Source: Microbacterium sp. Se63.02b (lineage in GTDB: Bacteria; Actinomycetota; Actinomycetes; Actinomycetales; Microbacteriaceae). From it: a stretch of 64,000 nucleotides of DNA. The DNA is taken from contig NZ_CP050453.1 of the NCBI RefSeq assembly GCF_014171575.1, positions 1,674,001-1,738,000 of the forward strand. Reading direction: 5' to 3'. Each line of letters opens with the position of its first letter. The first letter of the stretch is position 1. Positions 1-64,000 of this stretch are shown piece by piece. The position numbers and the translations under genes are program-made. The notes under the pieces were generated by a model. That model was given only the letters and a program-made list of their open reading frames with translations. It ran no database searches and was not told where the DNA came from.

Positions 1-1
1 A

Positions 2-766
2 CGTGCGGTCCTGGTCGGTCGGGACTCGCTGCTCGCCGAGTGGTCGCAGCACCTGCCCGCCGCGCTCGCGGCCGCGAAGTCCGAGGCCGAGCGTCGGGGG
101 ACGGCGATCGCCGTCGGCTGGGACGGCGAGGCCCGCGGTGTGCTCGTGGTGGCCGACACGGTGAAGCCCACCAGCGCTCAGGCCATCGCGCAGCTGAAGA
201 GCCTGGGACTCGCACCCATCCTGCTGACGGGGGACAACCGCGCCGTCGCGGAGCAGATCGCCGCCGAGGTCGGCATCGCGGAGGTCATCGCCGAGGTGCT
301 GCCGAAGGAGAAGGTCGACGTCGTCACCAGGCTCCAGAGCGAGGGCAGGGTCGTCGCGATGATCGGCGACGGCGTGAACGACGCCGCCGCCCTCGCGCAG
401 GCCGACCTCGGACTCGCGATGGGCACCGGTACCGACGTCGCGATCGAGGCCAGCGACATCACGCTCGTCCGCGGCGATCTGCGCAGCGCGGCCGATGCGA
501 TCCGGCTCTCCCGCAAGACCCTCGGCGCGATCAAGGGCAATCTGTTCTGGGCGTTCGCGTACAACGTCGCCGCGATCCCGCTGGCGGCTCTCGGACTGCT
601 CAACCCCATGCTCGCCGGTGCGGCGATGGCGTTCTCGAGCGTCTTCGTGGTCGGCAACAGCCTCCGCCTGCGTTCCTTCCGGAGCCAGGCGGCGGATCCC
701 TCCCCGGCGGCGGCCACGGCGTCGCGCGAGCGCACACCGCAGACCGTCTCCGCGGAAACCATCTGA
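2..766 (+). CDS. Heavy-metal P-type ATPase, CopA-like (C-terminal part, cut by window edge)
   Basis: The reading frame is open from the first bases, so only the C-terminal ~254 residues are present. They hold the end of the cytoplasmic ATP-binding/phosphorylation region and the last membrane pair. Visible P-type motifs are TGDN, the hinge motif GDGVND, and the metal-ATPase stretch [15 protein letters not shown] hydrophobic pair with FAYN and [15 protein letters not shown] follows, as in P1B copper exporters. The CPC ion-binding motif lies upstream of the window, so copper specificity is inferred from family resemblance and from the YHS and CopB-like neighbours. The stop is 20 nt before the YHS gene, which suggests one transcript. 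Confidence 0.88.
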
Positions 767-786
767 GAACGAACGAGGAGAACGAC

Positions 787-1047
787 ATGTCCGATTCCCC
801 CGCAGCCTCGTGCTGCAGCATCGACACCCGCCGTGCCGTCGCACCGGCAGGACGCAAGGATCTGCTCGCGCCACCGGCCGCCGGCATGGCAGAGTGCCCG
901 GTGATGGTCGGCAGTCCCGTCGTCATCGCCGACGCGGAAGCCGCAGGACTCTTCCGCGACTGGGAGGGCACGCGCTACTACTTCTGCTGCGCAGGGTGCG
1001 GACCGGCGTTCGACGCCGATCCCGCGAAGTACACCGCAGCAGCCTGA
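787..1047 (+). CDS. Small YHS-domain protein (metal handling)
   Basis: 86 residues, ATG preceded by AGGAG eight nt upstream. The C-terminal half matches a YHS domain: a CPVM motif near residue 38, then YYFCCAGC and FDADPAKY, the Cys-rich signature of this small metal-binding fold. An extra CC pair lies near residue 9. YHS domains are often linked to P1B-type metal ATPases, either fused or as separate proteins. Its place between two metal ATPases suggests that it delivers or senses copper (inference). The exact metal cannot be read from sequence. Confidence 0.8.
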   Translation: MSDSPAASCCSIDTRRAVAPAGRKDLLAPPAAGMAECPVMVGSPVVIADAEAAGLFRDWEGTRYYFCCAGCGPAFDADPAKYTAAA

Positions 1048-1114
1048 TCGTTTCCCCGCTCGGCGTCGACCACGTGCCGGCCCCGACCACCGTCTTCCCG
1101 AAGAGGAGAGGTTC

Positions 1115-3239
1115 ATGAGCACCCCGCATCCCGAACCCGCGCACGATACCCACCACGGACACCCGTACGACGCCGAGCACAGCGCGGATTCCGGACACGG
1201 CACCCCCGCCGACCACGCGGGTCACGGCCACCACGGCGGGCACGGCGGTCACGCCGATCACGGCGACCACGTCGCCCAATTCCGGCGTCTGTTCTGGATC
1301 ATGCTCGTGCTCGCCGTGCCGACCGTCGCGCTGTCCGGCATGTTCGCGATGATCCTCGGCTACCCGCTCCCCGATGTCCCCGGCCTCCGCTGGGTGTCGC
1401 CGATCCTCGGCACCGTCATGTACGTGTGGGGAGGGAAGCCCTTCCTCGTCGGCGCGGTGAGCGAGATCCGCGGGCGCAAGCCCGGGATGATGCTGCTGAT
1501 CGGTCTCGCCATCACGGTCGCCTTCCTCGCATCGTGGGGGGCGAGCCTCGGCATCCTGCATCACGAGCTCGACTTCTGGTGGGAGCTGGCGCTGCTGATC
1601 GTGATCATGCTGCTCGGGCACTGGATCGAGATGCGCTCGCTCGCGCAGACGACCTCGGCACTCGATTCTCTCGCGGCGCTCCTCCCCGATGAGGCCGAGC
1701 GCGTGGAAGGCGGGCAGGTGGTCGTCGTCGCGCCCGCCGACCTCGCCGTCGGCGACGTCGTCGTCGTGCGCCCCGGGGGAGCATCCCCGCGGACGGCCGG
1801 ATCGTCGACGGTCGCGCCTCGATGGACGAGTCGATGGTGACGGGGAGTCGCGCACGGTCGCCCGCGGCGTCGGCGACCCCGTCACCGCCGGTACCGTCGC
1901 GACGGACTCCGGACTGCGCGTCGAGATCACCGCGACCGGTGACGACACCACGCTCGCCGGAATCCAGCGGCTCGTCACGGAGGCGCAGAACTCGTCGTCG
2001 CGAGCGCAGCGCCTCGCCGACACGGCTGCCGGATGGCTGTTCTGGTTCGCGCTCGGATCCGCCGCGATCACCGCGATCGTCTGGACGCTCGTCGGCCTGC
2101 CCGACGACGCCGTCATCCGCACCATCACGGTGCTCGTGATCGCCTGCCCGCATGCGCTCGGCCTCGCCATCCCGCTCGTCGTCTCCATCGCGACGGAGCG
2201 GGCCGCGCGGGGCGGGGTGCTCGTCAAGGACCGCCTGGCGCTGGAGAGCATGCGCACCGTCGACACGGTGCTGTTCGACAAGACCGGCACCCTCACCAGG
2301 GGAGAGCCGGTCGTGTCGGAGGTGTCGGTCGTCGAGGGGCGCGACGCGGACGCGGTGCTCGCCCTCGCCGCCGCCGCCGAGGCGGACAGTGAGCATCCTC
2401 TGGCGAAGGCGATCGTGCGCGCGGCTGCCGATCGGGGACTCCCCGTGCCGGAGAGCCGCGACTTCACCTCGTCCCCTGCCGTGGGTGTCACAGCGGAGGT
2501 CGAGAGCACGACGGTCCGGGTCGGTGGCCCGCACCTGCTGTCCGAGGAGGGCCGCGAGGAGCTCGCTGTCGCCGAAGCCTGGCGCGCGGATGGCGCCATC
2601 ATCCTGCACGTCGTCCAAGACGGTCAGGTGATCGGTGCGCTCAAGCTCGCCGACGAGGTGCGTCCCGAGTCGCGGGAGGCGGTCGACGCGCTGCACGCCC
2701 TGGGGGTCCAGGTCGTCATGATCACGGGAGACGCCGAAGCCGTCGCGCACACCGTCGCCGCGGATCTCGGCATCGACAGGGTGTTCGCGGGGGTGCGGCC
2801 GGAGGACAAGGCCGCGAAGGTGCAGGAGCTGCAGCGCGAGGGGCGCAGGGTCGCGATGGTCGGCGACGGCGTGAACGACGCCCCCGCTCTGGCGCAGGCC
2901 GACGTGGGTCTGGCCATCGGCGCGGGTACCGACGTGGCGATCGCGTCGGCCGGGGTCATCCTCGCCGGCGACGATCCGCGCTCGGTGCTCTCGGTGATCG
3001 AGCTCTCGAGGGCTGCGTACCGGAAGATGAGGCAGAACCTGTGGTGGGCTGCCGGCTACAACCTGCTGTCCGTGCCGCTCGCCGCGGGAGTGCTCGCGCC
3101 GATCGGGTTCGTGCTGCCGATGTCGGTGGGGGCGATCCTCATGTCGTTGTCGACCATCGTCGTCGCGCTCAACGCCCAGCTGCTGCGTCGGTTGGACCTG
3201 CGGCCGGAGGTGACGACACGCGCGATCCTCGACCGCTGA
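1115..3239 (+). CDS. CopB-like P-type ATPase with CPH motif (two apparent frameshifts)
   Basis: The N-terminus (about residues 3-50) is His-rich with repeated GHGG/HADH patterns, typical of CopB-type ATPases. The ion site reads CPH rather than CPC, which marks the P1B-3 group associated with copper or silver export. The phosphorylation motif DKTGT and the hinge GDGVNDAPAL are present. The frame breaks near 1782 and again at the G run 1842-1845. Restoring one base at each site gives 708 residues and joins the motif DESMVTGES. The second loss lies in a G run, so both look like sequence errors. ATG has an AGGAGAGG Shine-Dalgarno. Silver versus copper is not resolved. Confidence 0.87.
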
Positions 3240-3274
3240 GGTCGCGCGTGTCGCGCGGCTTGTGAGGGGTCAGA

Positions 3275-3769
3275 TCACTTCGCTCCGCCGAGCTCGTGGA
3301 TGAGCTCCGCCTCCTCCTCGGCCGAGAGCGACGTCTGCACGACCGTGCCCTCGTAGGGGGCGAGCGCCGCGGCGAACTTGTCCTGCGTGATCTTGGTCGC
3401 ATACACGACGACCGCCGACTTGCCGGCCGAGACGGTGCTCTTCACCCGGTCGCGGAACTCCGCGTCGATTCCGGTCTTGTCCAGTCCGGCGAACAGCGCG
3501 CCGAAGAGGCCGCCGAACAGGAGACCGGCGACGGGGATGAAGAACAGCAGACCGATCAGCATTCCGAAGAGTGCGCCCCCGACCGCACCGACACCGACGT
3601 TGGCGGCGGCCCCGGGATACTCGACCTTCGTCTTGCCGTTCTGATCGACCTTGACGAGCGCGAGACCCGCCAGCTCGACGACCAGATCGTTCTGCAGCGA
3701 CTGGATCTGCTCGTACGCGCCTTCCGCCTGCGTCTCGGAATCGTAGGAGATGACGATCAGTTCGGCCAT
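3275..3769 (-). CDS. DUF1269-type membrane protein
   Basis: 164 residues. A soluble N-terminal part (about 1-55) is followed by a Gly-rich hydrophobic stretch near residues 58-95 that includes two membrane passes with the pattern GGALFGMLIGLLFFIP. A soluble C-terminal part ends in acidic residues. This is the arrangement of DUF1269 proteins, whose function is not known. The start is supported by GAAGGGAAG upstream on the minus strand. It runs convergently to the CopB-like gene with 35 nt between the stops. No copper ligand motif is seen, so a link to the neighbouring ATPases is not supported. Confidence 0.78.
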   Translation of the reverse strand: MAELIVISYDSETQAEGAYEQIQSLQNDLVVELAGLALVKVDQNGKTKVEYPGAAANVGVGAVGGALFGMLIGLLFFIPVAGLLFGGLFGALFAGLDKTGIDAEFRDRVKSTVSAGKSAVVVYATKITQDKFAAALAPYEGTVVQTSLSAEEEAELIHELGGAK

Positions 3770-3921
3770 GAGCTCTTCCCTTCTCTGGGCTGAGACGAGC
3801 CGCCGCAGCCGTCGTGGACGGAAGCGCCGCGCCTCCGTCGAGTCAGGCTGCCCACGCCTGTGTCCTGATCCGGCGGGAAGGGCGGGAAATCACCCGGGGA
3901 GGTTGCCTCAGGCGCGGCGGC

Positions 3922-4656
3922 TCACTGCACCCGGCGGAAGAGATCGGCCTCGAAGCGGTAGGCGTCGCCGCGGTAGCGGTTGACGCCGAGCAGCACGGGG
4001 GTGCCGTCGCTCGTGTAGGCGATCTCTTCGCCTACGAGGATCGCCGCGCCGACGGTGGTGCCGAGCAGTCGTGCGAGGTCGGCGTCGGCGGTGGAGGCCG
4101 TGACGCTGTAGGCGCTGCGGTGGATCGCGATCCCGCACACGTCGCGCAGCGCGTCGTAGAGCGACGCATCCGTCAGGTCGACGTCGACGAGCGCGGCCGT
4201 GCGCTGCTGCGGGAGCACCACGGTGTCGAAGCACACCGGGTTCCCGTCGAGGCCGCGAAGGCGACTGATCTTCAACACAGGAGACGTCGGTGCGATGCGG
4301 AGGCTCGTCGCCTCGTCGATGGTCGCGGGACGTGTCTCCTGGCTGAGGATGACGGCGGTCGGCCGCAGGCCTCGTGCGCGGGCCATCTCGCTGAAGGACT
4401 GCAGGGTGCTCGGCGGTTCGCCGACGACCTGCGCGGGCGTGAACCAGCCCCGCTGCGCCGAACGGTTCACCTTTCCCTCTGCCTCCAACGCACCGAGCGC
4501 TGCGCGCAGAGTGGAACGGCTCACGCCCACCTGCAGAGCCAGATCGCGTTCGCCGGGGAGTCTCGCACCGGCCGCGAAGACGCCGAGCTCGATGTCGTGC
4601 ACGAGCTTGTCGTAGGCCAGGGAGGCGGCAGGAGTCAGAACCACAGGCAGAAACAT
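3922..4656 (-). CDS. GntR/HutC-family transcriptional regulator of the sugar operon
   Basis: An N-terminal winged helix-turn-helix (about residues 10-75) shows the GntR core LPGERDLA and SRSTLRAALGALEAEG. A UTRA effector-binding domain follows to about residue 240, with ISRLRGLDG and the end pattern YRGDAYRFE. Proteins of this group (DasR, NagR, TreR) bind phosphorylated sugars or amino sugars. It is divergent from the transport operon, so it probably represses it. The start is uncertain: ATG at 4656 fits the domain edge, an in-frame ATG at 4692 would add 12 residues, and neither has a clear Shine-Dalgarno. Confidence 0.87.
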   Translation of the reverse strand: MFLPVVLTPAASLAYDKLVHDIELGVFAAGARLPGERDLALQVGVSRSTLRAALGALEAEGKVNRSAQRGWFTPAQVVGEPPSTLQSFSEMARARGLRPTAVILSQETRPATIDEATSLRIAPTSPVLKISRLRGLDGNPVCFDTVVLPQQRTAALVDVDLTDASLYDALRDVCGIAIHRSAYSVTASTADADLARLLGTTVGAAILVGEEIAYTSDGTPVLLGVNRYRGDAYRFEADLFRRVQ

Positions 4657-4690
4657 ACCACAGCGGCTATCTGGATCAAGATTTGCGCAC

Positions 4691-4716
4691 ATTGGTATTT
4701 CACTGGTGCAACTGGT
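4691..4716. promoter_or_regulatory. Candidate operator: repeated ATTGGT/ACTGGT half-sites
   Basis: Between the GntR gene and the binding-protein gene, in a locally AT-rich stretch, ATTGGT (4691-4696), ACTGGT (4702-4707) and ACTGGT (4711-4716) run in the same direction. The last two are 9 bp apart. An inverted ATACCA (4655-4660) faces TGGTAT (4693-4698). DasR-type GntR proteins recognise ACTGGT-like half-sites, so this is a plausible binding region. A symmetric full site is not present. Confidence 0.4.
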
Positions 4717-4804
4717 TCGTTAGTGTTAGCGTTCCGATTGACCCGGAGCGTTCTCGATTCCGGTTCCCGACGGCATGTACCCGACCACCACGATGGAGTG
4801 AACG

Positions 4805-6155
4805 ATGTTCTCGAAGAAGACGCGCACCGCGGGAGCGGTGTCCGCAGGGATCGCGGCGGTGCTCGCCCTTTCCGCATGTGCACCGGGCGGAGGGGGAGCC
4901 GAGAGCAGCGGTCCCACCGACGTCTCCAAAGATGTCGCCGGTGCGGGGGATGTCACCCTCAAACTGTCGGACTTCTGGGGCTCGGCGGAGGAGGAGTGGA
5001 TCACGACCCTCATCGACGAGTTCGAGGACGAGTACCCGAACGTCACGATCGAGCGCACGCGGGAGGACTGGGGCCAGTTGACCGGCACCCTGAACCTCCA
5101 GCTGCAGGACGCGGGCGGTCCCGACATCGCCTCCGCGAACAACGGTTGGTCCTCCCTGGGCACCCTGGCCAAGGGTGGGCTCGTGCTGAACCTCGACGCC
5201 TATGCAGACCTGTACGGGTGGGCAGACGCGGTCCCGACGACGATCGCCCGCCAGAACCAGTTCACGAAGGACTTCACGACGATCGGCGAGGGGTCCTGGT
5301 TCGCGACGCCGCTCGCCCGGGCTTCGCTCATCGGCATCTACTACAACGCCGACATGCTCGACGCGCTCGGCATCCCCGTCCCGACCACCCTCGACGAGCT
5401 CGAATCCGCCGCGGCCGCGGTCAAGGCGGCGGGGAGGTCCCGTTCAGCTACAGCGGTCTCGACGGCAACACCGCGCCGCTGCTGGGCCTTCAGGCCATGT
5501 ACGGCACGGCCGACGAGATCAACGACTTCGTATACGGCGATGCCGAGGTTGACGCGGAGACGACCGGCTTCACGAAGGCGGCCACGACGCTGCAGGAGTG
5601 GAACACCGAGGGCTGGCTGATGCCGGACTTCCAGGGCCTCGACTATCAGACGTCCCTGGCCAACTACCTCGACGGCGACAGCGTCTTCCGTTTCGAGTAC
5701 ACGGGCGCGCTGGGGCTCACCGGCGATCAGCTCGACCAGTTCGGCTACATCCAGCTCCCGCAGGCCGACGGCGACGCCACGGTGGGCGTCGGTGCGGCGC
5801 CGGGCGCGATGGTCATCTCCGCCAAGTGCGAGCATCCGGACGTGGCTGCGGCCTTCCTCGACTTCCTGATGTCGGAGAAGGCAAGCCAGACGGCGACGGA
5901 CCTCGGTCTGGTCCCGATGCTGAACGAGGTCGAGACCCCGGACGTGCTGAGCCAGAGCGGTGAGGCCGCAGCGACCGCGACGCTCGACGCCGACGACGGC
6001 TACGTGCCCTACTTCGACTGGGCGAGCCCGACGATGCTCGACATCCTGACGCAGAACACCCAGCTGCTGCTCGCCGGGAAGACGACCCCGAGGACTTCAC
6101 CACGGCCGTCGACGACGACCGCAGTGCGTTCCTCGCCGAGTCCGCCGGATCCTGA
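4805..6155 (+). CDS. Sugar ABC transporter substrate-binding lipoprotein (two apparent frameshifts)
   Basis: A lipoprotein signal ends in LSAC with the lipidated Cys at residue 25, followed by a Gly-rich linker. The rest has the layout of CUT1 extracellular sugar-binding proteins: an early DFWGSAEEEW segment, DIASANNGW near residue 100, and FRFEYTGALGL in the C-terminal lobe. The frame breaks at the G run 5431-5434 and the C run 6086-6089. Restoring one base at each gives 450 residues, normal for the family, ending 5 nt before the first permease. The ligand cannot be read from sequence. Divergent regulation by the adjacent GntR protein is likely. Confidence 0.88.
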
Positions 6156-6160
6156 CACAC

Positions 6161-7135
6161 ATGTCGACTCCGAATCCGGGTGTCGCCGTCGCCGCGAGAG
6201 CGGTCGGCGACGACACCCCGGCGACCGAGGCGATCGTGACCGCGGGGAGGCGTCGCCGTGGCGCCTCCCGCGCGCAGCGTCGCTCTCGGAGGGTCGGGCT
6301 GCTGTTCGCGCTCCCGGGTCTGCTGATCTACGCCGGCGTCGTGCTGTGGCCGATGATCCAATCGATCCAGTACTCGTTCTACAAGTGGGACGGCGTCACC
6401 GCCTCGGTGTGGGTCGGCGTGCAGAACTACATCAACTTCTTCACCGATCCGGTTCTGCGCTCGACTCTCGGCAACGTCCTCGTGCTGCTGATCTTCTTCG
6501 CTCTGCTCCCCATCGTCCTCGGCCTGCTGTCGGCGGCGCTCATCACCCGCTCGCGGCAGCCCGGCATGGCGGTCTACCGGTGGATCTTCTTCCTCCCGCA
6601 GGTCATGACGAGCGTCGTGATCGCCCTCCTGTTCAAGCGCATGTACGCGCCGGAGGGGCCGATCAACGAAGCGCTCAGGGCCCTGGGCCTCGATGCTCTG
6701 ACGAAGAACTGGCTCGGCGACTTCACCTGGGCACTGCCCGCCGTCGGCCTGATCGGCACCTGGGTGACGTTCGGGTTCTGCATGGTCCTGTTCATCTCGG
6801 GTGCGGCCGCCATCTCTCCCGACCTGTACGAGGCCGCGCGGATGGACGGCGCAGGCCCGTTCCGCGAGTTCTTCTCGGTGACGCTCCCCGGTCTCCGCGG
6901 GCAGATCGCCGTGGCGCTCACTCTCACGATCACGGCCGCGCTGCGTGCCTTCGACCTGATCTGGATCACCACGCGCGGAGGACCGGGCACCTCGACCCAG
7001 ACACCCGCCGTCGCGTTGTACAAGGCGGCCTTCGTCAACCCCGACGTGGGGCAGGCTGCGGCGATCGGCGTCGTGATGGCCGCGCTCTGCCTCGTGATCG
7101 CCCTCGTCATCACCCGCGTGTCGGAGAAGGAGTAG
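6161..7135 (+). CDS. Sugar ABC transporter permease, MalF/CUT1 type
   Basis: 324 residues with six predicted membrane segments after a basic, Arg-rich N-terminus (about residues 25-45). The binding-protein-dependent permease signature (EAA loop) reads YEAARMDGAGPFREFFSVTLP near residues 226-246. The first membrane segment LLFALPGLLIYAGVVLWP is typical of the MalF-like subunit. The start is 5 nt after the binding-protein stop. Together with the next gene it should form the membrane channel. No ATP-binding subunit is encoded nearby, so a shared MsiK-type ATPase elsewhere probably powers it (family knowledge plus inference). Confidence 0.92.
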   Translation: MSTPNPGVAVAARAVGDDTPATEAIVTAGRRRRGASRAQRRSRRVGLLFALPGLLIYAGVVLWPMIQSIQYSFYKWDGVTASVWVGVQNYINFFTDPVLRSTLGNVLVLLIFFALLPIVLGLLSAALITRSRQPGMAVYRWIFFLPQVMTSVVIALLFKRMYAPEGPINEALRALGLDALTKNWLGDFTWALPAVGLIGTWVTFGFCMVLFISGAAAISPDLYEAARMDGAGPFREFFSVTLPGLRGQIAVALTLTITAALRAFDLIWITTRGGPGTSTQTPAVALYKAAFVNPDVGQAAAIGVVMAALCLVIALVITRVSEKE

Positions 7136-7137
7136 CA

Positions 7138-7944
7138 GTGTCCTCTCGCTCGGAGAAGTTCTGGAACTACCTGATCCTGACCGCCATGGCGCTCATCGTG
7201 CTGTGGCCGGTCGGCACGTTCCTCGCGGCCTCACTCAGCCCGGATCGTGCGGGACGGCCCTCGGTCGATCTGCAGTGGGGGAACTTCGCCACCGCATGGA
7301 ACGACGCGGATTTCGCCCGCTCGATGTCGGTGTCGCTCATCATCACGGCGGTCGTGGTGATCGTCGGGGTCCTCCTCGCTCTGTTCGGCGGGTACGCGTT
7401 CGGCGTCCTCGGGGTGGTCGGCGAGAAGGTGCTGTTCCCGGTCATCCTGCTGGGGATGATGGTGTCGCTCGAGGTCATCATCGTGCCGCTGTACTACCAG
7501 TTCCGCACCATGGGCCTGACGAACAACCTGCTCGGGGTGATCCTGATCCACCTCGGCATGGGGGTGCCGTTCGGGGTGTTCTGGATGCGTGCGGCGTTCC
7601 GCGCCCTGCCGAAGGCGGTCTTCGAGTCCGCAGAGCTCGACGGCGCGGGGCCGCTGCGCATGCTGTGGTCGATCGCGGTGCCCAATCTCATGCCCGCGGT
7701 GTACACCCTGATCCTCCTGAGCTTCATGTGGACCTGGAACGACTACTTCCTCTCCCTGGTCTTCCTGCACGGCGACAACCAGACGGCCACGGTCGCGCTG
7801 GGTGTGTTCCAGGGCAAGTACGTCACGCAGATCAATCTCATGGCGGCGGGCGGACTGATCGTGGCCGCGCCGGTCCTGATCCTCTATGTGATCTTCCAGC
7901 GCAAGTTCATCTCGGGGATGCTCGCGGGCTCCGTCAAGGAATGA
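7138..7944 (+). CDS. Sugar ABC transporter permease, MalG/CUT1 type
   Basis: 268 residues from a GTG start 2 nt after the previous stop. It has six hydrophobic segments and the permease signature ESAELDGAGPLRMLWSIAVP near residue 163. The C-terminus KFISGMLAGSVK is the ending typical of MalG-type subunits. It should pair with the upstream MalF-type permease. A much longer open frame running back to 3814 exists only because no stop interrupts it. The family boundary, the GTG position and the operon spacing support the start given here. Confidence 0.92.
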   Translation: MSSRSEKFWNYLILTAMALIVLWPVGTFLAASLSPDRAGRPSVDLQWGNFATAWNDADFARSMSVSLIITAVVVIVGVLLALFGGYAFGVLGVVGEKVLFPVILLGMMVSLEVIIVPLYYQFRTMGLTNNLLGVILIHLGMGVPFGVFWMRAAFRALPKAVFESAELDGAGPLRMLWSIAVPNLMPAVYTLILLSFMWTWNDYFLSLVFLHGDNQTATVALGVFQGKYVTQINLMAAGGLIVAAPVLILYVIFQRKFISGMLAGSVKE

Positions 7945-7984
7945 CCCCCGTCATCCCCCTCCTTCGAATCGAAAGCAAGGAATC

Positions 7985-8772
7985 GTGCAACTCACCCCTC
8001 ATGTCCTCGAGACCGCCGATCAGGTCGGCGAGACGGTCGCGAACCTGGTCATCGACCGGATGGCGCTCCGCAGTGATGGTCCGTTCCTGCTCGGGTGCCC
8101 GAGCGGGCGCACGGCCGTCCCGGTCTATGCCGCGCTCGCTCGGCGTGCGGCCGACGGCGCCGACCTCTCGGCCCTGGTCATCGTGATGATGGACGACTAC
8201 GTCCAGCGAGGAGAGGACGGCGGCTTCTCGGTCGTGGATCCGGATGCGTCGTACTCCTGCCTGGGCTTCGCTCGTCGTGACATCCTCGCCCGCTCGCGCG
8301 CGCCGTGGAGAAGGCAGGCACGACGGCGCCGACGGAGATCTGGACGGCCGACCCCGCGCATCCGGAAGAGTACGACCGCCGGATCGCCGACGCCGGCGGT
8401 ATCGACGTCTTCCTGCTCGCCTCGGGAGACAGCGACGGTCACGTCGCCTTCAACCAGCCGGGAACACCGCGCGATGCCAGAACCCATCTGGTCGACCTCG
8501 GGGAGGCGACGCGTCGCGACAATATGGGCACGTTCCCGGAGTTCACCCGGTTGGACATGGTGCCGCGCAAGGGGGTGACCGTCGGCGTCGACACGATAGC
8601 GAGCCTGTCGGCAGAGGTCGTGATGATCCTGACGGGAGTCAACAAGCGCGAAGCCTACGCGCGCATCACCGCCGCCGATGCCTACGACCCCGACTGGCCG
8701 GCGACCATCATCACCGAGTGCCGAGAGCCCGTCCTCTTCGCCGACCGCGGCGCGGCCGTCGTCCACGCATGA
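7985..8772 (+). CDS. NagB/6-phosphogluconolactonase-fold protein, divergent glucosamine-6-phosphate deaminase-like (apparent frameshift)
   Basis: 262 residues after restoring one C in the run 8289-8291. The NagB pattern is recognisable: GCPSGRT near residue 37, MMDDY near 68, DGHVAFNQPGT in the middle, and VPRKGVTVGVDTI, where NagB has its VP-ALTVG segment. The residues before DGH read SGDS instead of the usual GIG, so the substrate may differ from glucosamine-6-phosphate. The gene sits in the sugar operon and overlaps the kinase start by 4 nt (ATGA). Reading: isomerisation/deamination of an amino-sugar or sugar phosphate (inference). Confidence 0.75.
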
Positions 8773-9704
8773 ACGCCGCCGTCGGCGTCGACATCGGCGG
8801 CACCAAGACCCGACTCGCCCTCCTGCGGTGCGACTCGGACGACGTCGTGCGTGACGAAGTGGTCGCCTCGTCGTCGTGGCGCGGATCGTTGGGCGACCCG
8901 GCAGCCGATGCCAGGGGACTGAGCGATCTGCTCGTGGGCGTGCTCGGAGAGGGCGTGCGCGCGGTGCCTCTGGCGGTCGGCGCACACGGGTGCGACAGCA
9001 CCGCGCAGTGCCGCACCCTCGAGCGGGAACTCGGCCGGCTGTGGCGCGGCCCCGTGCGGGTCGTGAACGATTCCGAACTCATGGCGCCCGCGATGGACGC
9101 AGGGCGCGCCATCGGCCTGGTCGTCGGTACGGGATCGATCGCGACGGCCCGCACCGACCAAGGTGAGCTGATCACCGCCGGGGGCTGGGGATGGCTCATC
9201 GGCGACGAGGGCAGTGCGCCCGGCGTGGTGCGCGACGCGGTCAGGGCCGTGCTCGCCGAACGAGACAGGGGAGCCGCCGCCGATCCGCTCGGGGCAGCGC
9301 TGCTCGCCGCGTTCGACGCCGTCGACGGACCTGAACTCGCCCTCGCCCTGACCGACACCGCTTCGGCGGAATCCTGGGGTGCGCACGCGCCCGTCGTGTT
9401 CGCCGCGGCCGACGAAGGGTCGGCTCTCGCGACGGCGGTGATCGACGCCGCCGGGGAAGCACTCGCCGTTCTGGTCGGTCGGCTCCTGGATCGCGGCGTC
9501 GCCGCCTCGACCGTCGTGGCCGGAGGCTCGGTCATCGAGAAGCAGCCGCGGATGCGAGCCGCCGTGCACGACGACCTCTCCCGCACGAGACCCGGCATCA
9601 CTCTCCTGGTCCTCGACCGTCCACCCGTGTGGGGAGCATTGGCGCTCGCACGCACCCTCGCCCTCGAATCCACCCCCATCCGAATCGGAGAACCTCACTC
9701 ATGA
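8769..9704 (+). CDS. BadF/BadG- or ROK-like sugar kinase (N-acetylglucosamine kinase-like)
   Basis: 311 residues. The N-terminal phosphate loop of the actin-like ATPase fold reads DIGGTKTRLAL from residue 8. A second nucleotide loop, VVGTGSIATA, lies near residue 118 and is followed by GGWGWLIGDEGS, a combination seen in BadF/NagK-type hexosamine kinases. The adenosine motif VVAGGSV is near residue 250. It has no ROK zinc motif (CxCGxxGC). The start overlaps the NagB-like stop and the end overlaps the GH4 start, so translation is probably coupled. GlcNAc or a related hexose is the likely substrate. Confidence 0.78.
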   Translation: MNAAVGVDIGGTKTRLALLRCDSDDVVRDEVVASSSWRGSLGDPAADARGLSDLLVGVLGEGVRAVPLAVGAHGCDSTAQCRTLERELGRLWRGPVRVVNDSELMAPAMDAGRAIGLVVGTGSIATARTDQGELITAGGWGWLIGDEGSAPGVVRDAVRAVLAERDRGAAADPLGAALLAAFDAVDGPELALALTDTASAESWGAHAPVVFAAADEGSALATAVIDAAGEALAVLVGRLLDRGVAASTVVAGGSVIEKQPRMRAAVHDDLSRTRPGITLLVLDRPPVWGALALARTLALESTPIRIGEPHS

Positions 9705-11050
9705 AAGTCACATTGATCGGCGCAGGAAGCCGCGAATTCGCCGGGAAGATGGTCAGAGACCTCCTCCTGAGCGCACCGATCGCCGAGAAGGGTCTCGACA
9801 TCGTCCTGATGGACATCGCGCCCGCGCCCCTCGCCGAGATGGAGGCCTACACCCGGCATCTGATCGAGCGCCTCGGGCACGCAGCGACCGTGGCGTCCAC
9901 GACGGATCTCGACGAGTCGGTGACGGGGACCGACTTCGTGATCACCGCGATCGAGGTGAACCGGTACCACTACTGGTCGCAGGACTTCACCGTCCCGCGC
10001 GCACATGGCTTCCGTCAGGTCTACGGGGAGAACGGCGGCCCCGGAGGTCTGTTCCATGCGCTTCGCCAGTTCGGTCCGCTGCTGGAGATCGCGCGGGCGA
10101 TCGAGCGGAACGCCCCGGACGCTCTCTTCCTCAACTTCTCGAATCCCGAACACAAGGTGTGCGAGGCGATCAGCCGCCTGACGTCGGTCAAGGTGGTCGG
10201 ACTGTGCCACGGGTACTTCTACGGCGTCCGCCAGATCTCGGCGCTGCTCGACATGCCGAGCGAGGACCTGGAACTCCCGGCCGCGGGGATCAACCACTTC
10301 ACCTGGTTCCAGGCGATGCGCGACCGTCGGACGGGAGAGGACCTCTATCCGAAGCTCCGCGAGCGTGAGAGCACAGCGAACTGGGTGTCCGACTGGCACG
10401 AGATCGGACTGTCCCGGATCCTGTTCCGTCGGTTCGGGCTGTGGCCGTCGCCCAGCGCCAACCACATCGGCGAGTACATCTCCTGGGCCGAGGACTACGT
10501 GCCGGCGCAGTTGCAGTACTTCCATGACCCCGCCGAGGGTTCGCCGTGGCGGCCGGGAGCGCCGACGCCGGAGTGGTACTACGAGATCCGTTTCGCCGAC
10601 ACCGACCGTCCGTTCCATGCGCCGCGCCCCGACGCCTCCCTCGAAGGGTCGCTCGAGGACAGTCCGGTCGTGTCGTCCGAAGAGCTCGCGATCCCGATCA
10701 TCGAGTGGGTGGCGTGCGGTGTGGAGCGCGCACTGCCCGCCGTGAACATCCCGAACCGCGGCGCGATCCCCGGGTTGCCGGACGAGATGGTGGTCGAGGT
10801 GCCGGCACGTGTCGTCGACGGCGAACTGGTCGCGGTGCAGATGGACGAGCTCCCCGAGGGCATCTTGGCGATGATCCGGCTGCAGGGCTCGATCCACAAG
10901 CTGCTCGTCGAGGCGTATGCGGAGGAGTCGAAGGCGAAGCTGCTCCAGGCGATCCTGCTCGATCCGGTCGTCGACTCCCACAACCGGGCCGTCGCCATGC
11001 TCGACGAGTTCCTCGAGCTGCAGGCCGACGTCCTGCCCCCGCTGCGCTGA
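9701..11050 (+). CDS. Glycoside hydrolase family 4, alpha-glycosidase type (NAD- and metal-dependent)
   Basis: 449 residues. The NAD-binding motif IGAGSRE begins at residue 6 and LMDIA at 36. GH4 active-site elements follow: NFSNPEH (Asn148), GLCHGYF (Cys169, His170) and AGINHFTWF (His199). GH4 enzymes use NAD+ redox chemistry and a divalent metal held by Cys/His. The CHG form resembles AglA/MelA-type and alpha-glucuronidase members acting on unphosphorylated sugars, rather than 6-phospho-beta-glucosidases. It overlaps the kinase by 4 nt and the GH3 gene by 1 nt, so it belongs to the same operon. The exact glycosidic substrate is not determined. Confidence 0.85.
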   Translation: MKVTLIGAGSREFAGKMVRDLLLSAPIAEKGLDIVLMDIAPAPLAEMEAYTRHLIERLGHAATVASTTDLDESVTGTDFVITAIEVNRYHYWSQDFTVPRAHGFRQVYGENGGPGGLFHALRQFGPLLEIARAIERNAPDALFLNFSNPEHKVCEAISRLTSVKVVGLCHGYFYGVRQISALLDMPSEDLELPAAGINHFTWFQAMRDRRTGEDLYPKLRERESTANWVSDWHEIGLSRILFRRFGLWPSPSANHIGEYISWAEDYVPAQLQYFHDPAEGSPWRPGAPTPEWYYEIRFADTDRPFHAPRPDASLEGSLEDSPVVSSEELAIPIIEWVACGVERALPAVNIPNRGAIPGLPDEMVVEVPARVVDGELVAVQMDELPEGILAMIRLQGSIHKLLVEAYAEESKAKLLQAILLDPVVDSHNRAVAMLDEFLELQADVLPPLR

Positions 11051-13449
11051 TGTCGTCTGCTGAGCGTCCAGACGACGGGCCGTCGATGACCCCGCCCCTG
11101 TATGACGTGGAGGCTGTGGTCTCCGCGCTCACCCTCGAGGAGAAGGCGTCGCTCCTGTCGGGCCTCGACGACTGGTTCACCCAGCCGCTCGACCGCCAGG
11201 GGCTGCCCGCGCGGGTCCCCTCGATCGAAGTCGGAGACGGTCCGCACGGGTTGCGCAAGGAGACCGGCGTCGACATGGTGTGGGTGCCGGCGACCGGCTT
11301 CCCGACGGCGTCGGCGATGGGGGCATCGTGGGACCGCGCGCTGGTCGCCCGGGTCGCCGCGGCCATCGGCGAGGAGGCGAGGGCCGAAGGCGTGCAGGTC
11401 GTGCTCGGTCCCGGGGTCAACATGAAGCGCTCTCCGCTGTGCGGTCGCAACTTCGAGTACTTCTCGGAGGATCCGCTGCACAGCGGCGAACTCGGCGCCG
11501 CCTATGTGAACGGGCTGCAGTCGACAGGCGTCGGCGCGTCGCTCAAGCACTTCGCTGCGAACAATCAGGAGATCGAGCGCACGCGCATCTCGGTGGTCGC
11601 CGACGACCGCACGCTGCGCGAGACCTATCTGTCGGCTTTCGAGCGCGTGGTGCGTCAGGCCGATCCGTGGACGGTCATGTGCTCCTACAACCGCATCGGC
11701 GGCGTGCACGCTTCGCAGAACCGCTGGTTGCTCACCGAGGTGCTGCGTGAGGACTGGGGATACGACGGAGCGGTGGTGTCCGACTGGAACGCCGTGCACG
11801 ATCGTGTCGCCGCGCTCGTCGCAGGGCTCGATCTGGAAATGCCGGGCACTCAGGGGCGGACCGACGCCGAGATCGTCACCGCCGTGCGCGCGGGCGTGCT
11901 CGACGAAGCGGTCGTCGACGACGCTGCACGGCGCGTGCTGGAGCTCGTGGCGCGCGCGTACCCGAGGGATGCCTCCGCGACCGGTGCGGTCATGGACCTG
12001 GGGCACGCGCCGGGCGCGCGTCTGAGTGCGGCGCAACTCGGACTGCTGCGTGCCGACGAGCACCATGCGCTCGCGCGCGAGGCTGCTGCCGGATGCGTCA
12101 CCCTGCTGCGCAACGAGGTCCGGTCGGGCAGCGGCCGGCCGGTGCTTCCGCTCGACGAGACCGCGGAGGGACGCATCGCCGTGATCGGCGCGTTCGCCCA
12201 CCACGCGCGCATCCAGGGAGGCGGGTCGTCCGGCGTCGATCCCACGCGCGTCGACGTCCCCCTGGAGCAGCTGCGGGCGATCGCCGGCGCACGCATCGAC
12301 TTCGCGGAGGGCTATGCGTACCTCACGAAGAACGCCTATCAGGATGACAATCTCGGCATCCTCGCCGTGCACGGCATCACGGTGGAGGAGCAGCGACCGC
12401 GCGTGGCGCGCAGGTCGGCCGCCCTCGCCAAGGAGCTCCAGCTCGCCGAGGCCGTGCGACATCAGGCGAAGGGGCCGCTGTCCGACCGGGCGCTGGCGCT
12501 GATCGATGAGGCCGTCGCGACGGCCGAGACCGCGGGCACGATCGTGGTGTTCGCCGGTCTGCCGCTGTCGTTCGAACAGGAGGCCAACGATCGCGATTCG
12601 CTCGCCCTCCCCGCGGAGCAGGACGAACTGATCTCACGCCTCGCCGATCTCCGTGATCGCACGGGTGCGGCTCTGATCGTGGTGCTCGCGAACGGCTCGC
12701 CCGTCACGATGGCGCCGTGGCACGACAGGGTGGACGGCATCGTGGAGACCTGGCTCGGTGGTCAGGGCACGGGCGCGGCTGTCGCCGATGTGCTGTTCGG
12801 GCGGCTGTCGCCCTCGGGGAAGACCGCCGAGACGTTCCCGCTGGCGGTGGAGGACACTCCCGGTTTCCCGAACTGGATCGGCGAGCGCGGCACGGTGCTG
12901 TACGGCGAAGGCGTCTACATCGGCTACCGGTGGTACGACGCGCTGCGGAGGCCTGTGCTGTATCCCTTCGGATACGGGCTGTCGTACACGTCGTTCGCGT
13001 ACTCGGCACTGGAGGTCGATGTGATCGACGCCGAAGCCGCTCGGGTGCGGGTGACCTGCGAGATCACGAACACGGGTGACGTCGCGGGCGCGGAGGTCGT
13101 GCAGCTCTACGTGGGAGACCCCGACGCCGAGGTCTCGCGTCCGGTGCGTGAACTGCGCGGTTTCGAGAAGGTGTTCCTCGACGCGGGGGAGAGCGTCCGG
13201 GTCGAGTTCCCGCTCGGCAACCGCGACTTCGCCTACTGGGACTCCGCGGCGCGACGCGACGACGGTCGATTCGGTGTCTGGCGTCGTGAAGGCGGGGAGT
13301 TCCGCATCGATGTGGGCTCCTCCTCCCAGGACATCCTGCTCTCGGAGTCGATCGTCCTCCCGGACGACCCCACCATCCCGCCCCTCGTGCACGACGCCGA
13401 CCTCCTCGACTCCGAAGAGTCCCGATTCGTGGGAGGTCACGCCGGCTGA
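11050..13449 (+). CDS. Glycoside hydrolase family 3 (beta-glucosidase/beta-glycosidase-like)
   Basis: 799 residues, ATG overlapping the GH4 stop (TGATG). It has the three-domain GH3 layout. The TIM-barrel part contains KHFAANNQE (Lys166-His167) and the nucleophile Asp245 in VVSDWNAVHD. The alpha/beta sandwich contains FAGLPLSFEQEANDRDSLALP. A C-terminal fibronectin-III-like domain contains NTGDVAGAEVVQLYV. No signal peptide is seen, so it acts in the cytoplasm on imported oligosaccharides, consistent with the ABC transporter upstream. The aglycone and sugar specificity cannot be read from sequence. It is the last gene of the operon. Confidence 0.9.
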   Translation: MSSAERPDDGPSMTPPLYDVEAVVSALTLEEKASLLSGLDDWFTQPLDRQGLPARVPSIEVGDGPHGLRKETGVDMVWVPATGFPTASAMGASWDRALVARVAAAIGEEARAEGVQVVLGPGVNMKRSPLCGRNFEYFSEDPLHSGELGAAYVNGLQSTGVGASLKHFAANNQEIERTRISVVADDRTLRETYLSAFERVVRQADPWTVMCSYNRIGGVHASQNRWLLTEVLREDWGYDGAVVSDWNAVHDRVAALVAGLDLEMPGTQGRTDAEIVTAVRAGVLDEAVVDDAARRVLELVARAYPRDASATGAVMDLGHAPGARLSAAQLGLLRADEHHALAREAAAGCVTLLRNEVRSGSGRPVLPLDETAEGRIAVIGAFAHHARIQGGGSSGVDPTRVDVPLEQLRAIAGARIDFAEGYAYLTKNAYQDDNLGILAVHGITVEEQRPRVARRSAALAKELQLAEAVRHQAKGPLSDRALALIDEAVATAETAGTIVVFAGLPLSFEQEANDRDSLALPAEQDELISRLADLRDRTGAALIVVLANGSPVTMAPWHDRVDGIVETWLGGQGTGAAVADVLFGRLSPSGKTAETFPLAVEDTPGFPNWIGERGTVLYGEGVYIGYRWYDALRRPVLYPFGYGLSYTSFAYSALEVDVIDAEAARVRVTCEITNTGDVAGAEVVQLYVGDPDAEVSRPVRELRGFEKVFLDAGESVRVEFPLGNRDFAYWDSAARRDDGRFGVWRREGGEFRIDVGSSSQDILLSESIVLPDDPTIPPLVHDADLLDSEESRFVGGHAG

Positions 13450-13589
13450 ACCGACGGTGATGACGTGGTGCCGAGCCGCTTCACCTTTCCGCGTAACGAT
13501 TCGGCTCCACCGTGTCGGCGGTTCCCGCGGCTCTGGGAGACTGAGCGCGCTGCCGTCTACGGAGACGACTGCCAAGGGGAGAGCGACCA

Positions 13590-14258
13590 GTGTTCATGAC
13601 TACTTCTGCGCGCCGGTTCCCGGCGATACTCGCACTCGCGGCCGCCGCAACGATCGCGACGGGATGTACGGCATCAGCGCCGGAGGTTGTCGAAGAGACG
13701 GCGCCGGTCGTGACGCTCGGTCCCACACCGACTCCGACGCGTACTCCGAGCATCATCGAGTGGGTCGAATTCCCCGCATACGATGACGAGCCCTCGGTGA
13801 GCGAACGCGGGAACGTCGTCAAACAACCCGGCGAGGTGGCGGGTCTCGCCGACGCGAACGGCGAAGACCTGTTGCGATTCATGGTGCAGGCCATCTCGAT
13901 CGAGCCGGAGTGCGAGGGCGGCGACGCCGCGCCCGTTCCGGAGAACGGGTATTTCGTCCGTGTCGACCTCCAAGGCGAGGCTCTGCCCGGGCTCACGCAG
14001 GCGTACCAGGAGGGCGGCGTGCCTCCCGTGTTGTCGTTCAGCGACTGGAGTGCGATCGACTCCAGCGGGGTGAATGTGAATACCGATCCGGTCACCGAGT
14101 CCGGCATCGCCTGTCTGACCCGCCCCGAGATGATCTACTACACGGATATCAACCCGGGGGAGCGTGGCGTCGGAAGCGTCGTCCTCGATGTCCCGACGGA
14201 GCATGGGACGCTGATCCTGCGTCTCGGGGGACAAGACGGCTGGGAGTACACGTACTGA
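13590..14258 (+). CDS. Putative lipoprotein of unknown function
   Basis: 222 residues. An N-terminal signal (Arg-Arg, then an Ala-rich hydrophobic run) ends in IATGC, a lipobox. A Pro/Thr-rich linker (TPTPTRTPS) near residues 45-60 spans the cell wall zone, followed by a ~160-residue domain I do not recognise. It contains two further Cys (in EPECEGG and IACLTRP) that could form a disulfide. GTG at 13590 lies 7 nt after GGGGAGA; ATG at 13596 is the alternative. It is followed one nt later by a small membrane protein, with which it may be co-transcribed. Confidence 0.72.
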   Translation: MFMTTSARRFPAILALAAAATIATGCTASAPEVVEETAPVVTLGPTPTPTRTPSIIEWVEFPAYDDEPSVSERGNVVKQPGEVAGLADANGEDLLRFMVQAISIEPECEGGDAAPVPENGYFVRVDLQGEALPGLTQAYQEGGVPPVLSFSDWSAIDSSGVNVNTDPVTESGIACLTRPEMIYYTDINPGERGVGSVVLDVPTEHGTLILRLGGQDGWEYTY

Positions 14259-14259
14259 C

Positions 14260-14493
14260 ATGGTCGAGCGGGGTGCACGACGGCGATACCGGCGGGAGTG
14301 GCGGAGGCTGGCGCTCGCCGCGCCGCTCTTCGCGTTCATCGTCGGTCTCCTGCTGCAGACGCTGACCTCAGGTATCGCGTACTCGGTCCTGCAATGGACG
14401 GTCATCGGAATGATCGTGGCAGGGTCGGCGGTGCTGCTCGTCTGGCAGGCGCTGAAGGTCCGTTCGCGCCGGAGGAGGCTCCGCGACAGGTGA
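14260..14493 (+). CDS. Small two-pass membrane protein, unknown function
   Basis: 77 residues. A basic N-terminus (MVERGARRRYRREWRR) precedes two hydrophobic segments (about residues 18-36 and 43-63), and the C-terminus is again basic. This predicts a hairpin membrane protein with both ends in the cytoplasm. It starts one nt after the lipoprotein stop, so the pair is probably one unit. I do not recognise the family. Confidence 0.6.
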   Translation: MVERGARRRYRREWRRLALAAPLFAFIVGLLLQTLTSGIAYSVLQWTVIGMIVAGSAVLLVWQALKVRSRRRRLRDR

Positions 14494-14504
14494 AGGGCGA
14501 GCAC

Positions 14505-14533
14505 CGACGAGAAAAGCCGCCTGAAACCAGGCG
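14505..14533. repeat. Degenerate copy of a hairpin element also found at 21010-21037
   Basis: Bases 14505-14525 are identical to 21010-21030 (core GAGAAAAGCCGCCTGAA). After a one-base gap both continue with CCAGGCG. At 21010 the second arm continues into a full terminator. Here it stops after GGCG, leaving only a short stem and no T run. It lies between the small membrane protein and corA and is probably a decayed terminator. Confidence 0.6.
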
Positions 14534-14650
14534 CCATCGACGACCTCGCCCGGGTGGTCGCGCCGGCGCTCCAAGACGTGCTCGCACCGCGGTTCTCCTG
14601 AACCTCGTCGCCATCTGCGGGATACTCCGAACAGAGTGAGAGGACAGGAC

Positions 14651-15754
14651 ATGACACAGTCGACGAGCGACGGCACGAACCGTCCCCGTGGCGGAGTGTT
14701 CCGTCGCCGCACGCCCAACGCGGCGACACCCACCGAGGGAACGAGTCGACGGACCCGCTACGTCGATGATGGCCACCTCCTCCGCGCGCCGCGCGACACC
14801 ACCGTGGACGGCGCTCAGGCATTCACCGACGAGGACGATCGGCGTACAGCGCTGCTGCTGTATCCGAAGCCGACGCTGGAGGACGTCGCCGAACTCGCGA
14901 GCAGCTGGCACCTCCATCCTCTACTCGTGGAGGATCTCCTCCATGCCGGGCAGCGCCCGAAGCTCGAACGCTACGACGACACGCTGTTCCTCGTCGTGAG
15001 GTCCGCGTGGTACGTCGACGCGAGAGAGGACGTCGACTTCGCCGAGTTCCACATCCTCGTGCGCCCGCAGGCCGTGGCCGTGTTCTGTCAGGACGGGAGG
15101 TGGATAGACGGCCTCGACGCCGATGACGCCTCCGGGGCGACCGACCGCGGCGACCACACCCTCCTCGACGACGAGCAACTGCTCCACCACGGCCCCGAAG
15201 CCATCGTGTACCGCCTGCTCGACGCCATCGTCGACGGCTATATGCCCGTGCTCCGTGGTCTCGCCATCGACCGGGAGCAGATCGAACGTCAGGTGTTCAG
15301 CGGCGACGCCAGTGTCACCGAACGTATCTATCGTCTGAGTCAGGAGGTCATCGACCTCCAACAGGCGACCTCGGGTCTCGCCGAGGTGCTCGCCGCGCTG
15401 CGGAAGGGGTTCCGCCGCTATGACATCCCCGAGCCGCTGCAGTCGTACCTCCAGGATGTCGCCGACCACCTCAGCCGCGCCGAGACACAGGTCAGCGACC
15501 TCCGCGAATCTCTCTCGCAGATCCTCACGGTCAACGGCACCCTCGTCGCCCAGCGCCAGAACGAGGACATGAAGAAGATCTCCGGCTGGGCCGCGATCCT
15601 CTTCGCCCCCACACTCATCGGCGCGATCTACGGCATGAACTTCGACAACATGCCCGAACTCCACTGGGCCTTCGGCTATCCGCTCGCCGTCGGTGGGATG
15701 GTCGCGTTCGCGCTCGTCCTGTACGTCATCTTCAAGCGACAGAAGTGGATGTGA
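14651..15754 (+). CDS. corA: CorA-family magnesium/cobalt transporter
   Basis: 367 residues. A large cytoplasmic N-terminal domain is followed by a long helical region and two C-terminal membrane helices. The signature IYGMNFDNMPEL near residue 320 carries the GMN selectivity motif between the helices, and the protein ends in the basic KRQKWM. The family forms pentameric channels for Mg2+ and also Co2+/Ni2+. ATG at 14651 is preferred because AGAGGA lies 6-7 nt upstream; a GTG at 14636 would add five residues. It appears to be transcribed alone. The 140 nt after it show only a very short GTGAA/TTCAC hairpin at 15752-15764. Confidence 0.93.
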   Translation: MTQSTSDGTNRPRGGVFRRRTPNAATPTEGTSRRTRYVDDGHLLRAPRDTTVDGAQAFTDEDDRRTALLLYPKPTLEDVAELASSWHLHPLLVEDLLHAGQRPKLERYDDTLFLVVRSAWYVDAREDVDFAEFHILVRPQAVAVFCQDGRWIDGLDADDASGATDRGDHTLLDDEQLLHHGPEAIVYRLLDAIVDGYMPVLRGLAIDREQIERQVFSGDASVTERIYRLSQEVIDLQQATSGLAEVLAALRKGFRRYDIPEPLQSYLQDVADHLSRAETQVSDLRESLSQILTVNGTLVAQRQNEDMKKISGWAAILFAPTLIGAIYGMNFDNMPELHWAFGYPLAVGGMVAFALVLYVIFKRQKWM

Positions 15755-15894
15755 AGCGTTCACCTTCAGACAACTGCTCTCGGGCGTTCGTGAGTCTCCG
15801 CGGCAGAGGGGCGAATAGGTGGGAGTGTCACGCTGAGTGTGCACCTGGGGCCTTCCTTTCGCATCCGAGCGTCTGAGCGAGTGCCGTGCGAGAA

Positions 15895-16371
15895 TCAGCG
15901 GAGCGCGTCCTCGCGGATGTCTGCGAGCGCGTTCATGAATCCTTCTGAGCATCCGCTGGATCCGGCGAGTCGGTCGACCGCGACGTCGTCGAGCGGCTTC
16001 CCGACGACCTCTGCGGGGAGGGCATCAGCGAAGCGCTGTTGATAGCCCAGGGAGACCTCGTCCTCTGCGGGTGTGGTGATGTCGACGTCGGTAACGATGC
16101 CGTTCTCGATGGTGAGAGTCACGTCGTGATGGGACGGCAGAGAGCCGTACCAGCCGCGTGCGGTGTATTCGCCATCGCGGTACGTGTCAGGGGTCATGTC
16201 GTCCTCCTCGACAGTCGGCACCGCGGATGGGGCGGCTGAGCTGTGGGGCCGCGAGTCAGCCGGGGTCGCGCACGCAGCGAGCGACACCGCCGATGCCACG
16301 ATTCCTGCGGCAGCAGCGACCCCACGCCCGGCGGTCGCGGATCGTTGTGGGGAAGCGTTGGTGCGGGACAT
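15895..16371 (-). CDS. Putative lipoprotein with FMN-binding-like domain
   Basis: 158 residues. The signal ends in LAAC, a lipobox. The C-terminal ~95 residues follow the FMN_bind pattern: YRDGEYTARGWYG, then DVTLTIENGIVTDVDIT, and a helical end DRLAGSSGCSEGFMNAL. In FMN_bind domains that carry covalent FMN, the last segment contains SGAT with a flavinylated Thr. Here it reads SSGCS, so covalent flavin attachment by the usual route is not supported. It could be a non-covalent or degenerate member. It is divergent from the CMD gene. Confidence 0.65.
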   Translation of the reverse strand: MSRTNASPQRSATAGRGVAAAAGIVASAVSLAACATPADSRPHSSAAPSAVPTVEEDDMTPDTYRDGEYTARGWYGSLPSHHDVTLTIENGIVTDVDITTPAEDEVSLGYQQRFADALPAEVVGKPLDDVAVDRLAGSSGCSEGFMNALADIREDALR

Positions 16372-16496
16372 TCTTCGACGCTATGCCGTTACCTCGCTGC
16401 GTGGGGTGCCCTGTTGTTACCTGGATAGCTGGCCACTGGTGCGTCACTGTGAAGTCGAGGGAGCCTGTCGGTGACCTCTAAGGAAAGGACGTTGCA
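16372..16496. promoter_or_regulatory. Divergent intergenic region with repeated GTTACCT
   Basis: The gap between the lipoprotein gene and the CMD gene contains GTTACCT at 16388-16394 and again at 16416-16422 (28 bp apart). AAGGAAAGG lies just upstream of the CMD ATG as a Shine-Dalgarno. The spacing of the direct repeat would suit a regulator site, but no regulator can be assigned from sequence alone. Confidence 0.3.
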
Positions 16497-16835
16497 ATGA
16501 CAGAACTGACACCCGCTCAGAGCGCGGTGGGGGATGTCGCGCCTCAGCTCGCCTCCCTCACCGATGATGTGCTGTTCGGACAGGTGTGGTCTAGGCACGA
16601 GGCGTTGAGCCGTCGTGACCGCAGCCTGGTGACGGTGGCGAGTCTGGTCACCTCGAGCAGTTTCGAGCAGTTGGAGAGCCACCTGCGATTGGCCAAGGAG
16701 AACGGTGTGCGGGAAGACGAGGTGGTCGAGGTGATTACCCATCTGGCCTTCTACGCCGGGTGGCCGAAGGCGATGTCCGCCATCAAGGTCGCGAAGCGCG
16801 TCTTCGCCGAGAAGGAAGAAGAGATCCACCCATGA
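16497..16835 (+). CDS. Carboxymuconolactone decarboxylase (CMD)-family protein
   Basis: 112 residues, all-helical. It carries the CMD core: DRSLVTVASLVTSSSFEQLESHL, then EDEVVEVITHLAFYAGWPKAM, with the conserved His in ITHLAFYAGWP. The AhpD-type CxxC is absent, so peroxidase-linked thiol chemistry is unlikely. ATG follows AAGGAAAGG. It overlaps the SDR gene start by 4 nt (ATGA). CMD-like proteins of this kind often sit beside AKR/SDR reductases, as here. The substrate is unknown. Confidence 0.85.
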   Translation: MTELTPAQSAVGDVAPQLASLTDDVLFGQVWSRHEALSRRDRSLVTVASLVTSSSFEQLESHLRLAKENGVREDEVVEVITHLAFYAGWPKAMSAIKVAKRVFAEKEEEIHP

Positions 16836-17560
16836 GCACAACTGACACCGCCCGTGTCGCCCTGGTGACGGGAGCATCCTCCGGAATCGGAGAGGCCACG
16901 GCGCGCGCGTTCCACGCCGCGGGCTTCAAAGTCGCACTGCTTGCCCGCAGAACTGAACGCATCGAGACCATCGCTGCAGAGCTGGGTGAAGGCGCGGTCG
17001 CGGTTGCCGCCGACGTCACAGACCGCGACGCCCTCGTCGCAGCAGCAACCCGTGTGAAGCAAAGCCTGGGACGCGTCGACATCCTCGTCAACAACGCTGG
17101 CATCATGCTCCTCGGCCCATTCTCGTCTGAACAGCGGGAGGACTACCGGCGCATGGTCGACGTGAACCTCCTCGGCGCCATCACCGCGACCGAGGTGTTC
17201 CTCGACCAGCTCGTCGACGGTGGCGGCGACATCGTGAACATCTCCTCGGTTGCCGGGCGTACGGCCCGGGCTGGCAACGGCGTGTATGCCGCGACGAAGT
17301 GGGCCATCAACGGATGGTCGGAGTCTCTCCGCCAGGAGCTTCTTCCTGACGTACGCGTGACGCTCATCGAGCCGGGCGTCGTGGCGACCGAGCTTCCGAC
17401 CCACATCACGCACGAGGCGACGAACACGGCCGTCAACGAGATGTACGCGCAGGCGACGGTGACGGCGGAGGACGTCGCTGAGATCATCACGTTCACCGTG
17501 CAGCGCCCCAAGCACCTCGCTATCAACGAGATCCTGCTCCGGCCCGCCTCGCAGGTCTGA
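16832..17560 (+). CDS. Short-chain dehydrogenase/reductase (SDR)
   Basis: 242 residues, classical SDR layout. The nucleotide motif GASSGIGE starts near residue 15. NNAG is near residue 88. The catalytic Ser is in VNISSVAG and the YxxxK pair in YAATK. An Arg in the first loop (LARRTERIE) favours NADP(H). The family reduces carbonyls or oxidises alcohols; the substrate is not inferable. It overlaps the CMD gene by 4 nt, so the two are co-translated, and it ends at a strong hairpin. Confidence 0.9.
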   Translation: MSTTDTARVALVTGASSGIGEATARAFHAAGFKVALLARRTERIETIAAELGEGAVAVAADVTDRDALVAAATRVKQSLGRVDILVNNAGIMLLGPFSSEQREDYRRMVDVNLLGAITATEVFLDQLVDGGGDIVNISSVAGRTARAGNGVYAATKWAINGWSESLRQELLPDVRVTLIEPGVVATELPTHITHEATNTAVNEMYAQATVTAEDVAEIITFTVQRPKHLAINEILLRPASQV

Positions 17561-17570
17561 CCAGTGACAG

Positions 17571-17605
17571 AACGGGCGGGCATCCATCCCGGATGCCCGC
17601 CCGTT
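17571..17605. terminator. Perfect 15-bp hairpin between convergent SDR and MFS genes
   Basis: AACGGGCGGGCATCC (17571-17585) pairs fully with 17591-17605 around a 5-nt loop. It sits between the SDR stop and the MFS stop, so it can serve both strands. There is no long T run on either side. Confidence 0.8.
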
Positions 17606-17623
17606 CCGTGCGTGAGCCACAGT

Positions 17624-19029
17624 TCAGCGGGCCCGCCGAGAACCGGGGATGACGAGCGCGACCGCGGATAGCAGTGCGAGGCCGAGGAGCGCGGCACCGG
17701 TCGCGATGCCTGCGGGCGCCTCCGCGGCGACATCTTCGACGGGCGTCATCGTGGAGGCGACGGCGACCATGATGCTCACCCCTAGGGCGCCACCCAGCTG
17801 GTGAGCGACGTTCGCGGCGCCGGAGGCTGCCCCTGCGTCACGGGCTTCGATGCCGGCGACTCCTGCGGCCGTCAGCGGCGCGAACCCCAGTCCCTGACCG
17901 GCTCCCAGCAGGAGCATCGGCAGAGCCACCGCCGTCCAATAGGAGCTATCCGGGCCGATGAAGCTCAGCCACAGCATGCCGGCGAGCGTGACGGCCAGAC
18001 CTACAGTGACGAGCGCGGTGTTCCCGAATCGTCTGGTGAGGCGAGGTACGAGCAAGGACAGGACGAACTGGACGACCGTCATGGGCAGGAACGCGATGCC
18101 TGCCTGCAGCGGGCTGAAGCCGAGGACGGTCTGCATGTATTGGCTGATGAAGAAGAAATAGCCGAAGATCGCACCGGCGAACGCCATTCGCGAGATGAAG
18201 GCTCCGCCCCGCACACCGCTGGTGAGGATCCGCATCGGCAGGATCGGCTGCGGCGCCCGCAGCTCGACGAGCACGAAGAGGACCAGGAGCGCGACCCCAA
18301 CGGCGAGGAAGGTCAAGGCGGTGGCATCGTCCCAACCTGCGTCGGCAGTGCGGGTAACGCCGAACACGAGAGCAGCCATCCCGACCGTGGACAACAGCGC
18401 TCCGAGGACGTCGAAACGTCCGCTCAGGCGGGAGGTCTCCCGGATGTACACGATGGTGGCGATGGCGAGGGCGATACCGATGGGAACGTTGATGAGGAAC
18501 CCGACCCTCCACGAGGTGAGGTCCGAGAGTACACCTCCGACGACGAGTCCGAGGCTCGCACCGATCCCCGCTGTCGACCCGTACGCGGCGATGGCCCTTG
18601 TGCGTTCGGGGCCCGCAGGGAATGCGCGGTGAGCAGGGCGAGCGAGGTCGGGGCGAGGATCGCGGAACCGACACCCTGGAGCGCGCGGGACGCAATCATC
18701 CACTCCGAGGTCGGGGCGACGCCGATGAGGAGCGATGCGACGGCGAAAATCGCCAGGCCGATGAGGAACGTTCGACGGCGGCCGACGATGTCACCGGCAC
18801 GGGCGGCAAGGAGGAGCAGGCCACCGAAGACCAGAGCGTACGCGTTCTGCACCCACGAGAGTCCGCTGGTCGTGAATGACAGGTCCTCGCGGATGCGGGT
18901 CAGCCCCGTGAAGATGATGGAGTTGTCCAGCACAATCATGAAATAGCTCACCAGCACGATGGCGAGCACGGCTCCAGGGCGAGCCATTCGTGCGACGGTC
19001 GAGGTCGAGGGAGATGCCATGTCACCCAT
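17624..19029 (-). CDS. DHA2/EmrB-type MFS efflux transporter (apparent frameshift)
   Basis: 468 residues after restoring one base near 18618-18624. The first part shows MFS motif A as LAARAGDIVGRRRTF, preceded by the drug:H+ antiporter motif LDNSIIFTGL in helix 1. The second part starts with AGPERTRAIAAYGS and has the EmrB-type pattern GASLGLVVGGVLSD (motif C-like). About 14 membrane segments are expected. The start is the ATG at 19029 or 19020. It is divergent from the AKR gene, and a perfect palindrome lies between them. The substrate is unknown; export of a toxic compound handled by the neighbouring reductases is possible. Confidence 0.87.
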
Positions 19030-19052
19030 CAGAGCTCTCTACCGGTCGCGGT

Positions 19053-19090
19053 GGGAGTGACTACTTATCCGTGTAACGACAGTCACTCCC
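19053..19090. promoter_or_regulatory. Perfect 10-bp inverted repeat between the MFS and AKR genes
   Basis: GGGAGTGACT (19053-19062) and AGTCACTCCC (19081-19090) are perfect inverted arms around an 18-nt spacer, in the divergent promoter region. The position fits an operator controlling both genes, possibly bound by the MmyB-like regulator encoded at 20121. Binding is inferred only from proximity. Confidence 0.6.
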
Positions 19091-19109
19091 AGGGGGTGGT
19101 GGATCGTCG

Positions 19110-19115
19110 TAACGT
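19110..19115 (+). promoter_or_regulatory. -10 box (TAACGT) for a leaderless AKR transcript
   Basis: TAACGT ends 7 nt before the ATG at 19123 and matches the actinobacterial TANNNT -10 consensus. There is no Shine-Dalgarno, so transcription would start at or next to the ATG. Confidence 0.5.
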
Positions 19116-19122
19116 CGATGCC

Positions 19123-20007
19123 ATGACGAACACTCACCTCACCCTGAACAACGGCGTCGAGATGCCCGCACTGGGCTTCGGCGTCTTCCAGACTCCTCCT
19201 GACGAGACGGTCGAGGCTGTCGCTTCCGCACTCTCCACGGGCTACCGTCTCATCGACACTGCCGCCGCTTACGCCAACGAGCGCGGCGTCGGCGACGCAA
19301 TCCAGGCGTCTGACCTCTCTCGCGACGATGTGTTTATCGAGTCGAAGGTCTGGATTAGCGACTACGGCTACGACGAGACGCTGCACGCGTTCGAAAAGAG
19401 CGCTCGCAAGCTCCAGGTCGACGTCATCGACCTCTTCATCCTCCACCAGGCTCTCCCCGGCGAGTTCGACAAGACCATCGCCGCTTACAAGGCGCTGGAG
19501 ACCCTTCTCGCGGACGGCAAGGTCCGCGCCATCGGCGTGAGCAACTTCATGGTCGACCACCTCACCACACTGCTCGACCAGACCGAGATCGTGCCGGCCG
19601 TGAACCAGATCGAGGTGCACCCGTACTTCCAGCAGCGCGACCTGCAGGCGTTCGGGAAGGAGCACGGCATCTTGACACAGGCCTGGTCGCCCATCGGAGG
19701 CATCACGTCCTACCGCGGAGACGACTCGAAGAGCACCTTCAACGACCCGGTCATCATCGCCATCGCCGATGCACACGGCAAGTCGGCCGCACAGGTCATG
19801 CTCCGCTGGCACATCCAGAACGGCGTCCAGGCCATCCCCAAGTCCGTGAAGCCCGCTCGTATCGCGGAGAACTTCGACGTGTTCGACTTCGAACTCACCG
19901 ACGACGAGATCGCTCGCATCGACGCTCTCGACACCGGCGTCCGCGGCGGCCCCGAGCCTGAGGCCATCACCCTCGAGGCGTTCGGCCGGGACATTCCGGA
20001 GAACTGA
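19123..20007 (+). CDS. Aldo/keto reductase (AKR5-like)
   Basis: 294 residues. The AKR catalytic tetrad is visible: Asp and Tyr in IDTAAAYANE, Lys in IESKVW and His in FILHQAL. GVSNF and the cofactor segment IPKSVKPARIAEN, which binds NADPH, are present. The family reduces aldehydes and ketones; the pattern is close to 2,5-diketo-D-gluconate reductase-type members. The ATG at 19123 is favoured by a -10 box 7 nt upstream. The neighbouring SDR, CMD, MFS and MmyB-like regulator suggest a stress or xenobiotic-carbonyl response group. Confidence 0.92.
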   Translation: MTNTHLTLNNGVEMPALGFGVFQTPPDETVEAVASALSTGYRLIDTAAAYANERGVGDAIQASDLSRDDVFIESKVWISDYGYDETLHAFEKSARKLQVDVIDLFILHQALPGEFDKTIAAYKALETLLADGKVRAIGVSNFMVDHLTTLLDQTEIVPAVNQIEVHPYFQQRDLQAFGKEHGILTQAWSPIGGITSYRGDDSKSTFNDPVIIAIADAHGKSAAQVMLRWHIQNGVQAIPKSVKPARIAENFDVFDFELTDDEIARIDALDTGVRGGPEPEAITLEAFGRDIPEN

Positions 20008-20008
20008 C

Positions 20009-20119
20009 ATGACCGCAACCGCCACGGTTCTCGTCGTGGGAGCTCGCCGAGAACTCGCCTTCGTGTGGGAAGACCTGAGCGGCCTCGGACATCTATCCCC
20101 ACACGACCAGGAGGCATAG
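20009..20119 (+). CDS. Possible 36-residue ORF between the AKR and regulator genes
   Basis: ATG one nt after the AKR stop, TAG one nt before the GTG of the MmyB-like gene, open throughout. The product begins MTATATVLVVGARRELAF and has no recognised domain. It may be a translational bridge or a decayed gene end. The AGGAGG for the downstream gene lies inside it. There is no independent evidence that it is expressed. Confidence 0.35.
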   Translation: MTATATVLVVGARRELAFVWEDLSGLGHLSPHDQEA

Positions 20120-20120
20120 C

Positions 20121-20990
20121 GTGGCAGGCATGACGCTACGATCCGAGGTGAGCGAGTTCCTCGCCACGCGACGAGCACGTCTCACCCCGGAGCAAGCCGG
20201 CATCATCGGCGGAGGCCGGCGACGTGTCACCGGCCTGCGCCGCGAAGAGGTGGCCATGCTCGCCGGGATGAGCGTCGACTACTACGCGAGGATGGAACGC
20301 GGAAACCTGTCGGGCGTCTCACCGGAAGTGCTCGAGGCGCTCGGCCGGGCGCTCCACCTCGACGACGCCGAGCTCGCACACCTCCATGACCTCGCACGGA
20401 ACGCCGCACCGAGCGGGGCGGCACGCAAACGCCCTCGGCCCGCAACCCCCGTGATCCGGCCCTCGCTCCAGCGTCTCCTCGACAGCATCAATGCGCCCGC
20501 CTACATCTCGAACGCACGCAAAGACTTCCTCGCCGAGAACGCCATCGGCCACGCCGTCTTCTCGCCGATCCTGGACGATGCCTCCAGCCAGCGCAACAAC
20601 GCCCGCTTCACGTTCTTCAACCCCGCGGCGCAGAACTTCTACAGCGATTGGGAAGCCGGGGCGAACAGCATCATCGCGTCGCTGCGCATCGAAGCAGGAC
20701 GCAATCCGCACGACAAGGAACTCACCGACCTCATCGGAGAACTCGTCACCCGCAGTGATGTCTTCCGCACTCGCTGGGCTGCGCACGACGTGCGCTTCCA
20801 CCGCACCGGAAGCAAACGGATCCATCACCCCGACGTCGGCGACCTCGAGTTCGATTACGAAGCACTCGAGCTGCCCGCAGACGCGGGGCTCGTGATGTTC
20901 ACAATGACCCCGACCGCAGACACGCCGACGGAAGAGCGTCTCCGCTTGCTGGGCAGCCTTTCAGCCATGCAGAGCACCCCTGCCGAGTAG
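20121..20990 (+). CDS. XRE-family regulator, MmyB-like
   Basis: 289 residues. An N-terminal XRE helix-turn-helix (about residues 10-75) contains GLRREEVAMLAGMSVDYYARMERG. The remainder is the MmyB-like ligand-binding (PAS-like) domain, with NAPAYISNARKDFLAENA and a C-terminal FDYEALELPADAGL. GTG at 20121 has AGGAGG 7 nt upstream; ATG at 20130 is less well placed. Such regulators commonly sit beside AKR, SDR or MFS genes, as here. Probable target: the palindrome at 19053-19090. Confidence 0.88.
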   Translation: MAGMTLRSEVSEFLATRRARLTPEQAGIIGGGRRRVTGLRREEVAMLAGMSVDYYARMERGNLSGVSPEVLEALGRALHLDDAELAHLHDLARNAAPSGAARKRPRPATPVIRPSLQRLLDSINAPAYISNARKDFLAENAIGHAVFSPILDDASSQRNNARFTFFNPAAQNFYSDWEAGANSIIASLRIEAGRNPHDKELTDLIGELVTRSDVFRTRWAAHDVRFHRTGSKRIHHPDVGDLEFDYEALELPADAGLVMFTMTPTADTPTEERLRLLGSLSAMQSTPAE

Positions 20991-21010
20991 TCCTGTCACG
21001 ACCGGGCTTC

Positions 21011-21048
21011 GACGAGAAAAGCCGCCTGAACCAGGCGGCCTTTCTCGT
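21011..21048. terminator. Strong hairpin terminator after the MmyB-like gene
   Basis: ACGAGAAA-A-GCCGCCTG pairs with CAGGCGGC-C-TTTCTCGT around a 3-nt loop, interrupted by one A/C mismatch. On the plus strand the second arm carries TTTCTC; on the minus strand the arm ends in TTTTCTCGT, so it can stop transcription in both directions. A degenerate copy is at 14505-14533. Confidence 0.75.
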
Positions 21049-21103
21049 GGTGAAGGGTCTGACTGACGTGTTCACGAACCGTCAGCGTAGAAAAACCCGA
21101 TGT

Positions 21104-21176
21104 GCCCCCGACAGGAGTCGAACCTGCGACCTACGGTACCGGAAACCGGCGCTCTATCCACTGAGCTACGGAGGCG
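21104..21176 (-). tRNA. tRNA-Arg (anticodon CCG)
   Basis: 73 nt on the minus strand, beginning GCCTCCG and ending CGGGGGCA. The acceptor stem (one G-T pair), D-stem GCTC/GAGC, T-stem and TTCGACT loop are all present. The anticodon loop reads TTCCGGT, giving CCG, which decodes CGG. Position 27-43 of the anticodon stem is a C-T mismatch. The CCA end is not encoded. A hairpin (CTGACGGTTC with GAACACGTCAG, one bulged A) lies just past its 3' end at 21063-21085. The cognate synthetase argS is 0.9 kb away. Confidence 0.93.
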
Positions 21177-21191
21177 TACCGGTCGACAATA

Positions 21192-22007
21192 TCACTCGTC
21201 GGGGGTGGTCTCCGACCCGCCTGCCTCGGTGACGGGTGCGACGCGCATCTCGTCGAGGGCTGCGGCGAGGCGCTCGGCCAGATACCGGTGGCCCTCGGTC
21301 GAAGGGTGCTTGCGTCCGACCTCGACGTCGATCACGGAGAGATAGTTCTCTTCGGTGATCCAGTCCTGGGCGATGGGGGAGATGTACCACCAGCCCCGTG
21401 CGCCGGCGAGTTCGCCGAGGTCGGTGTCGATGCGCGCCGTCGTCGCGCCCACCGGCAACTCGTGCGGGGCCGGACCGAGAACGACGATCGCGGCGTCGGG
21501 GTAGATCGCGGCGAGGGCGTCCCAGGCGGCGGTGACGGCTTCCCGGTAGCCCGCGGCGCCCTGCGCGCGGTCGTTGATGGAGCCCTGGATGATCACGAGG
21601 TCCGGGGAGAGCGAGGGGTCGAGGGCGGCGATGCGCTGTCCGAAGGTCGGTCCGTCGATTCCCGGCTTGAGGTACCCGCTCCCGCGCACGCCGTTCACGA
21701 TCGTCTCGCCGCCGATCAGGTCAGCCAAGACGTAGGCATAGCCGAGGGTCGGCTCGGACGCAGCGGAGCCGTACGTCCAGGAGTCGCCGAACACCAGCAC
21801 GGTGGGGTGCTCCGGAAGGGTGAGCGCCGCGGGAGCGATCGCTTCCGCAGCCGCGGTCACGCCGTCTGCGGCAGCCCCGACGGGTGCCGCGGAGGGGAGC
21901 GGAGTCCACGGCCGCCACATGCCGAGAACGCCCGCCGTGACGGCGACGAGCAGGGCGATGGCGACCCCTGCGGTGCGCAGTCGACGGTCGGGGGCGGAGG
22001 CCTTCAT
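21192..22007 (-). CDS. SGNH-type hydrolase/lipase, membrane-anchored
   Basis: 271 residues. An N-terminal hydrophobic segment (about residues 12-30) acts as a signal or anchor. SGNH blocks are visible: block I GDSWTYG with nucleophile Ser76, block II Gly in VRGSGYL, block III GSIND with Asn, and block V HPSTEGH with catalytic Asp/His equivalents near residue 245. It probably acts outside the membrane on ester bonds of an unknown substrate. The ATG at 22007 is preferred over 22025 because TACTCT (22014-22019) ends 6 nt before it, a leaderless -10 pattern. Confidence 0.85.
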   Translation of the reverse strand: MKASAPDRRLRTAGVAIALLVAVTAGVLGMWRPWTPLPSAAPVGAAADGVTAAAEAIAPAALTLPEHPTVLVFGDSWTYGSAASEPTLGYAYVLADLIGGETIVNGVRGSGYLKPGIDGPTFGQRIAALDPSLSPDLVIIQGSINDRAQGAAGYREAVTAAWDALAAIYPDAAIVVLGPAPHELPVGATTARIDTDLGELAGARGWWYISPIAQDWITEENYLSVIDVEVGRKHPSTEGHRYLAERLAAALDEMRVAPVTEAGGSETTPDE

Positions 22008-22084
22008 GGCTTGAGAGTAGATCACGGCGCGTCGATCGCGAATTCCGCGCGCCTCATGCCGTCGGATCCGGCTGTCCAGCCCCG

Positions 22085-22090
22085 TAAACT
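22085..22090 (+). promoter_or_regulatory. -10 box (TAAACT) for argS
   Basis: TAAACT lies 9 nt before the argS ATG, overlapping the start of GGGGAGG. Transcription would begin close to the ATG, giving a very short or no leader. Confidence 0.45.
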
Positions 22091-22099
22091 GGGGAGGCT

Positions 22100-23764
22100 A
22101 TGAACCCCGAAACCCTCGCCGCCGCCGTCCTCGCCGTCCTCGCACCGATCGCCGAGGAACGACGTCCTGGCGTGCCCCTCGGCCTCGCCGCATCCGACGT
22201 CGTGCTGGAGCGCCCGCGCAACCGCGAGCACGGCGACTGGTCGTCGAACATCGCGATGCGCCTGGCGAAGCCGCTCGGCACGAACCCGCGAGAACTGGCG
22301 CAGCAGATCGCCGACGGCCTCTCGCAGGTCGACGGCATCGCCACGGCTGAGGTCGCAGGTCCCGGGTTCCTCAACATCCGTCTGGATGCCGCGGCCGCAG
22401 GCGCGCTGGCGAAGGTCATCGTCGATGCGGGCGAGGCGTACGGGACCAACGACTCCCAGGCCGGTCAGAGCATCAACATCGAATTCGTGAGCGCGAACCC
22501 GACCGGACCCCTGCACATCGGGCACACCCGGTGGGCGGCGCTCGGCGACGCGATCGCCCGCGTGCTCACCGCCTCCGGAGCGACGGTCGCGAGGGAGTAC
22601 TACATCAACGACGCCGGCGTGCAGATGGAGCGCTTCGCGAACTCCGTCCTCGCCGCGGCCAAGGGCGAGCCCACGCCGGAGGGCGGCTACGCCGGCAGCT
22701 ACATCGGCGACCTGGCCGCACGCGTGCTCGGCGCGCGCCCCGACCTGCTCGATCTGCCCGCCGAGGAGCAGGTCGTCGTCACGCGCGAGCTCGCCTACGG
22801 GTACCAGCTCGAGGAGCAGAGGCAGTCGCTGTCGAAGTTCAACGTCGACTTCGACGTCTGGTTCTCCGAGCGCACCCTGCATGCGAAGAACGCGCAGGGG
22901 GTGAGCCTCGTCGACCAGGCCGTCGACCGCCTTCGCGAGCAGGGCCACGTGTTCGACGACGAGGGCGCCGTCTGGGTGCGCACCACCGACTTCGGCGACG
23001 ACAAGGACCGCGTGATCCGCCGGTCCAACGGCGAGTACACGTACTTCGCCGCGGATGCCGCGTACTACCTCAACAAGGGCGACCGTGGATTCGAGCACAA
23101 GCTGTATCTGCTCGGCGCAGACCACCACGGCTATGTGCACCGTCTCAAGGCGATCGCCGGCGCTGCGGGTGAAGACCCGGAGAAGAACGTCGAGGTCCTG
23201 ATCGGTCAGCTCGTGTCGATCGGCGGCGCGCGCCTGAGCAAGCGCGCGGGGAACATCATCGAGATGGACGACCTGCGGGAATGGCTGGGCACCGATGCGC
23301 TGCGGTACTCGCTGGAGCGTTCCCCCGCCGACTCGCCGCTGGCCCTCGATCCCGAGCTGCTGCAGAAGCGCACGAACGACAACCCGGTCTTCTACGTGCA
23401 GTACGCGCATGCCCGCACGCACAACGTGGCGCGCAACGCCGCCGACTCCGGCGTCGATCGCACCGAGTTCGTCCCCGAGACGCTCACGCACGAGACCGAA
23501 GGCGCCCTGCTCGGTGCGCTGCAGGAGTTCCCGCGCATCGTGGCCTTCGCCGCGGAGGTGCGCGAGCCTCACCGCGTCGCCCGCTACCTCGAGGAGCTCG
23601 CGGGCCTCTACCACCGCTGGTACGACAACTGCCGCGTGATCCCTCAGGGCGATGACCCGATCGAGAGCGTGCACCGCACGCGTCTCTGGCTCAACGACGC
23701 GACCGGTCAGGTGCTGCGCAACGGGCTCGACCTGCTCGGTGTGAGCGCGCCGGAGCGCATGTAG
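22100..23764 (+). CDS. argS: Arginyl-tRNA synthetase
   Basis: 554 residues, normal for the class I enzyme. The N-terminal Add1-type domain (to about residue 110) precedes the HIGH motif in ANPTGPLHIGH near residue 142. The KMSKS equivalent reads RLSKRAGN near residue 380. The C-terminal anticodon-binding DALR domain ends in LLGVSAPERM. It charges tRNA-Arg, including the CCG species encoded just upstream. The gene is uninterrupted, unlike several neighbours. Confidence 0.97.
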   Translation: MNPETLAAAVLAVLAPIAEERRPGVPLGLAASDVVLERPRNREHGDWSSNIAMRLAKPLGTNPRELAQQIADGLSQVDGIATAEVAGPGFLNIRLDAAAAGALAKVIVDAGEAYGTNDSQAGQSINIEFVSANPTGPLHIGHTRWAALGDAIARVLTASGATVAREYYINDAGVQMERFANSVLAAAKGEPTPEGGYAGSYIGDLAARVLGARPDLLDLPAEEQVVVTRELAYGYQLEEQRQSLSKFNVDFDVWFSERTLHAKNAQGVSLVDQAVDRLREQGHVFDDEGAVWVRTTDFGDDKDRVIRRSNGEYTYFAADAAYYLNKGDRGFEHKLYLLGADHHGYVHRLKAIAGAAGEDPEKNVEVLIGQLVSIGGARLSKRAGNIIEMDDLREWLGTDALRYSLERSPADSPLALDPELLQKRTNDNPVFYVQYAHARTHNVARNAADSGVDRTEFVPETLTHETEGALLGALQEFPRIVAFAAEVREPHRVARYLEELAGLYHRWYDNCRVIPQGDDPIESVHRTRLWLNDATGQVLRNGLDLLGVSAPERM

Positions 23765-23804
23765 TGCACGACGCCGTCTCCGGGCGTGCGGCAGGATGGC
23801 AGGC

Positions 23805-24651
23805 ATGAGCGACGACAACCACACCCTGCCGTATCCGGACGCCTCGGCCGAGCATCCGACGCTCGTGATCCCCGGCTCCACGTCCGCTGCGGCCACGGAC
23901 GCTGCGCCCCGGACGCGCCGTCGCTGGCCATGGGTGGTGCTGATCGTGGTCGTCGTGCTGGCACTGCTCGTCGTCGCGGCGGAGTTCATCGCGCGCGCCG
24001 TCCTGCCGGGCATCGTGCGGTCGATCGTGGTCGAGCAGCTCGACCTCCCCGCCGACCAGCAGTTGGATGTCGAGACCGAAGGCCTTCTGCTTCCGCAGCT
24101 CATCGGGGGCAGCCTGGACACGCTCCACCTCTCGACGGATTCCGTGACGCTGGAGGGGATCACCGGTGCGGCCGACGTCACGGCGACGGGCGTGCCGTTG
24201 CGCGGCGGCGATCTGGGCGGCGCGTCCGGCACGATCCGCATCGATCAGGAGGAGTTCACCTCGCTGCTCTCCGGCACCGATCTGCCGATCGAGTCGGTGG
24301 AGTTCGCCGCGCCGAACGCGACGGTCGGCGGGTCCATCGACGTGTTCGGATCGGCCGTTCCGCTGTCGCTGACCCTCACTCCCGGTGCTGTCGACGGTGA
24401 CCTCGAGCTCACCCGGTCGCGGCCAGCATCGGCGGGCTCGACATCGACCTCGACCAGCTCGGCTCGAATCTCGGTTCGCTCGGCGCGCGGCTCACCGAAC
24501 CGCAGCGGGTGTGCATCGCCGATCAGCTTCCCGCAGGGCTCACCTTGACCGGACTCGAGATCGTCGAGGGGCCGCCGTGATCGACATCGACGTCGACGGC
24601 GCGATCGTCACAGACGCCTCCCTTCAGGAGAAGGGCGTCTGCCCGAGCTGA
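23805..24651 (+). CDS. LmeA-like phospholipid-binding protein, DUF2993 (two apparent frameshifts)
   Basis: 282 residues after restoring one base at the C run 24412-24414 and one at the G run 24568-24571. A cytoplasmic N-terminus is followed by one membrane segment (about residues 44-68, VVLIVVVVLALLVVAAEF). The extracytoplasmic domain has the DUF2993 repeats of alternating strands, such as VTATGVPLRGGDLGGASGTI and GAIVTDASL. The mycobacterial member LmeA binds phospholipid and acts in envelope glycolipid maturation. A similar role here is inference. ATG 23805 is chosen over 23796 because CAGGAT ends 7 nt before it. Confidence 0.75.
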
Positions 24652-24668
24652 CGCCGTGCGAATCCCGG

Positions 24669-25417
24669 TCAGCGGGGGTCCGGGTGCGCGTCGAGGGCCG
24701 GCCCGAGATGAGCGGCGAGCCAGGAGGGACGTTGCAGCGGAATCCCGTGGCCGCACCCGTCGACGACCTCGAGCGCGCTGTGCGGCAGGTCTCGGTGCAG
24801 CGCTGCCGCTGAGCGCTTCATGAGGCCCTTCTCCTCGGCTCCGACGAGGATGGACGCCGCACCGGGAAAAGCCCGCCATCGCGGGGGAGGGGTGAACCGG
24901 AGATTCTCTTCGACCGTGCGCAGAAGCGTCTCCCGCGAGATGCCGGCCGAGGTCTGCACGTACTCCGCGACGAGCTCGTCGGGAACGAACAGCTGTCGCG
25001 CCTGCAGCCTCGCGAACCATTCCCGCCTCGCGAGGCCCGCCGTCGCCCCGAGGAGAGCGAGAGGGGTCGAGTCGCCCGCATCGGCACGGCCTGCGCGCTC
25101 ACGATGACGGCATGGTCGACCAGCCGCGGATGCGCGGAGGCGAGATGCACGGCCAACTGGGCTCCAAGCGAGAAGCCGACGACCATGGCGGGTCGCGCTT
25201 CGTCTTCGAGGAGTCCGGCGAGCGCGGCGGTGGTCTGCGCATGCGACACGTACGGCTCGTCTGCGCTGCGTCCGTGACCCGGGAGGTCCGGGATGAGGAT
25301 GCGGTGCTCGTCGCCGAGGTGCGCGCGAAGGGGCTCCCACATCCACCCCGCGACACCTCCGCCATGGAGGAGGAGCACACGTCGGCCGTCGGTCGGCCCG
25401 TAGCGGGCGATGTGCAT
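24669..25417 (-). CDS. Alpha/beta-fold hydrolase (apparent frameshift)
   Basis: 249 residues after restoring one base near 25082. The oxyanion segment LLLHGGGVAG is near residue 16. The nucleophile elbow GFSLGAQLA carries the Ser. The catalytic His is in DGCGHGIPLQRP near the C-terminus. The ATG is 2 nt after the TetR stop, so it is the last gene of the hydrolase-TetR-hydrolase operon. The substrate is unknown; an ester or lactone is typical for such small hydrolases. Confidence 0.82.
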
Positions 25418-25419
25418 CG

Positions 25420-26000
25420 TCAGCTCCTCTCGAAGGTCTCGGCCATGCGCCCGATCGTGTCGATGGCGCGTTCGAGGTGTGCGGGATCCACGGGCCCGAG
25501 CAGGCGCGCGGCCGACAGCAGTCCGATCGAGGCACTGGACAACGCAAGGGCGAGGGCATCGACATCCACGTCGGCCACGATCTCCCCGCGGTTCTGCAGA
25601 TCATGGAGCCACGCGACGACTCGTCGCTGCCGATCCCGGTAGCGGCCGTCCTCGACCGCGGCGACATGGTCGCCGAGCACTCCGCGATCGTCGAGGAACG
25701 CCGCGGTCATGAGGGCATCTTCGCTGAGCGCCCGTGCAGACGCTCGATACGCGGAACTGAGGCGGGGTGGTCGCCCAGCTCGTCGCGCACCCGGGCGTTC
25801 ATGCGCGCGGTGCCGCGCTGCAGGAGGGCGTCGAGGATGCCGCGTTTGCCGTCGAACTCGAGGTACACGGCGCCCTTGCCGATGCCCGCGTGCTCGGCGA
25901 CGGCGGCGATGCTCATGCGGTCGAAGCCGTGTGCGAGCACCAGCTCCTCTGCCGCATCCAGGATGCGGTCTCGCCTATTCGGTACGCGGGGTCGGGGCAT
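25420..26000 (-). CDS. TetR-family regulator (apparent frameshift)
   Basis: 193 residues after restoring one base at the run 25764-25767. The N-terminal helix-turn-helix (about residues 8-55) reads RDRILDAAEELVLAHGFDRM and IAAVAEHAGIGKGAVYLEF. The C-terminal ligand domain begins LSSAYRASARALSEDAL. An in-frame ATG at 26009 is an alternative start. It overlaps the end of the upstream hydrolase by 26 nt. Autoregulation through the palindrome at 26896-26927 is likely. Confidence 0.82.
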
Positions 26001-26889
26001 GATCGCCACTCCTCAGATGATCGAGCATCGCCGGGATGACGAGGTCGGGCCGGTCCCGCTGCACCCAGTGCCCGGCGCCGGGGACCTCGAGGATCGTGCC
26101 GGAGGGCAGCAGCTCGGCTGCGGTCTCGACGCGTGCGATCGGGACGCCGGTGTCACGGTCGCCGTGCACGAGCAGCACCGGTGTCTCGATCGACGACAGC
26201 CTGTCGGTGTAGACGGTGCGCAGACGGTTCCAGAGCACCTGATCGCGCTGCCATTCGCCGAAGACCTCCAGACCAGTGCCCGAGGCTGCTTCCGTGATCA
26301 CGGCCTGCACGAGCGCGGGTGTCCGTGCCTGCGGGTTCCTGACGAGGTCTCGAAGCGCGCGCTCCATCGCGGCATCGTCGCGTGCGTACGAGCGTGTCAG
26401 CGCACCCAGCAGCCCCGACCGGAGCAGCAGGAACGACGACAGGTGGGTCGCCGGACCCAGGAAACCGTCCGCGAGGCGCGGCATCAGGCCGTAGCAGCCG
26501 AGGAGGATCGCAGCCCGCGCCCGCCCGGGCTGGTCGAGCAGGTGGCCGACGGTCATCCCACCTCCGAGCGAGAGTCCGGCGATCGCGTAGTCGGTGAGGT
26601 CCAGAGCGTCCACGAGCTCCGCGACGTGCCGGACGAGCTTCTCCTGGGTCAGCGCCCAGTGCGCGCGGGGACTCTGCCCGAAGCCGGGGTGGTCGGGCGC
26701 CACCGCGCGGTGTCCCGCGGCAGCGAGTGCAGGGCCGACCTCGCCCCACGAGAGCTCTGCGCTGTCGGCGCCGCCTCCGTGCAGCAGCAGCACCGGGACG
26801 CCGGTCTGTTCGGCCGGGAGCCACTCCAGGACGGACACGGTGGCATGCGGGAGGTCGATGCGCGAGCGCCGGGGTTCCATGACGGACAT
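25975..26889 (-). CDS. Alpha/beta-fold hydrolase, first gene of the TetR operon
   Basis: 304 residues. LLLHGGGADSAE forms the oxyanion loop and GLSLGGGMT the nucleophile elbow. The acid is in LVHGDRDTGVP and the catalytic His in PGAGHWVQRDRP. The pattern resembles meta-cleavage-product hydrolases and related C-C or ester hydrolases, but the substrate cannot be fixed. The start is ATG 26889 or 26880; the open frame upstream to 26979 crosses the palindromic operator and is unlikely to be translated. Confidence 0.86.
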   Translation of the reverse strand: MSVMEPRRSRIDLPHATVSVLEWLPAEQTGVPVLLLHGGGADSAELSWGEVGPALAAAGHRAVAPDHPGFGQSPRAHWALTQEKLVRHVAELVDALDLTDYAIAGLSLGGGMTVGHLLDQPGRARAAILLGCYGLMPRLADGFLGPATHLSSFLLLRSGLLGALTRSYARDDAAMERALRDLVRNPQARTPALVQAVITEAASGTGLEVFGEWQRDQVLWNRLRTVYTDRLSSIETPVLLVHGDRDTGVPIARVETAAELLPSGTILEVPGAGHWVQRDRPDLVIPAMLDHLRSGDHAPTPRTE

Positions 26890-26895
26890 CCTCTC

Positions 26896-26927
26896 GTTGT
26901 GACCAGCATAGCCTGACTGGTCACAAC
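26896..26927. promoter_or_regulatory. TetR-type operator: perfect 11-bp inverted repeat
   Basis: GTTGTGACCAG (26896-26906) and CTGGTCACAAC (26917-26927) are perfect inverted arms around a 10-nt spacer. The site lies 7 nt upstream of the first hydrolase ATG and overlaps the expected promoter. Its size and symmetry fit a TetR dimer site, so repression by the TetR protein of this operon is the natural reading. Confidence 0.75.
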
Positions 26928-26938
26928 AAGGACCCGGG

Positions 26939-28000
26939 TCAGGGTGCGTGCTCGTCCGCTGCGGCGCGCTGTGCGGCACGCAGCTCCGCCGTGGCGATAC
27001 CGACCTCGGCCTCGGCGCGCTGCAGGCGCCGCTGAGCGAAGGTGGTGGCCGCGAAGCGCGCGTGCACCCGATCGGCCCTCTCCTCCTCGGCGGTCACGAT
27101 GTACGCGCACGCGAACAGCATCACCTGTGCGGAGAAGTTCAACCAGATCAGCAGCGCGAGCAGCGACGCGAACGACGCGAGGAGCGGGTTGCTCGTGGCG
27201 CCGCCGACGAACAGCCCGGACAACTCCTGCAGGACGAGGAGCCCGAACGCGCCGAGCAGGGCGCCGGGCCACAGTGAGCGTGCGGGCGGACGCACTCCGG
27301 AGAGCAGCAGGAACACCCCGATGATGAGGGCCGCATCGAGGGCGAACACGATGAGCAGGGAGAGGGCGCGAACCGTCCAGGCGACCGCGGGGAGTCCGCA
27401 GGGAGTCCGAGGGCGTCCGCGATCCACGCCACGCCGAGCTGCCCGACGAACGTGAGCGCCGCCGAGACGACGAACGCGAGTCCGATCCCCAGCGCCAGCG
27501 CGAGGTTGCGCAGGATCACCCAGATCCACAGGATGTCGTCCTGCACGGTGCCCGCGATAACCCGGACGGCGGTGCGGAGGGGAGCCGATGGCGCCGAGTG
27601 CGGCGCCGACGAGGGCGACCAGCGAGATGATGCCGGCGATCGACAGGGATGCGGGGGCGCGGAGGTCTGCGGGGTCGATCGCACCGTCCTTGCCGATGAG
27701 CCCAGGGACGGCGGACTGCACCGCTTCGACGATCGCGCGCCAGGCATCGGGGTTGCCCGCCAGCCACAGTGCGGCGAGCGAGAAGCCGAGCAGGACGCCG
27801 GCGAACACGCTGAAGAGTGCGCGGTAGGTCACGCTGTCGGCGAGTGCGGGACCGCGTTTCTCGGAGTAGAGCAGCGCGGCCCGCACTGGTCGCCTGGCGA
27901 GGGCCCAGGCGATGACCGGCGTCGTGATGCGCGCGATGAGGCCGGGCTTCGCCCGTGCGTCCGTTCGGGGGCTGTCGTCTCGTGTCTCGGTGTTCGCCAC
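26939..28000 (-). CDS. YihY/UPF0761-type membrane protein (two compensating frameshifts)
   Basis: 353 residues. About six membrane segments, with the family pattern [27 protein letters not shown] at residues 40-66, where YihY proteins have their conserved re-entrant region, and later [14 protein letters not shown]. An extra base near the run 27579-27582 and a missing base near 27394 throw the ~60 codons between them out of frame, while the other frame there encodes the expected membrane helices. The protein was once called RNase BN; its real function is unsettled. GTG start with TAGGGT (28007-28012) ending 6 nt upstream, so probably leaderless. Confidence 0.82.
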
Positions 28001-28148
28001 GCCCCCACCCTAGGAGCAGGGGAGGAGGCCATGCAGGGGCTTGACGCGGCGCGTCACCATGGCCAGGGCGATCGAGTCGGTGCCCTAGAATCGGGGTCAA
28101 CCTCGATGTGCGCCCCCCGCCCGAGGTCCTTCCCACGATTGGTGACAA

Positions 28149-29564
28149 GTGCTTCTCCCTGCCGATTCGCTCGCTCCGGAATGGCTCGTCGTCCCCGAGG
28201 ACGCGAACGATCTCGCCGACGGCGTGTGGCCGGCATCCGCGGTGCGCGACGACGACGGCGCCGTCGAGATCGCCGGTGTCAGCGCGACCTCTCTGGCTCG
28301 TACGTACGGCACCCCGTTGCTCGTGCTCGACGAGGAGGAGGTGCGCGGTCGAGCCCGTCGCTTCCGGGACGCGTTCGATCGGGCGGCGGCCGAGAACGGC
28401 ACCACGGCGCAGGTGTACTACGCGGGCAAGGCGTTCCTGTGCACCACGATCGCGCGGTGGATGGTCGACGAGGGGCTGCGGGTCGACGTCTGCACCGGGG
28501 AGAGCTCGCCGTCGCCCTCGCCGCCGGCGTGGCGCCCGCATCGCTCGGGTTCCACGGCAACAACAAGTCGGTCGCCGAGCTCGAGCGTGCCGTCGAGGTC
28601 GGTGTCGGGACCGTCATCGTCGACAGTGCGATCGAGATCGAGCGCCTCGCGGCGATCACCGCCCGCACCGGGGCGACCCAGCGCGTGCTCGTGCGCGTGG
28701 TGAGCGGAGTCCATGCCGAGACGCACGACTTCCTCGCGACAGCCCACGAGGACCAGAAGTTCGGGTTCCCTCTCGGGAGGCCGAGACGGCGGTCGCACGC
28801 ATCCGCGAGATCCCCGGCCTCGTGTTCGCCGGATTGCACTGCCACATCGGTTCGCAGATCTTCGGCGTCGCGGGATTCCGTGAGTCGGCCTCGCGCGTCC
28901 TCGACCTCCACGCCGCGCTGCTCGCGCACGGCCCGGTCCCGCAGCTCAACCTCGGCGGCGGCTTCGGCATCGCCTACACGCGCGTCGACGACCCGACACC
29001 GATCGAGGACCTCGCCGGCGCCATCGTCAGCGCCGTGGCGGAGGGATGCGCCGCTCGGGGATCCCGGTCCCCGCCCTGTCGTTCGAGCCCGGCCGGGCCA
29101 TCGTCGGCACGGCAGGAGTCACGATCTACGAGGTCGGCACGACGAAGGACGTGACCGTGGAGTCGGGGTCCGTCCGCCGGTACGTCAGCGTCGACGGCGG
29201 CATGAGCGACAACGCACGACCCGCGCTCTACGGCGCCGAGTACTCGGCACGCCTCGCATCGCGCGTCGGCACGGGTGAGCCGCGGCTCAGCCGCGTTGTC
29301 GGCAAGCACTGCGAGTCCGGCGACATCGTCGTCGACCACGAGTACCTGCCGGACGATCTCGTGCCAGGCGATCTTCTGGCGGTCCCTGCGACCGGCGCGT
29401 ACTGCGCTCCGCTGGCCAGCAACTACAACCATGTTCCGCGTCCGCCCGTCGTAGCCGTCAGAGACGGTCGCTCGACGATCATCGTCCGCGGCGAGACGAT
29501 CGACGATGTGCTGGCCCGTGACGCGGGCATCGACGGGGCCGACGCCCCGAGGGAGAACCAATGA
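28149..29564 (+). CDS. lysA: Diaminopimelate decarboxylase (three apparent frameshifts)
   Basis: 472 residues after restoring one base at each of 28497-28500 (G run), 28775-28777 (G run) and near 29053. The PLP-binding Lys94 is in [16 protein letters not shown] and GGGFGIAYT, which bind PLP phosphate, are present. The substrate segment CESGDIV and the C-terminal GAYC region are also seen. The enzyme makes L-lysine from meso-diaminopimelate. It is followed 21 nt later by hom, then thrB, a typical actinobacterial aspartate-family operon. All three breaks are single-base losses and are almost surely sequence errors. Confidence 0.93.
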
Positions 29565-29585
29565 CCCACCTCCGAAGGAGCAACC

Positions 29586-30886
29586 ATGACTGACTACCGA
29601 CGACTTCGCGTGGCACTGCTGGGCGCGGGAGCGGTCGGCTCGCAGGTCGCGGCGCTCCTGCTGCGCCACGGCGCCGAGCTCGCTGACCGCGCGGGGGCCG
29701 AGCTGGAGCTCGCCGGCATCGCCGTGCGCGACGTGGATGCGCCGCGCGATGTCGACCTGCCCAAGGAGCTGTTCACCACCGACGCCGAATCTCTGATTCT
29801 GGGCGCCGACATCGTGATCGAGCTCATCGGGGGCATCGAGCCCGCGCGCACCAGCATCCTGCAGGCGATCGGCTCCGGTGCCGACGTCGTCACGGCCAAC
29901 AAGGCCCTCCTCGCAACGCACGGCCCCGAGCTCTTCGAGGCCGCAGACCGCGTCGGAGCGTCCGTCTACTACGAGGCCGCGGCCGCCGGAGCGATCCCGA
30001 TCATCCGTCCGCTGCGCGATTCGCTCGCCGGCGACCGCGTGGTGCGCATCATGGGCATCGTGAACGGCACCACCAACTACATCCTCGACCGGATGGACAC
30101 GGAGGGAGCGGACTTCGCCGACGTGCTGGCCGACGCGCAGCGCCTGGGCTATGCCGAAGCCGATCCGACCGCCGACGTCGAGGGGTACGACGCCGCACAG
30201 AAGGCCGCGATTCTCGCGAGCCTCGCCTTCCACACGGCCGTGCCGCTGGATGCCGTGTACCGCGAGGGCATCACCTCGATCACAGCCTCGATGATCGAGG
30301 AGGCGCGCAGCGGGCTTCGTGATCAAGCTCCTGGCCGTGTGCGAGCGCATCGAGGCGAACGGTGCCGAGTCGATCTCGGTGCGCGTCTACCCCGCGCTCG
30401 TGCCGAACTCGCACCCCTCGCATCCGTGCACGGCGCCAACAACGCGGTGTTCGTCGAGGCCGAGGCCGCCGGGTCCCTGATGTTCTACGGCGCGGGCGCC
30501 GGTGGCGTGCAGACCGCATCCGCCGTGCTCGGCGACGTCGTCTCGGCTGCTCGGCGCCACATCGCGGGAGGCGTCGGCGTCGGTGAATCCACGAGGGCGA
30601 ACCTGCCGGTCGTCCCGATCGGACACGTGACCACGCGCTACCAGATCACCCTCGAGGTCTCCGATGCACCGGGCGTGCTCGCCACCGTGGCCGGGATCCT
30701 CAGCGACGGCGGCGTGTCGGTCGCCACTGTGGTGCAGACCGTCGAGGGGGAGGACGAGCCGACGGCGCGCCTGATCATCGGCACGCACCGAGCGACCGAG
30801 CAAGCCCTCAGCGCGACCGTCGATGCTCTCGCCGACAGTGATGTCGTCGCCCGCGTGGTCTCGGTGCTCCGGTGGAAGGCGAGTGA
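29586..30886 (+). CDS. hom: Homoserine dehydrogenase (three apparent indels)
   Basis: 433 residues after removing one G at 30312-30314, adding one C at 30414-30417 and adding one G at 30871-30872. The NAD(P) motif LLGAGAVGSQV starts at residue 9. VTANKALLA and GIVNGTTNYIL are catalytic-domain signatures. The C-terminal ACT domain contains DAPGVLATVAGIL and is the usual site of threonine feedback. The corrected stop (TGA at 30884) is 2 nt before the thrB ATG. ATG follows CCGAAGGAGC. It reduces aspartate semialdehyde to homoserine. Confidence 0.93.
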
Positions 30887-30888
30887 CG

Positions 30889-31851
30889 ATGGCCGCAGCC
30901 CTCGAGCCCACCGCGGGCGACACGGTCGAGGGGCGTACCGTCGAGGTCCGCGTGCCCGCGACGAGCGCGAACCTCGGCCCCGGCTTCGACACGTTGGGCC
31001 TGGCCCTCAGCATCTACGACACCCTCCAGGTCACGGCGCTCCCGGCGGGGGAGCTGCAGATCGAGGTGTCGGGTTCCGGTGCCGCTGAGATCCCGCGCGA
31101 CGCGTCGAACCTCATCGTCCGCACGATCGCCTACGTGTTCGCCGACGCGCAGCGCCCGATGCCCGGACTCCGCATCGTCGCCGAGAACGGGGTCCCGCAC
31201 GGTCGCGGGCTCGGTTCGTCCGGTGCCGCCGTGGCCGCCGGAGTGCTCGCCGCGAAGGGGCTGCTCGAGGGCGATGTCGAGATCGGCGACACCGACCTCC
31301 TCCGCCTGGCGACCGAGATCGAAGGGCACCCCGACAACGTGGCGCCCGCCTTGTTCGGCGGGTTGACGATCGCATGGATGTCGGAGCGCGGACCGCAGCA
31401 CAAGAAGCTCCTCGTCCACCGCGGAGTCTCGCCGCTGGTGCTGGTCCCCGCCTATACGATGTCGACGTCGCAGGCACGCTCGCTCCAGCCGCCGCAGGTC
31501 TCGACCGCCGATGCCGTGTTCAACGTCTCCCGCTCCGCACTGCTGATCGCGGCGCTGATGCAGAGCCCCGAACTTCTTCTGGATGCGACCGCCGACAGGC
31601 TGCACCAGGACTACCGGGCGGGGGCCATGCCCGAGACGCAGCGGCTCGTGCAGGCGTTGCGAGCCGCGGGATTCGCCGCCGTCGTCTCCGGCGCCGGGCC
31701 GAGCGTGCTCGTGCTGGCGGACGGCCCTGGCAGTCGTCAGGACGCGGTCGAGTTGGCCGACCGGGTCACCGACACCCCGTGGGAAGCGCTCCTGCTCGCA
31801 GTCGACGTCCGTGGTGGTACAGTGGGGAATCGAGCGGAGGGCTCCACGTAA
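30889..31851 (+). CDS. thrB: Homoserine kinase
   Basis: 320 residues of the GHMP kinase family. The N-terminal motif PATSANLGPGFD begins near residue 22. The ATP loop is [15 protein letters not shown]. The C-terminal glycine motif is VSGAGPSVLVL. It phosphorylates homoserine for threonine synthesis. It starts 2 nt after the corrected hom stop, so the two are co-translated. thrC is not in the window. The gene is intact. Confidence 0.95.
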   Translation: MAAALEPTAGDTVEGRTVEVRVPATSANLGPGFDTLGLALSIYDTLQVTALPAGELQIEVSGSGAAEIPRDASNLIVRTIAYVFADAQRPMPGLRIVAENGVPHGRGLGSSGAAVAAGVLAAKGLLEGDVEIGDTDLLRLATEIEGHPDNVAPALFGGLTIAWMSERGPQHKKLLVHRGVSPLVLVPAYTMSTSQARSLQPPQVSTADAVFNVSRSALLIAALMQSPELLLDATADRLHQDYRAGAMPETQRLVQALRAAGFAAVVSGAGPSVLVLADGPGSRQDAVELADRVTDTPWEALLLAVDVRGGTVGNRAEGST

Positions 31852-32016
31852 CGACGTGAATCTGGCCCCATTGCAACTCTTGCAAGACCCGCACGCAAAA
31901 CCCTTGAGGCACAAGTGCCGAGGCTGGCTGGCGCCGAGCGTCAGCCCGTGCGATCGTGCGCAGCACCCGTTGTGCGCGTTCAACGCTCATTCCCCATGAC
32001 ATATAAGGGAGTACTC
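31852..32016 (+). promoter_or_regulatory. Leader region upstream of rho
   Basis: A 165-nt gap without an ORF I would support. It contains TTGCAACTCTTGCAAG near 31874 and ends with AAGGGAG six nt before the rho GTG. A possible -10 box TACAGT lies inside the end of thrB at 31818-31823. Long rho leaders that take part in autoregulation are known in other bacteria; I see no clear hairpin here. Confidence 0.35.
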
Positions 32017-33944
32017 GTGGAGAACCTCTCCGAGACCCAGAACGACCAGTCGGCTCCGGCCGCCGAAGCGCCTGCGGCCACTGCCGAGGCGAAGACCGAC
32101 CGCGCCGCGCCGCGCGCAAGCGCGCGCCGCGCCGCGCGAGCACCGCGACAGCTGCGGCGAAGGCGGAGAAGGCCGAGGCCGCCAAGGCCGCAGCGCCGGA
32201 GGCCGACAAGACCGAGCCGAAGACCGACGCCGCGCCGAAGACCGAGTCGGCCCCTGCCGCTGCGGCCGACACTGCGGAGGCAGCGCCCAAGGCGAAGGCA
32301 CCGCGGCGTAGCCGGGCGAAGAAGGCCGATGCCGAGGCCCCGGCCGCAGAATCCGCGCCCGCCGAGGCACCCGCCGTCGACGCTGCTCCGGTGGAGGCAA
32401 CTGCGGAGCCCGCGCCCAAGTCGACCGGCCGTGGCCGCCGTGGAGCCCAGAAGCCTGCCGCCGAGGCAGAGGCGACGACCGCGGCAGCACCCGCTGCCGA
32501 TGCCGCATCGGAGTCGGCGCCTGCCGAGTCCGCCCAGAACAACGACGGTGGATCCGACTCCTCCGACGGTGGCGAGGAGCAGGGCGGCCGTGGCCGCAAC
32601 CGCAACCGCAGCCGCAACCGTGGACGCGGCCAGAACGGTGCGACGCAGGAGCAGCAGCAGGCTCAGCCCGCCGCCGACGACGACCAGGCCGGCGGCAACA
32701 GCCGCAACCGCCAGCGCAACAAGCGCCGCAACGGCGCCCCGACCGACGAGTTCGACACCGAGATCGGCGAGGACGACGTCCTGATCCCGATCGCCGGCAT
32801 CCTCGACGTGCTCGACAACTACGCCTTCGTCCGCACCACCGGGTACCTCGCCGGTCCCAGCGACGTCTACGTCTCGCTCGGCCAGGTGAAGAAGTACAAC
32901 CTCCGCAAGGGCGACGCGGTCGTCGGCTCGATCAAGCAGCCGCGCGAGGGCGAGCAGCAGGGTCGGCAGAAGTACAACGCGCTGGTGAAGGTCGACTCGA
33001 TCAACGGCCTGTCCGTCGATGACGCCGCCACGCGTGTGGAGTTCGGCAAGCTCACCCCGCTGTACCCGCAGGAGCGTCTGCGCCTGGAGACGGCTCCCGA
33101 GAAGCTGACCCAGCGCATCATCGACCTGGTCGCCCCGGTCGGCAAGGGACAGCGCGGCCTGATCGTCGCGCCGCCCAAGGCCGGCAAGACCATCGTCCTG
33201 CAGCAGATCGCGAACGCGATCGCACAGAACAACCCCGAGGTCCACCTCATGGTCGTGCTCGTCGACGAGCGCCCCGAAGAGGTCACCGACATGGAGCGCT
33301 CCGTCAAGGGCGAGGTCATCGCCTCGACGTTCGACCGTCCGGCCGAAGACCACACCACGGTCGCCGAGCTGGCCATCGAGCGCGCGAAGCGTCTCGTGGA
33401 GCTCGGCCGCGACGTCGTCGTCCTCCTCGACTCGATCACCCGCCTCGGCCGCGCCTACAACCTGGCGGCTCCGGCCTCCGGCCGCGTGCTCACCGGTGGC
33501 GTCGACGCGTCGGCGCTGTACCCGCCGAAGCGCTTCTTCGGAGCGGCACGCAACATCGAGAACGGCGGATCCCTGACGATCCTCGCCACCGCGCTCGTCG
33601 AGACCGGGTCCAAGATGGACGAGGTCATCTTCGAGGAGTTCAAGGGCACCGGCAACAGCGAACTCCGTCTGTCCCGCGCCCTCGCCGACAAGCGGATCTT
33701 CCCGGCGGTCGACGTGAACGCGTCGAGCACCCGTCGCGAAGAGATGCTGCTCTCGGCCGACGAGGTCAAGATCACGTGGAAGCTGCGTCGTGCCCTCGCC
33801 GGCCTCGACCAGCAGCAGGCTCTCGAGGTCGTGCTCGGCAAGCTGAAGGAGACCAACTCGAACGTCGAGTTCCTCGTGCAGATGCAGAAGTCGATCCCCA
33901 CGCTCCCCTCCGGCGCGCACGGGCACGACAACAACATCCGCTGA
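32017..33944 (+). CDS. rho: Transcription termination factor Rho with long N-terminal insertion (apparent frameshift)
   Basis: 642 residues after restoring one base near 32111-32117. The first ~250 residues are low-complexity: an Ala/Glu/Lys-rich part, then an Arg/Asn/Gly-rich part (GGRGRNRNRSRNRGRG). The RNA-binding domain follows (DVLIPIAGILDVLDNYAFVRT), then the RecA-type ATPase with Walker A PPKAGKT and Walker B DVVVLLDSITR. Q- and R-loop segments are intact. High-GC Gram-positive Rho proteins carry such Arg-rich insertions, which increase RNA contacts. GTG at 32017 is chosen for its AAGGGAG; an in-frame ATG at 31996 is possible. Confidence 0.95.
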
Positions 33945-33955
33945 GCGGCTGAGCC

Positions 33956-35035
33956 GTGTTCGAGTCCGTCCAGACTCTGATCGACGAGCATCGCCGGGTG
34001 CAGGAGGAGCTCTCCGACCCGGCGGTGCACGCCGACGCCGCCCGAGCGAAGCGCGTCAACCGGCGCTACGCCGAGCTCTCGCGCATCGTCTCGGCGTATG
34101 AGGCCTGGGTCGCTGCGACCGACGATCTCGAGACCGCGCGCGAGTTCGCGCGCGAGGACGAGTCGATCGCGGCGGAGATCCCTGCGATGGAGGAGGAGTT
34201 GCAGGCCTCCCAGGAGCGTCTGCGGCGGCTGTTGATCCCGCGCGATCCGGACGATGCTCGCGACGTGATCATGGAGATCAAGGCGGGGGAGGGCGGTGCG
34301 GAGTCCGCGCTGTTCGCCGCCGATCTGCTGCGCATGTACATCCAGTACGCGGCGTCCAAGGGCTGGAAGACCGAGCTGCTCGAGCGCAACGAGTCCGACC
34401 TCGGCGGCTACAAGGACGTGCAGGTCGCGATCAAGGGCTCTTCGTCCGATCCTGCGCAGGGCGTCTGGGCACATCTGAAGTACGAAGGCGGAGTGCACCG
34501 CGTGCAGCGCGTCCCTGCCACGGAGTCGCAGGGCCGCATCCACACGTCGACCACCGGGGTGCTCGTCTTCCCCGAGGTCGACGAGCCCGAGGAGATCCAG
34601 ATCGATCAGAACGATCTCAAGATCGACGTCTTCCGTTCGTCCGGTCCGGGTGGGCAGTCCGTCAACACGACCGACTCCGCGGTTCGCATCACCCACGTGC
34701 CGACCGGCATCGTCGTCTCGATGCAGAACGAGAAGTCGCAGCTGCAGAACCGCGAGGCCGGAATGCGTGTGCTGCGTGCGCGGCTGCTCGCGCGGCAGCA
34801 GGAGGAGCTGGACGCCGCCGCATCCGACGCCCGCCGTTCGCAGATCCGCGGCATGGATCGCTCGGAGCGCATCCGCACGTACAACTTCCCGGAGAACCGG
34901 ATCGCCGACCACCGCACCGGGTTCAAGGCGTACAACCTCGATCAGGTGATGGACGGTGCGCTCGATCCGCTGATCGAGAGCGCGATCACCGCGGATGAGG
35001 AAGCTCGGCTCGCCGCGGTCGGTTCCGAATCCTGA
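33956..35035 (+). CDS. prfA: Peptide chain release factor 1
   Basis: 359 residues, intact, GTG start. The GGQ motif (residues 232-234, in [13 protein letters not shown]) triggers peptide release. The stop-codon tripeptide reads PAT at 187-189, the RF1 form that reads UAA and UAG. It starts 11 nt after the rho stop and is probably read through from it. In many actinobacteria prmC, which methylates the GGQ glutamine, follows directly; here prmC is 2.7 kb further on. Confidence 0.97.
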
Positions 35036-35058
35036 CGCGCGGAACGCCGTCCGAGCGC

Positions 35059-35064
35059 TAGGCT
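35059..35064 (+). promoter_or_regulatory. -10 box (TAGGCT), leaderless pattern, before the holin-like gene
   Basis: TAGGCT ends 6 nt before the GTG at 35071, with no Shine-Dalgarno in between. Confidence 0.5.
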
Positions 35065-35070
35065 CTGGCC

Positions 35071-35478
35071 GTGATCACATTCCTGTTCCGCGGCCTCATG
35101 TACGTCGTGTCGGCGGGCCTCGGCCTGATCGCCGCCGATCTCCTTCTCGATGGCTTCGTGATCGAGTGGGACAAGTGGTGGGGCTTCGTCATCTGCATCC
35201 TGATCTTCGCGGTCCTGCAGAGCGTGCTCTCGCCCTGGGTGGGCAAGATCGCCGATCGCTACGCCCCGGTGCTGATGGGCGGCATCGGCATCGTCTCGAC
35301 GCTCATCTCGCTCATCATCGTGGTGCTGTTGCCCATCGGAGGGCTCCGCATCACCGACCTCACCGGGTGGCTCCTCGGAGCGGTCATCGTGTGGTTGATC
35401 ACCGCACTGGGAAGTGTGCTGCTGCCGTTGATCTTCCTGCGCAAGAAGGTCGACGCGGTCAAGACCGCGCGTCGCTAG
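35071..35478 (+). CDS. Four-pass membrane protein of the superfamily IV phage-holin type
   Basis: 135 residues with four hydrophobic segments (about 4-24, 36-54, 66-90, 98-120) and a basic C-terminus (RKKVDAVKTARR). The early pattern SAGLGLIAADLLLDGF is typical of the actinobacterial proteins named phage holin family / 4TMS holin superfamily IV. There are no phage genes nearby, so this is a housekeeping membrane protein of unknown role rather than a lysis gene. Confidence 0.75.
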   Translation: MITFLFRGLMYVVSAGLGLIAADLLLDGFVIEWDKWWGFVICILIFAVLQSVLSPWVGKIADRYAPVLMGGIGIVSTLISLIIVVLLPIGGLRITDLTGWLLGAVIVWLITALGSVLLPLIFLRKKVDAVKTARR

Positions 35479-35536
35479 CCTCCGTCGCCGCCGGCGGGTG
35501 ACTCTTGCCACTCACCTCTCACAGAAGGAGCAGATC

Positions 35537-36079
35537 ATGGCTCGAGTGATCGTCCATGCCACGGTGACCCTCGACGGGTTCCTCGCGGATGAGGATGGCG
35601 GGGTCGAGTGGATGTTCGGCCGCCCATCCGCACCGGAAGACGATCTCGTCGTCGAGAAGACCATGGAGCACATCGGCGCCATCGTCGGGGGAGCGAACAG
35701 GACCAGGACCATCGAGGACGGCGAGATCCCCTACGGCGGCATGCTGAAGGTGCCGGTGTACCTCATGACCCACACCGCGCACGAGCCGATCGAGCGAGAC
35801 GGCATCGTCTACACGTTCGTGGTCGACGACATCGCGAAGGCGGTCGAGACGGCCATGCAGGCCGCGGGCGACAAGTGGGTCAGTCTGCTCGGCGGGAGCA
35901 TCTCGCGACAGTGCCTCCAGCTCGGACTCGTCGACGAACTGCACCTCGACGTCGCGCCGGTTCTGCTGGGTGGGGGGATCTCGCTGTTCGCCGGGCTCGG
36001 GCGACGCATCGAGCTGGAGCGCCTCGAGACATCGGCCTTCGCGAGCGAAACCCATCTGCGCTACCGCGTCCTCCGCTGA
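35537..36079 (+). CDS. Dihydrofolate reductase-like (RibD C-terminal) family protein
   Basis: 180 residues. The start segment VIVHATVTLDGFLADEDGG and the later LGGGISLFAGLG match the RibD-C/DHFR-like fold of small NADPH-dependent reductases. GGSISRQCLQLGLVDELHLD holds the conserved nucleotide-side region. ATG 35537 has AGAAGGAG 7 nt upstream; the longer frame from 35498 lacks one. These proteins are rarely characterised and probably do not reduce folate. The gene is convergent to cysE. Confidence 0.85.
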   Translation: MARVIVHATVTLDGFLADEDGGVEWMFGRPSAPEDDLVVEKTMEHIGAIVGGANRTRTIEDGEIPYGGMLKVPVYLMTHTAHEPIERDGIVYTFVVDDIAKAVETAMQAAGDKWVSLLGGSISRQCLQLGLVDELHLDVAPVLLGGGISLFAGLGRRIELERLETSAFASETHLRYRVLR

Positions 36080-36141
36080 GCGTGCCGATCGGCGTCGCGG
36101 CGCCGGAAGCACGTGCCCTCCTGCGGTCCACTCCGCGTCGG

Positions 36142-36715
36142 TCAGATCGCGTAGTAGTCCGGCGCGGTGAGCAGCGCTCTGGTGTCGTCGCCGACGGTGC
36201 GGTGACGAGGCTTGGCGGGCACGCCGACCAGGACGCTGTCTTCCGGGGCGTCGCGGGTGACGACGGCGTTGGCGCCGACCACCGAGCGTGCGCCGATCGT
36301 CACGGGGCCGAGGATCTTCGCCCCGGCGCCGACCATGACTCCGTCGGCGAGCGTCGGGTGCCGCTTGCCAGAGGTCCTGGTGCGTCCTCCGAGGGTGACG
36401 CCGTGATACAGCATCACGTCGTCGCCCACCTCGCTCGTCTCCCCGATCACCACACCCATGCCGTGGTCGATGAAGAAGCGACGCCCGATCCGCGCACCCG
36501 GATGGATCTCGATGCCGGTCAGCCATCGGGTGACCTGCGAGCCCCGCCCGTGCGAGCAGCCGCAGGCGGCGACGCCAGAGTGCGTGCGCGACGCGGTGCG
36601 CCCAGATCGCGTGGAGACCCGGGTACAGCAGAGCGACCTCGATGCCGCTGCGCGCGGCCGGGTCCCGGAGGCGAGCCGCCGCGATGTCTTCGCGCATTCG
36701 CCCGATCATGCCCAT
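36142..36715 (-). CDS. cysE: Serine O-acetyltransferase (one apparent insertion)
   Basis: 190 residues after removing one base from the run 36542-36545. The N-terminal helical part contains [20 protein letters not shown]. The left-handed beta-helix has hexapeptide repeats and the active-site segments [10 protein letters not shown] and [10 protein letters not shown]. The length matches the short actinobacterial form. It makes O-acetylserine for the CysK step and lies 8 nt downstream of cysK on the same strand. The start may be the ATG at 36715 or 36709. Confidence 0.92.
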
Positions 36716-36723
36716 CGGACGGC

Positions 36724-37661
36724 TCAGTCTTCGCGGAGATCCTCGAACAGCGCGGTGGAGAGGTAGCGCTCACCGGTGTCCGGGATCACGACGACGATCG
36801 TCTTGCCGGCGTTCTCCGGGCGGGCGGCGACCTTGAGCGCTGCGGCCACCGCCGCGCCGGACGACATGCCGACGAGCAGACCCTCCTTGGCCGCGAGGTC
36901 GCGGGCGACCCGCAACGACTCATCGAACTCGGCGGTGAGGATCTCGTCGAGCACCGCACGGTCGAGCACGTCAGGGACGAAGTTCGGGCCGATGCCCTGG
37001 ATCTTGTGCGGGCCGGGGTGTCCCTCGGTGAGCACGGGGAGTCCTTCGGCTCGACGGCGATGACCTGAACCCCGGGCTTCGCGGCCTTGAGGGCCTGGCC
37101 CGTCCCGGTCACGGTGCCGCCGGTTCCGACACCGGCGACGAGGATGTCGACGGCGCCGTCGGTGTCGCGGAGGATCTCCTGAGCCGTCGTCTCACGGTGG
37201 ATCTGGGGGTTCGCAGCGTTCTCGAACTGACGGATCCAGATCGCGCCCGGGGTCTCGGCGACGATGCGCTTGGTCTCCTCGATCGCACCGCTCATGCCCT
37301 TCGTCGGGTCGGTGAGCACGATCTCGGCGCCGAACGCCTTGAGCAGCACGCGCCGCTCCTTCGACATCGACGCCGGCATCGTCAAGATGACCCGGTAGCC
37401 ACGCGCCGCGCCGACCATCGCGAGAGCGATGCCCGTGTTCCCGCTGGTCGACTCGACGATCGTCCCGCCGGGGGTGAGGTCGCCCGAGGCCTCGGCCGCG
37501 TTGATCATGGCGATGCCGATGCGATCCTTCACGCTGGAGGCGGGGTTGTAGTACTCAAGCTTGGCGAGCACCGTCGCACCAAGGCCTTCGGTCACGCGGT
37601 TCAGACGCACGAGCGGCGTGTTGCCGAAAGCGGTCGTGATGTCGGAGTGGATGCCGGGCAT
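36724..37661 (-). CDS. cysK: Cysteine synthase A (apparent frameshift)
   Basis: 312 residues after restoring one base at the run 37036-37039. The PLP Lys45 is in NPASSVKDR. The substrate loop STSGNTG and the phosphate-binding [12 protein letters not shown] are present. It condenses O-acetylserine with sulfide. ATG 37661 is preceded by AGGAAGG on the minus strand, and a -10 box TAGGCT (37696-37701) lies about 35 nt upstream of the start. It forms an operon with cysE. Confidence 0.94.
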
Positions 37662-37747
37662 GGGGAGCCTTCCTGTGCGGGTTCGCTGCCGCACCAGCCT
37701 AGGGGAGGAGGCTATGCGCGAGGGCAATGTGACGGGCTCGCGCACTC

Positions 37748-37753
37748 TACGCT
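37748..37753 (+). promoter_or_regulatory. -10 box (TACGCT), leaderless pattern, before prmC
   Basis: TACGCT ends 7 nt before the prmC ATG at 37761, with no Shine-Dalgarno. Confidence 0.45.
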
Positions 37754-37760
37754 GGAACCC

Positions 37761-38621
37761 ATGCCCGACACCTCTCTCGGCTCGGTCGTCCGCGCCGCAG
37801 CTCAGCGCCTCGCCGATGCCGGCGTCCCGGATCCCGCGGTCGACGCCGAACTGCTCGCCGGTCATGCCCTCGGACTCCGACGCGGTGAGGTGCAGGCGGC
37901 GATCATCCGCCGAGACGAGGTCGACGACGAGGCTGCGGCTGCTCTCGACGCACTGGTGATGCGCCGCGCAGCGCGCGAGCCCCTGCAGCACATCACGGGC
38001 ACAGCGCCCTTCCGTCACCTCGAACTGGCGGTCGGTCCCGGTGTCTTCGTGCCGCGCCCGGAGACCGAGACCGTCGTGCAGTACGCGATCGATGCGCTGC
38101 TCGCGTCGGCGGAGCCTTCGCCGATCGGTGTCGATCTCGGCACCGGGAGCGGGGCGATCGCTCTCGCGATGGCGACCGAGGTGCCGCACGCCCGTGTCTT
38201 CGCCGCAGAGCTCTCCACGGATGCGCATGCGTGGGCCAGCCGCAACGTGGCGGGCGTCGACAATCTGACCCTCGTCCTGTCCGACCTGGCGGAGGCGTTC
38301 CCCGAACTCGACGGCACCGCATCCGTCGTCATCTCCAATCCGCCGTATGTTCCTGACGCCGCGATCCCGCGTGATCCGGAGGTGCGTCTCTTCGATCCCG
38401 ACATGGCGCTGTACGGGGGAGAGGACGGACTCGACATCGTCCGCGTACTCAGCACCCGAGCGCTGCGCCTGCTGCATCCCGGTGGCCTTCTGGTGATCGA
38501 GCACGGCGAACTCCAGGGCGAATCGATCAGGGAGATCCTGACCGCCGACGGCTGGCGAGGAGCCGCCACGCATCGCGATCTCACGCTGCGGGACCGTGCC
38601 ACCACGGCACTCAGGCCCTGA
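37761..38621 (+). CDS. prmC: Release-factor glutamine methyltransferase
   Basis: 286 residues. An N-terminal helical domain (to about residue 75) binds the release factor. The SAM-binding motif is DLGTGSGAIALAMA. The catalytic NPPY motif (ISNPPYVPD) contacts the target Gln. It methylates the GGQ glutamine of RF1 and RF2. It is first in a run with sua5, wecA and the atp operon. The longer upstream open frame overlaps cysK on the other strand and is not supported. Confidence 0.94.
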   Translation: MPDTSLGSVVRAAAQRLADAGVPDPAVDAELLAGHALGLRRGEVQAAIIRRDEVDDEAAAALDALVMRRAAREPLQHITGTAPFRHLELAVGPGVFVPRPETETVVQYAIDALLASAEPSPIGVDLGTGSGAIALAMATEVPHARVFAAELSTDAHAWASRNVAGVDNLTLVLSDLAEAFPELDGTASVVISNPPYVPDAAIPRDPEVRLFDPDMALYGGEDGLDIVRVLSTRALRLLHPGGLLVIEHGELQGESIREILTADGWRGAATHRDLTLRDRATTALRP

Positions 38622-38658
38622 TCAGCAGGCTCCGAGCATCCTCCGTATCCGCGCCGCA

Positions 38659-38664
38659 TAGAAT
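38659..38664 (+). promoter_or_regulatory. -10 box (TAGAAT) before sua5
   Basis: TAGAAT is a close match to the TATAAT consensus and ends 9 nt before the ATG at 38674. Transcription would start at or next to the ATG. Confidence 0.5.
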
Positions 38665-38673
38665 CGAACCGTC

Positions 38674-39414
38674 ATGTCAACCATCTTCGACTGCCGCGAC
38701 GACTCGCAGCTGCTCGCCGGCATGCGCCATGCGCGCCAGGCGATCGGCCGTGGCGACCTCATCGTGATGCCCACAGACACCGTGTACGGCGTCGCCGCCG
38801 ACGCCTTCTCCCCGGCAGCCGTCCAGCGGCTCCTCGATGCGAAAGGACGGGGGCGCGATCAGCCACCGCCCGTCCTCATCGGCTCGAAGGAGACGCTCGC
38901 CGCCCTGGCGGAGTCCGTCCCGGAACCCGTCGAGCGCCTCATCGAGGCCTTCTGGCCTGGCGGGCTGACGATCGTGCTCCCGGCCCAGCCCTCCCTGGTG
39001 TGGGATCTGGGGGAGACGCTGGGAACGGTCGCCGTGCGGATGCCGGAGGGACGCGTCGCCCTGGAGCTGCTGGCCGAGACCGGGCCTCTGGCCGTGTCCA
39101 GCGCGAACCTCACCGGCCGACCGGCTGCGATCTCCGCACTGGATGCGGAGAAGATGCTGGGTGACAGCGTCTCCGTGTATCTCGCAGACGGCCTCAGCAA
39201 GGACGGCATCGCCTCCACGATCGTCGATGCGACGTCTCTGGTCCGCCGTGGTTCCGATTCCGAGACAGGCGGCGTCCGCATCCTCCGCGACGGCGCGGTC
39301 TCGCGTGAGCAGCTCCAGGAGGTGCTCGGCGATCTGCTCGAGCCCGAGGAGCAAGGGGAGCACGAGCACGCCGAGCAGGCGCACGTGGAGGAGCAGCAGG
39401 ACGCGGATTCGTGA
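38674..39414 (+). CDS. L-threonylcarbamoyladenylate synthase (TsaC/Sua5/YwlC family)
   Basis: 246 residues. The YrdC-fold signature appears as GDLIVMPTDTVYGVAADAF near residues 27-45, then KGRGRDQPPPVLIG, FWPGGLTIVLPA and VSSANLTGRPA. It makes the threonylcarbamoyl-AMP needed for t6A37 of tRNAs reading ANN codons. The C-terminal ~35 residues are acidic and His-rich (GEHEHAEQAHVEE), an extension not needed for catalysis. The stop overlaps the wecA GTG start (GTGA). Confidence 0.93.
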   Translation: MSTIFDCRDDSQLLAGMRHARQAIGRGDLIVMPTDTVYGVAADAFSPAAVQRLLDAKGRGRDQPPPVLIGSKETLAALAESVPEPVERLIEAFWPGGLTIVLPAQPSLVWDLGETLGTVAVRMPEGRVALELLAETGPLAVSSANLTGRPAAISALDAEKMLGDSVSVYLADGLSKDGIASTIVDATSLVRRGSDSETGGVRILRDGAVSREQLQEVLGDLLEPEEQGEHEHAEQAHVEEQQDADS

Positions 39415-40583
39415 AGCAGTACCTCGCCACGATCATCATCACGGCAGCGATCACGTTCGCGCTGACCTGGGCGGTCTGGCGACTGAGTCTGCGGTTCAAG
39501 CTGTACCCGGGTATCCGTGAGCGCGACGTGCACACGACGCCGACGCCGCGTCTCGGCGGCGTCGCCATCTTCCTCGGTATCGCCGCAGCCTTCGGGTTCT
39601 CGGCCATCAACCCCTTCTTCCAGAGCATCTGGATACCGCCGCAGACGATGTGGTCGATCCTCGGAGCCTCCCTGCTGATCGCGATCATCGGGGTCGTCGA
39701 CGACCTCTGGGACATCGACTGGATGATCAAGCTGGGTGCGCAGTTCCTGGCCGCGGGTGTCATCACCGTCGGGGGAGGGCTGCAGATCCTCTCGCTGCCC
39801 TTCGGCGATCTGATCGTGGTCTCGAGCTGGCTGAGCATCACGATCACGATGTTCGCGATCGTGATCGTGATGAACGCGGTGAACTTCATCGACGGACTCG
39901 ACGGTCTCGTGGCCGGCGTCTGCCTGATCTCGAACGGCGTGTTCTTCGCGTACTCCTACATCTTCACGCGCGACTCCGGCGCCTCCAGCTACTTCAACCT
40001 GTCGACGTTCCTCGCCGCCGCGCTGATCGGGGCCTGCCTGGGCTTCCTGCCGCTGAACTGGAGCCCGGCGAAGCTCTTCATGGGCGACTCCGGAGCCCTC
40101 GTGGTGGGTCTGCTCATGGCGACGTCGGCGATCGCGATCACCGGGCAGATGGACCCCTCGGCCCTCGACCCCGAGCGGCTCGGACGCTCGCAGCTGGTCG
40201 GTGCGTTCCTGCCCATCCTGCTGCCGCTGCTGGTGGTGCTCCTTCCCCTGCTCGACTTCGGGCTCGCCGTGCTGCGACGCATGAGCGCCGGCCGTTCGCC
40301 GTTCTCGCCCGATCGCAAGCACCTGCATCACCGGATGCTCGATCTCGGACACCGTGACCGCGACGCGGTCCTGATCTTCTATGCATGGACGGCGGTCATC
40401 TCGCTGGCCGTCCTGCTGATGTACGTCGGCGCGCGGGAGGACTGGCCCGGTCAGTACCTGCCCGGCGTCGGCTTCGGCATCGTGGGCATCGCCGCCTGCC
40501 TCGTCGTGACCCTGAGCCCCACCCGCCGCAGGAAGCGTGCAGCGGCCGCCGAACCCGACCAGACCCCCGTGGAGCCCCGATGA
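39411..40583 (+). CDS. wecA: Undecaprenyl/decaprenyl-phosphate GlcNAc-1-phosphate transferase (WecA/TagO type)
   Basis: 390 residues with about 11 membrane segments. Catalytic loops of the PNPT family are visible: GVVDDLWDID, NAVNFIDGLDGL, FMGDSGALVVG and the His motif RKHLHHRML. It starts the lipid-linked assembly of a wall polysaccharide or teichoic-type polymer by transferring GlcNAc-1-P to polyprenyl phosphate. The C-terminal tail is basic. It overlaps sua5 and atpI by 4 nt at each end, so the three genes are translationally coupled. Confidence 0.93.
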   Translation: MKQYLATIIITAAITFALTWAVWRLSLRFKLYPGIRERDVHTTPTPRLGGVAIFLGIAAAFGFSAINPFFQSIWIPPQTMWSILGASLLIAIIGVVDDLWDIDWMIKLGAQFLAAGVITVGGGLQILSLPFGDLIVVSSWLSITITMFAIVIVMNAVNFIDGLDGLVAGVCLISNGVFFAYSYIFTRDSGASSYFNLSTFLAAALIGACLGFLPLNWSPAKLFMGDSGALVVGLLMATSAIAITGQMDPSALDPERLGRSQLVGAFLPILLPLLVVLLPLLDFGLAVLRRMSAGRSPFSPDRKHLHHRMLDLGHRDRDAVLIFYAWTAVISLAVLLMYVGAREDWPGQYLPGVGFGIVGIAACLVVTLSPTRRRKRAAAAEPDQTPVEPR

Positions 40584-41104
40584 GCCCGAGCCCTGTTTCC
40601 AGCACCCCGATCCTGCGACGGACCCTGATCTGGTCGGCTGTGGCGACCGGGGTTCTCGCCGTCGTCGCGGCCGGCATCGGCTACATCGTCGCTCAGGGCG
40701 AGGGTCTGGTCAGCGGCCTGCTCGGCGTCCTGTTGGCGGCGCTCTTCCTCGCGATCACCGGCATCAGCATCCTGATCGCCAACCGCTGGTACGGCGATCC
40801 GATCTACGTGCAGCTCTTCTTCGCCATCGTCCTCGGCGGCTGGCTGCTCAAGCTCGGGCTCTTCGTCGTCGCGATGATCCTGCTCGCCGGGCAGCCGTGG
40901 CTGCATCCGATGGTGTTCTTCCTCTCCATCGTGGCCGGCGTGCTGATGTCGCTGGCGATCGACGTCATCGTCCTCACCCGTATGCGCCTGCCCCACGTCA
41001 GCGACACGAGCCTGCCGACCGAGGTCCCCGAGGACCGTGCACCGGGCCGTGCGAACGAGATCGGCGACGGACCGGAGCCGGCCGAGGGCGGCCCGCGGTC
41101 TTAG
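40580..41104 (+). CDS. atpI: AtpI-like membrane protein of the ATP synthase operon
   Basis: 174 residues with four hydrophobic segments between about residues 15 and 130 and a hydrophilic, Pro/Glu-rich tail. It overlaps wecA by 4 nt and precedes atpB, which is the AtpI position. AtpI proteins assist c-ring assembly or Mg2+ supply in other bacteria. Sequence similarity within this family is low, so the name rests mainly on topology and place. Confidence 0.75.
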   Translation: MSPSPVSSTPILRRTLIWSAVATGVLAVVAAGIGYIVAQGEGLVSGLLGVLLAALFLAITGISILIANRWYGDPIYVQLFFAIVLGGWLLKLGLFVVAMILLAGQPWLHPMVFFLSIVAGVLMSLAIDVIVLTRMRLPHVSDTSLPTEVPEDRAPGRANEIGDGPEPAEGGPRS

Positions 41105-41227
41105 GGCACCCTCAGATTCTGATACTGTTGAAACGTGCCCGCCGCTCGCCCGCGAGCGCTTGCGCTGTGTAGCACACCGACCATCGTCGCCCCGGTTTAG
41201 ACCGGTGCCCCGAAGCTGGAGCCCGCG
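41105..41227 (+). promoter_or_regulatory. Gap between atpI and atpB
   Basis: 123 nt with a possible -10 element GATACT at 41121-41126 and a small stem CCGGTTTAGACCGG at 41193-41206. No -35 match is convincing. GGAG at 41218-41221 may be the atpB ribosome-binding site. Confidence 0.3.
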
Positions 41228-42317
<1,090 letters not shown>

Positions 42318-42344
42318 TTCTCACCGACTTCAGAAGGAGACAGG

Positions 42345-42899
42345 ATGCTGAACGCTCTTGTCACGAACCTCGCAGCTGAGGGGGAGCCGAACAACCCCCT
42401 CATCCCTGCGTGGTACGACATCATCTGGTCGGGCGTGTGGTTCATCGTCATCCTGATCGTCGTCTGGAAGGTCGCCCTTCCCCGGCTGACGAAGATGCTC
42501 GACGAGCGCTCCGCCGCCATCGAGGGCAACATCGCGAAGGCCGACGAGGCCCAGAAGCAGGCCGAGGCGGCTCTCGAGGAGTACACGCGTCAGCTCGCTG
42601 AGGCGCGCACCGAGGCCGGCGAGATCCGCGAAGCCGCCCGTGAGGACGGCAAGAAGATCGTCGCCGAGGCGAAGGACACCGCGACCGCCGAGGCTGCTCG
42701 CATCACCGCCACCGCGCACACGCAGATCGAGGCGGAGCGTCAGACCGCTCTCGTCTCGCTGCGCAGCGAGGTCGGATCGCTCGCTCTCGACCTCGCCGGT
42801 GGCGTCGTCGGCGAGACGCTCTCCGACGATGCTCGTGCGACGGCTGTCGTCGATCGCTTCCTCGCCGACCTCGAGGCATCCGAGAAGGCGGCTCAGTAA
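42345..42899 (+). CDS. atpF: ATP synthase F0 subunit b
   Basis: 184 residues. One N-terminal membrane helix (about residues 25-45, IIWSGVWFIVILIVVWKVALP) and a long charged coiled coil rich in Ala, Glu and Lys. This is the peripheral stalk subunit. The ATG has AGAAGGAGAC upstream. The stop TAA shares one base with the atpH ATG (TAATG). Confidence 0.95.
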   Translation: MLNALVTNLAAEGEPNNPLIPAWYDIIWSGVWFIVILIVVWKVALPRLTKMLDERSAAIEGNIAKADEAQKQAEAALEEYTRQLAEARTEAGEIREAAREDGKKIVAEAKDTATAEAARITATAHTQIEAERQTALVSLRSEVGSLALDLAGGVVGETLSDDARATAVVDRFLADLEASEKAAQ

Positions 42900-43690
42900 T
42901 GGGCAGCGCGACCACTCAGGCACTCGCGGCATCCATCCAGACGCTTGCCGCAGCGAAGGACGTCACTCTCGACACCGCGCGGGAGCTGCTCGCTGCCGCA
43001 CGTGCCGTGAGCGAGTCGTCTCAGCTGAGCGGCGCGCTTGCTGATCCCTCCGCACCCGCCGCGGCACGGCAGAACGTCGTCGCCGCGGTGTTCGGCGGGT
43101 TCTCCACGGGTACTCAGGATGTTCTGAAGACCGCCGTGGCGGAACGCTGGTCGAACGCCGGCGAGCTGGTGGACGGTATCGAGGAGCTCGCGATCCGCGC
43201 TGCCGCGATCGCCGATCCGGATGCGGACATCGAGGGAGAGCTCTTCGGGTTCTCCCGCGTGATCGCAGCCAATCCCGAGCTCGAGCTCGCGCTGGGCAGC
43301 CGCCTCGGCGGAGAAGACGCCAAGGGTGCGCTCGTCGAGCGCCTCCTGGCCGAAGGCTCCACGAGCGCTGCGGCATCGCTGATCATCACGTCGCTCGTGC
43401 GCCAGCCGCGCGAACGTCGTGTGCGGCGCCTGCTGAACCGGGCGATGAGCATCGTCTCCAGCCAGCGCGGTCGCGTGGTGGCCACGGTGCACACCGCCGC
43501 TGCACTGAGCGATGCGCAGCGAGCACGTCTCAGCGATTCGCTCTCGCGTCGCTACGACGGTCAGGTGTCTCTCAACGTCGTCATCGACCCTGCCGTGGTC
43601 GGAGGTCTGCGTGTGCAGATCGCCGATGACGTCATCGACGGCAGCATCTCCGCACGACTCGCAGACCTTCGCCAGAAGCTCGCGGGCTAA
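42899..43690 (+). CDS. atpH: ATP synthase F1 subunit delta
   Basis: 263 residues, the length usual for actinobacterial delta. The C-terminal OSCP-like domain contains [24 protein letters not shown] and [21 protein letters not shown]-type segments, here written around IDPAVVGG. It joins the b dimer to the alpha3beta3 head. It overlaps atpF by one nt and is followed by a 47-nt gap before atpA. Confidence 0.94.
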
Positions 43691-43737
43691 CACGACTTCG
43701 CGCGGGGAACCGCGCACCCAGATACAAAGGGAAGACA

Positions 43738-45378
43738 ATGGCAGAACTATCGATCAGCCCCGACGTCATCCGTGACGCGCTGAAGGACTTCGCCGCAGCA
43801 TACGAGCCCTCCGGGGCTGGGGCGACCGAGGTCGGCACCGTCATCGACGCCGCAGACGGCATCGCGCACGTCGAGGGACTGCCCGGCGTCATGGCGAACG
43901 AGCTCGTGATCTTCGCGGACGGCACCAAGGGGCTCGCGCAGAGCCTGAACGAGCACGAGATCGGCGTCGTCGTCCTCGGCGACTTCACCGGTGTCGAAGC
44001 AGGTCAGGAAGTCACCCGCACGGGCGAGGTCCTCTCGGTTCCGGTCGGCGACGGCTACCTCGGCCGCGTGGTCGACCCGCTCGGCAACCCGATCGACGGC
44101 CTCGGCGCGATCGCCACCGAGGGCGTCCGTGCCCTCGAGCTGCAGGCCCCCGGCGTCATGCAGCGCAAGTCGGTGCACGAGCCGATGCAGACCGGCATCA
44201 AGGCCATCGACGCGATGATCCCGGTCGGTCGCGGCCAGCGTCAGCTCATCATCGGCGACCGCCAGACCGGTAAGACGGCGATCGCGATCGACACGATCAT
44301 CAACCAGAAGGCGAACTGGGAGTCCGGCGACGTCAACAAGCAGGTCCGCTGCATCTACGTCGCCATCGGCCAGAAGGGCTCGACCATCGCTTCGGTGAAG
44401 GGCGCGCTCGAAGAGGCCGGCGCCCTGGAGTACACCACGATCGTGGCTGCTCCGGCGTCCGACCCCGCCGGCTTCAAGTACCTGGCTCCCTACACGGGTT
44501 CCGCCATCGGTCAGCACTGGATGTACGGCGGCAAGCACGTCCTCATCATCTTCGATGACCTGTCGAAGCAGGCCGAGGCCTACCGTGCCGTCTCCCTGCT
44601 CCTGCGTCGCCCGCCGGGCCGCGAGGCATATCCCGGTGACGTCTTCTACCTGCACTCGCGTCTGCTCGAGCGTTGCGCGAAGCTGTCCGACGAGCTCGGC
44701 GCCGGTTCCATGACGGGTCTCCCGATCATCGAGACCAAGGCCAACGACGTCTCGGCCTACATCCCGACCAACGTGATCTCGATCACCGACGGCCAGATCT
44801 TCCTCCAGTCCGACCTCTTCAACGCCAACCAGCGTCCGGCGGTCGACGTGGGTATCTCGGTCTCGCGAGTCGGTGGTGACGCGCAGGTCAAGTCCATCAA
44901 GAAGGTCTCCGGAACGTTGAAGCTGGAGCTCGCGCAGTACCGCTCGCTCGAGGCGTTCGCGATGTTCGCATCCGACCTCGACGCGGCCTCGCGTCGTCAG
45001 CTCTCCCGCGGTGCGCGTCTGACCGAGCTGCTCAAGCAGCCGCAGTACTCGCCGTACCCCGTCGAGGAGCAGGTCGTCTCGATCTGGGCCGGCACGAACG
45101 GCAAGCTCGACACCATCGAGGTCGAAGACGTCCTGCGCTTCGAGCGCGAGCTCCTGGACTACCTGCGTCGCAACACCTCGGTTCTCGACACGCTGCGCGA
45201 CACCAACGTCCTCGACGACGCCACTGTCGCAGAGCTCGAGAAGCAGACGGATGCCTTCGTCCTGGAGTTCCAGGGCGGCAAGGGCCACGCCATCGGCGCC
45301 CCTGGTCACGAGGAGCACGCTGCAGCCGAGGCTGAAGACGTCAACCAGGAGAAGATCGTCAAGGGTCGTCGCGCGTAA
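43738..45378 (+). CDS. atpA: ATP synthase F1 subunit alpha
   Basis: 546 residues. The Walker A motif GDRQTGKT is near residue 175. The N-terminal beta-barrel and [22 protein letters not shown] are characteristic of alpha. The C-terminal extension (about the last 35 residues, with [11 protein letters not shown]) is acidic, as in other actinobacteria, where it is linked to suppressed ATP hydrolysis. ATG after AAAGGGAAGAC. The gene is intact. Confidence 0.97.
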
Positions 45379-45397
45379 CCGCGTGAGGTACTGACAT

Positions 45398-46294
45398 ATG
45401 GGCGCTCAACTCAGGGTCTACAAGCAGAAGATCTCTTCTGCTCAGACGACCAAGAAGATCACGAAGGCGATGGAACTCATCGCGGCTTCGCGCATCCAGA
45501 AGGCGATGGCACGCGTCAAGGCGTCCACCCCCTTCGCGCGTGCCGTGACGAGAGCCGTGTCCGCCGTCGCGACGCACTCGAACGTGGATCACCCGCTGAC
45601 CCGCGAGTCCGAGAACATCACCCGCTCCGCGGTCGTGATCTTCTCCTCGGACCGCGGCCTCGCCGGAGCCTTCAACTCGCAGATCCTCCGTGAGGGTCTC
45701 GAGGTGGCTGAGCTCCTGCGTGAGCAGGGCAAGGAGCCGGTCTTCTACCTCATCGGCCGCAAGGCCGTCGGATACTTCCAGTTCCGACGCCTCGCTGCCG
45801 CTGCGGAGTGGACCGGAGACACCGACACCCCGTCGTTCCACACCGCCGAGGAGATCTCCGCGACGCTGCTCGATGCTTTCTCCCGCGGGGGCGAGGGCGG
45901 CGGCGTCGACGAGATCCACCTCGTGTACAACCGTTTCGTCAGCATGATGACGCAGTCGCCCGAGTCGGTGCGTCTGCTCCCGCTGGAGATCACGGAAGCC
46001 GATGAGTCGGAAGCCGGTAATACCGTCTACCCGCTGTACGAGTTCGAGCCGGACGCCGAGACCGTTCTCGACGCGATCCTGCCGGTGTACATCCAGAGCC
46101 GCGTCTTCAACGCCCTCCTGCAGTCCTCTGCCGCCAAGCAGGCGGCGACGCAGAAGGCGATGAAGTCGGCCAGCGACAACGCCGACAAGCTCATCACCGA
46201 CTACACCCGCCTGCGCAACAACGCGCGTCAGGCGGAGATCACGCAGCAGATCGCCGAGATCGTCGGCGGCGCCGACGCTCTCTCGAGCAAATAG
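45398..46294 (+). CDS. atpG: ATP synthase F1 subunit gamma
   Basis: 298 residues. The N-terminal helix carries [14 protein letters not shown] and the C-terminal helix [25 protein letters not shown], the two long helices of the rotor shaft. The central Rossmann-like domain includes [12 protein letters not shown]. It turns inside the alpha3beta3 hexamer. It lies 19 nt after atpA and 21 nt before atpD. Confidence 0.96.
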
Positions 46295-47770
<1,476 letters not shown>

Positions 47771-47772
47771 CC

Positions 47773-48033
47773 ATGGCATTGCATGTCAGCCTCGTCTCCG
47801 CGGATGCGGAGGTCTGGACGGGAGAGGCGAGCCTCGTGGTCGCCAAGACCGTCGAGGGTGAGATCGGCTTCATGACCGGCCACGAGCCGGTCCTGGCCAT
47901 CCTCGCCGAAGGCCAGGTCCGGATCACGCAGTCCGATGGCACCAAGGTGCTGGCCAACGCTCAGGACGGGTTCCTCTCCATGGAGGGTGACACCCTGACG
48001 ATCGTCGCCGGCAACGCGGCTCTCATCGCCTAG
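47773..48033 (+). CDS. atpC: ATP synthase F1 subunit epsilon
   Basis: 86 residues, made only of the N-terminal beta-sandwich (MALHVSLVSADAEVWTGEA, then GEIGFMTGHEPVLA). The C-terminal helical hairpin of longer epsilon subunits is absent, as in several actinobacteria. It starts 2 nt after atpD and ends the operon, followed by a hairpin. Confidence 0.95.
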   Translation: MALHVSLVSADAEVWTGEASLVVAKTVEGEIGFMTGHEPVLAILAEGQVRITQSDGTKVLANAQDGFLSMEGDTLTIVAGNAALIA

Positions 48034-48050
48034 CGACAACCGTTTCGACA

Positions 48051-48088
48051 CGTCCGCCTCGGTACCCGTTCGGGTCCCGGGGCGGACG
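48051..48088 (+). terminator. Stem-loop after atpC
   Basis: CGTCCGCC (48051-48058) pairs with GGCGGACG (48081-48088), with an inner stem ACCCG (48064-48068) and CGGGT (48071-48075). There is no T run, so it may be a weak or Rho-assisted terminator at the end of the atp operon. Confidence 0.55.
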
Positions 48089-48110
48089 CGTCTGCATCCA
48101 CAGAGGTTTC

Positions 48111-48857
48111 ATGAAGATCCTGCTCCCTCCGTCGGAGACCAAGCGCGAGGGCGGTGACGGTCCGCCGCTCGATCTCGATGCCCTCGCACTGCCGGCGCTC
48201 GGATCGCACCGGTCTGCTGTCCTCGACGCGCTGGTCGATCTCGCGGCTGACGAGTCCGCCGCCAGACGCGTCCTCAAGTTGAGCGACCGACAGACCGGCG
48301 ATATCGCCCACAACAGGAGACTGCGGACGTCGCCGACGATGCCGGCCGTAGACCGCTACACGGGGGTCCTGTTCGATGCGCTCGACGCGCGGACGCTCCC
48401 GGCTGCGTCTCGTCGCTGGTTGGCGACGCACGTCTGGATCCACAGCGCCCCGTTGGGACCGGTCGGGGCTCTCGATCCGCTCCCCGCATATCGGCTGGCG
48501 GCAGGCACCTCGCTCCCCGGTCTTCCTGCGCTCAGACGCCACTGGAGCGCCGCGACCACTTCCGCCCTCGCCGACGCCGCACCGTCATTCGTTCTCGACC
48601 TGCGCAGCGAGGCCTACGTCGCCCTCGGCCCGGTTCCCGCGACCGTTCCATCCGTGTACGTGCGGGTGGTGACCGAACAGGGGAGGGCGCTGAACCACTT
48701 CAACAAGAAGTCCAAGGGGCTCCTCGTCCGTGCTTTGGCCCAGGACAAGCCACGTACGGGTACTCTCCGAGGCTTCCGGTCGTGGGCGCAGGCGCACGGG
48801 ATCGTGTTCCGTGACGGCGAACACTCCGGCGTCGTGGAGCTCGTCGTCACCGAATAG
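48111..48857 (+). CDS. yaaA: YaaA-family peroxide stress protein (DUF328)
   Basis: 248 residues. The start MKILLPPSETKR and the later RLRTSPTMPAVDRYTGVLFDAL, LDLRSEAYVALGP and FNKKSKGLLVRAL are the YaaA signature, with the basic NKKSKG segment linked to DNA binding in the E. coli protein. The E. coli homologue limits intracellular iron and DNA damage during peroxide stress; the same role here is inferred. ATG follows AGAGG. Confidence 0.92.
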   Translation: MKILLPPSETKREGGDGPPLDLDALALPALGSHRSAVLDALVDLAADESAARRVLKLSDRQTGDIAHNRRLRTSPTMPAVDRYTGVLFDALDARTLPAASRRWLATHVWIHSAPLGPVGALDPLPAYRLAAGTSLPGLPALRRHWSAATTSALADAAPSFVLDLRSEAYVALGPVPATVPSVYVRVVTEQGRALNHFNKKSKGLLVRALAQDKPRTGTLRGFRSWAQAHGIVFRDGEHSGVVELVVTE

Positions 48858-48973
48858 CGCCCGGTTCGGCGCGCCTCATGTCGCCCGCGCGGCTCATTGC
48901 CGGGGGTATTGCACACCGATATGGTGGTGTCGCGGCGTGAATCGCGTCCGTTCATTCAGATCCGGAGGGGATC

Positions 48974-49768
48974 ATGGACTCCTACTACGACTCGGGATAC
49001 CTTGCCGCGATAGCCGGCATCGTCATCTTCAGCATCATCATCGGGCTCGCGGGATACGTCCTGGGGTCGCTCTTCTACATGAAGATCTTCCAGAAGGCCG
49101 GTGTGCAGGGTGCCTGGCGCGCCTGGGTGCCGGTGTACAACGTGATGATCTTCTTCAAGCTGGGTGATCTGAGCCCCTGGCTCGTGCTCTACGGCATCGC
49201 CGGCACTGCCCTGCTGGGCTGGATCGGAGTCGGCTACGTCTTCTCGGTCGCACTCGCCGTCCTCTCCGCCATCGCGGCGTGGCGAGTCGGGCTCAAGCTC
49301 CAGAAGGATGCGGTCTGGGTCATCCTCTACGTCTTCCTGAGCATCGTCTGGCTCGGCATCAACGCCTTCGACAAGTCCCGCTGGAACCCGAACATCCAGC
49401 CGGCCTCCTGGGCGGGCAACGGATTCCTCGGTGACCGCACGGTGTGGGACGGCATCCCCGCTCAGCCTTCGGCCGCTGCGCCGCAGGCGGGGTACGGCGC
49501 TCCTCAGGGCTACGCTCCTCCGGCGCCGCAGGGCTACGCACCACCGGCACAGCCCGGCTATGCTCCGCCCGCGCAGCCTGGCTACGCACCGCCCGCAGGC
49601 CCCGCGGCCCCCGCGACCGGCGCCCCGGTTCCCCCGGTTCCGCCGACCACCCCGCCGGCACCTCCGGCCACGCCGCCCGCGCCTCCGACGGCGCCTCCGG
49701 CTGCACCGCCGACCACGCCTCCCGCGCCTCCGGCACCGCCGAGCGACCCGACGCAGCCGCCGGCCTGA
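48974..49768 (+). CDS. DUF5684-like membrane protein with Pro-rich repeat tail
   Basis: 264 residues. Membrane segments lie at about residues 10-35, 65-85 and 88-135. The interhelical motif QKAGVQGAWRAWVPVYNVMIFFKL is typical of DUF5684-type proteins. From about residue 165 the chain becomes Pro/Ala-rich with GYAPP-type repeats (GYAPPAPQ, GYAPPAQP), ending in a long Pro-rich stretch. The tail is probably cytoplasmic or wall-spanning and may bind partners; the function is unknown. ATG has GGAGGGG upstream. Confidence 0.75.
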   Translation: MDSYYDSGYLAAIAGIVIFSIIIGLAGYVLGSLFYMKIFQKAGVQGAWRAWVPVYNVMIFFKLGDLSPWLVLYGIAGTALLGWIGVGYVFSVALAVLSAIAAWRVGLKLQKDAVWVILYVFLSIVWLGINAFDKSRWNPNIQPASWAGNGFLGDRTVWDGIPAQPSAAAPQAGYGAPQGYAPPAPQGYAPPAQPGYAPPAQPGYAPPAGPAAPATGAPVPPVPPTTPPAPPATPPAPPTAPPAAPPTTPPAPPAPPSDPTQPPA

Positions 49769-49778
49769 CCATCTGAGA

Positions 49779-49808
49779 CAGGGCTCCCGACCTCGGTCGG
49801 GAGCCCTG
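49779..49808 (+). terminator. Perfect 13-bp terminator hairpin
   Basis: CAGGGCTCCCGAC (49779-49791) pairs fully with GTCGGGAGCCCTG (49796-49808) around a 4-nt loop, 11 nt after the stop of the DUF5684-like gene. There is no T run. Confidence 0.8.
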
Positions 49809-49845
49809 TGGCGTTCCCGGGTGGTCCTCGATCCGGAGCGGCCGC

Positions 49846-49851
49846 TAACGT
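49846..49851 (+). promoter_or_regulatory. -10 box (TAACGT), leaderless pattern, before the AKR gene
   Basis: TAACGT ends 7 nt before the ATG at 49859, the same box and spacing as the AKR gene at 19123. There is no Shine-Dalgarno. Confidence 0.45.
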
Positions 49852-49858
49852 GGAAGCC

Positions 49859-50836
49859 ATGGTCTTGTCGCAGCGCCGCGTCGGCGCGTCCGGTCTTCTC
49901 GTCTCGTCCACAGGCCTCGGCTGCAACAACTTCGGACGCGCGGGAACCGCGACCGAGTCCCTCGCCGGAACGCGCGAGGTGATCGACGCCGCCCTCGCCA
50001 ACGGGATCACCTTCTTCGACACCGCCGACATGTACGGAGCGGTCGCCGGTGCCAGCGAGGCGTTGATGGGGGAAGCGCTGGAGGGACGGCGCGACAGCGT
50101 CGTGCTGGCGACGAAGTTCGGGCAGGAGCGTGACATGGGGTACGCGTTCCCGGCGGCCCGCGGGTCGCGTCGATATGTCCGTCGCGCCGTCGAGGAGTCG
50201 CTGCGGCGACTGCGCACCGACTGGATCGACCTGTATCAGCTGCACCTGCCCGACCCCGAGACGCCGATCACCGAGACGACGGACGCGCTCGACGAGCTCG
50301 TGCGCGAAGGCAAGATCCGCTACTACGGCCACTCGAACTTCACCGGGTGGCAGGTGGCGGAAGCCGAGCTCACCACGCGCGCACGTTCGACCGGTCGTTT
50401 CGTGTCTGCGCAGAATCACTACTCCCTCCTTTCACGGGCCGCGGAGCGTGAGGTGCTTCCTGCGGTGGAACGCTTCCACTTGGGCTTCTTCCCCTACTTT
50501 CCGTTGCACAACGGGCTGCTCACGGGGAAGTTCACCCGCGATGGAGGTCCGTCGTCGAGCCGGATCATGTCCGAGCGCCGCCACCTGTGGGAGAGGGCGC
50601 CCTGGGATGCGCTCGACGCGTTCCGAGATTTCTGCGACGACCGAGGCATCACCATGGTGCAGGCGGCGTTTGGCTGGCTTCTCGCGCGGCCCGCGGTGTC
50701 GAGCGTCATCGCCGGTGCCACGTCTGTGGCGCAGGTGGAGGCGAATGCCGCCGCGGGGGATGCGTGGCGTCCGGATGCCGCCGACCTCGAGATCATCGAC
50801 GGACTTTTCCCGCTGCCCGCCGATCCGGCGGCCTGA
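49859..50836 (+). CDS. Aldo/keto reductase (YajO/YdhF-like group)
   Basis: 325 residues. Tetrad residues are seen in FDTADMYG (Asp, Tyr), LATKFG (Lys) and YQLHLPD (His). GHSNFTGWQ and the C-terminal VIAGATSVAQVEANA form the NADPH site. The first lines (RRVGASGLLVSSTGLGCNNFGR) match the larger AKR subfamilies with beta-subunit-like enzymes. The substrate is unknown. A leaderless start is indicated by the -10 spacing. It appears to be a single-gene unit. Confidence 0.92.
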   Translation: MVLSQRRVGASGLLVSSTGLGCNNFGRAGTATESLAGTREVIDAALANGITFFDTADMYGAVAGASEALMGEALEGRRDSVVLATKFGQERDMGYAFPAARGSRRYVRRAVEESLRRLRTDWIDLYQLHLPDPETPITETTDALDELVREGKIRYYGHSNFTGWQVAEAELTTRARSTGRFVSAQNHYSLLSRAAEREVLPAVERFHLGFFPYFPLHNGLLTGKFTRDGGPSSSRIMSERRHLWERAPWDALDAFRDFCDDRGITMVQAAFGWLLARPAVSSVIAGATSVAQVEANAAAGDAWRPDAADLEIIDGLFPLPADPAA

Positions 50837-50923
50837 GTGTGATCATGGGACAGGGGAGTTCTACTACGATGTGTGAGTATCCTGCGGACGCCCGACCCGT
50901 CGCAGGTCCATCGGAGGCAGCAC

Positions 50924-51721
50924 GTGGCTGAGACGAAGACGCATCGCGTCACGGTTGCGCAGCGCCCTCTGCTGCTGTCCTGGGCGGGGGTCACCGACCT
51001 GGGTCGGCGACGCGAGACGAATCAGGACGCCTTTCTCGCAGAGTTCCCGCTGTTCATCGTCGCCGACGGCATGGGTGGTCACGCGGGCGGCGAGATCGCG
51101 AGTCGCAGCACGGTCGAGCGGCTGCAGGCCGTCGTATCCTCGGGCGAGGTGAGCGGCCCGTCGATCGAGAAGGCTCTCGAGCTGGCCGTAGGAGACATCG
51201 CGGATCACCCGGAGACGACCGACGAGGGCACGGGGACGACACTCACCGGTGTCTACTTCCACACCGAGGGCGAAGACGCGCAGTGGGTGGCGCTGAACAT
51301 CGGCGATTCGCGGGTCTACCTGCTCCGGGATGAGCGCCTCGTGCAGGTGACGACCGATCATTCGGTGGTCCAGGAACTGATCACGGCGGGCAAGCTCAGC
51401 CCCGAGGAGGCCGAAGGGCATCCGTACAGCAACGTGATCACCCGCGCGGTCGGCGCGAGCGAGTTGACCGCGCCCGACTACGTCACGATCGACGTGCGAC
51501 CGGGCGACCGGTTCGTCATCTGCTCCGACGGGCTCACGAAGGAGCTCACCGACTACGGCATCCAGCACTTCCTCCGGGAGAACAGCGATCCGAGCGACGG
51601 TGTGGATGCGATGTTGGCTGCGGCGCTCGAGAACGGGGGCCGCGACAACGTGACTCTCATCATCGTCCAGGTCTCGGACGAAGACGACTCATCCTCCCCA
51701 GACGAAGACACCGCGAAATAG
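50924..51721 (+). CDS. PP2C-type Ser/Thr protein phosphatase
   Basis: 265 residues. PP2C metal-binding motifs are present: TNQDAF, VADGMGGHAGGEIAS, GTTLTG, NIGDSRVYLLR, SDGLTKEL and GGRDNVTLI. It dephosphorylates Ser/Thr phosphoproteins with Mn2+ or Mg2+. GTG at 50924 has GGAGG 6 nt upstream and is preferred; an upstream in-frame GTG at 50873 lies only 2 nt after a -10 box (TACGAT, 50865-50870), so it would precede the mRNA start. It precedes the FtsK-like gene by 57 nt, a phosphatase-secretion ATPase pairing seen in T7SS-like loci. Confidence 0.92.
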   Translation: MAETKTHRVTVAQRPLLLSWAGVTDLGRRRETNQDAFLAEFPLFIVADGMGGHAGGEIASRSTVERLQAVVSSGEVSGPSIEKALELAVGDIADHPETTDEGTGTTLTGVYFHTEGEDAQWVALNIGDSRVYLLRDERLVQVTTDHSVVQELITAGKLSPEEAEGHPYSNVITRAVGASELTAPDYVTIDVRPGDRFVICSDGLTKELTDYGIQHFLRENSDPSDGVDAMLAAALENGGRDNVTLIIVQVSDEDDSSSPDEDTAK

Positions 51722-51778
51722 CGGTTCGGCGCTGTGGACAGCGCCGGATCACCGCACGCGTTGCGATCCACTGGATGG

Positions 51779-54533
51779 ATGGAATCCCTTCCCATCGTGC
51801 TCCCGACGGCCCCTGCCCCGTCGCGCCGTGCTCCTCTGCCGATCCTCGCGCCGGTCGTTCCTGTGCTCGGCGGAGTCGTGCTGTGGCTGGTGACCGGCTC
51901 GGCGTTCGCGCTCTGCTTCGCGGCTCTGGGGCCCCTGATGATGGGGGCCTCGCTGCTGGATGCGGCTCGTGCCCGGCGTCGCGAGCGCCGCGACGGCGAT
52001 GCGCGGGCCGAGCGGGAGTGGGCGTTCGCCGAGGCCGAGTTGAGGCGTCGGCACGGTGACGAGCGGACGGCGCTGCGGCTTCGGCACCCTGACGCGGCTG
52101 CGTGTCTCGCGCAACCGCCGCTGCGAAGCGCGGAGCCGCCCGCATCGGCGACGCCTGTGGTCGTCGGCGCCGGAAGCATCTCGAGCAGCGTCCGCTGCAG
52201 CGGTGGCGATGATCGACGAGGGAGAGAATTCCGAGAGCGATGCTCCGTCCTCGATGCGGCTCCGGTCGTGGTGCCGCTCGGCGGTGGAATCTGCCTGCGG
52301 GGAGCGCAACCGCTGATCGCCGCCGCTGCACGAGCACTGGTCATCCAGCTCGGTATGCGCTTCAGCCCGGCGCAGCTGTCGTTGCGGGGACGGGCCTCGA
52401 TGCGTGCGGCGTGGGGCGGCGCCGCATGCGGCGCGCGGAGGTCGAGGCAGGTTCGTCCTCGCGATCGACTCGAGCGAGATGGCGCGCACGGAGGCGGATG
52501 CCGTGATCTGGCTCGCGCCCGCTGACGCGGAGGTTCCGGAGGGCGTCACAACGGTGATCGACATCATCGAACCGTGCAGGGCGCGTCTGCGCACGCTGCA
52601 CGACGCGACCGAGATCGCCGTCGAGTGTCTCTCCTTCGCGCAGACGGGAGCGATCGTGGAAGACCTCGCCGTGTCGGAGGATGCCGCCGATGTCCTCCCC
52701 GACGCCGTGTCGCTGGACGAGCTGGAGCAGCCGGACCCGAGGAGCGGCTTGAGCGCGGCGATCGGACGAAGCGCACGTGGGCAGGTCGTGCTCGACATCG
52801 TGGAGGACGGACCGCACGCGATCGTGACGGGCACGACCGGCACAGGTAAGAGCGAACTGCTGGTCAGCTGGGTCACGGCCATCGCCGCACGCAATGGACC
52901 AGACAGGGTCGTCTTCGTCCTGGCCGACTTCAAGGGCGGCACGACATTCGAGCCGCTGCGCGGTCTGAGGCAGGTCGCCGCCGTCATCACCGATCTCGAC
53001 GAGGAAGGCGCACGGCGCGGGGTCTCCAGCCTCACCGCAGAGCTGCGACGTCGTGAGAGCGTCCTCACCGCGGCCGGCGCGCGAGACGTGGGCGAAGTCG
53101 ACATGCCTCGACTGGTGATCGTCGTCGATGAGTTCGCCGCGCTGCTCTCGGAACACCCCGACCTGGGAGCGGTGTTCACCGATGTCGCGGCTCGGGGCCG
53201 TGCGCTCGGCATGCATCTGATCCTCGGCACCCAGCGGGCAGCGGGCGTCGTGCGGGATGCGCTGGCTGCCAACTGCCCCCTCCGCATCAGCCTTCGTGTC
53301 GGCGATCCCAGCGACAGTCGCCTCATGATCGGATCGGAGGCGGCTTCCGCGCTCCCCGGCGGCGCGGACTCGCGCGGACTGGCGCTCGTGCGGCGACCGG
53401 TCGACACCGAGCCCGTCGCGATGCGTGTGGCATTGACGGGTGCTGCCGACCTTCGCACTGCGGAACAGCGTTGGGCGACGGAGGCGCCCCCGCGCAGTCC
53501 CTGGCTCGCTGCCCTTCCCGCGTGCGTGCCCCTCACCGACCTGGTCGTCTCCGACGCAGCCGGGGCGGAGACCCTTGTGCTCGGGCGTTCCGACGACCCC
53601 GCGCATCAGGCCCAGCCTGCCGTGACCCTGCGCTGCGGGGAAGAGAGGGGAGTGCTGTTCCTCGGTATGCCGGGGTCTGGGCGTACGGCGGCTCTGCGTG
53701 CTCTGGCAGCGCAACGCGCGGATGCGAGATGGGTGCCGAGAGACCCGGAAGAGGCATGGGACCTCACCGTCGGGTGGGCGACCGGGAGCCGACGCGCTCC
53801 GTCGTTGGTGCTCTCAGACGACATGGATGCGCTCATCTCCCGGCTGCCGCCAGAGTACGCACAGCAGTTCGCACAGTACTGGGAAATGCTCCTGCGGAAC
53901 GGGGAAGGAACGACGTTCGCGGTGACGGCGGCCAGGGCGTCAGGGACTCTGGGAAGGGTGCTCGACCTGATTCCGCAGCGGGCGCTGCTGAGGATGCCGA
54001 CGCGCGTCGACCATCTCGCCGCCGGCGGAGACGCCTCGTCCTTCGTGCATGATCGCGTGCCGGGGCGCGCGAGAATCGGTGATCGCGAGGTGCAAGTGGC
54101 CTGGGTGCCCGAGGATCCCGACGGCTCTGACGGCCCCGACAGCCGCGACGAAGAGGCGACCGCGGCGGCGTGGACCCCGTCCTACGCGGTGACGGGCGTC
54201 GTCACTGCCGGCGCTCGATCCGTCGCGGCTCGGTTGCGCAAGGCGCATCCGTCCTTCGAGGTGATCGTCGCGGGGACGGAAGCCGTCGAACCGGAGCGCC
54301 CCTGCCTCGTCGTGGGAGACGGGGAGACCTGGCAGCGCAACTGGTCTTCCTGGCAGCGCATCCGCGCAGACGGCGAGATCGTGATCCGCGCGGAACAATC
54401 CGTAGACCTCCGGCAGCTTGCCGGTGTACGCGAACTTCCGCCCTATGCGCGTCCCCATGCAGGTCGAGCCTGGGCGATCGTCGGCGCGGGTTCGCCCCGA
54501 CGGGTCATCATCCCGGAGCTGATGCCCCGATGA
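51779..54533 (+). CDS. EccC/FtsK-SpoIIIE-like tandem ATPase (two apparent frameshifts)
   Basis: 918 residues after restoring one base at each of 52386-52389 and 52450-52451. N-terminal membrane segments are near residues 15-60. The first ATPase domain has Walker A GTTGTGKSELL, Walker B RLVIVVDEFAALL, and the FtsK segment VFVLADFKGG. A second, degenerate domain has GMPGSGRTAAL and SLVLSDDMDAL. This order matches EccC of type VII secretion rather than DNA-pumping FtsK, since no gamma DNA-reading domain is seen. No WXG100, EccB/D/E or FHA gene is within the window. A GTG at 51734 is an alternative start. The role may be protein export. Confidence 0.82.
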
Positions 54534-54573
54534 TCGAGACCGAGGGGCGGAAGACGTCGAGGGGACGGTGGCG

Positions 54574-55568
54574 TCAGATCCCGGTCGCCGGTCGGATGAC
54601 GCCGACTTCGGCACCTCCGCCGCTGATTGTGAGAGGGAGCGCTTCGCGGAGAGCCGACACATCGGAGTCGCTCAACCCGCCCGCGCGTGCGAGGAGAGTG
54701 GCGGCGACGATCGTGGATGCGCGGGTGGCGCCGTCGAGCATCTTCAACGCCACGGTCGTTCCGTTCGGAGCGACCATCACCATGACGCCCTCGGCGCCGT
54801 GCTTGGCGAAGACTCCGAGCTTCTCGATGGCGACGGTGTCGGGGCGGCCGGGCCCCTCGATGGTCCACGGGTGCTCGCGCACGGCACGCACCAGGGAACC
54901 CGCGACGCGATGGAGTGCGAACGGCGAACGGTCAGACGCCGTGCCGACGCGGTGCAGTGCACGTGCCAGGCCGGTGAGAGTCATCGCGAACACCGGGGCG
55001 CCGCAGCCGTCTATCGCGGTGTGCGCGACCTTCTCTCCGTGAGCCGCTCGACGACCTCGCGGATGTGGGCCTGAAGCGGATGCGCGGGGTCGAGGTATCC
55101 ATCGGTCGGCCACCCGGTCGCGACGCACGCCCGCAGCATTGCGGCGTGCTTCCCCGAGCAGTTCATCCGTACGCGACTCGGCTCTCCGTGCTCGCGGACG
55201 AGATCATCGCGTGTCGAGGAGTCGCTCGGCCACGACGCAGGACACCCGAGGGCGTCCTCGGTCAGCCCGCCCTCCGTCAGGATGTCCCGCACGACGGCGG
55301 CATGCCGGTCGGTGCCGACGTGGCTCGCCGTGGAGATCGCGAGCTGCTCGCCTTCGAGGACCGCGCCGGCCGTGATGCACGCGATCGCCTGGAGGGGCTT
55401 GAGGCTCGAGCGCGGCAGGATCAGAGCGTCGGTGTTGCCGTGGCGGGCCACGATCTCTCCCTCGGACGAGAGGACCACGGCAGCACCGGCGTGACGGGAT
55501 TCGATGAAACCGCTCCGCTCGACGACGGCGAGTTCCACGGAATCCTGAACGGTGAGAGTCTCCAGCAC
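54574..55568 (-). CDS. Asparaginase II-type amidohydrolase, AnsA-like (apparent frameshift)
   Basis: 331 residues after restoring one base near 55038. This is the asparaginase family of pfam06089 type: SSLKPLQAIA, ISTASHVGTDRHAAVV, MNCSGKHAAMLRAC and AIDGCGAPVFAMTL are its conserved segments, distinct from the classical bacterial type I/II enzymes. It should hydrolyse L-asparagine to aspartate. GTG start with TAGAGT (55575-55580) ending 6 nt upstream, a leaderless pattern. It is convergent to the FtsK-like gene (40 nt gap). Confidence 0.88.
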
Positions 55569-55635
55569 CCGTCAACTCTAGCGTCGGGCGTCCGATGGCT
55601 CACCTCGGGCCCGTCGCCCCTGGCAGACTGTCGTC

Positions 55636-56130
55636 ATGGCAGAGTCGACCCCCCGCGCCCTCGGCGAACATCACTATGCGCTCACCTCCGTGTGGACCGG
55701 CAACACGGGTGCCGGCACGAGCGGCTACCGCGACTACCGTCGCGACGTGACGATCGAGGTAGCAGGCAAGCCCGAGCTCCTGGCCTCGGCAGACAAGCCG
55801 TTCCGCGGAGATCCGTCGCGGTGGAATCCCGAGGACCTCCTGCTCGCCTCGCTCTCGGAGTGCCACCTGCTGTCCTATCTGCACGCGTGCGTCACCGCGG
55901 GCGTCGTCGTGGTGTCGTACCGTGACCACGCGAGCGGCATGATGCGCGAAGACGGCAAGGGCGGAGGGGCCTTCGTCGAGGTGATGCTGCGGCCCGAGGT
56001 GGTCGTCGCGGAGGCATCGATGATCGAGGCGGCAGAGCGCGCCCACGCGACGGCGAACGAGTGGTGCTTCATCGCGAACTCGATGAACTTCCCGGTGCAC
56101 CACCAGGCGACGGTCAGCGCAGTCGGCTGA
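55636..56130 (+). CDS. OsmC/Ohr-family peroxidase-like protein
   Basis: 164 residues. The two conserved cysteines of OsmC proteins are present: Cys76 in LASLSECHLLSYL and Cys144 in NEWCFIANS. The family reduces organic peroxides with these thiols. CAGACT ends 6 nt before the ATG, a probable leaderless start. It runs divergently from the asparaginase gene; its 3' end overlaps the corrected plsC end by 17 nt. Confidence 0.88.
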   Translation: MAESTPRALGEHHYALTSVWTGNTGAGTSGYRDYRRDVTIEVAGKPELLASADKPFRGDPSRWNPEDLLLASLSECHLLSYLHACVTAGVVVVSYRDHASGMMREDGKGGGAFVEVMLRPEVVVAEASMIEAAERAHATANEWCFIANSMNFPVHHQATVSAVG

Positions 56131-56939
56131 GTCCCGCGTCGGGTCAGCGACGTTCGTGGGGAGCGCCTGCTTGATCTTCTCGATCGTGCCCTGTGCCGGC
56201 GCCTCGTTGTAGGTGCCCGCGAGCTCCTGCCCGGACAGCCCGTGGATCGCGGCCATGATCTCATCGGTGGCGAGGCGGCGCGCGCGCCCGCTCGTCGCCG
56301 GTCCGTGCGGCGACAGGTCGAGGGCTCTCCGAAGCGGACCGTGATGCGCTCCTTGAGCGTGGGAACCTTGGCGCCCACCGGCATCACCGTGTCCGTGCCG
56401 ATCAGCCCCACGGGGACGACGGGAGCGCCGGTCTGCAGCGCGAGGAACGCCACCCCGGTGCGGCCCTTGTACAGTCGCCCGTCCGTGGACCGCGTGCCCT
56501 CCGGATACAAGGCGACCGCGAGACCTTCGTCGAGCAGTTGGCGCTGCAGGTCGAGGGCATCCAATGCCGCCTGGCCCGCTCCGCGGCGAACCGGGATCGC
56601 ACCGATCGACTCGAAGAACGTCTTGCTCATCCACCCCTTGAAGCCGGTGCCTTCGAAGTACGACGACTTGGCGAGGAAGTGAACCGGACGAGGCGCCGCG
56701 ACCGGGATCGCGATCGAGTCGATGAAGGACAGGTGGTTGCTCGCGAAGATGACGGGTCCGGTCAGCGGGACGTTGTCCCGGCCCTCGATCCGCGGACGGT
56801 ACACGGTCCTCGCGAGGGGAGTGATGAGGCTCCGCCCCAGGGTGTACGCGAGTCCGGCATGACGGGGCTTCGCAGTCCCGGTCGACGAGGATGCCTCTTC
56901 TGACGAGGGTTCGGGCTCGACGGACGGCGCAGAGGTCAT
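56114..56939 (-). CDS. Acylglycerophosphate acyltransferase, PlsC family (two apparent frameshifts)
   Basis: 275 residues after restoring one base at each of 56322-56324 and 56141-56143. The acyltransferase motifs are block I NHLSFID (His69-xxxx-Asp74), block II IPVRRG, block III YPEGTRS and block IV VVPVGLIG. It transfers acyl chains to lysophosphatidic acid or a related lipid at the membrane. The N-terminus is Ser/Glu-rich. TAGCCT (56946-56951) ends 6 nt before the ATG. The second correction sets the stop at 56114-56116; without it the frame runs on antisense to OsmC. Confidence 0.87.
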
Positions 56940-57062
56940 CAGAGCAGGCTACTCCCGGATCCATGCCCTCGTGGGAATGAAGATTCGCGCCGCGCCTCCC
57001 AGCGAGGGCAAAGGGGTATGGGGGAGGATGGAGTGTCCCGCCCGCGATCCCGAGGTCTCACT

Positions 57063-58019
57063 GTGCGCAAGCGTCCGCTCATCGTCCTGTCCACCGTCGC
57101 CGCGGCGACCTTCCTGCTGGCGGGCTGCGCCGGAAGCTCCGCGCCGTCGAGTTCCGGCACGCCGAGCCCGTCCGCATCGAGTGCCTGCGCTCTGGACGCG
57201 CAGCCCGGTGCGACCTCTGATGCGGTGAAGGTCGAGGGTGAAGGGGCGGACACCAAGGTGACCGTCCCGGCCGATGCCGCATTCGCGGGCGTCGAGCGCA
57301 CGGTGGTGTCGGAGGGCGATGGCGAAGAGGTCTACGTCAACGACCTGGTCTCGGTCGAGTACCAGATCGTCGACGCGACCACCAACGAGGTCGTCGACTC
57401 CTCAGCGCGGGGTGAGGACGGTCTCCTCCCCGTCCTCCTCGACACCAACCAGTCGTCCCTTTTCGTCGCGGCGCTCGAGTGCGAGCCCGTCGGCTCGCGA
57501 ATCGTGCTGTCACTCCCCGGCAGTGCGTTGGGCGAGGGGCAGAACAACGTCGTCGTCTACGCCCAGGCCGTGGAGCACCTGCCCGAGGTGGCGACCGGTA
57601 CCCCCGTCGACCCCACGCCGGGCATGCCGACCGTCGAACTCGACGACAAGGGTGCGCCGACAGTCACGATCCCCGACGGAGATGCGCCGGCCGAGACGAA
57701 GGTCGCCGTCCTCAAGCAGGGTGACGGGCCGACCGTCGGATCCGGCGACCTCGTCGTCGTGCAGTACCTCGGTGTCAAGTGGTCAGACGGCACGGAGTTC
57801 GACTCCAGCTGGAGCCGCGACGCCGCGCCCGCGCAGTTCCAGACCACGGGTGTCGTCGCGGGCTTCCAGAAGGCTCTGGAGGGGCAGAAGGTCGGCTCGC
57901 AGGTGGTCGTCGTGATGCCGCCGTCCGACGGCTACGGAGCGAGCGAAGGCCACGAACTCCAGAAGGAGAGCCTCGTGTTCGTGGTCGACATCCTGGCGAC
58001 CACCGCCGTCCAGCAGTAA
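57063..58019 (+). CDS. FKBP-type peptidyl-prolyl isomerase lipoprotein
   Basis: 318 residues. The lipoprotein signal ends in LLAGC with the lipidated Cys22, followed by a Ser/Pro-rich linker. Two FKBP-like units follow: a first, weaker one around residues 85-190 and a C-terminal FKBP domain with GSGDLVVVQYLGVKWSDGTEFDSSW, VVAGFQKALEGQKVGSQ and PPSDGYG. It assists folding of exported proteins outside the membrane. GTG 57063 is chosen because the signal peptide begins there; ATG 57018 would add 15 residues. Confidence 0.88.
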   Translation: MRKRPLIVLSTVAAATFLLAGCAGSSAPSSSGTPSPSASSACALDAQPGATSDAVKVEGEGADTKVTVPADAAFAGVERTVVSEGDGEEVYVNDLVSVEYQIVDATTNEVVDSSARGEDGLLPVLLDTNQSSLFVAALECEPVGSRIVLSLPGSALGEGQNNVVVYAQAVEHLPEVATGTPVDPTPGMPTVELDDKGAPTVTIPDGDAPAETKVAVLKQGDGPTVGSGDLVVVQYLGVKWSDGTEFDSSWSRDAAPAQFQTTGVVAGFQKALEGQKVGSQVVVVMPPSDGYGASEGHELQKESLVFVVDILATTAVQQ

Positions 58020-58042
58020 GAGGGCCGGGCCGGGCCGTGTCC

Positions 58043-58048
58043 TAGGCT
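58043..58048 (+). promoter_or_regulatory. -10 box (TAGGCT), leaderless pattern, before dxr
   Basis: TAGGCT ends 6 nt before the dxr ATG at 58055, with no Shine-Dalgarno. Confidence 0.5.
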
Positions 58049-58054
58049 GGCGTT

Positions 58055-59135
58055 ATGCGTCGCGTCATCGTCCTCGGCTCCACCGGCTCCATCGGCACCC
58101 AGGCGCTGGACGTGATCCGCGCCAATCCTCGAAGGTTCGAACTTGTCGGCCTGGCCGCCGGCTCCAACGCCGCGATGCTGGCGGAGCAGGCGGCGCAGTT
58201 CCACGTCGAAGACACCGCGCTCGGCGCCGAAGAGGCCGAGCAGCTGGTCCGCGATGTGGACGCAGACGTGGTGCTCAACGCGATCACCGGCTCGATCGGT
58301 CTCGGCTCGACGCTCGCGGCGTTGAAGGCCGGGCGGACGCTGGCGCTCGCGAACAAGGAGTCGCTGATCGTCGGCGGTGACCTCGTGTTGGCCGCTGCGG
58401 CTCCCGATCAGATCGTTCCGGTCGACTCCGAGCACTCCGCTCTCGCGCAGGCTCTGCGTGCCGGCACCCACGCCGAGGTGCGACGCCTCGTCGTGACGGC
58501 GTCGGGTGGTCCCTTCCGCGGACGCAGCCGGGCGGACCTCGTCGACGTCACTCCCGCGGAGGCACTCGCGCACCCGACCTGGGACATGGGGCGCATGGTC
58601 ACCACCAACTCCGCGACCCTGGTCAACAAGGGTCTCGAGGTCATCGAGGCGCACCTGCTCTTCGACGTGCCGTATGACGACATCGAGGTCGTCGTGCATC
58701 CCCAGTCGATCGTGCACTCCATGGTCGAGTTCATCGACGGGTCGACCATCGCCCAGGCATCGCCACCCGATATGAGGCTGCCGATCTCCTTGGGCCTGGA
58801 CTGGCCGCATCGCGTCGGCGGGGTCGGACGGCCACTCGACTGGACCAGCGCGACCTCCTGGACCTTCGAGCCCCTCGACGGTGAGGCGTTCCCCTCCGTC
58901 GCACTCGCGAAAGCCGTCGGGCGTGCCGGGGCACCTTCCCCGCGGTCTACAACGCAGCCAACGAGCAGGCGGTCGACGCCTTCCACGAGGGCGATTGCCC
59001 TTCCTCGGCATCGTCGACACGATCGCTCGGGTGGTCGACGCCCACGAGGCGCCGGATGCACTGACGGTCGAGACGCTCGCCGCCGCCGAAGCCTGGGCGC
59101 GCACGACGGCCGATCGGATGATCGCGGCGCGTTGA
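58055..59135 (+). CDS. dxr: 1-deoxy-D-xylulose 5-phosphate reductoisomerase (two apparent frameshifts)
   Basis: 360 residues after restoring one base at 58928-58931 and one near 58990. The NADPH motif GSTGSIGTQ begins at residue 8. [30 protein letters not shown] and the flexible HPTWDMG loop are the catalytic elements of the non-mevalonate isoprenoid pathway. The restored end reads through [13 protein letters not shown]. Both losses are single bases next to G runs. The gene is convergent to murE. Confidence 0.94.
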
Positions 59136-59164
59136 TCCACGCGCCGGGCGTGTGACGCGGCGAC

Positions 59165-59200
59165 CACCGAGCGGTCAGTCCAGCACCGAGTGGTCAGTCC
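59165..59200. repeat. Tandem 17-bp repeat at the murE 3' end
   Basis: CACCGAGCGGTCAGTCC (59165-59181) and CACCGAGTGGTCAGTCC (59184-59200) differ at one base and have a 19-nt period. The second copy contains the murE stop codon (TCA on this strand, 59194-59196). The first copy carries the same stop sequence outside the gene. Confidence 0.7.
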
Positions 59201-60814
59201 TCGTCGGGGTAGGGGACGGGCCACTGCGAGTCGGGGACAGGCCAGCCGGCGGCGCGCAGCGCTCTGCGCGCGAGCTCTCGCGCCGAGTACGGCGTGCGCA
59301 TACCGCGGATGTCGCGGTAGTCCTGATGCCCCGGGCCAGCCCAGAGGATCGCGTCGCCGTCGCCGACCAGGCCGACGGCCGTGACGATGGCGTTCTCTGG
59401 AGGCGATGCCTCGTGGATCTCCGCATCCGGTCGTGCCTTGCGCGCGCCCTCGACGAGCGTCGCACGGATCGAAGCCGGGTCTTCGAAGCGCGGGTGGTGG
59501 TCGGTGACGACGAGGATGTCGCTTCCCTCCACCGCGGTGCGTGCCATGTCGAAGCGCTTGCTCGCGTCACGGTCGCCGTCCGCGCCGAACAGCATGAGCA
59601 CCTTGCCCGGGGTGACGCGGCGGACGGCGGCGAGCGTCTTCTCGAACGCGTCGGGCGAGTGGCCGAAGTCGACGAAGACCGCCGGTCCCCGCTCGCCGGA
59701 TACGAGCTGCGTGCGGCCGGGCAGGTAGGCGCGGATGCCGCCGTCACGGGTGAGCGCATCGACGATCCGCGTCCACTCGTAGCCGCCCTCGAGCAGCATC
59801 ACGATCGCGAGTGCCGCGTTGGCGGCCATGTGAGGCCGATCACCGGCACCGTCGTCGTGAGCGATCCCTCCGGGCCGGTCATGGTGAAGGTCGTCCCGGC
59901 GGCGCGCTCGTCGTCGATCACGACGACCCAGTCGGCGGCGGAGGCCGATTCGGGGTCTGCTGCGATCGACGGCGTACCGACGGTAACGACGGGCACCTCG
60001 GCGCGATCGACGACGATCGCTCCGGATGGGGAGTCGAGGCAGATGACGCCGCGCTTCGCACGATCGGGGCGGAACAGCGGCAGCTTCGCCTCGAAGTACT
60101 CTTCCATGTCGGCGTAGTCGTCGAGGTGGTCGTGGCTCAGATTGGTGAAGCCCGCGACGTCGAAGCGGATCCCGTCGACCCGGTGGCGTGACAGCGCCTG
60201 CGCGCTGACCTCGACCGCGACGGCCTCGACCTCGCGCTCGCGCATCAGAGCCAGCAGCGCATGCATTTCTGAGGCCTCGGGCGTCGTCAGACGGGAGACG
60301 ATGACCTCTCCGGCGATGTGCCGTTCGGCGGTGGACGAGAGCCCGGAGACGACGCCGATCTGGTCGAGGATCCCCGCAAGGAGATGGGAGACGCTGGTCT
60401 TGCCGTTGGTGCCCGTGGTCGCGAGCAGCAGGGGAGCGGGTCGTCTGCTCCGGTGCCGTACACCCAGGCGCTCAGGTCGCCGAGCACGCCGCGCGGATCA
60501 TCGACCACGATGATCGGGAGTCCCGTGGGTTCCGCGATCAGCGCCCCCGGCTCATCGGTGATGACAGCGACGGCGCCCTTCTCCGCGGCTGTTCCGGCGA
60601 AGTCCGCGCCGTGGCGGTTGACGCCCTGGATCGCGACGAACGCTTCTCCTGGTCGGAGATCCGCCGTGGCGAGGGTGATCCCGGAGAGCGAGACCCCTTC
60701 GATGTCGCCGCGCACGGCGCGGGCGAAGCGGGAGGCGAGTTCGGACAGCTGACGCCGGGGCGGGTTCGCGGGGCGGAGCACGGGAGGCAGGCTCGGTTGT
60801 TGTTCAATCGACAT
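59194..60814 (-). CDS. murE: UDP-N-acetylmuramoyl-tripeptide synthetase-type Mur ligase, MurE-like (two apparent frameshifts)
   Basis: 540 residues after restoring one base at 60431-60434 and one at 59834-59835. The N-terminal UDP-binding domain contains GITLATADLRPGEAFVA. The ATP loop is TTGTNGKTS. The Mg/carbamate region includes NLSHDHLDDYADMEEY, and the C-terminal ligase domain has VDFGHSPDAFEKTL. The substrate motif, DNPR in diaminopimelate-adding enzymes, reads DHHPR here (in VTDHHPRFEDP). It adds the third residue of the peptidoglycan stem peptide; which diamine or amino acid is unclear. It lies outside a division cell-wall cluster, so a second MurE elsewhere cannot be excluded. Confidence 0.87.
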
Positions 60815-60907
60815 GTCGCCTCCATGATCTCACGACGGCCTGCGGAACCTCTCTGCGGCACGACCCCTCGCGCGCCATCGTGCGACGCGCGAGGAGTCGC
60901 GAAGCCG

Positions 60908-61582
60908 TCAGGCGCGGCGTCGGTAGGCGAGCACCGCGACGACGAGTCCGGCGATCCCGGCCGCGAGTCCACCTGCGCCGAGGGCGACGGCCAGCGGATC
61001 GGCAGCGCCCGACGCGGCCGACGTCGCCTCGCCGGACTGCGCATCGTCGTGCTGGCCATGCGCGCCGGAGGCGTCCGCTGAGACGGACACGACCGGGGCG
61101 GGCGCGTCAAGGCTGTGCGGATCCTCGCCGTCCTCGGCCAGCTGGGTCCACTCGGTGGATCCTTCGACGCACTCCTGGACGACGGGGAAGGCGAGCGACT
61201 CCGGTGTGTTCTCATCCACCCCCACAGACATGCTCACCGCTCCGCGGAGCCCATTGGGAACCGGGGTGAGAGCGGTGTAGGTGACGGCGCTGACGAGGCC
61301 GTCATCGCCGCGCTCGACCTGGATGTTCCAATCGCCGTCCATGGTGGGAGCGACGGATGCGAGCCCGTCCGGCATCGTGATGCGCAGGGCGGTGGTGGGC
61401 GAGTCCTCGCAGCCGTGCGAGAACGAGAAGGTGAGAACGCCGTGATCTCCGACAGCGAGTTCGTCGGGGCTGACCCCGACGTGCGCTGAAGCCATCGACG
61501 GGAGGGCGACGGCGAGGATCGCGCCACCGAGGACCCCGGCGACGGAGAGGGCGGTGCGACGGGTACGGGTGTTACGGGACAT
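60908..61582 (-). CDS. ycnI: YcnI-family copper-binding membrane protein (DUF1775)
   Basis: 224 residues. The signal peptide ends in SMASA, so mature His34 (AHVGVSPDEL) becomes residue 1, the ligand of the mononuclear copper site known for YcnI. The DUF1775 domain continues with GVLTFSFSHGCEDSPTT and VTYTALTPVPNGLRG. One membrane anchor (about residues 190-212) and a short basic end follow. ATG 61582 has GGAG upstream; the longer open frame from 61879 lacks support. It probably handles copper outside the membrane with the next gene. Confidence 0.88.
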   Translation of the reverse strand: MSRNTRTRRTALSVAGVLGGAILAVALPSMASAHVGVSPDELAVGDHGVLTFSFSHGCEDSPTTALRITMPDGLASVAPTMDGDWNIQVERGDDGLVSAVTYTALTPVPNGLRGAVSMSVGVDENTPESLAFPVVQECVEGSTEWTQLAEDGEDPHSLDAPAPVVSVSADASGAHGQHDDAQSGEATSAASGAADPLAVALGAGGLAAGIAGLVVAVLAYRRRA

Positions 61583-61689
61583 GAGAAGACTCCAGTTGCT
61601 CGTTGTGCGGGCGCGCCGCGATGGCGCGTTCACGCGAAAAGGGACACCGCCAGGAAGGGGCGGCGGGCTGCGGTGCGACGGATCGAGGA

Positions 61690-62274
61690 TCAGTCGCTGA
61701 CGAGCGCAGGAGGGCCTCGACGCCGTACAGTCGCCGAGACTGCGGTGTCGAGAGGCCGGAGGAGCACCGAGCGCAGGCGCGGGGGCCGCGGGTGCTCCGC
61801 CGGAGCGGCGGCGACGGCACGACGGAACACCGCCTCGACCCAGCGGGCGACGGCACGGACGGTCGTCTCGCCGCGCCACACGAGGAGGACGGTCAATGCC
61901 GCGGCGACAGCATGAGCGAGCAGCATCGTCGCACCGGGCGCTGAGGCGGCCTCGGTCGATCCGAGTGCCGTGAGATCGATGACGTGCGTGTGACCGACGG
62001 TGGTGCGGGTCGAGGCGCCCGTCGGCGACCCGAGCCCCTGGAACAGGACGTGGAAGACGGTCTGCGACAGCACGACCGCGACCGCGACGCGGACCCGTGA
62101 CCGGCGCAGACCCACCAGCACGGCGGAGAGCGGGGTGAGGAGTGTCGCGACGGCGAGGATCAACAGCGGGTGCGGAGCAGCACCCCCACCGAGCGTGTGC
62201 GATACCGCCGCGAGCAGTGTCGCGACCGTGGAGACGACGGCAGCGCGCACGAGTCGCAGTTGCCGGGCATTCAC
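61690..62274 (-). CDS. Multi-pass membrane protein upstream of ycnI
   Basis: 194 residues with about four hydrophobic segments (10-28, 36-54, 62-80, 112-130). Between the third and fourth is a polar loop with HTHVIDL, and SHTLGGGAAPHP lies in the first loop; the His residues could bind metal. The C-terminal ~50 residues are cytoplasmic, Arg-rich. I do not recognise a named family. It starts at a GTG with TAGGCT (62281-62286) ending 6 nt before, and precedes ycnI by 107 nt, so a joint copper role is plausible but inferred. Confidence 0.68.
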   Translation of the reverse strand: MNARQLRLVRAAVVSTVATLLAAVSHTLGGGAAPHPLLILAVATLLTPLSAVLVGLRRSRVRVAVAVVLSQTVFHVLFQGLGSPTGASTRTTVGHTHVIDLTALGSTEAASAPGATMLLAHAVAAALTVLLVWRGETTVRAVARWVEAVFRRAVAAAPAEHPRPPRLRSVLLRPLDTAVSATVRRRGPPALVSD

Positions 62275-62327
62275 GCTGACAGCCTAGCCGCGCCGACAGC
62301 GCCGGGCAGATTCCTAGCTGGGGGCAG

Positions 62328-62333
62328 TAGCGT
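62328..62333 (+). promoter_or_regulatory. -10 box (TAGCGT), leaderless pattern, before rseP
   Basis: TAGCGT ends 6 nt before the rseP GTG at 62340. A divergent TAGGCT box at 62281-62286 on the other strand serves the ycnI-side genes, so this short gap holds two back-to-back promoters. Confidence 0.45.
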
Positions 62334-62339
62334 TGGCAC

Positions 62340-63651
62340 GTGGAATTCCTGCTCTATCTGGGCGGCATCCTCTTCATGCTGATCGGCCTCGGGCTCTCGA
62401 TCGGTCTGCACGAGGTCGGCCATCTCGTCCCCGCGAAGCTCTTCGGCGTGCGCGTCGGCCAGTACATGATCGGGTTCGGGCCCCGCCTGTGGTCGAAGCG
62501 CATCGGTGAGACCGAGTACGGGTTCAAGATGCTTCCGCTCGGGGGCTTCATCTCGATGTCCGGGATGTACCCGCCGTCGAAGAACTCCGGTGCGGCGACG
62601 GGCGTGTTCCGCTCCCTGATCCAGGACGCCCGCTCCGCCAACGACGAGACCATCGCCGAGGGCGCGGAGGACCGTGTCTTCTACCGCCTCCCCGTGTGGA
62701 AGCGCGTCATCGTGATGCTCGGCGGACCGCTGATGAACCTCTTCCTCGCGGTCCTCGTGTTCACCGTGCTCCTCTCCGGAATCGGCTTGCAGCAGGGCAC
62801 GACCACGATCTCCGCGGTGAGCGAGTGCGTGCTGCCGTCCTCGTCCACGGCGACGGAGTGCGCGGCAGACGACCCGGAGTCCCCGGCCGCCGAGGCCGGA
62901 GTGCAGCCGGGAGATGTGCTCGTCGCCGTCGACGGACGCCCGGTGTCGACCTTCGCCGACGCGACCGCGATCATCCAGGCCTCACCCGGGGAGTCGCTCG
63001 ACGTCGTGGTGCGACGCGACGGCAGCGAGGAGTCCTGACCCTGACGCCGATCGCCGCGGAGCGGACGATCACCGACGCCAGCGGCGCGCCGGTGCTGGAT
63101 GAGGCCGGCGCTCCCGTGGTGAAGGAGGTCGGCTATGCGGGCATGTTCTCCCAGATGGGGTATGTGCAGCAGCCGCTTGCCGCCGGGCCCGAGATGGCAG
63201 CGGAGAACGTCGGCCGGGTCGCCTCCTGATCGTCACTCTGCCGGTACGGCTCTGGGACATCGGCGTCTCGCTGGTGACCGGGGGCGAGCGCGACCCCAAC
63301 GGGCCGCTCAGCGTGGTCGGGGTGGGTCGTCTGGCTGGTGAGGTCGCGGCGACCGATGCGCCCATCCTCAACCGGTTCGCGATCCTGTTGGGACTGCTGG
63401 GCTCGTTGAACATCGCCCTCTTCGTGTTCAACCTGATCCCGCTGCTGCCGCTCGACGGCGGTCACGTCGTGGTGGCGCTGTGGGACGGCGTCAAGCGGGC
63501 ATGGGCCAAGCTCTTCCGACGTCCGCCGCCGGCGCCCGTCGACGCCACGAAGCTCGTGCCGCTGACCGTCGTCGTCGCGGTGCTCCTGATCGCGATGGGC
63601 GCGTTGCTCCTGATCGCCGACGTGTTCAACCCGGTGGATCTGCTGGGCTGA
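62340..63651 (+). CDS. rseP: Site-2 (RseP-like) intramembrane metalloprotease (two apparent frameshifts)
   Basis: 437 residues after restoring one base at 63034-63035 and one at 63225-63226. The zinc motif HEVGH (His24, Glu25, His28) is in the first membrane helix. The second conserved region is LLPLDGGHVVVAL near the C-terminus, with the third zinc ligand Asp. A PDZ domain lies between (AGVQPGDVLVAVDGRPV). It cleaves anti-sigma factors or signal remnants within the membrane. GTG start with a -10 box 6 nt upstream. Both breaks are one-base losses in C pairs that should be triplets. Confidence 0.92.
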
Positions 63652-63666
63652 ACGTCCGATGGGCCC

Positions 63667-63999
63667 TCACCCGAGTGCGTGGGCGACCAGACGCTCGAGC
63701 GTCTTTATGCCGTCGCGCGACAGGATCGACTCGAGGTGTCCCTGCACGGACGCGAAGTGCGGACCGCGCAGGGCGTAGACGTCGCCGGACGTCGGGTCCG
63801 CAGAGACCTCCACCGACCCGGTCGCGGTCGTGCCGGGCGTGACCCGGGCGGTGAAGGTGTTGTAGAAGCCGATCGAGGCGTCCTCGCCGAACACCGGCAC
63901 GGACTTCTGCAGGCCCTGGTGCGGGGCGTCGAGAGGTGTCAGCGCGATGTCGAACCCGTCGGCGAGGATCTGGTGACTGAGGCAGACCGCGATCAGAGG
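63667..63999 (-). CDS. PhzE-like anthranilate synthase, glutamine amidotransferase domain (partial)
   Basis: The C-terminal ~110 residues are present; the 5' part lies beyond the window. The class I glutaminase nucleophile is in AVCLSHQ. The domain then shows GFYNTFTARV and PHFASVQGHLESILS, where the catalytic His/Glu lie. This form resembles the fused PhzE-type enzymes (chorismate-binding plus amidotransferase in one chain) rather than TrpG. The synthase half would supply anthranilate or aminodeoxyisochorismate. Its role (tryptophan, folate-related or phenazine-like) needs the missing sequence. Confidence 0.78.
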   Translation of the reverse strand, partial: PLIAVCLSHQILADGFDIALTPLDAPHQGLQKSVPVFGEDASIGFYNTFTARVTPGTTATGSVEVSADPTSGDVYALRGPHFASVQGHLESILSRDGIKTLERLVAHALG

Positions 64000-64000
64000 G

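What the first reader, a model, noticed from the sequence alone, without database searches (positions are those of the whole stretch)
50924..54533. PP2C phosphatase paired with an EccC-like tandem ATPase, but no visible WXG100 or other T7SS genes
Seen: a two-domain ATPase with Walker A/B in each half (GTTGTGKSELL and GMPGSGRTAAL) and a PP2C protein 57 nt before it. EccC ATPases belong to type VII secretion, and phosphatases accompany some actinobacterial clusters. The absence of the other components suggests an orphan or minimal system, or a split cluster. The ATPase has two corrected breaks.
Basis: partly seen in the sequence, partly recalled or inferred. Interest (0 to 1): 0.55.

Follow-up and report, generated by a model that had tools for sequence, protein, structure and literature searches.

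The report
Stripped-down, two-locus type VII secretion motor
A Microbacterium genome carries a solitary, shortened relative of the motor of type VII protein secretion; a single small WXG100 protein gene beside groEL, far away on the chromosome, is largely present or absent together with it in related genomes, which points to a very small export system whose two parts sit in different places.

Summary
In detail: a PP2C (50924-51721) and, 57 nt on, a two-TM EccC-like ATPase (51779-54533, frame-broken near 52390-52422, probably by sequencing error), with no other T7SS gene among the neighbours scanned. The ATPase is not FtsK: a relative's model matches EccC from the membrane part to the C-terminus. 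D1 is intact in 79 of 79 relatives; D2's P-loop is degenerate and D3 reduced. The genome also has a kinase/PP2C/FHA/EccC/WXG100 cluster at 0.62-0.64 Mb, yet three relatives showed no other EccC.

The probable partner is a single-gene, 95-aa WXG100 convergent with groEL, 1.2 Mb away (WxG and YxxxD/E in 27 of 27). It occurs in 27 of 28 Microbacterium genomes with the ATPase and 0 of 7 without. Of 398 family genomes 246 have both, 101 neither, 2 only the ATPase, 49 only the WXG100; 39 of those 49 hold a shorter or more divergent EccC-like ATPase, in one reduced-genome genus 318-560 aa (the shortest: N-terminal hydrophobic segment plus D1). PP2C is separable. Best reading: a lone-EccC/WXG100 export pair on two loci, a variant we did not find described. 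Export itself is untested.

The parts
50924..51721 (+). PP2C (PPM) Ser/Thr phosphatase, Stp1/PrpC-like
   Evidence: Pfam PF13672 57.2 bits, NCBIfam NF033484 210.1 bits; a same-strand PP2C in 79 of the 80 best-matching relatives' loci, the other one starting at a contig edge
51779..54533 (+). lone EccC-like membrane ATPase (frame-broken in this assembly)
   Evidence: NCBIfam TIGR03928 186.2 and TIGR03924 174.9 bits, both under curated cut-offs; phmmer to EccC 4nh0 9.7e-50; 77 of 79 relatives read 890-1019 aa
51842..51958 (+). two N-terminal transmembrane helices (approximate)
   Evidence: hydrophobic segments in the frame that begins at 51779; helices 22-39 and 42-102 in the model of the orthologue L203
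52390..52422 (+). stretch in which the reading frame changes
   Evidence: intact orthologues match frame +2 up to 52390 and frame +3 from 52422; three-frame translation
52830..52853 (+). D1 Walker A GTTGTGKS
   Evidence: GxTGxGKSE in 79 of 79 relatives
53112..53132 (+). D1 Walker B LVIVVDE
   Evidence: DE in 79 of 79 relatives
53664..53687 (+). degenerate D2 P-loop GMPGSGRT
   Evidence: P-loop lysine in only 33 of 79 relatives
53805..53828 (+). D2 Walker-B-like LVLSDDMD
   Evidence: first D in 79 of 79, second D in 78 of 79

Best explanation
The ATPase is the motor of a small type-VII-like export system whose genes are split over two loci. Its two N-terminal helices anchor it in the membrane and its D1 ring hydrolyses ATP. 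Its substrate is a homodimer of the 95-aa WXG100 protein encoded beside groEL (G000:C1:2942883-2943170), recognised through the C-terminal YxxxD/E signal and pushed across the membrane. Shown: gene content, EccC-type architecture of an orthologue's model, intact D1 site, WXG100 and signal motifs, parallel presence and absence, short forms in reduced genomes. Inferred: that the two proteins touch, that the WXG100 is exported, that it is a homodimer, and that no further essential subunit exists. The PP2C beside the motor is a conserved neighbour in Microbacterium that may tune it or merely share the operon.
For: EccC architecture: model residues 2-307 align with the EccC N-terminal membrane, stalk and first NTPase part of ESX-3/ESX-5 (Z 15.7-16.6) and 313-925 with EccC 4nh0 414-1315 (Z 34.7, 587 aligned); FtsK chains align 263-269 residues, ending at 583-584. 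Own D1 clade, 100/98. One WXG100 match (the groEL one) and one EccC-like gene besides FtsK in G003, G004 and G032. WXG100 orthologue in 27 of 28 ATPase-bearing and 0 of 7 ATPase-lacking Microbacterium. Of 398 family genomes: both 246, ATPase only 2 (75% and 88% complete), WXG100 only 49, neither 101; a shorter or more divergent EccC-like ATPase in 39 of the 49, three of them as fragments, and none of that kind among the printed matches of 22 controls drawn from the 101. WXG100 status needs 6 changes on an FtsK tree of 40 genomes, at least 3 forced by well-supported branches. WxG and YxxxD/E in 27 of 27; convergent with groEL in 27 of 27.
Against: No experiment. The two genes are not linked. 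Ten of the 49 WXG100-only genomes showed no short ATPase, among them three near-complete ones of genus g121 and G489 (97% complete). G011, G012 and G019 have the ATPase and only the groEL WXG100 by PF06013, but also another EccC-like gene, so which motor would serve it is open there. D3, which binds the signal in EccC (recalled), is reduced here and absent in the shortest forms. Outside the family the groEL-type WXG100 occurs with other EccC genes. Presence thresholds were chosen after seeing the values; 28 weak WXG100 hits were counted as absent. EccB/D/E and EsaB-like genes were not searched genome-wide.
Confidence: 0.64

Rival explanations
1. The ATPase is an accessory or backup motor of the genome's clustered T7SS and handles that cluster's substrates; the groEL-linked WXG100 is one of them.
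For: The same genome has a cluster with kinase, a PP2C 42% identical to the window's, FHA proteins, EccC and three WXG100s. G011, G012 and G019 have another EccC but only the groEL WXG100 by PF06013.
Against: G003, G004 and G032 keep ATPase and WXG100 without another EccC match; all seven genus genomes without the ATPase have another EccC-like gene yet no groEL-type WXG100; own D1 clade.
Confidence: 0.14
2. ATPase and WXG100 are each old, vertically inherited genes lost in the same lineages by coincidence or through a shared change of lifestyle; they do not act together.
For: Within the genus the seven double-negatives form one clade, hence one event (98/96); the label is clustered on the FtsK tree.
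Against: Several separate changes; in g152 two of nine genomes lack both while seven keep both; only 2 of 248 ATPase-positive genomes lack the WXG100; both kept in 1.2-1.4 Mb genomes.
Confidence: 0.14
3. A DNA translocase or an anti-phage ATPase of the FtsK/HerA class.
For: Pfam FtsK_SpoIIIE; PADLOC mad8 4e-29 and SspH 7.7e-21; FtsK motor Z about 30.
Against: T7SS models outscore FtsK (186.2 and 174.9 against 53.4 bits); the membrane and stalk part matches EccC; a separate FtsK is present; housekeeping neighbours.
Confidence: 0.05
4. PP2C and ATPase are an obligate phospho-regulated pair, as in T7SS types with a PPM phosphatase.
For: A same-strand PP2C in 79 of 80 best-matching loci; its tblastn match ends 5-251 nt before the ATPase frame's first start codon in 76 of the 78 loci where both were placed. 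PPM phosphatases occur in T7SSc, e and f (PMC11217815).
Against: PP2C retained in 6 of 6 loci without the ATPase; not found in 8 of 11 loci of other genera; no kinase hit at 6 Microbacterium and 11 other loci.
Confidence: 0.12

Closest known systems
EccC of ESX / T7SSa (4nh0, ESX-3, ESX-5)
   Same: two TM helices, stalk, first NTPase-like domain, active D1
   Different: D2 P-loop degenerate, D3 reduced, score under the curated EccC cut-off, no other T7SS gene among scanned neighbours, WXG100 at another locus
T7SSc-T7SSj (Garrett et al. 2024, PMC11217815; abstract, Methods, sections 7 and 9, Discussion and found passages read)
   Same: EccC/EssC-type ATPase plus one WXG100; PPM phosphatases in some types
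   Different: those are defined by ATPase phylogeny and gene neighbourhood, their ATPases have four C-terminal NTPase domains, and a kinase or FHA protein is often present. A word search of its main text found no 'Microbacterium', 'orphan' or 'minimal'
The genome's own clustered T7SS (G000:C1 about 622-642 kb)
   Same: PP2C plus EccC plus WXG100
   Different: has kinase, FHA and RDD proteins and WXG100s in the cluster; D1 in another clade
Mono-cistronic sagEsxA-like WXG100 (PMC3935865, 2014; abstract and found passages)
   Same: single WXG100 gene, predicted homodimer
   Different: the paper states that all actinobacterial WXG100 genes lie in bi-cistronic operons; no second PF06013 match lies at the groEL-linked gene in the matches printed
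Lone EccCs of other families of the order (L194-L202, L313, L315, L317, L319, L320)
   Same: no kinase, PP2C or WXG100 hit nearby in 13 of 14; five of them group with the family clade
   Different: 11 of 14 have frames of 1,284-1,517 aa; 5 of the 9 read by eye lie near WhiB- or SigF/RsbW-like genes

Membership tests
EccC/EssC ATPase | two N-terminal TM helices, stalk and DUF NTPase domain | tested here: met
   AF2 model of orthologue L203, pLDDT 88.3; residues 2-307 on ESX-3/ESX-5 EccC, Z 15.7-16.6
EccC/EssC ATPase | active D1 (Walker A and B) | tested here: met
   79 of 79 relatives
EccC/EssC ATPase | full set of C-terminal NTPase domains (D2, D3) | tested here: not met
   D2 lysine in 33 of 79; only about 135 residues after D2 in the model
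NCBIfam TIGR03924 EccCa | score over curated cut-off 509.15 | tested here: not met
   174.9 bits for the window piece, 186.3 and 188.3 for two intact orthologues
T7SSa (ESX) | eccB, eccD, eccE, mycP in one cluster with eccC | tested here: not met
   none among 17 window ORFs or pieces and the neighbours of relatives scanned by Pfam
T7SSa (ESX) | these components anywhere in the genome | not tested
   the 12 genome searches went to the distribution of WXG100, ATPase and marker genes
T7SSd/e | FHA-bearing TsxC and a kinase in one cluster | tested here: not met
   no FHA domain in two intact orthologues, no kinase hit at 6 Microbacterium loci
FtsK/SpoIIIE DNA translocase | groups with FtsK | tested here: not met
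   genome has its own FtsK; D1 tree with one FtsK row as outgroup, and EccC-type N-terminus
WXG100 (partner protein) | Pfam PF06013 over cut-off, WxG, about 100 aa | tested here: met
   57.6 bits against 27.3; WxG in 27 of 27, 95 aa
T7SS substrate | C-terminal YxxxD/E (motif recalled) | tested here: met
   27 of 27
T7SS substrate | export dependent on the ATPase | not testable with these tools
   needs a deletion strain

The most novel reading that the evidence does not exclude
A lone EccC-type motor and one homodimeric WXG100, encoded far apart, form a complete type VII exporter across Microbacteriaceae. In genomes of 1.2-1.4 Mb it has been pared down to an N-terminal membrane segment plus one D1 domain (about 320-420 aa) and a WXG100 protein, which would be the smallest known T7SS and would show that EccB/D/E, D2 and D3 are dispensable.
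Probability: 0.35. Interest if true: 0.85.

Novelty: new variant of a known kind. Interest (0 to 1): 0.6.

Why it matters
It would turn a much-studied multi-subunit machine into a two-gene problem and make the question 'what is the core of type VII secretion' directly testable. [quoted passage not shown] identity inferred from length alone), carries the WXG100 (1.1e-27) and an EccC-like frame of 1,026 aa.

Tried and rejected
Rejected: an obligate PP2C-ATPase pair. Rejected: FtsK or defence ATPase. Considered: the frame breaks as a pseudogene. Neighbouring genes for isoprenoid and cell-wall synthesis (DXR, a Mur ligase) are broken too, so I treat the breaks as probable assembly error; the clustered EccC reads 1,064 aa against about 1,500 in several relatives. 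Not resolved: ten WXG100-only genomes without a short ATPase (G438, G463, G489, G516, G561, G574, G593, G669, G700, G791). Some are incomplete (G463 showed not even FtsK), and G561's second match was not printed. Literature: no title or abstract start listed describes an EccC/WXG100 pair split this way; the library holds open-access PMC papers only, and six papers were opened. One notes a second eccC elsewhere in the genome of Actinotignum schaalii, without a partner (PMC5720513, passages); one a stationary-phase WXG100 in Bifidobacterium longum (PMC9415070, passages); one lists T7SS proteins in Rathayibacter without detail (PMC5552033, passage).
Full report
Setting. The window is G000:C1:1674001-1738000 of a one-contig genome of 4.08 Mb. 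The 80 closest named loci are 78 Microbacterium and 2 actinomycetotal MAGs. The locus lies downstream of the atp operon: atpA-atpG-atpD-atpC, YaaA-like, a weakly DUF5684-like protein, aldo/keto reductase, PP2C, ATPase, then asparaginase, OsmC, acyltransferase, FKBP and DXR. The order is much the same in most of the 28 loci compared, with insertions in some.

The two genes. PP2C at 50924-51721 and ATPase at 51779-54533, 57 nt apart, same strand. The ATPase changes frame between 52390 and 52422. Of 15 window genes matched by one relative's locus, five are frame-broken, including DXR and a Mur ligase, and the genome's completeness is 92 against 99-100 for most relatives. Sequencing error is therefore the likely cause, though not proved.

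What the ATPase is. NCBIfam scores EssC 186.2, EccCa 174.9, EccCb 136.1 and FtsK 53.4 bits, all under curated cut-offs. In an AlphaFold2 model of an intact orthologue (L203, M. oxydans, 37-row alignment, pLDDT 88.3), residues 2-307 align with the membrane, stalk and first NTPase region of EccC in ESX-3 and ESX-5 (Z 15.7-16.6), and 313-925 with the EccC cytoplasmic structure 4nh0 (Z 34.7, 587 aligned); FtsK chains reach Z about 30 over 263-269 residues, ending at 583-584. D1 is intact in 79 of 79 readable relatives; D2's P-loop lysine is kept in 33 of 79. A D1 tree of 54 rows puts all 23 family members in one clade (100/98). It groups with five lone EccCs of other families (85/83) and stands apart from two further EccC clades and from G034's EccC, which is unresolved (some long branches, and one join with the outgroup flagged as doubtful). 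Kinase and PP2C hits lie beside most members of one of those two clades, not beside the other.

The genome's other T7SS. PF01580 finds three FtsK/SpoIIIE-type proteins over the cut-off: FtsK at 1.81 Mb, an EccC at 0.63 Mb and the window's. Around the second lie a kinase, a PP2C 42% identical to the window's, an FHA/YscD-type protein, an RDD/FHA protein and three WXG100 copies (254 of 255 bases alike in both pairs compared). It does not settle the matter, because G004 and G032 (one contig each) and G003 (94% complete, 120 contigs) have the window-type ATPase, FtsK, no other match at 1e-3, and a single WXG100 match.

The candidate partner. The fourth WXG100 of the genome is at 2.94 Mb, convergent with groEL. 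It has orthologues at E of 1e-16 or better in 27 of the 28 genus genomes that hold the ATPase; the exception, G023, is 83% complete in 500 contigs, and its groEL was not found either. None of the 7 genomes without the ATPase has one; four of them show weaker hits (7e-10 to 3e-7), three of which lie within about 10 kb of an EccC gene. All 27 are 95 aa with WxG and YxxxD/E, and all are convergent with groEL. The seven double-negatives are one clade on a groEL tree (98/96), so this is one event. In the six of them whose atp locus could be read, the PP2C remains (69-71% identity) and is followed by an amino-acid permease in place of the ATPase (74-79% identical to the one that follows the ATPase in L064). 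Against a one-to-one match: G011, G012 and G019 have the ATPase, a second EccC-like gene and only the groEL WXG100 by PF06013.

Family-wide test. In 398 family genomes (85 genera) the ATPase C-half profile was called present at 1e-20 or better and the WXG100 profile at 1e-19 or better. Both 246, ATPase only 2 (G484, 75% complete; G722, 88%), WXG100 only 49, neither 101 (counted from hand-typed lists; 28 weak WXG100 hits, none better than 1e-13, count as absent). The thresholds were set after looking at the values. Thirty-nine of the 49 have an EccC-like ATPase distinct from FtsK, in frames of 164-1,026 aa; in G667, G733 and G792 it is a fragment. Ten do not show one. The 22 controls show, in the printed matches, only long EccCs (1,324-1,728 aa; in G675 one of 1,413 and one in broken frames) or only FtsK. 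Genomes are not independent. On an FtsK tree of 40 of them the negatives need 6 changes (bootstrap 5-7; at least 3 forced by well-supported branches); that tree lacks most large-genome positives, and three of its positives (G438, G489, G593) have no ATPase found. Within g152, G635 and G675 lack both while the other seven keep both.

Shortened forms. In ten g118 genomes the open frames (stop to stop) with the D1 match are 318, 338, 338, 324, 413, 418, 359, 549, 560 and 420 aa; the shorter ones show one or two hydrophobic windows at the N-terminus followed by a single D1 with Walker-A- and Walker-B-like motifs. The 549- and 560-aa forms keep a second P-loop-like stretch. No WXG100 of this type was found in the 16 small-genome ATPase loci fetched.

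Beyond the family. The WXG100 profile matches 321 of 396 genomes of the order at 1e-10; of 20 such loci read, 10 have groEL in the stretch fetched, some stretches being cut by contig ends. The ATPase C-half profile gives nothing better than 2.5e-22 outside the family, and the printed matches there are partial. In other families lone EccCs occur, 13 of 14 without kinase, PP2C or WXG100 hits nearby; L199 has a WXG100-like gene.

The PP2C. A same-strand PP2C is present in 79 of 80 loci, which were the 80 best matches and so are selected for closeness. In 11 loci of other genera it was found in 3, up to about 1 kb away. It is therefore a neighbour by descent in this branch; a regulatory role is possible but not supported by co-inheritance.

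Mechanism. Shown: components, architecture, motifs, co-occurrence. Inferred: membrane insertion, D1-driven export of a WXG100 homodimer, and signal recognition by D1 or D2 because D3 is reduced. [quoted passage not shown] whether an EccD- or EsaB-like protein exists in these genomes was not tested.

Novelty. Garrett et al. 2024 define T7SSc-j by ATPase phylogeny and gene neighbourhood. PMC3935865 states that all actinobacterial WXG100 genes are bi-cistronic, which the groEL-linked gene contradicts. The searches listed under Tried and rejected showed no description of this pair.

Noticed in passing
L017 and L018 (G000:C1:618000-650000): Clustered T7SS with kinase, PP2C, FHA/YscD-type and RDD/FHA proteins, an EccC shorter than in relatives and three WXG100 copies that are almost identical.
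   Followed up: partly
window 54577-60814: Asparaginase, acyltransferase, DXR and a Mur ligase gene are all frame-broken against relatives, pointing to indel errors in this assembly.
   Followed up: partly
L063, L064, L066, L068, L070-L073: One or two MsbA-like ABC transporter genes lie upstream of the PP2C in several Microbacterium genomes.
   Followed up: no
L194, L195, L196, L198, L201: Lone EccC-like genes of other families lie near WhiB-like or SigF/RsbW-like genes (judged by eye).
   Followed up: no
L283-L302: The groEL-type WXG100 is widespread in the order, with WxG and a YxxxE-like end by eye in the 20 loci read, but its motor outside the family is not identified.
   Followed up: partly
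window 48974-49768: Weakly DUF5684-like membrane protein with a long Pro/Ala-rich tail, conserved at the locus.
   Followed up: no
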